Assembly: GCA_035546535.1 (NCBI GenBank)
Contig: DASZWQ010000003.1
Span: forward strand, 1 to 39,480
Length of the DNA stretch: 39,480 nucleotides
Direction of reading: 5' to 3'
Source: Pirellulales bacterium
GTDB lineage: Bacteria > Planctomycetota > Planctomycetia > Pirellulales > JACPPG01
Positions within the stretch are counted from its first letter, which is position 1. Every line of letters begins with the position of its first letter. The translations under genes and the position numbers were made by a program. Below, in pieces: positions 1-39,480 of this stretch. The notes beneath the pieces were generated by a model. That model had not been told where the DNA came from and ran no database searches. It saw nothing but the letters and a program-made list of their open reading frames with translations.

Positions 1-39
1 TGCAGGACCGGGCGAATTCGTCAGAGGGCAGTCAAATGA
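1..39 (+). CDS. possible 3' end of an upstream gene (partial)
   Basis: Frame 1 is open from the window edge to a TGA at 37-39, which overlaps the ATG of the next gene in an ATGA arrangement typical of translationally coupled genes. Only twelve codons are visible, so no product can be named. The frame could also be open by chance, because the stretch is very short. Confidence 0.3.
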   Translation, partial: CRTGRIRQRAVK

Positions 40-491
40 CCGTCGAGCGCACAGCCCGTCAGATCCTTTTCCATGGCCTGGGCATGGTCCTGGCCGGCCT
101 GGTGTGGGGTTTTGTCGTACCGGCGACGCCCTTTCCCCGCCTGGCACTGACGGCACACATCGAGTTCACGTCAAACGGTGTGCTGTTTATCGTGCTGGCC
201 GTTCTGCTCGTGGCGCTGCTGCACAATGTCGGGCCGCGCTCCGCGGCACTGATGCTCTTGGCCGCCTGGCTGACGTGGGTCATGCTCGCCTCGGAAGTGG
301 CGAACGCCTGGTGGGGCACAAAAAGCACTCTACCGATCGCGGCCGCTCAGGCCGGAGCAGCCGGCGCGGTCGCCTGGCAAGAAACGGCCGTCACCCTTGC
401 GCATATCGCCGCGGGCGTGGGCTTGGTCGTGGCCTGGACGCTGTTGATCGTCGGCTTGGCGCGGCGTCCGCAGCCGAACCTCGCGCGCTAA
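36..491 (+). CDS. four-helix membrane protein, styrene-oxide isomerase / hydroxylaminobenzene mutase-like
   Basis: A 151-residue integral membrane protein with four hydrophobic segments at about residues 10-30, 45-68, 70-92 and 118-142. Size, topology and the motif pattern (a Pro-Arg-Leu-x-Leu-x-Ala-His-Ile-Glu stretch at the end of the first loop, an Asn-x-Val-Leu-Phe-Ile second helix and an Asn-Ala-Trp-Trp-Gly loop) resemble the small membrane isomerases of the styrene oxide isomerase and hydroxylaminobenzene mutase group. That assignment comes from recall of the family pattern, not from alignment. If right, it would isomerise an epoxide or hydroxylamine in the inner membrane. GAGGG lies about 8 bases before the ATG. 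The ATG overlaps a possible upstream stop (ATGA). A hairpin with a T-run follows at 583-604. Confidence 0.75.
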   Translation: MTVERTARQILFHGLGMVLAGLVWGFVVPATPFPRLALTAHIEFTSNGVLFIVLAVLLVALLHNVGPRSAALMLLAAWLTWVMLASEVANAWWGTKSTLPIAAAQAGAAGAVAWQETAVTLAHIAAGVGLVVAWTLLIVGLARRPQPNLAR

Positions 492-510
492 GGCGCTGAA
501 ACGATTGTTG

Positions 511-582
511 GGTGCCACTGGTGGCTCGCCCACCAGTGAGAATTCCATGTAAGCACTGGTAGACAAGCTACCAGTGGCACAC
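511..582. repeat. dispersed palindrome, GGTGCCACTGGT family, copy 1 (double hairpin)
   Basis: Two adjacent 9-bp hairpins, 516-524/530-538 (CACTGGTGG/CCACCAGTG) and 554-562/568-576 (CACTGGTAG/CTACCAGTG). The outer arms GGTGCCACTGGT and ACCAGTGGCAC can also pair with each other to make one long stem. Related copies lie at 8716-8795 and 26953-26997, all intergenic and next to gene ends. Confidence 0.85.
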
Positions 583-604
583 CGGTCGGTAGAGCGACCG
601 TTTT
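583..604 (+). terminator. rho-independent terminator after the membrane protein gene
   Basis: The stem CGGTCG (583-588) pairs with CGACCG (595-600) around a six-base loop and is followed directly by TTTT. It lies about 90 bases after the stop at 491 and before the convergent ygiQ stop at 630. The T-run suits the plus-strand transcript only. Confidence 0.6.
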
Positions 605-629
605 GAAACAGCGTCTAACCGAAGCGCTG

Positions 630-2762
630 CTAGCGCGACCGCCGCTGCGACGACTTCCGATGCGGGCGGTAACCCGGCTCGCCGCGGATGTGATCCCCTT
701 CGCGCTGTTCGCGCACCTCGCGATTCGCTTTCACACGCCGCTTGTCGAGCGCGGCCTTTGGCGCCCGATCAGGAATCAGGCAATCGCAGCCGCTGCCGAT
801 CAAGTCCTGCCGCCCCGCTTCCTCCAGCGCCCGCCGCACCTCGAAATAATTCTCCGGCTTGAAGAACTGCAACAGCGCCCGTTGCGAACGGCGATCGCGC
901 AACTGCTTCGCGACATACACCGGCTTCTTGGTCATCGGATCGATGCCGGTGTGATACATGCAGGCCGCGATGTCGAAGGGGCTGGGAATGAAATCCTGCA
1001 CCTGGTCAGGCTTGTAATGATTCCGCTTGAGGAATAGCGCCAGCTCGATCATCGAATCGACATCGCTGGCCGGATGGCTGGCGATGAAATACGGCACCAG
1101 GTACTGCTTCTTGCCCGCCTTGCTGCTGGCCTTTTTGAATTCGCGATCGAAGGCCGTGAAATCATCGATCGTGGGCTTTTTCATCGTCGAGAGCACATTC
1201 GGATCGGTGTGCTCGGGCGCGACCTTCAAGAGCCCGCCGACGTGATGCTCGGCCAGTTCGCGCATGTACTGCGGATCGCGCCGCGCCAGGTCCATGCGAA
1301 TGCCCGAGGCGACCAGCACCTTGCGCACGCCGGGCTCTTCGCGCGCTTCGCGCATCAGTTCCACCAGCGGCCCGTGATCGGTCCCCAGCAACTTGCAAAT
1401 CGTCGGGTGAACGCAGCTCAAGCGCCGGCAGCGGGCCTCGACCTCGGGGCGCGTGCAGCGCATCTGGTACATGTTGGCCGTCGGTCCGCCGATGTCGCTC
1501 ACCACGCCGGTGAACTCAGGCTCCGCCGCCATCTGCTTGATTTCGGAAAGCACCGACGTCTGGCTGCGGCTCTGGATGATGCGCCCTTCGTGGGCGGTGA
1601 TCGAGCAGAACGTACAGCCGCCGAAACAGCCGCGCATGATCTGCACCGAATCCTTGACGACCTGGTACGCCGGAATCTTTTCCTCGCGGTAAGCCGGGTG
1701 CGGGCGACGCGTGTAAGGCAATCCGTACACGCGATCCATTTCGTCCTGCCCGAGCGGAAAGGCGGGCGGGTTGGCCACCACCGCCTCGCGTCCGTGATAT
1801 TGCACCAGCCGGCGGGCGTTGTACGGATTCGTCTCCAGGTGCGCGATCTTGGTCATTTCGGCAAAAGCCGGTTTGTCGGTCGAGACCTGCTCGTAGCTCG
1901 GCAGCGTAAGCGTATTCTCGGTTGGCGGCGTTTCACTTGCGCCCAGCCGATACACCACGCCGCGCATGTCGCGCAGATCGCGGACCGTTTCGCCGGCGGC
2001 CAGCCGTCGGGCAACCTCGACAATCGGCCGTTCGCCCATCCCGTACACCAACAGATCGGCCTTGGCGTCGAGGATGATCGACCGGCGGACTTTATCGCTC
2101 CAATAGTCGTAGTGCGCAAGCCGGCGCAAGCTGGCCTCGACGCCGCCGGCAATCACCGGAACACCGGAATACGCCTCCCGCGCGCGCTGGCAATAGGCCA
2201 GCGTAGCCCGATCCGGCCGCCGTCCAATCCGGCCGCCGGGACTGTACGCATCATCGTTGCGCACCTTCCGATTGGCGGTGTAGTGATTGATCATCGAGTC
2301 CATGTTGCCGGCGCTCACGGCAAAGAAGAGCCGCGGCCGGCCGAACGTCCGCCAGGCTTCGCAATTATGCCAGTCAGGCTGACTGACGATGCCGACGCGA
2401 AAACCCTCGCTCTCCAGCAATCGACCCAACAGCGCCATGGCAAAGCTGGGATGATCGACGTACGCGTCGCCGGTGACGAACACGACGTCGACTTCGTCCC
2501 ACCCACGCGCGCACATCTCCTCGCGCGACATAGGGAGCGGCGGCGTCGGCGAAGAACGAACCGGCCCCGCCTCGAGCGGTGGACAGGAATAGCTCGCCCC
2601 CGGTGCGTCGACGATGGGTAGCGAGCTCAATCCGCGCGCAGCCTGGTCGCTGAATGCCGGCGCAGCCTGACCGCCGAATGGTGGCGCAGCCTGACCAATC
2701 CCTCTCCCTTCCAGGGAGAGGGCAGGGTGAGGGTCAGACTGGGAAGCAAGATTCATCGCCAA
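630..2762 (-). CDS. ygiQ: YgiQ family radical SAM protein
   Basis: A member of the UPF0313/YgiQ radical SAM family, whose biochemical role is not established. The core begins Met-Ser-Arg-Glu-Glu-Met and continues with [19 protein letters not shown], very close to the E. coli start region. The radical SAM cluster is [10 protein letters not shown] (CxxxCxxC), encoded near 1610-1640, and the family's C-terminal domain ([19 protein letters not shown]) is present. The frame opens at 2762, but its first 45 or so codons are repeat DNA: the CCCTCTCCCT palindrome at 2700-2734 and a 24-bp tandem repeat at 2634-2696. The true start is therefore probably downstream, at ATG 2531 or at a rarer codon between. 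No good ribosome binding site decides it. The LRR gene lies upstream on the same strand. Confidence 0.92.
2634..2696. repeat. 24-bp tandem repeat, about 2.6 units
   Basis: On the minus strand the unit begins GGTCAGGCTGCGCC and recurs every 24 bases, the last unit being partial and diverged. Read in the ygiQ frame it gives the octapeptide repeat GQAAPPFG / GQAAPAFS / DQAARGLS. It adjoins the dispersed palindrome at 2700-2734. Confidence 0.75.
2700..2734. repeat. dispersed palindrome, CCCTCTCCCT family, copy 1
   Basis: CCCTCTCCCT, a three-base loop, then AGGGAGAGGG, followed by CAGGGTGAGGG. The same module recurs at 39241-39275 and, inverted, at 39339-39361. In the ygiQ frame it reads [12 protein letters not shown], a pattern often produced when intergenic repeats are translated. 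Confidence 0.8.
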
Positions 2763-2887
2763 AGCTCAAGGGCGCAAGCGGCACAAACAAAGAGGCTCGT
2801 TCACAGAGCACAGCCTGGCCATTCTATCCCGCCCGCCGCAGAGTCGATAGCCAGCGGCACGCGCGGCCAGAAGCTCGCGGACGCGAC

Positions 2888-4171
2888 TCATTGGCTGATC
2901 TGGCAATTCGGTAACGCCTGTTTGAGCTGGGCAATCTGTGCGCTGGACGCGAGAGATCCATCGATGCGCAACGTTTCCAGTTTCCGCAATGTCGCGAGCG
3001 GGGATACGTCCGCGACCGCGGTACCCGTTAGGTCGAGCTTCTCGAGCGACTGTAATCCCGCCAAGGGCGAGATATCGGCCACCGGTGTCGACGAGAGGTC
3101 GAGTTCTCGCAGGCGCGCCAGCCCGACGAGCGGCGTAAGGTCCGTCACACTCGTTCGAGCGAGCTCCAAATTCCATAGAGCGTTGAGTGATGCCAGCGGC
3201 GCAAGATCACTGATCTGCGTCTGAGAAAGATTGAGTTGCTCCAACTGCACAAGCCCAGAGAGCGAGGAAACGTCCGCCAGAGGCAAGCCGCGGAGGCTCA
3301 GCCATTGCAGCTTGGTCAGCTTTTCTAGAACCGAGATATCCGTGACGCGCGTATCGCCCGAATCAAGCCCAATGAGATTCTCGCATCGAGCAAGAGGTGC
3401 AAGGTCGTGAACCGACGTCCCCTCGAACTGTAACCAACTAAGCCCTTCGTGGCCCGCAAGTGGAGAGAGATCGCTCACTTTCGTGCGGCTGGCGAGAACC
3501 TGATATAGCTGCGTCATATTCGCCAGGGGCGCGAGGTCGCTTACCTGTGTGTCTTCGATCGACAAGGCTCTCATCTGCCTGAGATTCGCAAGCGGCGCGA
3601 GATCCGCCACCTGCGTCTTGTCGAGCACAAGCCACTCCAGACGCACCAATCCGGCAAGGGGGCGAAGGTCGCTTACACCTGTTCCATCAAGGAGCAGCTC
3701 CTTCAGACTCACCACGCGCACAAGGGGCGTAACGTCCTGGAGCTGAGGGCTGTTAACGCTCAGCCAATAGAGCTTCCTGTATCCTGCCAGTGGCGACAGG
3801 TCGCTCACTGCGACCACGCGGAAATTGATTTCCTCGATGCTCGTGCAATGTTCAAGCAGCGACAAATCGGGCGGCGTTCGCTTCCAGCGGAAGTCGACGC
3901 TGCGAATTCGCTCGCCATAAACGCGGGACAGAGCATCGCGCCACCACGGCATCGGCCCCGCCGAGCCTGTGTCGTACAGGCCCGTAAGCCACGGATCGAC
4001 GTCGCGGGCCCGCAGCTTTTCGGCAATTTCCCGCTCGTAGCGCGACTGGGCCTGCTCACGTGCCACCCAAGCCAGACCGACGGCCAGAATTGTGATGAAG
4101 GCAAAGAGCGATCGCAGGGTGTAAGAGCGGAACGAGCGCGCTGTCACAGAATTCGCTTGCACGCTGTTCAT
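2888..4171 (-). CDS. membrane-anchored leucine-rich-repeat protein
   Basis: 427 residues. A short cytoplasmic N-terminus is followed by one transmembrane segment at about residues 17-37 (LRSLFAFITILAVGLAWVA), a charged linker, and then leucine-rich repeats from about residue 100 to the end. The repeat is 22-23 residues with the consensus L..L..L.L..T.V.DL.PLA.L, as in internalin-type bacterial LRRs, and about 13 copies can be counted. The protein probably binds a ligand or partner on the outer face of the cytoplasmic membrane; no partner is visible. It is the first of two minus-strand genes, 125 bases upstream of the ygiQ frame. The ATG at 4171 is followed at once by the membrane segment, which supports this start. 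A small GCTCCC/GGGAGC hairpin lies at 4183-4198 in its leader. Confidence 0.85.
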   Translation of the reverse strand: MNSVQANSVTARSFRSYTLRSLFAFITILAVGLAWVAREQAQSRYEREIAEKLRARDVDPWLTGLYDTGSAGPMPWWRDALSRVYGERIRSVDFRWKRTPPDLSLLEHCTSIEEINFRVVAVSDLSPLAGYRKLYWLSVNSPQLQDVTPLVRVVSLKELLLDGTGVSDLRPLAGLVRLEWLVLDKTQVADLAPLANLRQMRALSIEDTQVSDLAPLANMTQLYQVLASRTKVSDLSPLAGHEGLSWLQFEGTSVHDLAPLARCENLIGLDSGDTRVTDISVLEKLTKLQWLSLRGLPLADVSSLSGLVQLEQLNLSQTQISDLAPLASLNALWNLELARTSVTDLTPLVGLARLRELDLSSTPVADISPLAGLQSLEKLDLTGTAVADVSPLATLRKLETLRIDGSLASSAQIAQLKQALPNCQISQ

Positions 4172-4286
4172 CCAGTTATTTGCTCCCGGGCGGGAGCCGC
4201 GGCCATGAACGAACGCCCGAATGAGATCCCCTATGCATTTATCTTACCGTTGACCCTGCCAAAAAGGCTGAAACCACCCTTTCCGA

Positions 4287-4315
4287 TTGACGGTACATGT
4301 ACAGACGGCGATATT
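4287..4315 (+). promoter_or_regulatory. sigma70-like promoter with a palindrome in the spacer
   Basis: TTGACG (4287-4292), a 17-base spacer and GATATT (4310-4315), ending about 70 bases before the copper monooxygenase start. The first ten spacer bases, GTACATGTAC (4293-4302), are a perfect palindrome placed where a bound repressor would block polymerase. Confidence 0.55.
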
Positions 4316-4384
4316 TGTTCTTCGTCTCGCCCGCCGCCTTAGTGTTCGGTGCAGAAAGCCACTTTGCAGGGGAGCCTGTCCGCG

Positions 4385-6430
4385 ATGATGCGATCCATGG
4401 AGCGATTCGAACGCACGAGGGCCAATCGGCGGCTAACAATCGCCTTACTCGCGATGACTTTCACTGGTGCCGTGCTCTCGACGGCACTCGCCAACGAGTC
4501 AGCCAAAGACGTCGCCGGACAAGCGCCCCAGCCAGCCCCCGTCGCGCCTGCCCGGTTCTTGTTCGCCCTCGACCTCGACGGCAAGCCGCACAACATCGGG
4601 GATGGCGACGGATATAAGGCACTGGGCCTCGTCTTCCTGGCGACCGATTGCCCGGTCTCGCGCGAATATGTGCCGACGCTCAATCGCCTGGCGGCGTCGC
4701 TCGCCGATCAGCCGGTGAAGTTCTACGGCGTCATCTCGGACGAGACGATCACCCGGGCCCAGGCCGTGAAGTTCCAAAAGGATTTCGATATCAAGTTCCC
4801 CGTGCTCTTCGATGCGTCGGGCGAGATTCTCGACGTCCTCGCCCCCACCAACGTGCCCGAGGCGTTCGTCCTCGACACGGCGGCCCAGGTCGCTTATCGC
4901 GGCCGGATCGACGACTGGTACGGCGAGCCGGGCAAGAAGCGCCCCCAGGCCACGACGCATGAACTGGCCGATGCGATCGCGGCGGTTGCCAGCGGCAAGC
5001 CGGTTGCAACCGCGCGCACCACGCCTGTCGGCTGCCCGGTTGAAAAGGTGGCCGGCGACGAGGAACTGGTCCCCACGTTCAATCGCGACATTGCTCCCCT
5101 GCTCTTCGCGCGCTGCGCCGAATGTCATCGGCCGGGCGAAGTCGCGCCGTTTTCCCTCCTCTCACACACCGACGCGGCCAAGCGGGCCAGCTTCCTGGCC
5201 ACGATTTCGCGCAGCCGCAAGATGCCCCCGTGGACGGCCGAGTTGGGCCACGGCGATTTTTTCGACACGCGCCAGCTAACCGAAAAGCAGATCGCGCTAT
5301 TGGAAGCGTGGGCCAAGGCCGGCGCACCCGAGGGGGCCGCCGACGATTTACCGCCGCAGCCGCAGTTCGCCTCGGGCTGGAAACTGGGTAAGCCCGACGT
5401 GGAGCTCATCGCGCCCGCCCCGTTCACCGTGCCCGCCGACGGGCCGGATATCTTTCAGCACTTCATCATTCCGCTCAACCTCGACGAAAACAAAACGGTC
5501 GTCGGTTGGGAGTTCCGCGCCGGTAACGCCGCGGTCGTCCATCACGCGATCCTGTTTCTCGACACGATGGGCGTGGGCCGCAAGCGCGACGCCGAAACGC
5601 CCGAGCCCGGCTATCAAACCTCGGGCTCGATCGGCATCCCCGTGGCCGGCATTGTGGGCGTGTGGACGCCCGGCATGATCCCGCGTTTCTTTCCTGAGAA
5701 CATCGGCCTGCCCGTTAAGAAGAACGCCGATCTCGTCATCCAGCTCCACATGCATCCCAGCGGCAAGGAAGAAACCGATCAATCGCAGATCGCTCTGTAC
5801 TTTGCCGACAAGCCAGTCGAGCGCACGATGGCCGGCGCGCCGTTGGTCGTTGGATCGCTGATGATCGACATTCCGCCCAACGCCCCGGATTACACGATCT
5901 CGTCGTCCGTGACGCTGCCGATCGACGTGACGTTGATCTCGCTTCTGCCGCACATGCACCTGGTAGGCAAGGAAATGAAGCTGACCGCCACCCTGCCCGA
6001 CGGCGTGGTGAAATCGCTCGTGTGGATCAAGGATTGGAACTTCTACTGGCAGAACAATTACATGTACCGCGAGCCGGTGCGGTTGCCGCAAGGAACGCGA
6101 CTGGACATCACCAGCCGGTACGACAATACGAGTGCCAACCCGCTGAACCCCAGCAATCCGCCCAGGCGCGTGCTGTTCGGCAACGGCAGCACGGACGAAA
6201 TGTGCTTTGGCATTTTCCAGGTGTTGGCCGATCGCCGCAGCGACGAGCAAAAGATCGGCATGGCCCTGATGCAAAGCGCGTTCAAGCAATGGAACGAATC
6301 GCCGATCGACGCCGAGGGGCGCAAGCACATCCTGGACGAGGCCGGCAAGCTCTTTGGCACCGATGGCGGAACGTTGAACTCGCTGCTCAACGCCAGCCGC
6401 CGCGTGCCGCCGAAGCCGGCGGATAAGTAG
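4385..6430 (+). CDS. secreted fusion: redoxin domain, c-type cytochrome motif, copper type II monooxygenase
   Basis: 681 residues. A signal peptide is followed by a thioredoxin-fold domain of the AhpC/TSA-redoxin type (about 45-200, a single Cys in TDCPVSREYVP), a heme c attachment motif CAECH near 242 in a RPGEVAPFS context, and a copper type II ascorbate-dependent monooxygenase fold. Visible candidate copper ligands are VVHHAILF near 383, QLHMHPSG near 454, PHMHLVG near 521 and Met in STDEMCFG near 607, matching the His and Met pattern of peptidylglycine and dopamine monooxygenases. It probably hydroxylates a substrate in the periplasm with electrons passed through its own heme. The frame extends back to GTG 4349, but AGGGGAG at 4368-4374 and the signal peptide favour ATG 4385. 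The gene stands alone behind its own promoter. The substrate is unknown. Confidence 0.88.
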   Translation: MMRSMERFERTRANRRLTIALLAMTFTGAVLSTALANESAKDVAGQAPQPAPVAPARFLFALDLDGKPHNIGDGDGYKALGLVFLATDCPVSREYVPTLNRLAASLADQPVKFYGVISDETITRAQAVKFQKDFDIKFPVLFDASGEILDVLAPTNVPEAFVLDTAAQVAYRGRIDDWYGEPGKKRPQATTHELADAIAAVASGKPVATARTTPVGCPVEKVAGDEELVPTFNRDIAPLLFARCAECHRPGEVAPFSLLSHTDAAKRASFLATISRSRKMPPWTAELGHGDFFDTRQLTEKQIALLEAWAKAGAPEGAADDLPPQPQFASGWKLGKPDVELIAPAPFTVPADGPDIFQHFIIPLNLDENKTVVGWEFRAGNAAVVHHAILFLDTMGVGRKRDAETPEPGYQTSGSIGIPVAGIVGVWTPGMIPRFFPENIGLPVKKNADLVIQLHMHPSGKEETDQSQIALYFADKPVERTMAGAPLVVGSLMIDIPPNAPDYTISSSVTLPIDVTLISLLPHMHLVGKEMKLTATLPDGVVKSLVWIKDWNFYWQNNYMYREPVRLPQGTRLDITSRYDNTSANPLNPSNPPRRVLFGNGSTDEMCFGIFQVLADRRSDEQKIGMALMQSAFKQWNESPIDAEGRKHILDEAGKLFGTDGGTLNSLLNASRRVPPKPADK

Positions 6431-6455
6431 AAGCTCGAGCTGCCGCACTCGCAGC

Positions 6456-6523
6456 AGCCCGGAGCGCCAGCGAGGGTTCTTCGCCCTGAAAACACTGCGC
6501 GTCCCTCGCTCGCGCTTCGGGCT
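6456..6523. repeat. long inverted repeat between convergent genes
   Basis: Arms of 21 bases at 6456-6476 and 6503-6523 match at 19 of 21 positions (AGCCCG.AGCGC.AGCGAGGG). The arms enclose a 26-base loop. It fills the gap between the copper monooxygenase (+) and the sugar kinase (-). No T-run follows on either strand, so a dispersed repeat is likelier than a classical terminator, although it may still stop transcription. Confidence 0.75.
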
Positions 6524-6537
6524 AGTGAGACGACCGA

Positions 6538-7464
6538 CTAGACCTTTTGCGCGACGATTCCTCGCGCCATGTCGTCGACCAGCCGCGGATCAAGCCGGCC
6601 CGGCAATAGCAGCCGCAAACGATCGCCCGCGGCCGCCATGCCGTAACGCACGGCGTCGATCACTTCGGCGCCGCGCTCGATCGCCACGGCCATGCCCGCC
6701 GCCAACGCGTCGCCGCAGCCGATCGGGTTAATGATGTTTTCAATCTTTGGCGGCAGTAATCGATACGCGTGGCCGGCGCTTGTGGCCAGCACCGCATCCT
6801 TGCCCGCCGTGACGACAACCCATTGGGCGCCGTCGCTGTTCAGGCGGCGCATGGCGGACAGCAACTCAGCCTCTGTGGAGAGTGTGCGGCCAAACGTTTT
6901 GGCCAGTTCCTCGCGGTTGGGTTTCACGACGAGCGGCCGGCATGGGAGCGCGGCCTCCAGCTCCGGTCCGCGCACGTCCATAACGGCTCGAGCTGGCGTG
7001 CGTTCGAGCAACTCGCGATAGAAACTGCTCGATACGCCGCCGGGCAGCGAACCGGTGAGCACGACGACCCCGGCCGACGCCGCTTCAACGGCAAACGCCT
7101 GAACACACGCGGCGAGCTCCTCTGTCAGTAACGATCGGGCATTTTCGACCAGTTCGGTCGTCGTGCCGGTCGCGCGATCGAGAATCGTCGTGCAAACCCG
7201 CGTCGGTTCGCGGCACGCTATCGTTCGTAGCGGCGCGCCCAAGGATGCGAATTCTGCTTCGATGGCCGTTCGTGCAGCGCCGCCCAAGGGCGCGATCGTG
7301 CGGCAGTCCGCCCCGAGATGCGCGAGGCCGATGCCGACGTTCAAAACCTTGCCCGAGCCGCACCAGTGCGCTTCGACCGCGCGATTCACCTCGCCCGCGG
7401 CAAATCGGTCGAATACCAGAATCTGCTGCCAGGCAGGCGATAATCCAGCGGCGACAATCACCAC
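6538..7464 (-). CDS. PfkB family sugar kinase (1-phosphofructokinase / tagatose-6-phosphate kinase-like)
   Basis: A ribokinase-fold ATP-dependent kinase of 308 residues from the GTG at 7464. Seen in order are the GSGKVLNVGIGLAHLG substrate-binding region, LTGSLPGG, VVKPNREEL and the catalytic-base and anion-hole motif in the form NPIGCGDALAAGM. The second and fourth resemble the FruK/LacC branch, which phosphorylates a sugar phosphate. The frame is open back to 7617, but those 51 codons lie inside the dehydrogenase gene and resemble nothing. The family N-terminus begins at Val-Val-Ile-Val-Ala-Ala-Gly, so GTG 7464 (or GTG 7461) is the start. It overlaps the upstream stop at 7458-7460 by a few bases, indicating translational coupling. 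The substrate cannot be fixed from sequence. Confidence 0.85.
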   Translation of the reverse strand: MVIVAAGLSPAWQQILVFDRFAAGEVNRAVEAHWCGSGKVLNVGIGLAHLGADCRTIAPLGGAARTAIEAEFASLGAPLRTIACREPTRVCTTILDRATGTTTELVENARSLLTEELAACVQAFAVEAASAGVVVLTGSLPGGVSSSFYRELLERTPARAVMDVRGPELEAALPCRPLVVKPNREELAKTFGRTLSTEAELLSAMRRLNSDGAQWVVVTAGKDAVLATSAGHAYRLLPPKIENIINPIGCGDALAAGMAVAIERGAEVIDAVRYGMAAAGDRLRLLLPGRLDPRLVDDMARGIVAQKV

Positions 7465-8675
7465 ATGCGCTCCAGGATCGCCTGCAACTGCTCGTCGCTG
7501 ATTGTTACGGGGTTGCCGTCCAGGCTGTTGCCGTGCGAGGCCCGCACGAGTGCCGGTATCTGTTCGCGCTGCACGTCGATATCGCGCAAGCGACGCGGCA
7601 CGTTCACGGCGCGACACAATTCCTCGATGCGTGCCACCAGCGCATCAGCCGCCGCGGCGTCATTCGACCAGGAATCATTCCACACCAGGCGAGCAAGCTC
7701 GGCCATCGCATGCTCGCAATGGGGGCGATTCGTCACGAGCGCCGCCGGCAGCATCACGGCGCACGCTAACCCATGTCGCGTGCGTGCCAAGACACCCAGC
7801 GCCGCCGCCACGCCATGCGCCAGCCCTAAACCGGAGTTCGCCAGCGCCATGCCCGACAAGAGCGCGGCATGAGCCATGGCCTCGCGCGCGGCGCGATTCG
7901 TTGGTTCACTGACAGCCGTGACAATCGCCGGCACCGCGCGGCGCAGCCCTTCGGCCGCGAGCGCCCGGGCGATCGGTTTGGCGCGGCGCGAGATATAGCT
8001 TTCCAGGCATTGCGTGATGGCGTCCATGCCGCACGCCGCCGTGATCGACGCCGGCAGCGACACGCTCAGCTCGGGATCCACGAGCACCGCGCGCGGCACC
8101 ATCAAGTCCGAGCGCAAGCTCTTTTTGAACGGCGGATCGTAGCTCGAGATGACTGCGTTCTTCGTCGCCTCGGTACCGGTGCCGCCAGTAGTGGGCATGG
8201 CCAACAGCGGTAGCGGAGAACGCGTGATTGCCAGCCCGCGCCCCACGCCTTCCAGATAATCGACGACGCTTGTGCCCGTGCCCTTGGTCGACGCGGTATT
8301 GGTGACCAGCGCGGCGGCCGCCTTGGCCAGATCGATCGTCGAGCCGCCGCCGATGGCGATCATCACGTCGCCCTCGGCGGCCTGCTGCTCGCGCAAGTGC
8401 GCGACCAGGCGATCGACGTCGGCGACCTCGGGCTCGTGCGAGGGCGCGTGAATCGCGACCGGTGCGAGGCCCGCCGCCGATAGAGATTTCGCAATCTCGT
8501 CCACCGCGCCCGTGGCACTCAGCGTGCGCGAGCCCGACACGACGAACGCCCGGCGCTCGCCCAGCGTGCGCGCGATTTTGCCAACTTCGCAGCGCTGCCC
8601 CCAGCCAAAGGCGATGCGCGGCGGGGCCAGGAAGTCATACCCAGCGGAAAGCACATCAAAAGGCGTGGCAGCCAT
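7458..8675 (-). CDS. iron-containing alcohol dehydrogenase
   Basis: A group III, iron-dependent NAD(P) alcohol dehydrogenase of 405 residues. Seen are the nucleotide-binding GGGSTIDLAKAAAAL, TTGGTGTEATKNAVIS, and the metal site: Asp in CGMDAITQCLESY, His in LGLAHGVAAALG and His in RTRHGLACAVMLP. It is the first gene of a two-gene unit with the PfkB kinase, so both may act on one sugar or polyol route, for example reduction or oxidation of a short aldehyde or triose followed by phosphorylation. That pathway link is inference. The start is ATG 8675; an in-frame TTG at 8684 has AAGGA four bases before it and cannot be excluded. A palindromic repeat lies upstream at 8716-8795. Confidence 0.9.
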   Translation of the reverse strand: MAATPFDVLSAGYDFLAPPRIAFGWGQRCEVGKIARTLGERRAFVVSGSRTLSATGAVDEIAKSLSAAGLAPVAIHAPSHEPEVADVDRLVAHLREQQAAEGDVMIAIGGGSTIDLAKAAAALVTNTASTKGTGTSVVDYLEGVGRGLAITRSPLPLLAMPTTGGTGTEATKNAVISSYDPPFKKSLRSDLMVPRAVLVDPELSVSLPASITAACGMDAITQCLESYISRRAKPIARALAAEGLRRAVPAIVTAVSEPTNRAAREAMAHAALLSGMALANSGLGLAHGVAAALGVLARTRHGLACAVMLPAALVTNRPHCEHAMAELARLVWNDSWSNDAAAADALVARIEELCRAVNVPRRLRDIDVQREQIPALVRASHGNSLDGNPVTISDEQLQAILERMW

Positions 8676-8715
8676 GCTCGACAATCAATCCTTACGTGCG
8701 GTGTCGTTCGCTTTA

Positions 8716-8795
8716 GGTGCCACTTCGAACGTCCTCGGACAGATTATCCGTTGTTCGTTTTTTGCACTGGTGGGGCAAGCCACCAGTGGCACCCC
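8716..8795. repeat. dispersed palindrome, GGTGCCACTGGT family, copy 2
   Basis: Inner hairpin CACTGGTGG (8765-8773) and CCACCAGTG (8780-8788) with a six-base loop. The outer arm GGTGCCAC (8716-8723) pairs with GTGGCACC (8786-8793). It sits between the minus-strand dehydrogenase start and the end of the PVC-type gene. Confidence 0.8.
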
Positions 8796-8818
8796 ATTCT
8801 CGCAGTCGATGCCTACGG

Positions 8819-11800
8819 TCACCGTCCGCCAGCGGCAGGTTCATCCTTCGCGATCGGCTCCAGCTTCAAATTCTTGAAGCGCACTTCGGTCGCGTCGCCC
8901 GCGTGCAGTTGCAGGGCGAAGATGCCGCGCGGCACGCCGGAATTGTCCGTGAAGTCGACGCATGGCTGACCGTTGATCCACGTGCGAATGTGGTTTCCGT
9001 CGGCCACGATCTCGTAGTGATTCCACGCGCCTGGCTTCACGAACGCTTCGCCCGATTGGTCCCACAAGAGGCCGCGGCGATTCTCCTCATATAGCTTTCC
9101 CCACCAGCCGGGGCCAACGTCCGCCTGATAGCCGCGCATCTCTCCCTCGGGCAAGGCCTCGCTGCGAAACTGAATGCCGCTGTTGCCACGGTTATCGAGA
9201 AGCTTCACGTCGAGCGACAAGCGGAAATTCTCGGCCGTTATGTCGCTGCGCAGGAATTCGTTTCGCGCGAGACCCGAGGTCTGGCCGACAATCTCGCCAT
9301 TCTCGACGCGCCACAGTTTGTCGTTGCCTTGCCAACCGGCAAGATCGCGGCCGCTAAAGAAATTCTGTGCGTTCTCGGCCGTCAATAGCGCCGGCACTTG
9401 TTCCGGGCTGGCCAGGTACGCGACCAGCGAGCGCACTTCATGATCCGAGAGAGGCTTCCAAAGATCGTCGGGCATCATCGATTTCGGGCTGAGCGTCCGT
9501 TCGTCGATTTCCCCCTTGGGCACGACGACGGTTTCGTTGGCCGTGACGAGCGTTACGGCGTCGTTATCTTCGCCGCGCACGATGCCGGTCAGCACGCGGC
9601 CATCACTGGTGGCGATGACGGTCGTCTGATAGTCCTTGCCCACCAGGGCGCTCGAATCCAATACGTTCGAGAGCACGTAATCGAGGTTCGCGCGATTCGA
9701 CCCGGTCAGCTCCGGACCGACCTTGCCGCCCGTCCCGAACAGGGTGTGGCATTGCTGGCACGTCTTGGCGAAGACCGTACGCCCGAGCGCGGCGTCGGGC
9801 TTTTGGCGACGATTTCCGATGATCTTCTTGTAGTACGCGATCATCTCCTGTTTATCCTCGTCGGTATCGCGCACCGTGCCCCAGGCTTCGTTGATCTTCT
9901 TATCGAGCGCGGCGTTCTTCAGGTTGTGCAACTGACGCACCAGATCGGCCGACAAATCGGCGGACGCGACCTGCTTGGAAGCGACCGCGTCGAGCAGCGC
10001 ATTGGCATAGTCGACACGCGAGCTGAGCGTCGCCAGCGCGTCGCGCCGCTCGACGGAATTCAGCTTCGCATATACGGCCAGAATGGCGGCCGCCGTTTTC
10101 GGATCGTCGTACTGTGCCAGCCCACGCAGCGCCGCCGAGCGCATGCCGGCATCGTCGAGCAAAGCTTGCAACGTCGGTGCCAGCTTCGGATCGCGCACTT
10201 TCAAAAGTCCGGCCAGCGCGCCTTGCCGCTGCTCGAGCGCCGCATGAGAATCCGCGACGAGCGCGCGCATGTTGTCGACGGCAGTGGCATCGCCAAACGT
10301 CGCCGCCAGCGCCATAGCTTGCGCGATCGTCCCCGCATCGCCCGATTGCTTGATGCGTTTCAGCGCATCGGGCCACGTTTTCGGCATCTCGACTTGTCGT
10401 TTGCCGCGCAGCGCTTCAGTCACCCCGGCCACGAGCGCCGCGTGCGAGGCCTTATCGTCGCGCGAAGAAATCGCGCCGACGACCAAGGCCAGTGCCTCGG
10501 GCGTGCCCAGTGCGGCCACGCGTCGGGCCATGAACGTCGCCAATTGGGGAATCTGGCCATCGAGTGCAAGCTGCAAAGCGCGCCCGGCGTCGACGATCGC
10601 CAGGGGCTCGGCCGCGTACCAGATCATGAGCGGCAAGTTGTGATCCTGCGCGTCTTCGCCGTGCCGGGCCAGGCGGCTGACGACCTCCCAGCGATCCGCC
10701 GGCGCGATCCGCCCGGCTGCCGAAGCGAGATACCGGCGCACGACCGGCGAGGAATCTTGCTCGGCCAGTTTTTGAAACGTCGCAAGTGAATCGGGCGACG
10801 GCTGCCGGTCTTCGCAGGCAAGCTGAATCGTCCAGGCGCGCACGTACGGATCGTCGTTCGCGAGTCCGCGCGCGACGAGTGTTTCGTCGAGCATGCCCGC
10901 CGCGTGCAAGGCCCACAGGCCGCGCAGACGCCGCGTACCGTCGGCATGCGCAAACGCCATGTCGATCAGATTCTTGCGCGCGTCTTCGTCTTTTAAGCCA
11001 CGTTCTTGAATCACGCGCCGCGCGTGGCGCACGTGCCAGTCGTTGCGGCTCAACAGCAAATTGACCAGCTCGCCGTCGCCCAAACGATTGATTTCAACCG
11101 GCGCGGGCCGATTGTCACCGTAGCTGATCTTGAAGATGCGGCCGTTCGAGCGATCGTGCCCTTCGACGTTTCCGTGATGGCACTGGTTGCGATCATACCA
11201 GTCGATCATGTACATCTGCCCGTCGGGACCGTACTGCAGATTGATGATCTGTGACCAGCTATCGTTCGCGAAAAGAAAATCGGGCGAGCGGTCACCGTCG
11301 TACCCGCTGCCGCGCGGCGCAAGCTGATCGACGTTCAGCCGCGCGCCGTGAATATTGTTCATGAAGAGCCGGCCGCGATATTCCGCGGGCCAGGCATCGC
11401 CGAGATAAAGCATGGCGCCCGCATGCGCGTGACCGCCACCCGCCGCGTCGGAGCGGTTGTTGCCCGAGTGGGGCGTGGCGCCGATCCAGTGCCGGTGCTT
11501 GGCGACGGTCTTGATGTCGTCGTAGGTGAACTTGTTGTAGTGTTGCCCGGCCTGCCGCTCGTAACGCCCGCCTTGAATGATGTGATAAAGGTGCGGGATC
11601 ACGCAGGCCGTGATGAAGGCTTGCCCCTGGTCGTTGAAATCGATGCCCCAGGGGTTACTCGTCCCTTCGGCGAAGACTTCGAAAACGTGCTTCTTCGGAT
11701 GATAGCGCCAGATGCCGGCATTGATCTGTGTGCGTTTTTCTTTGGGCGTGCCCGGCTTGCCGACGTTGGAGAAGGTGAAGACACCGTGGCAGCCGTACAA

Positions 11801-12901
11801 CCAGCCATCAGGCCCCCACGTAAACGTGTTCAGCGTCTCGTGCGTGTCTTGATACCCCCAACCGTCGAGGAGCACTTGCGGCGGGCCGTCGGGCCGATCA
11901 TCACGATCAGCATCGGGAATGAACAAAAACTCAGGCGCCGCGCCGACCCATACGCCGCCAAAACCGATTTCCAAGCCGCTGACGAGGTTCAGATTCTCGG
12001 CGAACACTTTACGGTTGTCGAAGTGACCGTCGCCGTCGGTGTCCGAGAAGATCAGAATTCGATCGCGCCCTTTTCCCTCGGGCGCGCGCATGGGATAGGT
12101 ATATGCTTCGGCCACCCACAGCCGGCCGCGGTCGTCGATCGCCTGGGCGATCGGTTGCTGCACGTCGGGTTCGCCCGCGAAAAGCGTGACCCGAAAACCG
12201 TCGGGCACGGTCATCGCCCGGGCGGCGGCCTGCGGATCGAGCCCGGCGTGCGCGTAAACGTCCAGCGGTTGCGGGCCCGCGCGATCCGGAATATCGGGTT
12301 TCGTTTCGTGCAGGCGGAAGTCATCGAAATTGATGTGCCCCCAGCCGGCCGAGCTTTCGTCCACCAATCGCACAAACGCATCCTGACCGATGTGCGCCGT
12401 GAGATCGACAACGACCGGCTTGAGATTCTCAGTGTCATCGCCCGAAATCTGATAAACGATCTTTTTCGAATCGTCACGCACGATTTCCACGCGCGACGTG
12501 GGGCTCGAACCGCCCGCGATCAGGAAGCTGGCAAAAGGGCGTGTCACGCGGAAGGCGCGCGAGGTCAGCGTCCCTTGCGGCTTGTCGCCGGCGACTTCGT
12601 ACGTCCCGACCCAGAAACTTCCGGCGTGATTGCTGCGCATGTCCGCGCGGCGGGCGTGTACGGTGTCGTCCTTGACTGGCTGACCAGTGAACGCGTCGCC
12701 CGTCGCTTGCCAATCGCGGAGGTTGCCGGTCTCGAAATCGAAATTCAGCGGCTGCCCTTTTTGGTCCGTAGGAAGCTGCCCATCGGCTCGCGCGGCGGCA
12801 ACGTCTGCGGCCGTTGCCGAACGAAAGTTGCCGCTTGGGGCCAACAGGCCGGAAAGAATCATCGCAAGAAAAGGCGCTACGCGTACGAGCCGATGCGTCA
12901 T
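8819..12901 (-). CDS. giant secreted PVC-type heme protein: dehydrogenase-like propeller, HEAT repeats, cytochrome c, DUF1080
   Basis: 1360 residues with a signal peptide (about 1-32). Domains in order: a jelly-roll or galactose-binding-like region (50-205), a beta-propeller of the planctomycete membrane-bound dehydrogenase type (about 225-610, with MTVPDGFRVTLFAGEPDVQQP, GRLWVAEAYTYP and TWGPDGWLYGCHG), HEAT-like helical repeats (about 640-1010), a heme c domain with CQQCHTLFG near 1047 and VGPELTGSN, and a C-terminal DUF1080 / 3-keto-disaccharide hydrolase-like lectin fold (about 1178-1345, FFSGRDLAGW, NSGIQFRSEA, WNHYEIVADG). Proteins of this build are abundant in Planctomycetota and are thought to oxidise or cleave sugars in the periplasm; the substrate is unknown. 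GGGAAG precedes the ATG by 7 bases. It is transcribed in the same direction as the small cytochrome upstream, but a terminator lies between them. Confidence 0.93.
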   Translation of the reverse strand: MTHRLVRVAPFLAMILSGLLAPSGNFRSATAADVAAARADGQLPTDQKGQPLNFDFETGNLRDWQATGDAFTGQPVKDDTVHARRADMRSNHAGSFWVGTYEVAGDKPQGTLTSRAFRVTRPFASFLIAGGSSPTSRVEIVRDDSKKIVYQISGDDTENLKPVVVDLTAHIGQDAFVRLVDESSAGWGHINFDDFRLHETKPDIPDRAGPQPLDVYAHAGLDPQAAARAMTVPDGFRVTLFAGEPDVQQPIAQAIDDRGRLWVAEAYTYPMRAPEGKGRDRILIFSDTDGDGHFDNRKVFAENLNLVSGLEIGFGGVWVGAAPEFLFIPDADRDDRPDGPPQVLLDGWGYQDTHETLNTFTWGPDGWLYGCHGVFTFSNVGKPGTPKEKRTQINAGIWRYHPKKHVFEVFAEGTSNPWGIDFNDQGQAFITACVIPHLYHIIQGGRYERQAGQHYNKFTYDDIKTVAKHRHWIGATPHSGNNRSDAAGGGHAHAGAMLYLGDAWPAEYRGRLFMNNIHGARLNVDQLAPRGSGYDGDRSPDFLFANDSWSQIINLQYGPDGQMYMIDWYDRNQCHHGNVEGHDRSNGRIFKISYGDNRPAPVEINRLGDGELVNLLLSRNDWHVRHARRVIQERGLKDEDARKNLIDMAFAHADGTRRLRGLWALHAAGMLDETLVARGLANDDPYVRAWTIQLACEDRQPSPDSLATFQKLAEQDSSPVVRRYLASAAGRIAPADRWEVVSRLARHGEDAQDHNLPLMIWYAAEPLAIVDAGRALQLALDGQIPQLATFMARRVAALGTPEALALVVGAISSRDDKASHAALVAGVTEALRGKRQVEMPKTWPDALKRIKQSGDAGTIAQAMALAATFGDATAVDNMRALVADSHAALEQRQGALAGLLKVRDPKLAPTLQALLDDAGMRSAALRGLAQYDDPKTAAAILAVYAKLNSVERRDALATLSSRVDYANALLDAVASKQVASADLSADLVRQLHNLKNAALDKKINEAWGTVRDTDEDKQEMIAYYKKIIGNRRQKPDAALGRTVFAKTCQQCHTLFGTGGKVGPELTGSNRANLDYVLSNVLDSSALVGKDYQTTVIATSDGRVLTGIVRGEDNDAVTLVTANETVVVPKGEIDERTLSPKSMMPDDLWKPLSDHEVRSLVAYLASPEQVPALLTAENAQNFFSGRDLAGWQGNDKLWRVENGEIVGQTSGLARNEFLRSDITAENFRLSLDVKLLDNRGNSGIQFRSEALPEGEMRGYQADVGPGWWGKLYEENRRGLLWDQSGEAFVKPGAWNHYEIVADGNHIRTWINGQPCVDFTDNSGVPRGIFALQLHAGDATEVRFKNLKLEPIAKDEPAAGGR

Positions 12902-13050
12902 GTGTCAACTTCCCGGAGTATCGTTTTGAAGCGTGCGAATATTCGAGGCGCTGAAGGGACCGCTTAGCCGTTCCCAAGGCCCGGAACGGCCCTCCTAGAT
13001 TAGCACAGGCGACGGCGAAAATCGCGAGTCCACGGCCGCGTGGTGTGCGC

Positions 13051-13088
13051 AAAAAAACACCGCGTCCCTCGCGGGTAGCGCGGTGTTT
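13051..13088 (-). terminator. rho-independent terminator of the small cytochrome gene
   Basis: The stem AAACACCGCG (13055-13064) pairs with CGCGGTGTTT (13079-13088). Read on the minus strand the stem runs into seven T residues (13057-13051). It lies about 30 bases after the cytochrome stop and separates that gene from the PVC-type gene. Confidence 0.8.
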
Positions 13089-13115
13089 CTATTGGTGGGT
13101 TCCGCAGCAGCTCGC

Positions 13116-13505
13116 TTAATTGCCGCTGGGCAGCTTACCCTGCGACAGCAAGTCACCGAAGGTCGGCGAGCTGGGATCGTCGGGGTTCGACTTTTCCTTG
13201 GCAACGGTCTCGAGCGCGGCCTTGATCTTTTCGACGTTCTTGGCGTCTTCCTTCTTATCCAGCAGCTTGTCGAGCGCCTTGCCGTAGGCGTTGCGGACCT
13301 TCTTGTCTTCCTTGCCTTCGGCGTTCTTGCCGTGACAGATCAGGCAATTGGCTTTCTTGGCGGCCGCGACGAATTCCTCGTTCTTCGAATTCTTCACGTA
13401 CAGCTCGTCGAACTCCTTCTTGAACGGTGCAATCGCGAGCGCCGTGTTGATTGTCGAGCCGACCACAATGGCTGCGGCCACTAGCGTCAGTGCAAACTTC
13501 GTCAT
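13116..13505 (-). CDS. small secreted c-type cytochrome-like protein
   Basis: 129 residues. A signal peptide (about 1-24, MTKFALTLVAAAIVVGSTIN) precedes a Lys-rich domain with a heme attachment motif CLICH near residue 50, within NCLICHGKNAEGKEDKKVRN. A short region ending FGDLLSQGKLPSG follows. It would be a periplasmic monoheme electron carrier, or a structural relative of one; the high lysine content suggests docking to acidic partners. The frame is open upstream to 14018, but only ATG 13505 has a ribosome binding site (GGGAG, about 9 bases away) and a signal peptide. A strong terminator follows. Neighbouring heme and copper proteins make electron transfer plausible, but no partner is proven. 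Confidence 0.85.
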   Translation of the reverse strand: MTKFALTLVAAAIVVGSTINTALAIAPFKKEFDELYVKNSKNEEFVAAAKKANCLICHGKNAEGKEDKKVRNAYGKALDKLLDKKEDAKNVEKIKAALETVAKEKSNPDDPSSPTFGDLLSQGKLPSGN

Positions 13506-14085
13506 GCGCACTACTCCCAATTTCTCGCTGAGGTTTTTCGCCCCGGACGGCGCCACGCGGCTCGCCCTGGCTAAGGTCTTGCTACGGCTTGAAGTACGTT
13601 CGAACGGCCAACATCGACCGGCGACAAACAAATAGCCGCGAAACGAGCTCGCTGCTTGGGCCTGTCGCAGTTCGTGCCCATCGCAAGTTGTGCCTGGGCA
13701 CCCTGCTGGCGGCGGTCGGTCTCGGGCGGGCGTCCGCCACAAGCGGACGTGAGACCAGGCGGTAGGGTTCGTCCATCCTTGACCGCTACGCAACAGTAAA
13801 ACCCCGGCAATCGACAGTGTCAAGTATACCGGAATCCGGCAGTGGCAATCTTGAATCCAGATCTCTCGGGAATGACACGCTTTTCCGCGTGGGACGGGGG
13901 CACGAAAGATACCAACTGGCGAGGTGCCTTCCAGGCAGCGGTGACGCGCGGTGGTGCCCATCACTCCGTGGAAACCCGCTTCGAACCACGTCCGATACAA
14001 CTGGGCAGGGCCGCTCATTCGTTCGCGGTGAAAATCAAATGCTAGGCTTTTAGAAATACAGCGTCACCGTGCGCGGAGAAAGACC
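13506..14085. other. 580-base intergenic region between divergent genes
   Basis: No convincing gene is seen. Open frames here lack ribosome binding sites and recognisable sequence. The region must carry the promoters of the small cytochrome (-) and the small membrane protein (+). TAGGCT at 14043-14048 is a possible -10 for the latter, without a good -35. Short GC-rich inverted segments occur around 13715-13760. Confidence 0.5.
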
Positions 14086-14340
14086 ATGCGCTGCATCGCT
14101 GGCGTCGTCCTCTTTGTCGTCCTGTACTTCGGCAGTTGCTGGCTGCTTGGCGAGGCCGTGCGTATCACAACGATCAGGAACGATCCACGACATTCGGCCT
14201 GGGCCGGCCAAAGTGCAAAGGCCGCCGTGCTCAAGAAGTATCACGCGCTTGTGGCCGTTGGCGCAGGGCTGGTATCCATTGCCGGCTGTGCCCTTCCGAC
14301 CATACTCGCCAACCGTCGTCATGACGAGTGGTATCAATAG
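14086..14340 (+). CDS. small two-helix membrane protein, unknown function
   Basis: 84 residues, not recognised. The first hydrophobic segment (about 4-24, GVVLFVVLYFGSCWLLG) could be a signal anchor; the second spans about 52-72. Between them is a polar stretch with several Arg and Lys. GGAGAAAGACC immediately before the ATG is a good ribosome binding site, and two real membrane segments in so short a frame support a true gene. It converges on the Ser/Thr kinase gene, whose stop is only 25 bases away. A GGTGCC/GGCACC hairpin (14340-14357) fills that gap. Confidence 0.6.
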   Translation: MRCIAGVVLFVVLYFGSCWLLGEAVRITTIRNDPRHSAWAGQSAKAAVLKKYHALVAVGAGLVSIAGCALPTILANRRHDEWYQ

Positions 14341-14364
14341 GTGCCTGCAAGGGCACCGCGGGCG

Positions 14365-17313
14365 TTATCGCTCGCCGCTCGCCCGAGGCATCGGCCGCTC
14401 CAGCTCGCGTACGCCGAGCAAAGGAAGCGGCTCGGCCGGCAGGTCGGGCAGACGACGCGAGTCCATGCCCACGTCCCCCATATCGCTGGCCTCGTAGGGA
14501 CCGCCAGGCCCGCGTAATCGATCGGCCAACACAAAATCCTCGCGGCGCAGCGCGCTCGCCGGCCGATCGTCCGCCGCGCCGCGCTTCCAGATGCGTTCCT
14601 GGAGTCGCAGCAGATTGTCCCCCTGGCCCATCTGCGCTTGCCACTGCGCTTCGGAAACCAGCCGCGGCGCGTTCGAGGCGTTCGTGTCAACCAATTGCCA
14701 AAAGACGGAAAAGCCCTGGCAAAAGTTGCGGTCACCGCTCCATTGGAATTGCTGCTCGAGCATCGCCGTGCGTTGCGGGCCGCGCTGCTCGACCAACGGT
14801 GAGCCGCGGGTCACCAGGAAGCTATTGGCGCAGCTCACTTCCGTTTTCAGCAGATAGGGGACGTCGCTCGCGGCGAGGAGTCGAATCAGGCCATCGTTCG
14901 CGACCGCGGTCAGATGATTCAGCCGGATTTCCACGCGCTCGCCGGGCGGCGGCGACGAGGAACTACCCTCGGCCAGCAGCAGAGAATCGGAAACGGCCAA
15001 CAGCCCGTTGTCCCAATCCAGCGCCAGCGGCTGCGCATCAGCCGAGTGGATAAAGACCGCCTCGCCGCGTGCGATGCAGTTTTGCAGGTCGAGATTCAAC
15101 GGATGAATCTGCGGCGATTCGGGCGTCTTCATCATGGTGTCAAGCCCCGGCGCCGCCTTCACGTCGAAGAACGACACGTTGTCGTGATAGCCGCTCCCTG
15201 CCGCGCCCGGGTTGCGAATCGTGAGCGAGCATCCCTCGAACCGCAATTGTTCGGCTTGCCGCGTTTCGAAGAGCGACCAGCCATCGGCGGTCGCCTCGCG
15301 CGCAATATCCAAAAGCAGGCCGACGTTCAAAAACGTCAGTCGACCGCCCGTCACATTGATCATGCTGCGTCCAAAGACGCCGGGCCCAAACTGCGCCGGC
15401 CGAAAGGCCAGCACGGGACGAAAACCTGCCCCGGCGCGAATCGTCAATCGCAGATTGGCAAGTTCCAGTGGCTCTTGTTCGCGAACCCCATTGAACTGCA
15501 ACTCGATCACGTCGTTGTTCTTGGCGGCGCTGCAGGCCGCCTTCAGGCTGGCGAATTGCTTGCGCTCGCCCCCTTCGACCGAGAGGATCGCCACGCCGCC
15601 GGACGGCACAGCGGGCGCCGCGCTGCCGGGTTCGGGCACGCTCACGACGGTGGGCGCGGCGGGGGCCTCGGCGGCTCGCGCTTGCGACGAACGGACATCG
15701 GAGTTTCGCGTTTCCGTAGCGGCCACGTCCGCATTGTCCGCGGCGCTGCGAACCGCCGCTGACCGATTTGCGGCACGTTCATTGCCCGTCACGGGCGTAT
15801 TAGCATTTTCCGCAACTCGCGGGATGCGGCTCGTCGGTCGGTCGACCGTGGACGAATCGTCACCTTTGCCAGCCACGGCGTCGGGCATTACGACCGCGGC
15901 ATCATCGGCGTTCGCTTTCTCGGCAGCGATCTTCTCGTCGATGGGCTGTCCTGGGGCCTGGCTTTGAACGGACTCTTCCGCGGCGCGGGTTTCGCGAGAT
16001 GTCGACGGATTCTCGAGCGAGCGCCCGCCCGCCACCGCGACGTCCGCGGCGCGCGCTTTAGGGCCGTCGACCGGAATCACATTCGCGGGCGGGGTGGCGC
16101 GCGTGACACCCACGCGCGGGTCTTCGGGATTCGTAAGTCCTGGCGGCGCCGAAGAGGAACCGAACCATTCCACGCCCAGCACGATCAGTACCAGGGCCGC
16201 GACGGGAGCAATCCAGGGAAGATGTCGCTCCCAGAACGCCAGCCCTTGCTGCGGCGCGATCCAGAATTGCCCCGTCGTCACGGGCCGCAAATCGAGCCGA
16301 TCGGCCACGACCAACAGCTCGGCGATCAACTCGCCCGGCTCCTGAAAGCGCTGCCGTGGATCCTTGGCGAGCATGCGCCGCAAAAGCGCCGCGATTTCGT
16401 CAGGGATCTCGGGATTGATCTGCCGCGGGTCGGGAACTTCGTCGGCCTGGTGCTGCAACAACTTTTGTAACACGGTCCCTTCGGGGAACGGCGGCCGGGC
16501 CGTGAGCATGTAGTACAGCGTGCAGCCCAAGGAATAGATGTCGCTGCGAACATCGGCCATGCGCGGATCGCGGGCCTGCTCGGGCGAGATGTAATCGAAC
16601 GTCCCCAGCGTCACGCCGCTGGCCGTGAGATCGTCGTTGGCGGTGCGGGCGTGCAGTCGGGCCAGCCCCATATCGACCAGCTTCGCCCGACCTTCCCCGG
16701 TGACGATGATGTTCGACGGTTTGATATCGCGGTGAACGACGTTCCGCTGGCAGGCGTGCGTCAACGCCTCGGCAATCTGCAGCGTGAAACTGACGGCGTC
16801 GCCGACGGACAGCGAACCCTGCCGCTCGACCAGGTCGCGGATGTTCTCTCCCCGGATGAACTCGAAGACGATGAAGTTCAGTCCCTGGTCTTCGCCGACG
16901 TAATAGACCCGCGCGATATTCTGATGGTCGAGTCGGGCCGCCGACTGGGCCTCGACATGGAAGCGGCGGCGCGTTTCGTCGTCGGCCCCCTGGGCCCGGG
17001 AAAGAACCTTCAGTGCCACCTCCCGATCGAGCATCGTATCCCGCGCGCGGAACACGGCTCCCATGCCCCCTCCGCCCACGTATTCCAAGAGCTCGAAGTG
17101 CCCCAGCCGGTCGCCGGCCACGAGCTTGCCAAATTCAAACAGTGGAGGTCGCGAGCCATCGGCCGTCGGCTGCAATGGGGGCCGATCAGAAATTACCGTG
17201 CGGTCGTCGGCATGCGGGGGGCTGGAGGCAGGCGCAGGCGGACGCTCACCGCCCGGCGACATGGCGTCGCCCGGCGAAGTGATTCGCACCTCGCTGGAAC
17301 TCGATTGACTCAT
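14365..17313 (-). CDS. transmembrane Ser/Thr protein kinase with extracytoplasmic beta-helix-like domain
   Basis: 982 residues from ATG 17313, chosen for AGGG 5 bases upstream; ATG at 17325 and 17373 are alternatives. The cytoplasmic Pkn2-type kinase domain (about 65-330) shows GGGGMGAVFRARD, REVALKVLS, VVHRDIKPSNIIV, then KLVDMGLAR where most kinases have DFG, and DYISPEQARD. A transmembrane segment lies at about 360-380 (WIAPVAALVLIVLGVEWF). A 190-residue Ala/Ser/Glu-rich linker follows, then a C-terminal region (about 575-960) of short strand repeats that resembles a right-handed parallel beta-helix (LRLTIRAGAGFRPVLAF, MINVTGGRLTFLNVGLLLD). The outer domain could sense a carbohydrate or cell-wall ligand. 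DMG retains the metal-binding Asp, so the kinase is probably active. Targets are unknown. Confidence 0.93.
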   Translation of the reverse strand: MSQSSSSEVRITSPGDAMSPGGERPPAPASSPPHADDRTVISDRPPLQPTADGSRPPLFEFGKLVAGDRLGHFELLEYVGGGGMGAVFRARDTMLDREVALKVLSRAQGADDETRRRFHVEAQSAARLDHQNIARVYYVGEDQGLNFIVFEFIRGENIRDLVERQGSLSVGDAVSFTLQIAEALTHACQRNVVHRDIKPSNIIVTGEGRAKLVDMGLARLHARTANDDLTASGVTLGTFDYISPEQARDPRMADVRSDIYSLGCTLYYMLTARPPFPEGTVLQKLLQHQADEVPDPRQINPEIPDEIAALLRRMLAKDPRQRFQEPGELIAELLVVADRLDLRPVTTGQFWIAPQQGLAFWERHLPWIAPVAALVLIVLGVEWFGSSSAPPGLTNPEDPRVGVTRATPPANVIPVDGPKARAADVAVAGGRSLENPSTSRETRAAEESVQSQAPGQPIDEKIAAEKANADDAAVVMPDAVAGKGDDSSTVDRPTSRIPRVAENANTPVTGNERAANRSAAVRSAADNADVAATETRNSDVRSSQARAAEAPAAPTVVSVPEPGSAAPAVPSGGVAILSVEGGERKQFASLKAACSAAKNNDVIELQFNGVREQEPLELANLRLTIRAGAGFRPVLAFRPAQFGPGVFGRSMINVTGGRLTFLNVGLLLDIAREATADGWSLFETRQAEQLRFEGCSLTIRNPGAAGSGYHDNVSFFDVKAAPGLDTMMKTPESPQIHPLNLDLQNCIARGEAVFIHSADAQPLALDWDNGLLAVSDSLLLAEGSSSSPPPGERVEIRLNHLTAVANDGLIRLLAASDVPYLLKTEVSCANSFLVTRGSPLVEQRGPQRTAMLEQQFQWSGDRNFCQGFSVFWQLVDTNASNAPRLVSEAQWQAQMGQGDNLLRLQERIWKRGAADDRPASALRREDFVLADRLRGPGGPYEASDMGDVGMDSRRLPDLPAEPLPLLGVRELERPMPRASGER

Positions 17314-17484
17314 GCGGCCCTGCATCCGTCGGGGTAATCGTGCAGCATGTTTAAGGGCCAGGCTTTCAATCACGACTCAGATGCGCCGGAAAGGAGAAGC
17401 GCAACGAATCGTTGGTCGGAACGAACGTCCGAAGGACAAGAGCGGCTGGCCATGTCTCCGTACAACTGACCATGATAGTTGAAG

Positions 17485-17496
17485 GGCTTGCAAGCC
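17485..17496. promoter_or_regulatory. 12-bp perfect palindrome in a divergent promoter region
   Basis: GGCTTGCAAGCC is self-complementary and is flanked by TTGA on the left and TCAA on the right. It lies in the 400-base gap between the kinase (-) and the TAT isomerase (+) and could be an operator for either. The rest of the gap holds the promoter at 17600-17628 and no visible gene. Confidence 0.35.
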
Positions 17497-17599
17497 GTCA
17501 AAAAAAGGTGTCCCTGGGCTGCCGTTACAGGTCGCGAGGGGACCAATCATTCGGATTTCAGACGGCCAGGGGTGAAAAACCGATAGCGTGCGAACTTCG

Positions 17600-17628
17600 T
17601 TGCCGACCTAAATCGCGGCACCTATACT
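17600..17628 (+). promoter_or_regulatory. sigma70-like promoter of the TAT isomerase gene
   Basis: TTGCCG (17600-17605), a 17-base spacer and TATACT (17623-17628). The leader to the ATG at 17714 would be about 78 bases. Confidence 0.6.
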
Positions 17629-17713
17629 GGCCGCACACCTGGCCGCCGTCGGCGGATTCGTCGCCTCGCCCTCTTTTTCTGACGGCGCCTCCCGTGCTCT
17701 GAAAGGACCTCCT

Positions 17714-18637
17714 ATGTCTCGCCATTTTGATCGACGTCAATTTCTGGCCACCTCGAGCGTTGCGGCCGCGGGCGCCCTGTTGCCGGTCACCCGTTTTGCC
17801 AAGGGGGCTGCCGCCAAGGAGCCGCTTTACACCATCTCCCTGGCCGAATGGTCGCTGCACAAGACGCTGTTCGGGGGCAAGATGAACAACCTCGAGTTCC
17901 CGGCCGCGGCCAAGAACGATTACGGCATCGATGCCGTCGAGTACGTGAATCAGTTCTTCAAGGACAAGGCCAAGGACACCGCTTACCTTTCCGAACTCAA
18001 GCAGCGAGCCGCGGACCTGGGGGTGCAGAACGTCCTGATCATGATCGACGGCGAGGGATCGCTGGGTGATCCGGATGAAGACAAACGCAAAAAGGCCGTC
18101 GAGAACCATTACCCCTGGATCGAGGCCGCCAAGTTCCTCGGCTGCCATGCCATCCGGGTCAATGCCGCCAGCAAGGGGAGTTACGAAGAGACGCAGAAGC
18201 TGGCTGCCGACGGCCTGCGGCGGGTTTCCGAATTTGGCCGCGATCACGGCATCAATGTAATTGTCGAGAACCACGGCGGGCTCTCCTCGAACGGTCAGTG
18301 GCTGGTCGGAGTGATCAAGGCGGTCAACCTGCCGAATTGCGGAACCTTGCCCGACTTTGGCAATTTCCGCGTCTCGGCCACCGAGATGTACGACCGCTAT
18401 AAGGGGGTCACCGAGCTCATGCCTTTCGCCAAGGCCGTTAGTGCCAAGAGCCACGACTTCGACGAGCAGGGGAACGAGACCAAGACCGACTACAAAAAGA
18501 TGATGAAGATCGTCATCGACGCCGGTTACCACGGCCGGGTAGGGATCGAGTATGAGGGGGCCAAACTCTCCGAGCCCGACGGGATCAAGGCCACGAAGAA
18601 ACTGCTGGAACGGGTCCGGGACGAGTTGGCCGGTTAA
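17714..18637 (+). CDS. TAT-exported sugar phosphate isomerase/epimerase-like TIM-barrel protein
   Basis: 307 residues. The N-terminus has a twin-arginine signal ([20 protein letters not shown]), so it is folded before export to the periplasm. The body is an AP-endonuclease-2-type TIM barrel of the xylose isomerase-like superfamily. Probable metal and substrate residues lie in [32 protein letters not shown] and VGIEYEG. It would isomerise or epimerise a sugar or hydroxy-acid derivative; the substrate is not known. Planctomycetes hold many such exported proteins, often with Gfo/Idh/MocA enzymes. AAAGGACCTCC lies directly before the ATG. A good promoter lies upstream and no downstream co-gene is seen. 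Confidence 0.9.
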
Positions 18638-19091
18638 GCGGGGGGCGGTTGCGACGGGTCGCTAGGCCGTACCGCCATCGATCGACAAAGCCGCACCTGC
18701 GGTGCAGCCGTTCGACGGGCCAGAGCGCACCTGCGGTGCAGTCGTTCGACGGGCCAGGGCGCACCTGCGGTGCAGCCGTTAAGCATTCTGCGCGTTTTGC
18801 CAGGCCGTTTGGTTTGGGGGCGCGGGGCATGCGGCTTTCTTGATTCTTTTCAAGCGATTCGGAGGGGACACTCTGGAAATGGGAAAAGTGGCTTTGCACA
18901 ACATTTAGGCAGAGCATCCGATGCCCGCTCGGAGGCACCCCTGCCCAAAAAACGGGCGATCGCTCTAAGTGCTAGCGATGAAGCGACATCCGTGCAGTGC
19001 TTGACCTGCTGTGATGATGAGGGCGAACCGGCGGCCAGAGGGGCCGTCGACGGAAAGGATTCGTTTGCCCCGACGTAGGAGATAGGACGCG
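18638..19091. other. 454-base intergenic region
   Basis: It contains the 34-bp tandem repeat at 18692-18780. The remainder shows no frame with a ribosome binding site and no tRNA-like fold. The promoter of the ribbon-helix-helix gene must lie here, but no clear -35/-10 pair was found. Confidence 0.5.
18692..18780. repeat. 34-bp tandem repeat with an internal hairpin, 2.6 units
   Basis: Units start at 18692, 18726 and 18760. Each begins CGCACCTGCGGTGCAG.CGTT, and the first two continue with CGACGGGCCAG. The units are almost identical. Within each, GCACC and GGTGC form a tight hairpin around TGC. Confidence 0.85.
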
Positions 19092-19472
19092 ATGATGACC
19101 AAAGAGCAGGAGGTTCTGCGTGTTGCCGATGAAATGTTTCAACAGAGCCCCGATTGGGTGACCTTCTTTCGCGAGATCCTTGGACTGGAGGGCGTGGTCC
19201 GCCGGGCCTTCCCCTCGCCCGAGTTGCTGAGCCGCTTCGAGCAGAGCGCGGAATATGGAGAAATTCAACAGCGGCTGGCCAAGCTCCGCGCCCGCGGCGA
19301 CTTCTTTGCCAGCTCGCGCGAGCCGACGCGCGTGATCACGGTCCGCCTGCCGAAGAGCCTGCACGAGTCGCTCCGTGCCGAGGCTCACGAGCGGCACACC
19401 AGCATGAACAAGCTCTGCATCTCGAAGCTCTTGCAGATGGTCGACGGCGACCTGGTGCCGGTCGACGCCTGA
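19092..19472 (+). CDS. ribbon-helix-helix protein, HicB-like C-terminus
   Basis: 126 residues. The C-terminal third (about 78-115, ITVRLPKSLHESLRAEAHERHTSMNK...) is a ribbon-helix-helix DNA-binding domain of the Arc/HicB type: a short strand, then two helices. The N-terminal 70 residues (QSPDWVTFFREILGLEGVVRRAFPS) are helical and not recognised. It probably dimerises and binds DNA as a repressor. Proteins of this build are often named HicB-family antitoxins, but no HicA-like toxin lies on either side, so a toxin-antitoxin role is not supported here. GGAG and AGGA lie 6-16 bases before the ATG; a second ATG follows immediately at 19095. RNase P RNA converges from downstream. Confidence 0.8.
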   Translation: MMTKEQEVLRVADEMFQQSPDWVTFFREILGLEGVVRRAFPSPELLSRFEQSAEYGEIQQRLAKLRARGDFFASSREPTRVITVRLPKSLHESLRAEAHERHTSMNKLCISKLLQMVDGDLVPVDA

Positions 19473-19553
19473 CGGGCCCGCGGGGAATCATCTCCTCGGG
19501 CTGCCAGTAACCGCTTGCATCGAACCGGTCAAACCGGGGTGAACGAAAAGAAC

Positions 19554-20012
19554 GGGTTCGGAGTGGACTTGTAAGCCGGGTTCTGTCCCCGTCGTGTCCC
19601 GCGAGGGGCACGACGGGGGATGGCCATTTCTCTAGGGCGCCGATTGCTCGGCGTCTCGAGCGGCCTACCCGGAAGTCATGACGGCCCGGACGTTCCGTGC
19701 GCGCCGTGCAGCTTGCGCTGCGCGACGCGACTGCTTCCTGTTTGGCCTTGCACCCGGTGGGGTTTGCCGAGCCAGGCCGGTCACCCGGCCTGCTGGTGAG
19801 CTCTTACCTCGCCGTTTCACCCTTACCGCGTCGAGCAAGCTCGCCGCGGCGGTTTACTTTCTGTTGCACTTTCCCTGGCCTCGCGGCCGGTGGGTGTTAC
19901 CCATCACCGTGTCCGTGGGTGCCCGGACTTTCCTCCCGTCGCTGGGGCGCGCCGGGCCCGAAGACCCTGCGCGCCAGCCACGACCGGCGGCCATCGGGTC
20001 CACTCCGAACCC
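19554..20012 (-). ncRNA. rnpB: RNase P RNA, bacterial type A-like
   Basis: The catalytic RNA that removes 5' leaders from tRNA precursors. On the minus strand the 5' end GGGTTCGGAGTGGA (from 20012) pairs perfectly over 14 bases with the 3' end TCCACTCCGAACCC (to 19554), forming helix P1. Conserved segments appear in order: GAGGAAAGTCCGGGC (at 19935-19921), GGGAAAGTGCAACAGAAAG and TAAACCGCC (around 19885-19850), GGTGAAACGGCGAGGTAAGAG, GGCAAACCCCACC, GGTAGGCCGCTCGAG, and ACAGAACCCGGCTTACAAG near the 3' end. TATTAG at 20022-20017 may be the -10, with a weak -35. Open frames that cross this region are not genes. Confidence 0.96.
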
Positions 20013-20047
20013 ATCTCTAATACGATAACCGCGGGAGGAAGAGTAGT

Positions 20048-20129
20048 CAGTAGTCGGTAGCCAGTAGTCAGCGGAGGCCTGCGCCAGTTCCGTATCAACT
20101 GACTACTGGCTACCGCCTACCGACTACTG
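20048..20129. repeat. long inverted repeat between rnpB and yhcC
   Basis: The left arm (20048-20071) and right arm (20099-20129) are the same sequence inverted, except for a 7-base duplication (GGCGGTA) in the right arm. The arms are built from CAGTAGTCGGTAG and CCAGTAGTCAG. The right arm covers the last codons of yhcC, so the coding end lies inside the repeat. Confidence 0.85.
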
Positions 20130-21060
20130 CCCCCTGCCATGTGTCGCGCCGCTGGAATTCGGCGTCGAGCGCCTGCCGCAGCGACGGCTTGTCGAGGCAC
20201 CAGGAGGGGGCCACCAGGTAGTCGGGCGGCACCTCGCCGCTGACCCGCTCCACGACGCACTCTGGCGGAAGCAGTTCCAGGAAGTCGACGACGGTGGCGA
20301 TGTACTCGTCGCGATCCATAAGTCGCACGTGGCCGGCCGATACCCAGTCGGCCAGCGGCGTCCCCTTCACGGCGTACAAGTTGTGGATCTTTACGGCGTC
20401 GAAACGCAGGCGCGCCACCTCGCGGGCCGTGGCCAGCATATCCTCGCGCGATTCCCCCGGCAGGCCGAGCATCACGTGAGCACACAGCTCGAATCCGCGC
20501 CCCAGGCAGCGAGCGACCGCCTCGACCGTGGCGGCATGGCCATGTCCGCGGTTCATCCACGCCAGCGAGCGGTCGTGCTTCGTCTGCAGACCAAGCTCCA
20601 GGGATAAATAGCTCCGCGCCGCCAGCTTCGAGAGCAGGTCCAGGACCTCGTCCGGAAGACAATCGGGCCGTGTGCCGATCGCCAGACCAACAACTTGCGG
20701 ATGGTCGAGCGCCTCTTCGTAAACCTGCGCCAGGCGATCGACCGGCGCGTAGGTGTTCGTGGCCGGCTGAAAATACGCCAGAAAATGATCGACTTCGTAA
20801 CGCCACTTCAGCCGGCGAATGCCTTCGTCGAGCTGAGCCCGGATGGCCCCACGTGGCACGCGGCGGCTGGGGCTGAAACTACGGTTATCGCAAAAGACAC
20901 AACCGCCGGTCGCGACCGTCCCATCCACATTGGGGCATGTGAAGCCGCCGTTAAGGCTGACTTTTTGGACACGATGCCCGAAACGGTTGCGCAAGTAATG
21001 ATTAAGCGTAAAATAACGAAGCCCGGCGGCGCGCCAGTCGGGTAAGAGAGAGGGGCACAT
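20110..21060 (-). CDS. yhcC: YhcC family radical SAM protein (TIGR01212 type)
   Basis: 316 residues. The radical SAM cluster lies at about residues 42-57 in CPNVDGTVATGGCVFC, the spacing typical of the YhcC family and unlike the usual CxxxCxxC. Other family signatures are the N-terminal YFTLNHYLRNRFG, YFQPATNTYAPVD, IGTRPDCLPDEVL, SLELGLQTKHD and HVMLGLPGESREDM. The function in bacteria is not settled; eukaryotic Elp3-like relatives modify tRNA. The protein ends in the repeat-encoded tail QGAVVGRR, so the native C-terminus may have been replaced when the repeat inserted. A plus-strand promoter begins at 21073, 13 bases upstream of this start, so this gene and the FHA gene diverge. Confidence 0.9.
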   Translation of the reverse strand: MCPSLLPDWRAAGLRYFTLNHYLRNRFGHRVQKVSLNGGFTCPNVDGTVATGGCVFCDNRSFSPSRRVPRGAIRAQLDEGIRRLKWRYEVDHFLAYFQPATNTYAPVDRLAQVYEEALDHPQVVGLAIGTRPDCLPDEVLDLLSKLAARSYLSLELGLQTKHDRSLAWMNRGHGHAATVEAVARCLGRGFELCAHVMLGLPGESREDMLATAREVARLRFDAVKIHNLYAVKGTPLADWVSAGHVRLMDRDEYIATVVDFLELLPPECVVERVSGEVPPDYLVAPSWCLDKPSLRQALDAEFQRRDTWQGAVVGRR

Positions 21061-21072
21061 AACGGCGGATTA

Positions 21073-21101
21073 TTGACGCATTTCGCGGGGCTGCATAGAC
21101 T
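21073..21101 (+). promoter_or_regulatory. sigma70-like promoter of the FHA gene
   Basis: TTGACG (21073-21078), a 17-base spacer and TAGACT (21096-21101), about 60 bases before the FHA start. It lies in the 100-base gap next to the divergent yhcC start. Confidence 0.6.
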
Positions 21102-21160
21102 CAAGGCGTAATGCTTTAAGTGTTTTTATACCAAGTCCTTCGCGTCGAGCATCCTGCGAA

Positions 21161-21619
21161 ATGTATGGCGAATTGATTCCGCTTGGCGGTGGCGACACGA
21201 TTCCGTTGCGGAAGAAAACGTTGCTTGTCGGGCGTCGTGAAAGCTGCGACATCGTCTTGCGATTCCCCAATGTCTCGGCTCACCATTGTCAGTTGCAGAT
21301 CGACTCCGGCTACTGGTACGTGCGCGACCAGAAGAGCCGCAACGGTCTGAAGGTCAACGGCACGCGCACCACGGAAAAGCGGCTCGACCCAGGCGACGTG
21401 CTCAGCATCGCCACTCACCGTTACACGGTTCAGTACTCGCCGGCCGACCTGGGGGCCGTTGGTCCTCCGCCTAGTCCCGGCGCTCCGAACAGCGAGATTT
21501 TCTCGAAATCGCTGCTTGAGCGGGCTGGACTGTCAAAGGAAAAAGGGCCGGCCAAGGACCGTTACGACGTAACGAATAACGAAGCCGGCCAGATCAAGGA
21601 CTTCAATAAGCCCATTTGA
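21161..21619 (+). CDS. FHA domain protein
   Basis: 152 residues. A forkhead-associated domain occupies about residues 18-90: VGRRESCDIVLRFPNVSAHHCQL carries the conserved Gly-Arg and Ser-x-x-His, and DQKSRNGLKVNG carries the conserved Asn-Gly pair, so phosphothreonine binding looks intact. The remaining 60 residues are polar and unstructured (NEAGQIKDFNKPI at the end). It is probably a cytosolic adaptor for Ser/Thr kinase signalling. A membrane kinase is encoded about 4 kb away, but nothing in the sequence ties the two. No strong ribosome binding site precedes the ATG. A good promoter lies upstream. Confidence 0.88.
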   Translation: MYGELIPLGGGDTIPLRKKTLLVGRRESCDIVLRFPNVSAHHCQLQIDSGYWYVRDQKSRNGLKVNGTRTTEKRLDPGDVLSIATHRYTVQYSPADLGAVGPPPSPGAPNSEIFSKSLLERAGLSKEKGPAKDRYDVTNNEAGQIKDFNKPI

Positions 21620-21801
21620 GTTCTTCCGCCTGATGAAACTCCTTCTGCCGCTACGCTGTTTCTCGCGTTGCCTGCAGTTCTCTCCCTCGGCATCTTTGCG
21701 TGTCTCCGGCCGGCGCATGGTCCGGTCGCGTCTGCTTCCCGCTGGCGGCCGTACCTTGTGCCGCTCCTTTCGTGCTCTCTTGGGGTAATGCCGCGCGCCG
21801 C

Positions 21802-22935
21802 ATGGCCAAAAAGAAAAAAATTCGCACCGAGTTCCGCAAAAACCGGGTAACCCGGGCCAGGTCCTCAGACTGGACGAAGCGGTTCCATACCGACGACGTG
21901 CGAGAGGATCAGGCGGTGCGCGGAGAGCGCATCAGCGGTCGCGGTGAACTCACCCGCAAGCGCACCATACTGGTCGACGATCTGGCGACCGAGCAAGCCG
22001 AGGGCGAAACGGTGTTGGGCGTTGACGCCACCACTTGTCTCGCCGGACGTGTTCTCTCAGTGCAAGGCCTGGTCAGCACCGTCCAAGCCGGCGACGGCCA
22101 GCTCTATCAGTGCGCGACGCGACGCCTGTTGAAAACGCTTAGCACCGATCAGCGCCATGTCGTCGCCGCGGGCGATCGCGTGCTGTTTCGTCCTTCGCCC
22201 GGTAACGAGGGAATCATCGAGCGCGTCGACCCTCGGTATGGCGTCCTGAGCCGCGCCACGCGCGGCCGCCAGCATGTGCTGGTGGCCAACGTCGATCAAC
22301 TGCTGATCGTGGGTAGCGCCGCCGAACCGTATTTGAAGCCGAACCTGATTGATCGCTTCCTGGTCAGCGCCGCCAAGAACAAGATCCGTCCTCTGATCGT
22401 TATCAATAAGGTGGACCTGGTCGATCGCGCCACGCTCATGCCGATCGTCGGTGTCTACAGCCAGATGGGATATCGCACATTGTTCGTCAGCGCGCGAACC
22501 GGCTTCGGGGTCGATCGTTTGCGCCGCGCTTTGGCCGGGTGCGCCACGGCCGTGGCTGGGCAAAGCGGCGTCGGCAAGTCGTCACTCTTGAACGCCGTCG
22601 AGCCCGGCTTTGGCTTGCGCGTGGCCGAGGTCAGCGAAGAAACGCAAAAGGGCCGTCACACTACGACCACCGCGCGACTACTGCCGCTAGCTGCTGGCGG
22701 TTACGTCATCGATACGCCAGGCATCCGGCAATTCCAACTGTGGGACGTCATTCGCGAAGAGGTCGCCGGGTACTATCGCGATATCCGCCCGTTCGTCAGC
22801 AAGTGCCGCTTTCCTGACTGCACACACACGCATGAGGCGGATTGCGCGGTAAAGGATGCCGTCGCCGACGGATGGCTCGACGCGCGCCGCTACGAGAGCT
22901 ATTGCCATCTGTTCGCGGGCGATATGGATTCCTGA
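21802..22935 (+). CDS. rsgA: small ribosomal subunit assembly GTPase RsgA
   Basis: A circularly permuted GTPase that checks maturation of the 30S subunit. 377 residues from ATG 21802; the frame is open to 21700, but family members begin with a basic tail such as MAKKKKIRTEFRKNR, as here. An OB-fold-like N-terminal domain is followed by the G motifs in permuted order: INKVD (G4) first, then GQSGVGKSSLL (G1, about residue 252), the TTTT switch region and DTPGIRQF (G3). The C-terminal zinc site is CRFPDCTHTHEADC. All key residues are present. It follows the FHA gene by 180 bases on the same strand. Confidence 0.96.
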   Translation: MAKKKKIRTEFRKNRVTRARSSDWTKRFHTDDVREDQAVRGERISGRGELTRKRTILVDDLATEQAEGETVLGVDATTCLAGRVLSVQGLVSTVQAGDGQLYQCATRRLLKTLSTDQRHVVAAGDRVLFRPSPGNEGIIERVDPRYGVLSRATRGRQHVLVANVDQLLIVGSAAEPYLKPNLIDRFLVSAAKNKIRPLIVINKVDLVDRATLMPIVGVYSQMGYRTLFVSARTGFGVDRLRRALAGCATAVAGQSGVGKSSLLNAVEPGFGLRVAEVSEETQKGRHTTTTARLLPLAAGGYVIDTPGIRQFQLWDVIREEVAGYYRDIRPFVSKCRFPDCTHTHEADCAVKDAVADGWLDARRYESYCHLFAGDMDS

Positions 22936-23175
22936 GATGCGACAACAGACTGCACAGCGCGACCACACGGAAAACCTGCGCGTGGCGTTATCTCCCGCGA
23001 ACCGCCATGCATATCCGCTTGTCCTCCCGCATAGGTCCTGTCGCGCGCGTCGCGAGGTCGCCGGCGCACGTATACTTCGGTGGGGCGCAGCTGCCCGGGC
23101 TGCCGGCATTATCGGATCGCTTCGGATTGCACATTTCCCAACTTCTTCGAAGGGCTCCCGCACATCGTGAAAGAA

Positions 23176-24510
23176 ATGTATCGTTCGGAGACCGTCGTCA
23201 GCGAAGCGGCGGTACTGGTCGGCGTCGTGTTGCCTTCGCATCAGTTTCCCGGCGCGCCGTTGGAAGAACTCGAAGGTCTGGCGAAAACGGCCGGGGCGCG
23301 CGTCGTGGGTCAACTGACCCAGCGCCGCGAAACGCCCGACAAGACGACCTACCTGGGCAAAGGCAAGGTCGAGGAGCTGCACCAACTGGTCGAAAGCGCC
23401 GATGCCGACGTCGTCGTCTTCGACAACGATCTCTCGCCCGCTCAGACGCGCAACCTGGAAAAGGCCACGGGCACAAAGGTGCTCGACCGCACCGAGCTGA
23501 TCCTCGACATCTTTGCCAGCCGCGCGCAAACGCACGAGGCGCGCCTGGCCGTCGAGCTCGCGCAGCTGCAATACTCACTGCCGCGATTGAAGCGGATGTG
23601 GACCCACTTGTCGCGCTTGAAAATGGGCATCGGCATGCGCGGTCCGGGTGAAAAACAATTAGAAGTCGACCGCCGCCTGGTCGAGAAGAAAATCCACGAC
23701 CTGCGCACCGAGCTCTCGACGATCCAGCGCCGCAAGGAGCGCCAGGTCGCCGCCCGACACGATCGTATGACGGTCTCGCTGGTAGGTTACACCAACGCCG
23801 GCAAGAGCACGCTGTTGAACATCCTTACCGGCGCGGACGTGTTGGCCGAGCATAAATTGTTCGCCACGCTCGACACGCGCACGCGCCGCTGGCAACTTCC
23901 CGGCTGGGGACCGGTGCTGTTGAGCGACACGGTCGGATTCATTCGCGACTTGCCGCACCATTTGATCGCCAGCTTCAAGGCAACACTGGAAGAGGCGCGC
24001 CAGGCCGACCTGCTACTACACGTGGCCGACGCCAGCAGTCCCGCCGTGTACCAACAGATCGCGTCGGTGTACGGCGTGCTCCAAGAGCTGGGGATCGAAG
24101 AAAAGGACACGCTCTTGGTCCTGAACAAAGTCGACGCGCTCTCGAATCGCGCACAGCTCGACGGGCTACTCGCGCGTTATCCGAACGCGATTCCCATCAG
24201 TGCCCGCCGCAAGGACGGCCTGGCACAATTGGCCGGGCGAACGAGCGAAGCCCTGAGCCGTGGCTTTCTCGACGTTGATGTCGAGACCGATGCCGCGAAC
24301 GGCCGACTGCTGGCCTTTCTCGCCGCCCATGCCGAGGTCCTGTCGCAACAGTACAACGACAGTCGGGTGACGGTACACTGCCGCATCCCGCAGCAGCACC
24401 TGGGACCGATCCGCGATTGGGCCACGAGCATTCGCCCCCATGCGACAGAAGGTAACGGTCATATCGAGAAACAAGCTATTGTTCGTGGCACCGTCGAGGA
24501 CGTCGCCTGA
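23176..24510 (+). CDS. hflX: ribosome-associated GTPase HflX
   Basis: An Obg-HflX family GTPase that splits or rescues stalled ribosomes. 444 residues. The N-terminal HflX domain has TYLGKGKVEELHQLV and VFDNDLSPAQTRNLE, followed by a coiled linker (GPGEKQLEVDRRLVEKKI), then G1 GYTNAGKSTLLN (about 202), G3 DTVGF (about 251) and G4 LNKVD (about 316). The start is ATG 23176 or GTG 23167, nine bases upstream in frame; neither has a strong ribosome binding site. TATACT at 23071-23076 may be a -10, without a good -35. The short-chain dehydrogenase follows after 30 bases and is probably co-transcribed. Confidence 0.95.
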   Translation: MYRSETVVSEAAVLVGVVLPSHQFPGAPLEELEGLAKTAGARVVGQLTQRRETPDKTTYLGKGKVEELHQLVESADADVVVFDNDLSPAQTRNLEKATGTKVLDRTELILDIFASRAQTHEARLAVELAQLQYSLPRLKRMWTHLSRLKMGIGMRGPGEKQLEVDRRLVEKKIHDLRTELSTIQRRKERQVAARHDRMTVSLVGYTNAGKSTLLNILTGADVLAEHKLFATLDTRTRRWQLPGWGPVLLSDTVGFIRDLPHHLIASFKATLEEARQADLLLHVADASSPAVYQQIASVYGVLQELGIEEKDTLLVLNKVDALSNRAQLDGLLARYPNAIPISARRKDGLAQLAGRTSEALSRGFLDVDVETDAANGRLLAFLAAHAEVLSQQYNDSRVTVHCRIPQQHLGPIRDWATSIRPHATEGNGHIEKQAIVRGTVEDVA

Positions 24511-24540
24511 ACGAGCTCCCCGGAACGGGAATCGCATTCC

Positions 24541-25326
24541 TTGTCACGTCGCGCCATCGAAGGTTGTCGAACGATAGTCACAGGTGCCACGAGCGGCATC
24601 GGCCGGGCCTTGGTGCTGGAACTTTTGCGCAAGCGCGCGCATGTCATCGCCACGGGCCGGCGCAAGGAGCGGCTGACGGCGCTCGTGGGCGAAGCCGCCG
24701 CATTGCCCGGCATGCTGGAAATCGTGGCCGGCGATATTACCGAGGCCGCCACGCGCCAGGCTTTGATGGCAACAGCCGCTGAGCAACTGGGGGGACTCGA
24801 CGCGCTCGTCAATAACGCCGGCGTCGGCGTCATTCGCGATTTCGCGCAATCCGAGCCCACGCAACTGCGCCAGGTGATGGAAGTGAACTTCTTCGCGGCC
24901 GTCGAACTCTCGCGCGCTGCCCTGCCACTATTAATCGCGGGCCGGAAGCCGTTGATCGTGAACGTGGCCTCGATCCTGGGGCATCGTGGCATCCCCCATT
25001 ACAGTGAATACTGCGCCAGCAAGTTCGCGCTTGTTGGCTTCAGCGAAGCGCTGCGGGCCGAGGTCGCCCATCAAGGTATCGATGTGCTTCTCGTCAGCCC
25101 CGGCACCACGCGGTCCGAGTTTTTCGATTCTCTGGCGGCCGAGCAAGTGGGCGTAGGCAGCCGCGGCGAAGGGGGAGTGCCGCCCGAGGACGTGGCCCGA
25201 GCCACGGTTCGTGCCATGAAACACGGCAAGCACCTGATCGTGCCGAATCGCCAGGGCCGCATCTTGCTGTGGCTGAATCGGCTTTCCCCGCGGCTGGCCG
25301 ACGCGCTGGTGTCGCGTTTCGGATAA
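24541..25326 (+). CDS. short-chain dehydrogenase/reductase
   Basis: A classical SDR of 261 residues. It shows the cofactor motif TGATSGIGRA (about 14-23), NNAGVG, the catalytic Ser region NVASILG and the active-site YSEYCASK. The Arg-rich TGRRKERL after the second strand favours NADP(H). The first codon is TTG at 24541: no ATG precedes the cofactor motif, and the frame begins only here, 30 bases after hflX. The C-terminus ends in a helical region with several Arg (RQGRILLWLNRLSPRLADAL) that could be membrane-associated, as in DltE-like SDRs. The substrate is not known. Confidence 0.9.
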   Translation: MSRRAIEGCRTIVTGATSGIGRALVLELLRKRAHVIATGRRKERLTALVGEAAALPGMLEIVAGDITEAATRQALMATAAEQLGGLDALVNNAGVGVIRDFAQSEPTQLRQVMEVNFFAAVELSRAALPLLIAGRKPLIVNVASILGHRGIPHYSEYCASKFALVGFSEALRAEVAHQGIDVLLVSPGTTRSEFFDSLAAEQVGVGSRGEGGVPPEDVARATVRAMKHGKHLIVPNRQGRILLWLNRLSPRLADALVSRFG

Positions 25327-25355
25327 CTTGGGCGAGGTTCGGGTAATCAAGCGCG

Positions 25356-25384
25356 TTTTGCATTGCCCCGCGGCTTGTTAAACT
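25356..25384 (+). promoter_or_regulatory. candidate promoter of the exported Gfo/Idh/MocA gene
   Basis: TTTTGC (25356-25361), a 17-base spacer and TAAACT (25379-25384), about 88 bases before the ATG. The -35 is weak. Confidence 0.4.
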
Positions 25385-25472
25385 TGACGGCGAGGTTTGA
25401 CCCGCCATTGCACGCCGCCGGCCACCCCCTTGGGGCGGCAGCCGGACGATTCTCTCCTTCGGAGCCTTAACG

Positions 25473-26939
25473 ATGTCGTCACGCTCTCGCACGTCCCTCT
25501 CGCGCCGCAAATTTCTCGAAGACTCGATGCTCGCCGCGGCCGCGGCCGTTGCCGCGGGAGGCGTCGCCCATGTTCATGCCGAGGAAGCGGCGCCGGCCAG
25601 CAAGAGCCCTAACGAAAAACTGGGCGTGGCGTGCGTCGGCGTGCGCGGCCAGGGAAACAGTCACCTCGGCGCGTACTCGAGGCGTCCTGATACCGAAGTT
25701 TTGTACGTGTGCGACGTCGACGAGAGCGTCGGCCAGCAGCGCGTCAAGGAAGTGGCCGCTCGGCAGGGACGCGCCCCGAAGTACGTCCAGGACCTGCGGC
25801 AAATGCTCGAGGACAAATCGGTCGACATCGTAACCACGGCCACGCCCAATCACTGGCACGCGCTGGTGGCGATTTGGGCCATCCAGAACGGCAAGGACGT
25901 GTACGTCGAAAAGCCGGTGAGCCACAACGTCAGCGAAGGTCGACGCATCGTCGATGCCGCGCGCAAGTACAACCGAATCTGCCAGACCGGCACGCAGTGC
26001 CGCTCGATGAAGGGCTCGATCGATGCCATCAAGTACGTTCACGAAGGCAAGATCGGCAAGCTCTCGATCGCCCGCGGTCTGTGCTACAAGTCGCGCCCTT
26101 CGATCGGGCCGAAAGGCGATTACCCGATTCCCGCCAGCGTGAACTACGACCTCTGGTCAGGCCCCGCGCCGGTCAAGCCGCTCACGCGCGAGAAGCTGCA
26201 CTACGACTGGCACTGGATGTGGGATTACGGCAACGGCGACCTGGGGAACCAGGGCATTCATCAAATGGACCTGGCCCGCTGGGGCCTGGGCGCCAAGACG
26301 CTCAGCACCGAAGTCGTCAGCTACGGCGGGCGCTTGGGCTACGAAGATGCCGGCGAGACGGCCAACACGCAGACCATCATTCACGACTACGGCGATCAGC
26401 AACTCGTCTTCGAAGTACGCGGCCTGCCGACTGAGCCGCTGCGCGGCGCAAAGGTGGGCGTGATCTTCGAAGGCGCCGACGGTTTCGTGGTGCTCACCGA
26501 GTACACGGCCGGCGCCGCCTTTGATCTCAAGGGAAACAAGGTCGCCGAATTCCAGGGAGGTGGCGATCACCACGGCAATTTCCTGAAGGCCGTGCGCAGT
26601 CGTAACCCGGCCGACCTTAACGCCGATATTCTCGAAGGGCATCTGTCGAGCGCCCTGTGCCACATGGGCAACATCTCGTACCGCTTGGGCACGCAAGAGC
26701 CGCTTCGGCAAGTCGAAATGCGGCTGGCCGGCAACGACGACGCGATCGACACCTTCGAGCGCTTCAGCGACCACTTAAAGAGTAACGGCGTCGATATCGA
26801 CAAGGCGCAAATCGGCTACGGCCGCGAATTGCACTTCGACATCGACGACGAGCGCTTCGTCAACGATTCGCAAGCCGACGCGATGCTGACGCGTGAATAC
26901 CGCGCCCCGTTCATCGTGCCGCCCGCCGGGCGCGTTTAG
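25473..26939 (+). CDS. TAT-exported Gfo/Idh/MocA family oxidoreductase
   Basis: 488 residues. The twin-arginine signal is LSRRKFLEDSMLAAAAAVAAGG. The N-terminal Rossmann domain has VACVGVRGQGNSHLGAY and CDVDE, and the family signature EKPVSHNVSEGRRIVDAARKYN includes the catalytic-region Glu-Lys-Pro. The C-terminal domain has the HWMWDYGNGDLGNQGIHQMDLARW stretch typical of planctomycete members. It probably oxidises a sugar or inositol derivative with NAD(P) carried through export; the substrate is unknown. GGAG lies about 10 bases before the ATG. It is monocistronic, with palindromic repeat 26953-26997 after its stop. Confidence 0.93.
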   Translation: MSSRSRTSLSRRKFLEDSMLAAAAAVAAGGVAHVHAEEAAPASKSPNEKLGVACVGVRGQGNSHLGAYSRRPDTEVLYVCDVDESVGQQRVKEVAARQGRAPKYVQDLRQMLEDKSVDIVTTATPNHWHALVAIWAIQNGKDVYVEKPVSHNVSEGRRIVDAARKYNRICQTGTQCRSMKGSIDAIKYVHEGKIGKLSIARGLCYKSRPSIGPKGDYPIPASVNYDLWSGPAPVKPLTREKLHYDWHWMWDYGNGDLGNQGIHQMDLARWGLGAKTLSTEVVSYGGRLGYEDAGETANTQTIIHDYGDQQLVFEVRGLPTEPLRGAKVGVIFEGADGFVVLTEYTAGAAFDLKGNKVAEFQGGGDHHGNFLKAVRSRNPADLNADILEGHLSSALCHMGNISYRLGTQEPLRQVEMRLAGNDDAIDTFERFSDHLKSNGVDIDKAQIGYGRELHFDIDDERFVNDSQADAMLTREYRAPFIVPPAGRV

Positions 26940-26952
26940 CCGTTATTGCCGC

Positions 26953-26997
26953 AGGTGCCGCGTGAAGGACACTGGTGGCAAGCCACCAGTCGCACCC
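26953..26997. repeat. dispersed palindrome, GGTGCCACTGGT family, copy 3
   Basis: ACTGGTGG (26971-26978) and CCACCAGT (26983-26990) form an 8-bp hairpin with a CAAG loop. The outer bases (AGGTGCC and GCACCC) are a degenerate outer arm. It sits between the convergent Gfo/Idh/MocA genes. Confidence 0.75.
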
Positions 26998-27035
26998 GCG
27001 CGTTCAGCCGTTGCGCCGCAGGCGCCCGTGGCGTC

Positions 27036-28154
27036 CTACCCCGCTTCGCGCCGCTCGACCGGCGCACCGGCCGGCTTGCGCCCCCAGTGTGGGCCCGGAA
27101 TGATCTGCCGCACCGGCGCCACTGTCGGACCGACGGGCCCCTCGGGCGTGCCGTCCCAGGCATGTCGGGCCATCTTGGCCATGATGCGCTCGGCAACGTC
27201 GACCGCGTCGCGGCCGGCTTCGCCCGGCACTTGGGGCATGCGCCCCGACCGAATGCTGTCGGCAAAATCGACGAGCTCAGCGGTGATCGCGTCGCGCGGC
27301 TCGATCGTCATTTGCTCGATCGGCAAGTGATCCGCCAGCAGCCGGTCCTTAAGCGCCGACCGCTCGGCCATCGACAGTCGTTCGATATCCAGCTCGCGAC
27401 GCACGATCGATTCGCTAGGTCGCACAAGCGCCACCGTCCGCGTCGTGAAATCAAGGCTCGCCAGCGCCCGGCTCGACCAGATATCCATCGTGCGGGCCGG
27501 CAGACGGCTGGCACGCGACGCGCTCAATTCGGCCACGCAGCCATTCTCGAACGACAACCGCGCGTTGGCCACGTCCTCGTGCTGACCGAAAAGGGCCAGG
27601 CCGATTGCTTCGACCTGCCGTAGCGGCGAACGCACCAGCGACAACACCAGATCGATATCATGAATCATCAAGTCCATGACCACGCCGATATCGGTCGAGC
27701 GAAACGAAAAGCCCGAGCGGCGCACGGCCGTGACGTACTTCGGCGTGGCCAGATGCGGCAGTGCCGCGGCGAAGGCCGGATTGAATCGTTCGACGTGTCC
27801 TACTTGCAGGACAGTTCCTTGCCGGCGCGCGGCGTCGACCAGCTCGCACGCTTCGACGTACGTGCTGGCCAGCGGCTTTTCGACGAGCAGGTGAACGCCC
27901 CGCTCGATCAGTTCGCCGGCCACCATGTGATGAAAACGGGTGGGCGTGGCAATGATCGCCGCGTCGATATTTCCCGAAAGCTCGCGCGGGTCGCGATAGC
28001 CGGGCACGCCATAGGCGGCGGTCGCCTGCGCCAGGTTCTCGGCGATTGGATCGACCAGGCCGACCAGCGAGAATTGCGGCAGGCCGGCCAGAATCCGGGC
28101 GTGGATTTTTCCCAGATGGCCGACACCAACGACGGCCACGTTGAGCGGTTTCAA
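27036..28154 (-). CDS. Gfo/Idh/MocA oxidoreductase coupled to lpxA (GnnA-like candidate)
   Basis: 372 residues and no signal peptide, so cytosolic. The Rossmann motif VAVVGVGHLGKIHARIL, EKPLASTYVEACELVDAARRQG, GHVERFNPAFAAALPHL and DLMIHDIDLVLSLV are visible. The start is TTG 28154, which overlaps the lpxA stop in a TTGA; GGAGGAG lies 6 bases before it, a strong ribosome binding site. Position and type match GnnA, which oxidises the 3-hydroxyl of UDP-GlcNAc as the first step to 3-amino lipid A in some bacteria. GnnA needs the aminotransferase GnnB, and no such gene is in the window. Alternatively it modifies another sugar nucleotide. The C-terminal 45 residues are Pro/Arg-rich and unlike the family. 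Confidence 0.88.
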   Translation of the reverse strand: MKPLNVAVVGVGHLGKIHARILAGLPQFSLVGLVDPIAENLAQATAAYGVPGYRDPRELSGNIDAAIIATPTRFHHMVAGELIERGVHLLVEKPLASTYVEACELVDAARRQGTVLQVGHVERFNPAFAAALPHLATPKYVTAVRRSGFSFRSTDIGVVMDLMIHDIDLVLSLVRSPLRQVEAIGLALFGQHEDVANARLSFENGCVAELSASRASRLPARTMDIWSSRALASLDFTTRTVALVRPSESIVRRELDIERLSMAERSALKDRLLADHLPIEQMTIEPRDAITAELVDFADSIRSGRMPQVPGEAGRDAVDVAERIMAKMARHAWDGTPEGPVGPTVAPVRQIIPGPHWGRKPAGAPVERREAG

Positions 28155-28957
28155 GCGGCTCTCCTCCGCTCGCGAGCGCGGCCGTGCTTACCTTGCTGCT
28201 GCTGCTCGACGAAACTGAGCAGGTTTTGTACCTCGGGCGTGACCAGGTTGTTGCCGCGCAAGATTTCGCGGGCATGCTCCAGGCCTACCTTCGCGCGGAA
28301 CAACAGCCGATGCGCTTCGGCCAGGCTGTCGATCGACTCGGAGGAGAAATCCTTGCGCTTGAGCGCGACGACGTTGATGCACCGTGGCCGCGTGGGGTGT
28401 CCGTCGACCAGCATGTACGGCGGAACGTCGTGCAGCACCCGGCTCATGCCCGCCACGAAGCTGTAGGAGCCGATCGTGGCGTAATGGTGCACGCCGACTC
28501 CGCCCGAGATCGAGGCGTAATCGTGAACGTGTACATGGCCGCCCAAGAGCGTGCCGTTGGCCATGATGATGTGATCGCCGACGCGGCAATCGTGGGCCAC
28601 GTGCGAGCAAGCCATGAAGAAGTTGTTGTTGCCGACCGAGGTGACGCCGTCTTCCTTCTCGGTGGCGCGGTTGATCGTGACGCCTTCGCGAATGACGTTC
28701 GCATCGCCGATCGAGACCTGCGTGTCACTCCCCCGGTAGCTGATATCCTGCGGCTCGCCGCCGATAACCACGCCCGGATAGATGTGGTTGTTCTGGCCGA
28801 TGGTGACGTGACCCATGATGGTCACGTTGTTCTCCAGCCGCGTCCCGCGTCCGATGCGGACGTGGGGGCCGATGACGCAGAAAGGCCCGATTTCGACGTC
28901 GACGTCGATTTCGGCGCGGGCGTCGATCGCGACGTGTTCCGAGACGTAGGTTGCCAT
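28151..28957 (-). CDS. lpxA: UDP-N-acetylglucosamine acyltransferase LpxA
   Basis: The first enzyme of lipid A synthesis, transferring a 3-hydroxyacyl chain from ACP to UDP-GlcNAc (or its 3-amino analogue). 268 residues. Hexapeptide repeats of a left-handed beta-helix run from about residue 5 to 185 (IGPFCVIGPHVRIGRGTRLENNVTI). The catalytic His lies in SHVAHDCRVG, and GHVHVHDYASISGG and HDVPPYMLVDGHPTRPRCINVVALKR complete the active-site and C-terminal helical regions. E. coli has GNHATPFGVN at the latter place, so the donor pocket differs. It follows lpxC after 130 bases and overlaps the next gene by TTGA. Confidence 0.95.
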   Translation of the reverse strand: MATYVSEHVAIDARAEIDVDVEIGPFCVIGPHVRIGRGTRLENNVTIMGHVTIGQNNHIYPGVVIGGEPQDISYRGSDTQVSIGDANVIREGVTINRATEKEDGVTSVGNNNFFMACSHVAHDCRVGDHIIMANGTLLGGHVHVHDYASISGGVGVHHYATIGSYSFVAGMSRVLHDVPPYMLVDGHPTRPRCINVVALKRKDFSSESIDSLAEAHRLLFRAKVGLEHAREILRGNNLVTPEVQNLLSFVEQQQQGKHGRARERRRAA

Positions 28958-29087
28958 GAACGATCAGCTCCGCGCATCCGGCGTCGGCCGAGCGAAGGTC
29001 TGATCGCCGGCCGCGTCGAGACAATTCGAAAAAAGATTCCCTATTTTCGTCGATCCACGCTGAGCCCTTGGCATCGACCGTCACAGC

Positions 29088-29963
29088 CTAGGCCGAACGG
29101 CGATGAGCCACGAGCATGTCACCCTCTTGCAAAAGCACACGCACCAATTCCGCGTTGAGTCGATGCCCGCTGCGATGCGCGACGAAGTGCCCAATCAGAT
29201 CGCACCCGGCCAGCGCCAGGTCGCCCACCAGGTCGAGCGCTTTGTGCCGGACGCATTCGTCGCGGTAGCGCAATTCGTTGTCGATCGGCCCGTCGCCGTC
29301 GAAGATCAGCAAATCCTTGACCGAAGCCCGCCGGCCTAACCCTTGCGCCACCAGCCAATCGGCTTCGCTCTTGAGCATGAACGTTCGGCTGGGGGCCAGC
29401 TCGCGCTGGAACGAGTCGGGCGTAATCGGCATGGTCAGCGTCTGGCGGCCGATCGCGTTGCCCGATCCGTAGTCGATGCGAAACTTGATCGACATACCGG
29501 GGCCGGCCGAGGGGCGCGCCTCGATCCAACTGTCGATGTCACCCAGCCGCGTTACCTCGCGCACGACAAGCGCGTTGCGCAGCGAGTTTTGCGTGACCAT
29601 GCCGGCGGCCACGAGCGCCTCGACAAACGGCTGGCTCGATCCGTCGCAGCCGGGCATTTCCACGGTATCGACCCACACTTCGCAATTGTCGATCCGCAAG
29701 CCGGCCAGCGCCGCCATGATGTGCTCGACCATCTCGACACTCGCGCTACCGGCACGCAAGGTCGTGCGGCGCGGCGTCTCGACCCGCTGAGCGACCGTGG
29801 CCGGAATCCGCTGCGGCTTGGCCAGATCGCCACGCACGAAGATCACGCCGGTATCGGGCGGGGCCGGACGAAACTCGACCCGCACGTCCTTGCCGCTCCA
29901 ATAACCGAAACCTTCGACAACCGCCGGTTTTTCGATCGTACGCTGCTGTCTGGGAATGTACAT
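29088..29963 (-). CDS. lpxC: UDP-3-O-acyl-N-acetylglucosamine deacetylase LpxC
   Basis: The zinc-dependent committed step of lipid A synthesis. 291 residues from ATG 29963; 14 further codons are open upstream, but the family begins with an RQQRTI-type sequence as here. Zinc and catalytic residues are visible: Glu-His in MVEHIMAALAGL (about 78), and His and Asp in VRHKALDLVGDLALAG (about 239-244). GHFVAHRSGHRLN carries the second active-site His, and MPGCDGSSQPFV and SRTFML complete the pattern. It stands alone, unlike the LpxC-FabZ fusions of some phyla. No lpxD or fabZ lies in the window. Downstream of the OmpH-like gene and probably in one operon with it and lpxA. Confidence 0.95.
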   Translation of the reverse strand: MYIPRQQRTIEKPAVVEGFGYWSGKDVRVEFRPAPPDTGVIFVRGDLAKPQRIPATVAQRVETPRRTTLRAGSASVEMVEHIMAALAGLRIDNCEVWVDTVEMPGCDGSSQPFVEALVAAGMVTQNSLRNALVVREVTRLGDIDSWIEARPSAGPGMSIKFRIDYGSGNAIGRQTLTMPITPDSFQRELAPSRTFMLKSEADWLVAQGLGRRASVKDLLIFDGDGPIDNELRYRDECVRHKALDLVGDLALAGCDLIGHFVAHRSGHRLNAELVRVLLQEGDMLVAHRRSA

Positions 29964-30052
29964 CAGGCTGGCCAAAGCAATCGGGGACCCGGATGAAAAA
30001 TCCAACGAGAGTTGTTCGCCCGGCCGCCCTCGCGGCGCGGGCTGACGAGCTG

Positions 30053-30802
30053 TTAGCGACGTGGCGGTTGTTGCACACCCGGGCGCTGAGCGGCAGGATT
30101 CGTCCCCGCGGCGCCGCGCGGCTGCTGGGCCTTCATCCGGTCGAGAATGATCGGCGTGATGTCGACGACCGGGTTGTAATACAGCACCATCTTCTGCATC
30201 TCGCGCATGATCTCTTCTGGATTGTCCTTGTTGGCTTCATCACCATTGAACTTCAGGACGAGCGTGATGCGGTTGGCTTCGGCGTAGTAACGGACTTCGG
30301 CCAGGATCGACTGGTAGACTTCGTAGTAAATCTTGGCTTCCGCCTCTTGGAACTTCTTCTTCGTGATGTTGACGTCCACGCTCAGGCCGGCCTGCCGCTT
30401 GGTGATTTCTTCTTCCAGCTTCTTGAAGTCGGGGCTGCCCCGATTCAGGTCGTCGAGTTGCACCATCAACTTTTGAATCTCATCGCGCTTGATTTTCAGG
30501 GCGTTCTCCGCCCCTTCCGCTTCGCGGCGCAATTCTTCCAAGCGGTGGTTGAAGCCGCCATGATTCTTGAGCACGTAGGGCAGGTCGATCAGGGCCACGC
30601 CACCCGGAACGGCGCCGCCGTGCTGCGCAGCCGCATGGTGAGCGGCGCCGCCCGCGGGCGCACCGCCTGCCGGCGGCGTCGCGTTCCGCGGAGGTTGCTG
30701 CGGCGGTTGACCCGCCGGTTGTTGCTGGGAATGGGCCGTGCTGGTGAGGGCCAGCGCCGTGAACAGAGCCGCGAACGTACCTCGGCAAAGTGATTTGGCC
30801 AC
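30053..30802 (-). CDS. OmpH/Skp-like periplasmic chaperone
   Basis: 249 residues from GTG 30802, with AAGGAG nine bases upstream. The signal peptide (about 1-25, ending AHSQQQ) is followed by a low-complexity Pro/Gln/Gly/His segment (26-68) and then the OmpH domain: VALIDLPYVLKNHGGFNHRLEELRREAE and a long coiled coil to about 200, ending in the strand-forming IYYEVYQSILAEVRYYAEANRITLVL. Skp-type trimers hold unfolded outer-membrane proteins in the periplasm. A Pro/Gln/Arg-rich tail ends the protein. First gene of the lipid A block, a frequent position in diderm bacteria. No bamA or lpxD is seen. Confidence 0.9.
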   Translation of the reverse strand: MAKSLCRGTFAALFTALALTSTAHSQQQPAGQPPQQPPRNATPPAGGAPAGGAAHHAAAQHGGAVPGGVALIDLPYVLKNHGGFNHRLEELRREAEGAENALKIKRDEIQKLMVQLDDLNRGSPDFKKLEEEITKRQAGLSVDVNITKKKFQEAEAKIYYEVYQSILAEVRYYAEANRITLVLKFNGDEANKDNPEEIMREMQKMVLYYNPVVDITPIILDRMKAQQPRGAAGTNPAAQRPGVQQPPRR

Positions 30803-31120
30803 TTTTCAGCACTCCTTGCTGTTCGGCGAATATTCCTCGGCCGAGCGTCATCCTGACGAATTGTCTCAGCCGCGGAGCCCATGACAGGGTTAGATGGGGG
30901 TCATTGGCGAGGCGGTATTGTGCCGACAAGCGCCGGATGGGTAAAGGCCAGAAAATTGGCCCGTCCGCGGTGCTTTAAAGGCTTCGGGCGAAGGTAGTTC
31001 GGCCTTGGCGAATTGCGGTCGCGGCCACGAGCCGTAAGAAATGCGCAAGCCATTTTGGGCCGGTTCAAACAACCTGCGCGCTCAAGGCGCAAGCCCCGCA
31101 CGTGCGCTCGGCGGCGGCCT
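30803..31120. other. 318-base intergenic region
   Basis: The leader of the OmpH-like gene and the trailer of the minus-strand ATPase gene. No supportable gene, RNA fold or clear promoter pair was found. Confidence 0.45.
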
Positions 31121-32614
31121 TCAACCCGCCCCCAGGCCACGGTCGAAAGCGTCCTGATCGCGCTGATAAAGTGCCAGCTGCGATTCGAACGTTTCGCCGG
31201 AAATCTTCCATGCCGGGCTTTCGTCCGTATGAGCGCTCGAATGCGCCACGAAGGTGCGATACAAGAATTTGAACAGGTGACGTGGAACGCGCAGACTGCG
31301 CAGAGCGGTAATCAGCCGGCGATCGTCCACCGATTCGTCGAACAGGTCGCGCAAGGTCGGTTTGCGGCCATTGTTGGCGCAGGCCTGCAATCTTGCATTC
31401 GCCACGTCGTAAAGCGCCTCGCCCGACCATTCCAGCGACGGCACCATGTTTTGCTTGTCGAGCCGGGCCCGCTGATAAAAATCGCGGTCTTCGCGATCGA
31501 TGAAATACGACAGTTCGATCGGCAACAGCAGCTTGAAACCCAGGCCGGGATGCTTGAGGAATTTGTTGTCCAACAGCGGCCACAACAGTCCGCGCATGCG
31601 ATCGGCCGAGCCGTTGATGAAATGCGGTTCGTCCACCCGGTCGACCAGGACCACAACGCCGGAATACCCCAAGCCGGCCAGCACGCCCTGCAGTTTCACC
31701 AATAGCTCGAAGCGATCGTCCGTGCGTTCACGATCCGGCAGCGGCTGACCTGCCAATTGATCGTTGCTGAAATTCATCAGCACGTGCCGTAACGGATTCA
31801 CTTCGCGTTTGATGACGCGCAATTGCCGCGCGACGCGTCGCGCCCGCCAGAACCAGCGCAAGCAGCGGCCGACCCACGGAAGCCACAGCGCCGCGATCAG
31901 CACGTAGGGCCAGGGAGTTTCCAGCAGATTCCAGCGCTCGAACCCCACGATCGCGCCGATCACGGCCAGCGTGCCCAACACCCCCAGCGCCGCCGGCCAG
32001 CGGGCGCGCCAGGTGCGAAAACGCAGCTTGCGGCGCAGACGATGCCAGCGGCGACGCGGCGCCTCGGCCGTCGAGCGGTCGTAGCACGCCGCCAGCAGTA
32101 GCAGATCGCGCGCCTGGTGCCGGTCGAGCTTACGCACGTCGATCGGTCCGACGTCGACCGACGATGGCTTCGGTTTGCCATTCCCGTTCAGAATGCGGTC
32201 CACCAACTGCGTCACGCCGAGCGACAGGATCGCGTCCATGTGATCCCACAGTTTCCATTGCGCCAGCACCTGGTCGCCACGACGCATGCGCTGGCCGACG
32301 TGCTCGACGAAGCGGTCGAGAAAGGGATTGAAATCGTCGTACTCGATCACGAACAGCCGCGCATCAGGATGCTGGCGGTTGTACTCGGTCAGATGACGCA
32401 CGATCTGCAGCCGCAGCGCGGTCTTGCCCGATCCCTTTTCGCCGAACACGATCGAAGTCGCCGGCTCGGCCGGGTCGCCGTACACCTTGTCCCAGCTTGG
32501 GTGATACGTGCTGAGGATGCAATGATCCTTGAAAACCGGATCGGTCTGCGCATCCTCCTCCGAGAACGGATTGCCGCTGATGCCGTGGTGTTCGAGAAAC
32601 TGTTGAATCTTCAT
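31121..32614 (-). CDS. membrane-associated P-loop ATPase, ExeA/ORC-like, unknown role
   Basis: 497 residues. The opening FLEHHGISGNPFSEEDAQTDP resembles the N-terminus of ExeA/GspA-type AAA+ ATPases. Walker A is GEKGSGKTAL (about 58-67) and Walker B is VVVLVDRVDEP (about 320). Between them two hydrophobic segments (about 210-252, LGVLGTLAVIGAIVGF and YVLIAALWLPWVG) interrupt the ATPase core, which is unusual and recalls KAP-type P-loop proteins. The C-terminal part is helical with FKLLLPIELSYFIDREDRDF. It may be a membrane-tethered ATPase that moves or senses a complex; the substrate is not known. No ribosome binding site is obvious before ATG 32614. Upstream is a small secreted protein gene, 85 bases away, on the same strand. 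Confidence 0.8.
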   Translation of the reverse strand: MKIQQFLEHHGISGNPFSEEDAQTDPVFKDHCILSTYHPSWDKVYGDPAEPATSIVFGEKGSGKTALRLQIVRHLTEYNRQHPDARLFVIEYDDFNPFLDRFVEHVGQRMRRGDQVLAQWKLWDHMDAILSLGVTQLVDRILNGNGKPKPSSVDVGPIDVRKLDRHQARDLLLLAACYDRSTAEAPRRRWHRLRRKLRFRTWRARWPAALGVLGTLAVIGAIVGFERWNLLETPWPYVLIAALWLPWVGRCLRWFWRARRVARQLRVIKREVNPLRHVLMNFSNDQLAGQPLPDRERTDDRFELLVKLQGVLAGLGYSGVVVLVDRVDEPHFINGSADRMRGLLWPLLDNKFLKHPGLGFKLLLPIELSYFIDREDRDFYQRARLDKQNMVPSLEWSGEALYDVANARLQACANNGRKPTLRDLFDESVDDRRLITALRSLRVPRHLFKFLYRTFVAHSSAHTDESPAWKISGETFESQLALYQRDQDAFDRGLGAG

Positions 32615-32699
32615 CGCTGCGCTGAGAGACCGCTGAAAGGGAATGACTCTACGCCGTCCGCGGGCAAGCTGTCGCGGGACGCGACCATCGCTGACCGAA

Positions 32700-33269
32700 T
32701 TATTTCTGCCGCAGGCTATCGAGCAGCTTGTTGAAGGCGTCGACGTTCGCGGCCACCGTCTTTTCAGGGCCGTAGAACTTGATGAAGTGATTGCCGTTAT
32801 GCTTGGTCTCGATGATCGCGCCCAGCATGCGGTAATGCGGCCGCTCGACGCCCGGCGCCATCGGGCCTGGGCGATCCATGTAGGTGCCCGAAATATCCAC
32901 GATCGTCACCGCCTGACCGGCAATTTCCTTCTTCTCGACTTTAGCTCGCTCCTTGGTGCCGGCGCCGTCAGGTTGGGTGAATTGCTGATACCAGCGGTCG
33001 ATATTCGCGGCCACGCCGCCGCCCGCTCCCATGACCGTCACCCGGCCGTCGGCGTCATCCCCGGCCGCCTTGGGCACGGCGAACTCATGCTCGACGATCC
33101 GCGTGCGCGGCTCGCGGCTGATCCAGTTCTCGGGCGAAGTCAACTGAAAGGCACCGCCGACGACAAACGTCTTGGCCCCCGCGGCATCATCCGCGCGGCC
33201 GACATGGGGCATTAGCGCCGCCGCGGTGGCTACAACCAGCAAACAGACAAGGAATCGAAGATATCTCAT
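32700..33269 (-). CDS. small secreted protein, unknown function
   Basis: 189 residues from ATG 33269, chosen because the signal peptide (MRYLRFLVCLLVVATAAALMP) starts there and GGAAG lies 9 bases upstream. The mature part shows FVVGGAFQLTSPENWISREPRTRIVEHEFAVPKAAG, then GVAANIDRWYQQFTQPDG and NHFIKFYGPEKTVAANVDAFNKLLDSL, alternating strands and helices as in small PsbP/Mog1-like folds. The family is not recognised with confidence. No Cys is suitably placed for lipidation, so it is soluble in the periplasm. It lies between the GYF-like gene and the ATPase on one strand and may be co-transcribed with the latter. Confidence 0.8.
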   Translation of the reverse strand: MRYLRFLVCLLVVATAAALMPHVGRADDAAGAKTFVVGGAFQLTSPENWISREPRTRIVEHEFAVPKAAGDDADGRVTVMGAGGGVAANIDRWYQQFTQPDGAGTKERAKVEKKEIAGQAVTIVDISGTYMDRPGPMAPGVERPHYRMLGAIIETKHNGNHFIKFYGPEKTVAANVDAFNKLLDSLRQK

Positions 33270-33474
33270 CGCGATTGCTTCCAATTTGGGGTAAATACGT
33301 GGTTTCGCCGCCCTGCCCACGCCGCCAAATTGTAGCTTACGCGCCTGCCAGGGCCAATCGGCGGGCTAAGCCGCATGCACATTCCGCGCCGCAGGCCCGC
33401 GCACGTCGCGGACAATCGTCTGCCATGGCCCCCTTGCCCGAGCATCAAGTCGTGAAGTTTACATCGACGCGCCG

Positions 33475-34383
33475 CTATTGGTGCAGCAGCACCCACACCA
33501 AGAGCGGCAGCAGAATAACGACCAGCACGACCAAAAGCGCGATGATCATGCTGCGCTGATCGCGCATGTGGCGCGCTGGCTTGTGCCTCGCCGCGGCGCG
33601 CTTCGTCACGGGCTGCACGTCATCGTCACCGAGCACGACGGCCTCGCCGCCGGGTGCTGCTGAATAGGGCGCAGCCCGCGGTTCGTCGGCGATGAAACTT
33701 TCACTGACCGGCACTGACGCGATGGGTGCTGACCCAATGGGTGCTGACGCGACAGGCATCGAGTTCGCCGGCGTGGCGTTCATCGGCCCAGATTTGATCG
33801 GTCCTGTATTGACAGGGGCCGCGTTGCTAGACACCGTCGCGCCGGGACGCGCGGTTGCCATCGGCACGGCTGACTGCGCCAGCCGTGGAAAAACCGCGGC
33901 GGCGCCGCGCCATTGCGGCCATCCCTCGCGCCATACGAGCGCGTCGGCGGCCACGCGACCTTCCTCGAGCCAGGCGCGCATCGTCTCGCCCTGCGCCGGG
34001 CCGTACTTGGTCATCGAACCCGGCGGCAGCACATACCACTGCAATTGCGGCGCCTCGCCGATCGGGTCGCCGCCGGCTGCCGCGGGAACGCGCGGTCCCA
34101 GAGCGTCAGCCGAGCTTGTTTGCAGGGGCGCACCAAGCGGGATCGAAGCCGCCTGATGGTTCGCCACGTCTTGCGGCCGCATTTCGCGCGTCGGCTGTTC
34201 TTCGAGCGCGGTTTTCAGCTCGACGGCTATCCCGCTCGGCTCGTCACCTGACGCCGCATCGGTCGAGCTGAACGGGATGTCGATCTTGCCCTGGCAGTGC
34301 GGGCAAATGCCGCGCTTGCCCGCCAGGTAATCCTTGACGTGCAGCGTGTGGCCGCAATGAACGCACTCGAATCGAATTCCCAT
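33475..34383 (-). CDS. zinc-ribbon and GYF-like domain protein with C-terminal membrane anchor
   Basis: 302 residues. An N-terminal zinc ribbon (CVHCGHTLHV, then CPHCQG) is followed by a linker and a GYF_2-type domain at about 115-165 (WYVLPPGSMTKYGPAQGETMRAWLEEGRVA...WREGWPQW), which in bacteria serves as a protein-binding module. Next come eight consecutive pentapeptides of the form x-x-x-Pro-hydrophobic (encoded at 33706-33825) and a final transmembrane segment (MIIALLVVLVVILLPLLVWVL). It is therefore a tail-anchored protein with its domains in the cytoplasm. Ribosome binding site and start are clear from the mtaB junction (30 bases). Partner unknown. Confidence 0.88.
   Translation of the reverse strand: MGIRFECVHCGHTLHVKDYLAGKRGICPHCQGKIDIPFSSTDAASGDEPSGIAVELKTALEEQPTREMRPQDVANHQAASIPLGAPLQTSSADALGPRVPAAAGGDPIGEAPQLQWYVLPPGSMTKYGPAQGETMRAWLEEGRVAADALVWREGWPQWRGAAAVFPRLAQSAVPMATARPGATVSSNAAPVNTGPIKSGPMNATPANSMPVASAPIGSAPIASVPVSESFIADEPRAAPYSAAPGGEAVVLGDDDVQPVTKRAAARHKPARHMRDQRSMIIALLVVLVVILLPLLVWVLLHQ
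33706..33825 (-). repeat. eight pentapeptide units within the GYF-like gene
   Basis: Eight in-frame 15-base units encode NAAPV, NTGPI, KSGPM, NATPA, NSMPV, ASAPI, GSAPI and ASVPV. Pro is invariant at position 4. The last three units are nearly identical in DNA (GGGTGCTGAC core). Confidence 0.85.
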
Positions 34384-34413
34384 ACTCGTCGCCCGGCGCG
34401 GCAGGCCCCTGCC

Positions 34414-35709
34414 CTAACTATTAATCCTGCCATCATCCACGAGCCGCGCGCGAATGCAACCGTCAACGACTTCGCCAGCAACGCAATCGACGAAGTGACG
34501 GACCGTGGTGCCGGCGATCGGCACTTCGACGGGCGCGTACCGGCAGGCCGTGCCCAGCCGATACCCGGTCCGGCTGGCAACGCGAGGTTCGACGAGCACC
34601 TGCAAGGTCCGCCCACGCAGGCTGGCGAAGTAACGGTCGCGCAACCGGTCAGCCAGCGCGGATAATTCCTCGGCGCGTTTGGATTTCACGGCCGCCGGCA
34701 CCTGGTCGGACATCTCGGCCGCCGGCGTGCCACGCCGGGCGCTAAACGGAAAGACGTGGATCTTCGAGCAGCCGATCTCTTCGACCACGCGGCACGTCGC
34801 CGCGAAATCTTCATCCGTTTCACCCGGAAAGCCCACGATGATATCGGTCGTAATCGCCGGCTGGTCGAGCGCCTCGCGCACCAGGTGCGCGCGATCGATC
34901 AAGCGCTGCGCGCCCCAGCGGCGCCGCATCCGGCGTAACACCCGGTCCGATCCGCTTTGCAGCGAAATGTGCAAATGAGGGCAGATGCGTGACGGATGAT
35001 CGGCCATCACCTGGATCAACTCGCGCGTGACTTCCGTGGCCTCGATGCTCGACAGCCGCACGCGAAACTCGCCCGGCATGCGGGCGATGCGCTGGAGCAA
35101 ATGCGAGAGCCGCAGCCACTCGGCCTTCGGCTTGCCGCGATTGAGCTCGATTCCGTAATGCCCCAGGTGAATGCCCGTGAGCACGATTTCGCGGTACCCA
35201 TTGCCGGTCAGGCGCTGGATCTCGGCGACGATCTGATCAGCCGGCCGGCTGGCCAGCACGGGGCGCACTTGGGGAATGATGCAGAAGGTGCAGGCGAGCC
35301 GGCAGCCGTCCTGCACCTTCACGTAAGCGCGCTGGCGGCCGTCGAGCCCCGCGATGCCCGTCGGCACGTCGACGACGCCGAAGCGTCCCAATAAATCGGG
35401 CAGCTCGCGCTTGTCGGTCAGCACTTCGGCCACGGCGGGAAGCGTGGCAACCTCCTGCGGGGCGCGCGTGGCGTAGCAACCCATCACGACAATGCGCGTG
35501 CCCGGGTTGCGGCGCGCCATCTGGCGGATGACCTGCCGGCTCTTGGCGTCCCCTTCGGCCGTGACCGTGCAGGTGTTGACGATGCACAAGTCGGCCGCTT
35601 CGTCGGGCCCGGCCTCGCGATAACCGATACCGTGCAAACCTTCGCGCAGGTACTGCGTCTCGTATTGATTGACTTTGCAGCCGAGCGTGGCAGTTCGCAG
35701 GGTGGGCAT
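34414..35709 (-). CDS. mtaB: tRNA t6A37 methylthiotransferase MtaB
   Basis: Adds a methylthio group to N6-threonylcarbamoyl-adenosine 37 of ANN-decoding tRNAs. 431 residues from ATG 35709, the family start (TATLGCKVNQYETQYL); the frame is open 13 codons further. The N-terminal UPF0004 domain carries three cluster Cys (GCKVNQ, CIVNTCTVT, MGCYA). The radical SAM cluster CRLACTFC is at about 136-143, followed by HISLQSGSDRVLRRMRR and ITTDIIVGFPGETDEDF. The C-terminal TRAM-like region is short. It is 103 bases downstream of clpS and 30 upstream of the GYF-like gene, suggesting a shared transcript. MiaB and RimO are alternatives, but GCKVNQYE favours MtaB. Confidence 0.93.
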   Translation of the reverse strand: MPTLRTATLGCKVNQYETQYLREGLHGIGYREAGPDEAADLCIVNTCTVTAEGDAKSRQVIRQMARRNPGTRIVVMGCYATRAPQEVATLPAVAEVLTDKRELPDLLGRFGVVDVPTGIAGLDGRQRAYVKVQDGCRLACTFCIIPQVRPVLASRPADQIVAEIQRLTGNGYREIVLTGIHLGHYGIELNRGKPKAEWLRLSHLLQRIARMPGEFRVRLSSIEATEVTRELIQVMADHPSRICPHLHISLQSGSDRVLRRMRRRWGAQRLIDRAHLVREALDQPAITTDIIVGFPGETDEDFAATCRVVEEIGCSKIHVFPFSARRGTPAAEMSDQVPAAVKSKRAEELSALADRLRDRYFASLRGRTLQVLVEPRVASRTGYRLGTACRYAPVEVPIAGTTVRHFVDCVAGEVVDGCIRARLVDDGRINS

Positions 35710-35812
35710 TACACAGATCGGAGGCAATAAGTGTTGGAGAAAAACCAACGGCCGGCAGCGGGATCTCCTTTTCGCTCAACCGGGCGCCAGAAGCGGCGCG
35801 GGGCGGCCGCGA

Positions 35813-36169
35813 TCATTCTTCTTCGACCGGCTCGATCGAGGCCGACATCGAGCCCTGGCAGCCCGCGATCAAATCATCCTTGCCATAGGCGTGGATCTGA
35901 TCGCGCTTCAGCTCGGCATGCTCGCGCGTGGTCGTCAGCACGACGGCGCGGCCGGCGGTGTCGACCGTACACGCCAACTGATATCCCTTTTCCAGTTGAT
36001 GGCCGAACAGCTCCTGCAGCATGACCATCACATAGGGATACGAATGGTCATCGTCGTTCCACAGAATCACGTTGTAGCGCGGTTGCCGTTTGGGCTTCTT
36101 TGCCTGCCGCGTTTTGCGCTCTTCGACGGTGTCGGCAACCGGCACGTCTATCGCAGCCTGACTCGACAC
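35813..36169 (-). CDS. clpS: ClpS, adaptor of the ClpAP protease
   Basis: 118 residues. An N-terminal extension of about 35 residues is followed by the adaptor core RYNVILWNDDDHSYPYVMVMLQELFGH (N-end-rule binding residues NDDDHS and the M/L pocket). ATP-dependent ClpA uses it to select substrates with destabilising N-termini. The frame is open back to 36379, but the start is GTG 36169: GGGAG lies 7 bases before it and no alternative has a site. The last residues PVEEE are acidic. A promoter with a perfect TATAAT lies at 36327-36355, and mtaB follows. Confidence 0.92.
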   Translation of the reverse strand: MSSQAAIDVPVADTVEERKTRQAKKPKRQPRYNVILWNDDDHSYPYVMVMLQELFGHQLEKGYQLACTVDTAGRAVVLTTTREHAELKRDQIHAYGKDDLIAGCQGSMSASIEPVEEE

Positions 36170-36326
36170 AACGCTTCTCCCACTCGCTGGATTCAAAGCT
36201 CTCGTTAACCCCGGGCCGCGCGACCTCGGGCAACATTGGTAATTCTGACACGGCCGTACGCCGGTGCAACCAATTCTACCAGCCACCTCGGGCCGGGGGC
36301 CTGCCGTGGCGAAATCGCCTTGGATC

Positions 36327-36355
36327 ATTATATTGGACGCCAGCACCCGCCAAAA
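36327..36355 (-). promoter_or_regulatory. promoter of clpS
   Basis: On the minus strand TTTTGG (36355-36350), 17 bases, then TATAAT (36332-36327). A shifted -35, TTGGCG, would leave a 15-base spacer. The leader to GTG 36169 is about 150 bases. Confidence 0.5.
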
Positions 36356-36405
36356 AGGTGCTGTCTGCGTCGAAAACACTGCCTCGCACCGTTGGATGAC
36401 CCGCC

Positions 36406-37776
36406 ATGCCCGCCCTCGACGAATATCTCGAGCAGCACGCCGATCGCTTCGAGGACGAACTGTGTCAGTTGCTGCGCATCCCCAGCGTCAGTGCGATGAG
36501 CACGCACAAGGACGACATCCGCCGCGCCGCGGGCTGGGTCCTGGCGCAATTTCAATCGCTGGGCTTCAAGGCCGAATTGATCGAGACCGCCGGCCACCCG
36601 ATCGTCTACGCCCAGTCGCCCAACGTGCCCGCCGCACCGACCGTGCTGGTCTATGGTCATTACGACGTGCAGCCGCCCGATCCGCTGGGCGAATGGATTT
36701 CGCCTCCGTTTGAGCCGACGGTACGCGACGGCAACCTGTACGCTCGCGGTGCCACCGACGACAAGGGGCAGATGTTCACGCACATCAAAAGTGCCGAAGC
36801 CTGGATCAAGACCGCTGGCCGGCTGCCGCTGAACCTCAAGTACATCATCGAAGGCGAGGAAGAAGTCGGCAGCGCCAATCTCGACGCGTTTGTCGATCGC
36901 AATCATGATCGGCTGGCGTGCGACATCATCGTCATCAGCGACACAAGTCAGTTCGCGCCCGGCCAGCCAGCCATTACCTACGGGCTGAAGGGCATCGCAT
37001 ACTTCGAGCTGCGGCTGACCGGCCCCAGCCAGGATTTGCACTCCGGCGTCTTTGGCGGCGCTGTCACGAACCCCGCGAATGCTTTGGTGCGGATGCTAAC
37101 GGCTCTGGTGAACGAGCGCGGGCAGGTTCAACTGCCCGGCTTTTACGACAACGTGTTGCCGGTCACCGACACCGAACGCGCAGCGATGCGCAAGCTGGGT
37201 TTCGACGAGCAAGATTTCATGCGCCAACTGGGTGTCGACGCCCTCTCAGGCGAAGAAGGATATACCACGCTCGAACGACGCTGGGCCCGACCGACCTGCG
37301 ACATCAACGGCCTGACCAGCGGCTATCAAGGCGAAGGCGCCAAGACCGTGCTGCCCGCCCGGGCGAGCGCGAAATTCAGCTTTCGCCTGGTGCCCAACCA
37401 GGATCCGCATAGCATCGCCGACAGTTTGAATGCGTTTCTCGCGGCGCGCGTTCCGCCGGGCATCAAGATGGAACTGATCTCGTTTCACGGCGCGCCGGGC
37501 GTCGTCGTGCCTCTCGACAGCCCCTACATGGAAGCCGCCGCGAATGCCATCGCCACGGGATTCGGGCGGCGCCCCGTCTTCATCCGCGAGGGTGGCTCGA
37601 TCCCGGTCGTGTCGACCTTCCACGATAAGTTGGGAGTCGATACCCTACTCCTGGGCTGGGGACAAAACGACGACAACACCCACAGCCCGAACGAGAAGTT
37701 TTGCCTGGCCGATTTCCATCGTGGCATCAAGGCCAGCGCACATTTGTGGCAGGAAATCAGCAATATCAAGAAGTGA
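36406..37776 (+). CDS. M20 family dipeptidase
   Basis: A dinuclear zinc metallopeptidase of the M20 family, in the PepV/CNDP dipeptidase branch, cytosolic. 456 residues. Metal ligands are visible in order: His in VYGHYDVQPP, bridging Asp in YARGATDDKGQ, the catalytic Glu and a ligand Glu in EGEEEVGS, Asp in ISDTSQF and His in NTHSPNEKF. A lid domain sits between (QDLHSGVFGG with the conserved His). It probably cleaves dipeptides, or Cys-Gly-like substrates, during peptide turnover. No strong ribosome binding site is seen before the ATG. The divergent clpS promoter lies upstream, and serS follows after 98 bases on the same strand. Confidence 0.94.
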   Translation: MPALDEYLEQHADRFEDELCQLLRIPSVSAMSTHKDDIRRAAGWVLAQFQSLGFKAELIETAGHPIVYAQSPNVPAAPTVLVYGHYDVQPPDPLGEWISPPFEPTVRDGNLYARGATDDKGQMFTHIKSAEAWIKTAGRLPLNLKYIIEGEEEVGSANLDAFVDRNHDRLACDIIVISDTSQFAPGQPAITYGLKGIAYFELRLTGPSQDLHSGVFGGAVTNPANALVRMLTALVNERGQVQLPGFYDNVLPVTDTERAAMRKLGFDEQDFMRQLGVDALSGEEGYTTLERRWARPTCDINGLTSGYQGEGAKTVLPARASAKFSFRLVPNQDPHSIADSLNAFLAARVPPGIKMELISFHGAPGVVVPLDSPYMEAAANAIATGFGRRPVFIREGGSIPVVSTFHDKLGVDTLLLGWGQNDDNTHSPNEKFCLADFHRGIKASAHLWQEISNIKK

Positions 37777-37874
37777 CGAGCGTCGTGGGAAACATGCTCG
37801 CATCTCGCGCCCAAAAGCGTCGGTCGCGCGGTGCTCGCTGGTCACTCATCATCCTTATTTAGTATTGGCTTTTC

Positions 37875-39161
37875 ATGCTTGATCGCAAATTTATCGTCGA
37901 CAACGTCGACCTGGTAAAAAAGAACTGTGCGCTGCGCGGCGCGAAAGCGGACATTGACCAGTTTCTGACCCTTGAAGCCCAGCGACGCGAAAAGCAGACC
38001 GAGGTCGAGCAGCTCAATCGGCAGGCGAACGAGGTTTCGAAATCGATCGGCCAGGCCAAGGACCCGGCCGAGCGCGAAGCGCGCAAGAATCAGGGGCGCG
38101 ACCTGCGCGAGCAGACGGCCGCCGCTCAGGCTGCCTTGGAGAATCTCACCGCCGAGGCCGATGCCATCCTGCGCGCGATTCCCAACCTGTCGCATCCCGA
38201 CGCACCGACGGGCGCCGACGATCAGTCGAACCTCGAGCTGCGCAAGGGAAAGGCGCCGCTCCCGAAATTCGATTTCAAGCCGCTCGATCACGTCACGCTC
38301 GGCGAGCAGTTGAAGCTTTTTGATTTCGAGGGCGGAGCGAAAGTCGCAGGCCACGGCTTTTACTTTCTGCTCAACGATGCCGTCCTGCTGGAGCTGGCTC
38401 TGCAGCGCTACGCCCTCGACCTGCTCATCAGCGAAGGCTTCACGCCGACGATCACGCCCGATCTTGCCCGCAATGAGGTGCTGCAAGGGACAGGCTACAT
38501 CCCGCGTGGGCCGGAGACGCAAATCTATAGCGTGGCCGATAGCGATCTCAGCCTGGTGGCCACGGCCGAAATCACGCTCGGTGGTTTACTTTCGGACCAG
38601 ACGATCGAAGCCGAGCGGCTGCCGCTCAAGTATTGCGGCATCAGCCACTGCTACCGCACCGAAGCCGGCGCGCACGGCCGGCAGACCCGCGGCTTGTATC
38701 GTGTACATCAATTCACGAAGGTCGAGATGTTCGCCTTTACGCTGCCCGATCAGAGCGACGCGATGCTCGATTACTTCTGCGAGCTGGAAGGACGCTTGTT
38801 CGACGGACTCGGCATTCCTTATCGCGTGGTCGACACCGCCACCGGAGATCTGGGCGGCCCGGCCTACCGCAAATTCGACCTCGAAGCCTGGATGCCCGGC
38901 CGCGGCGAAGGGGGCGAATACGGCGAAGTGACCAGCACCTCGAACTGCACCGACTACCAGGCCCGCCGCCTGGGCATTCGCTACCGTGTGAAGGGAGAAA
39001 AGGGAACGCACTTCCTGCACACGCTCAACGGCACAGCGGTCGCCATCAGCCGCGCCTTGATCGCCATCGTGGAGAATTATCAGCAGGCCGACGGCTCGGT
39101 CATCGTGCCACCGGCGCTGCGAGCCTTCATGGGCAAGGAGCGAATCACCGCCCCGGCGTGA
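37875..39161 (+). CDS. serS: seryl-tRNA synthetase
   Basis: A class II aminoacyl-tRNA synthetase, charging tRNA-Ser (and tRNA-Sec if present). 428 residues, the usual length. The N-terminal coiled-coil arm (about 28-100, QRREKQTEVEQLNRQANEVSKSIG) grips the tRNA. Motif 2 is CYRTEAGAHGRQTRGLYRVHQF (about 255-280) and motif 3 is LNGTAVAISRALIAIVENYQ (about 380-400), with TSTSNCTDYQARR before it. All active-site residues look intact. The ribosome binding site is weak. It is followed directly by dispersed-repeat DNA. Confidence 0.97.
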   Translation: MLDRKFIVDNVDLVKKNCALRGAKADIDQFLTLEAQRREKQTEVEQLNRQANEVSKSIGQAKDPAEREARKNQGRDLREQTAAAQAALENLTAEADAILRAIPNLSHPDAPTGADDQSNLELRKGKAPLPKFDFKPLDHVTLGEQLKLFDFEGGAKVAGHGFYFLLNDAVLLELALQRYALDLLISEGFTPTITPDLARNEVLQGTGYIPRGPETQIYSVADSDLSLVATAEITLGGLLSDQTIEAERLPLKYCGISHCYRTEAGAHGRQTRGLYRVHQFTKVEMFAFTLPDQSDAMLDYFCELEGRLFDGLGIPYRVVDTATGDLGGPAYRKFDLEAWMPGRGEGGEYGEVTSTSNCTDYQARRLGIRYRVKGEKGTHFLHTLNGTAVAISRALIAIVENYQQADGSVIVPPALRAFMGKERITAPA

Positions 39162-39170
39162 AACGACTCT

Positions 39171-39233
39171 GTAGGGTGCACTATGTGCACCATCGCATTG
39201 GTATTAGAAACATGGTGCCACAGGGCACCCTAC
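39171..39233. repeat. long imperfect hairpin, GTAGGGTGC family
   Basis: The outer arms GTAGGGTGC (39171-39179) and GCACCCTAC (39225-39233) are perfect. The inner arms GTGCACCAT (39185-39193) and ATGGTGCCAC continue the stem with small bulges. No T-run follows. Confidence 0.75.
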
Positions 39234-39240
39234 GAAAAAT

Positions 39241-39275
39241 CCCCCTCCCTGTCAGGGAGGGGCTAGGGGAGGGTC
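39241..39275. repeat. dispersed palindrome, CCCTCTCCCT family, copy 2
   Basis: CCCCTCCCTG and TCAGGGAGGGG form a hairpin, followed by CTAGGGGAGGG. The layout equals the copy at 2700-2734, with base changes. Confidence 0.7.
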
Positions 39276-39338
39276 GACGTCTTCACTCACGCCGCGGCCA
39301 ACCTTCACGGCATTCGTTTTCTGCGGTGCGACGTTTGT

Positions 39339-39361
39339 TCCCTCACCCTGCCCTCTCCCGC
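39339..39361. repeat. dispersed palindrome, CCCTCTCCCT family, copy 3 (inverted, truncated)
   Basis: CCCTCACCCTGCCCTCTCCCG is the reverse complement of the AGAGGGCAGGGTGAGGG half of copy 1. The other stem half is missing. Confidence 0.7.
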
Positions 39362-39440
39362 AATACTGTTCGGCACGCTTTTTGCGCCATGGGTGGGTGT
39401 GTTATTTGTTGAAGCCATCTCAACCGAGGGAGGGCTTGCA

Positions 39441-39480
39441 ATGACACGGAGGTCGACGCCGGCGGTGGTTGCGGGGAAGT
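39441..39480 (+). CDS. possible start of a further gene (partial)
   Basis: ATG at 39441 has GAGGGAGGG centred about 10 bases upstream, a good ribosome binding site. Thirteen codons (MTRRSTPAVVAGK) are visible before the window ends. Too short to identify. Confidence 0.35.
   Translation, partial: MTRRSTPAVVAGK

Follow-up and report, generated by a model that had tools for sequence, protein, structure and literature searches.

The source bacterium, a member of the Pirellulales, and most of its phylum probably make 3-amino lipid A, because a relative of the UDP-GlcNAc 3-dehydrogenase GnnA is encoded adjacent to lpxA and a likely aminotransferase partner is encoded at a distant site. The GnnA-like gene lies in a 39,480-nt stretch of DNA (assembly GCA_035546535.1, contig DASZWQ010000003.1, positions 1 to 39,480 of the forward strand), referred to below as the window. 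The GnnA/GnnB pathway is already established in several alphaproteobacteria as well as in Acidithiobacillus ferrooxidans, Leptospira and Campylobacter; the present analysis adds its apparent spread through the planctomycetes and an unlinked candidate GnnB clade common to several phyla. An interpretation along these lines had been offered in a preliminary description of this DNA and, taken as a whole, is partly supported by the analysis presented here.

Gene order in the lipid A block

On the minus strand, the block has the order skp/ompH, lpxC, lpxA and a Gfo/Idh/MocA gene, with the open reading frames and the Pfam and TIGR matches agreeing with the order first proposed. The gene at the head of the block, skp/ompH (30053..30802, minus strand), encodes a periplasmic chaperone-like protein (Pfam OmpH, 52 bits). 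It is followed on the same strand by lpxC (29088..30005, start tentative), encoding UDP-3-O-acyl-GlcNAc deacetylase (TIGR00325, 209 bits, above the cut-off; Pfam LpxC, 289 bits), and by lpxA (28151..28957), encoding the acyltransferase for UDP-GlcNAc or UDP-GlcNAc3N (TIGR01852, 300 bits, above the cut-off). The last gene, denoted gnnA (27036..28154, minus strand), encodes a 372-aa Gfo/Idh/MocA oxidoreductase that is probably a UDP-GlcNAc 3-dehydrogenase. Reading of the sequence also bears out the reported translation signals: the TTG start of gnnA (28154-28152) overlaps the lpxA stop (28153-28151) in a 4-nt TTGA (28151..28154, minus strand), and a Shine-Dalgarno-like GGAGGAG (28161..28167, minus strand) is found 6 nt 5´ of the start.

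Searching the whole genome gave a single LpxA match at E 1e-20, and lpxB and kdtA are each present in single copy elsewhere in the genome. SBP_bac_10/DUF1559, a planctomycete signature, had 44 matches in the genome versus none in 14 control genomes. The window also encodes another Gfo/Idh/MocA protein (25473-26939, plus strand; PF19051, glycoside 3-dehydrogenase-like), which bears a TAT-like leader; its gene is convergent to gnnA and its function is unrelated.

The oxidoreductase as a candidate GnnA

A tree, the predicted fold and conserved gene order support the assignment of the 27036-28154 protein to GnnA, as a candidate UDP-GlcNAc 3-dehydrogenase, in keeping with the family first suggested for it. 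By sequence, the best PDB match was 7bvj (155 bits; runner-up, 67 bits), which together with 7bvk is titled UDP-N-acetylglucosamine 3-dehydrogenase GnnA, from A. ferrooxidans. The same two entries were the best fold match of a predicted model (pLDDT 89.4), with Z 41.2 and rmsd 1.6 over 301 residues at 36% identity, while the next protein had Z 36.2 and the next matches were at 22-24% identity. In a tree of 125 proteins, the window protein clustered with GnnA rather than away from it, in one clade with 7bvj, the gnnA genes that adjoin aminotransferase genes and the planctomycete copies. Three outgroup proteins fell outside this clade, and since this outgroup is small and long-branched, the inner branching should not be over-read. 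The motifs E92 K93 P94, with the catalytic EKP lysine, and M163 I164 H165 D166 (MIHD) are invariant in 53 sequences. The best NCBIfam match, the archaeal UDP-GlcNAc 3-dehydrogenase NF040723, scored 170.5 bits, far under its curated cut-off of 450. The UDP-GlcNAcA 3-dehydrogenase WlbA (3q2k) was rejected as the closest enzyme, given that its sequence score (36 bits) and its fold score (Z 35.0 at 21% identity) were both well below those of GnnA.

Conservation of the lpxA-gnnA linkage

The start-stop overlap of gnnA and lpxA is peculiar to the source genome and adds little as evidence. The four-base overlap is local while the neighborhood is conserved: as a rule, planctomycetes have lpxA and gnnA adjacent but without overlap at the start codon. 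For 97 planctomycete genomes with both genes among the matches listed, gnnA was directly downstream of lpxA in 76 (gap of at most 252 nt), farther off but on the same contig and strand in 9 (within about 3 kb), and elsewhere in 12. Similarly, of the 29 planctomycete loci whose LpxA matched best, 26 had gnnA downstream, and in 23 loci retrieved from other phyla lpxA was on the same strand and no more than 1.1 kb upstream of gnnA.

In three relatives of the same order (genomes G121, G205 and G167; loci L151, L152 and L153), the block reads skp-lpxC-gnnA with no lpxA between lpxC and gnnA; lpxA is found elsewhere, is divergent, and is just 38-45% identical. Loss, a move or replacement of lpxA are all possible for these blocks. 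At the loci of family f6 (L190, L191, L192 and L194), GnnA is retained and adjoins neither lpxA nor lpxC.

A candidate GnnB encoded elsewhere in the genome

The preliminary description had found no GnnB-type aminotransferase in the window. No gnnB was seen beside lpxA-linked gnnA in the planctomycete loci read. The genome as a whole encodes eight full-length DegT aminotransferases, one of which, on contig C189 (G000:C189:16648-17898, minus strand), is a candidate GnnB; with gnnA on contig C3, the two genes are not adjacent. For every DegT in the gnnA loci retrieved from other bacteria, the best match in the source genome was the C189 DegT, mostly at 42-49% identity. In DegT trees, the C189 protein and its planctomycete orthologs were sister to the gnnA-adjacent aminotransferases, and the other seven DegTs of the genome fell outside. 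When WbpE was added, it joined the C189 DegT clade first (support of 90). Judged from these trees, WbpE and the gnnA-adjacent aminotransferases are at about the same distance from the C189 clade, which makes the identity of the partner less sure. With WbpE branching there, the protein may be GnnB, may be WbpE-like, or may serve both functions; on sequence grounds, we consider GnnB activity likely.

The C189-type DegT occurs widely, usually as a single match in a genome. Of 40 genomes of other phyla picked for having gnnA without a clear neighboring aminotransferase, 37 had a homolog at E 1e-70, several of these at 50-56% identity. Across 246 planctomycete genomes, a DegT match was found in 170 of the 187 with GnnA versus 28 of the 59 without, counts that ignore kinship and use a threshold (E 1e-80) that also lets in other DegT subfamilies. 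Conserved neighbors of the C189-type gene were sought in planctomycetes and none were found. Each of the two proteins also occurs without the other: four genomes of family f6 have GnnA and no DegT of the C189 clade, the full DegTs checked falling outside the GnnB-like clades, and G126 and some relatives have the C189-type DegT without GnnA. In three Gemmatimonadota loci (L210, L211 and L212), a DegT of the planctomycete-type clade has a distant Gfo protein nearby, as well as a second DegT fragment, in what may be a polysaccharide cluster. A candidate GnnB clade of this kind would escape searches confined to the neighbors of gnnA.

LpxA and residue 200

Leptospira makes 3-amino lipid A, while E. 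coli, Proteus, Acinetobacter, Burkholderia and Helicobacter pylori have glucosamine-type lipid A; E. coli LpxA accepts both UDP-GlcNAc and UDP-GlcNAc3N. The window LpxA retains the catalytic His125 as well as Gln73, and the reported difference of its donor loop from E. coli is real: at position 200 (E. coli numbering), it has Val where E. coli, Proteus, Acinetobacter and Burkholderia have Glu and H. pylori has His. Leptospira and Campylobacter LpxA, like the window enzyme, have Val. The references for these two were 3hsq (Leptospira; matched by the query sequence at 577 bits over the full length, with two letters differing) and 3r0s (Campylobacter; 582 bits, full length, identical), and PMC8036547 cites the gnnA and gnnB genes of Campylobacter. 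All 29 planctomycete LpxA compared, of which 26 had gnnA downstream, carry V, I or L at position 200; among the gnnA-linked LpxA of other phyla, 21 of 23 carry V or I. A preference of Val200 enzymes for the 3-amino donor is suggested by this pattern, which is a correlation of residues on few characterized enzymes.

Position 99 was rejected as a donor marker because H. pylori, with glucosamine-type lipid A, also carries Asn there. We also noted an Ectothiorhodospiraceae genome with two lpxA genes, one in an lpxA-gnnA-gnnB arrangement with Arg200 and the other elsewhere with Glu200 (L071:7219-7989 and L071:11960-12727), a natural test of donor preference.

A proposed pathway and its alternatives

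We therefore consider it quite likely that a GnnA/GnnB pathway distributed over the genome leads to amide-linked lipid A in the source bacterium. GnnA would oxidize UDP-GlcNAc at C3 with NAD, and the unlinked C189 DegT would then aminate the ketone to give UDP-GlcNAc3N. LpxA, probably translated from the same mRNA as GnnA, would move a 3-hydroxyacyl chain onto the new amine, after which LpxC and the later enzymes would proceed as usual. The predicted product is lipid A with amide-linked primary chains at C3 and C3'.

An unlikely, though not negligible, alternative is that GnnA is real while the C189 DegT is a WbpE-like surface-polysaccharide enzyme aminating UDP-3-keto-GlcNAcA, with the true GnnB being another of the eight DegTs or with one DegT serving both pathways. 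The position of WbpE beside the C189 clade, the Gemmatimonadota loci with a distant Gfo protein and the genomes that have the DegT without GnnA would all fit. However, one would expect to find the gene for a polysaccharide enzyme within a cluster, and the planctomycete gene lacks conserved neighbors; moreover, it is widespread and mostly single, and the other seven DegTs of the genome are farther from the gnnA-adjacent enzymes.

Somewhat less probable again is a shift of function in the planctomycete GnnA-like protein, whose substrate would then be a different UDP-sugar or lipid A precursor, with no 3-amino lipid A being made. The protein is just 36% identical to the solved GnnA and scores under the archaeal NCBIfam cut-off, and the f6 genomes keep the gene without lpx linkage or a C189-clade DegT, yet the conserved motifs, the clade shared with gnnB-linked GnnA, the phylum-wide linkage to lpxA and LpxA residue 200 all argue against such a shift. 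Given the size of the superfamily in planctomycetes and the unrelated member at 25473-26939, a generic Gfo/Idh/MocA sugar dehydrogenase could in principle have come to lie beside lpxA by chance. We rejected this highly improbable explanation on the adjacency in 76 of the 97 genomes; the clade, the fold ranking and the finding of just one match to the protein in its own genome at E 1e-50 also speak against it.

If the distributed pathway operates, amide-linked 3-amino lipid A might be what most planctomycetes and several other phyla ordinarily produce, made through lpxA-linked GnnA and an unlinked GnnB sister clade found in Planctomycetota, Desulfobacterales, Nitrospirota, Gemmatimonadota and others. 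Given the spread over these phyla, the 3-amino chemistry may be old among outer-membrane bacteria; we see about equal grounds for accepting and for doubting this broader reading. A literature search, mostly short of subscription journals, found no paper on the structure of the planctomycete lipid A backbone. In the main text of a study of Planctopirus limnophila, almost all of lpxABCDKL are reported as essential, and orthologs of gnnA and the DegT gene are not named in that text (PMC10632474). The gene evidence amounts to a clear, testable prediction for planctomycete lipid A and suggests that the 3-amino form extends far beyond the species for which measurements exist.

Comparison with known systems

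With the A. ferrooxidans GnnA/GnnB system (7BVJ, 7BVK), the source bacterium shares the GnnA clade and fold, the linkage to lpxA and a GnnB-like DegT in the genome. Unlike in A. ferrooxidans, the activity of the planctomycete GnnA, at 36% identity, is predicted, and the aminotransferase gene is unlinked and belongs to a sister clade. Both genes are likewise present in Mesorhizobium loti and Phyllobacterium, where the lipid A structure was measured, whereas the planctomycete case is known from genes and has gnnA linked to lpxA (PMC5644692). Adjacency of gnnA and gnnB is not required, since M. loti has the two at separate sites, neither of them linked to the lpx genes (PMC5644692).

The window LpxA has Val200 and the catalytic His125 in common with LpxA of Leptospira interrogans (3HSQ) and Campylobacter jejuni (3R0S), but has His161 where the reference enzymes have Gln and over its whole sequence matches E. 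coli LpxA better (209 bits) than it does 3HSQ (177 bits). Finally, WlbA/WbpB and WbpE carry out on UDP-GlcNAcA the same two-step C3 chemistry as that proposed here; WlbA is far from the window dehydrogenase (3q2k; 36 bits, 21% identity), whereas WbpE falls close to the clade of the C189 DegT.
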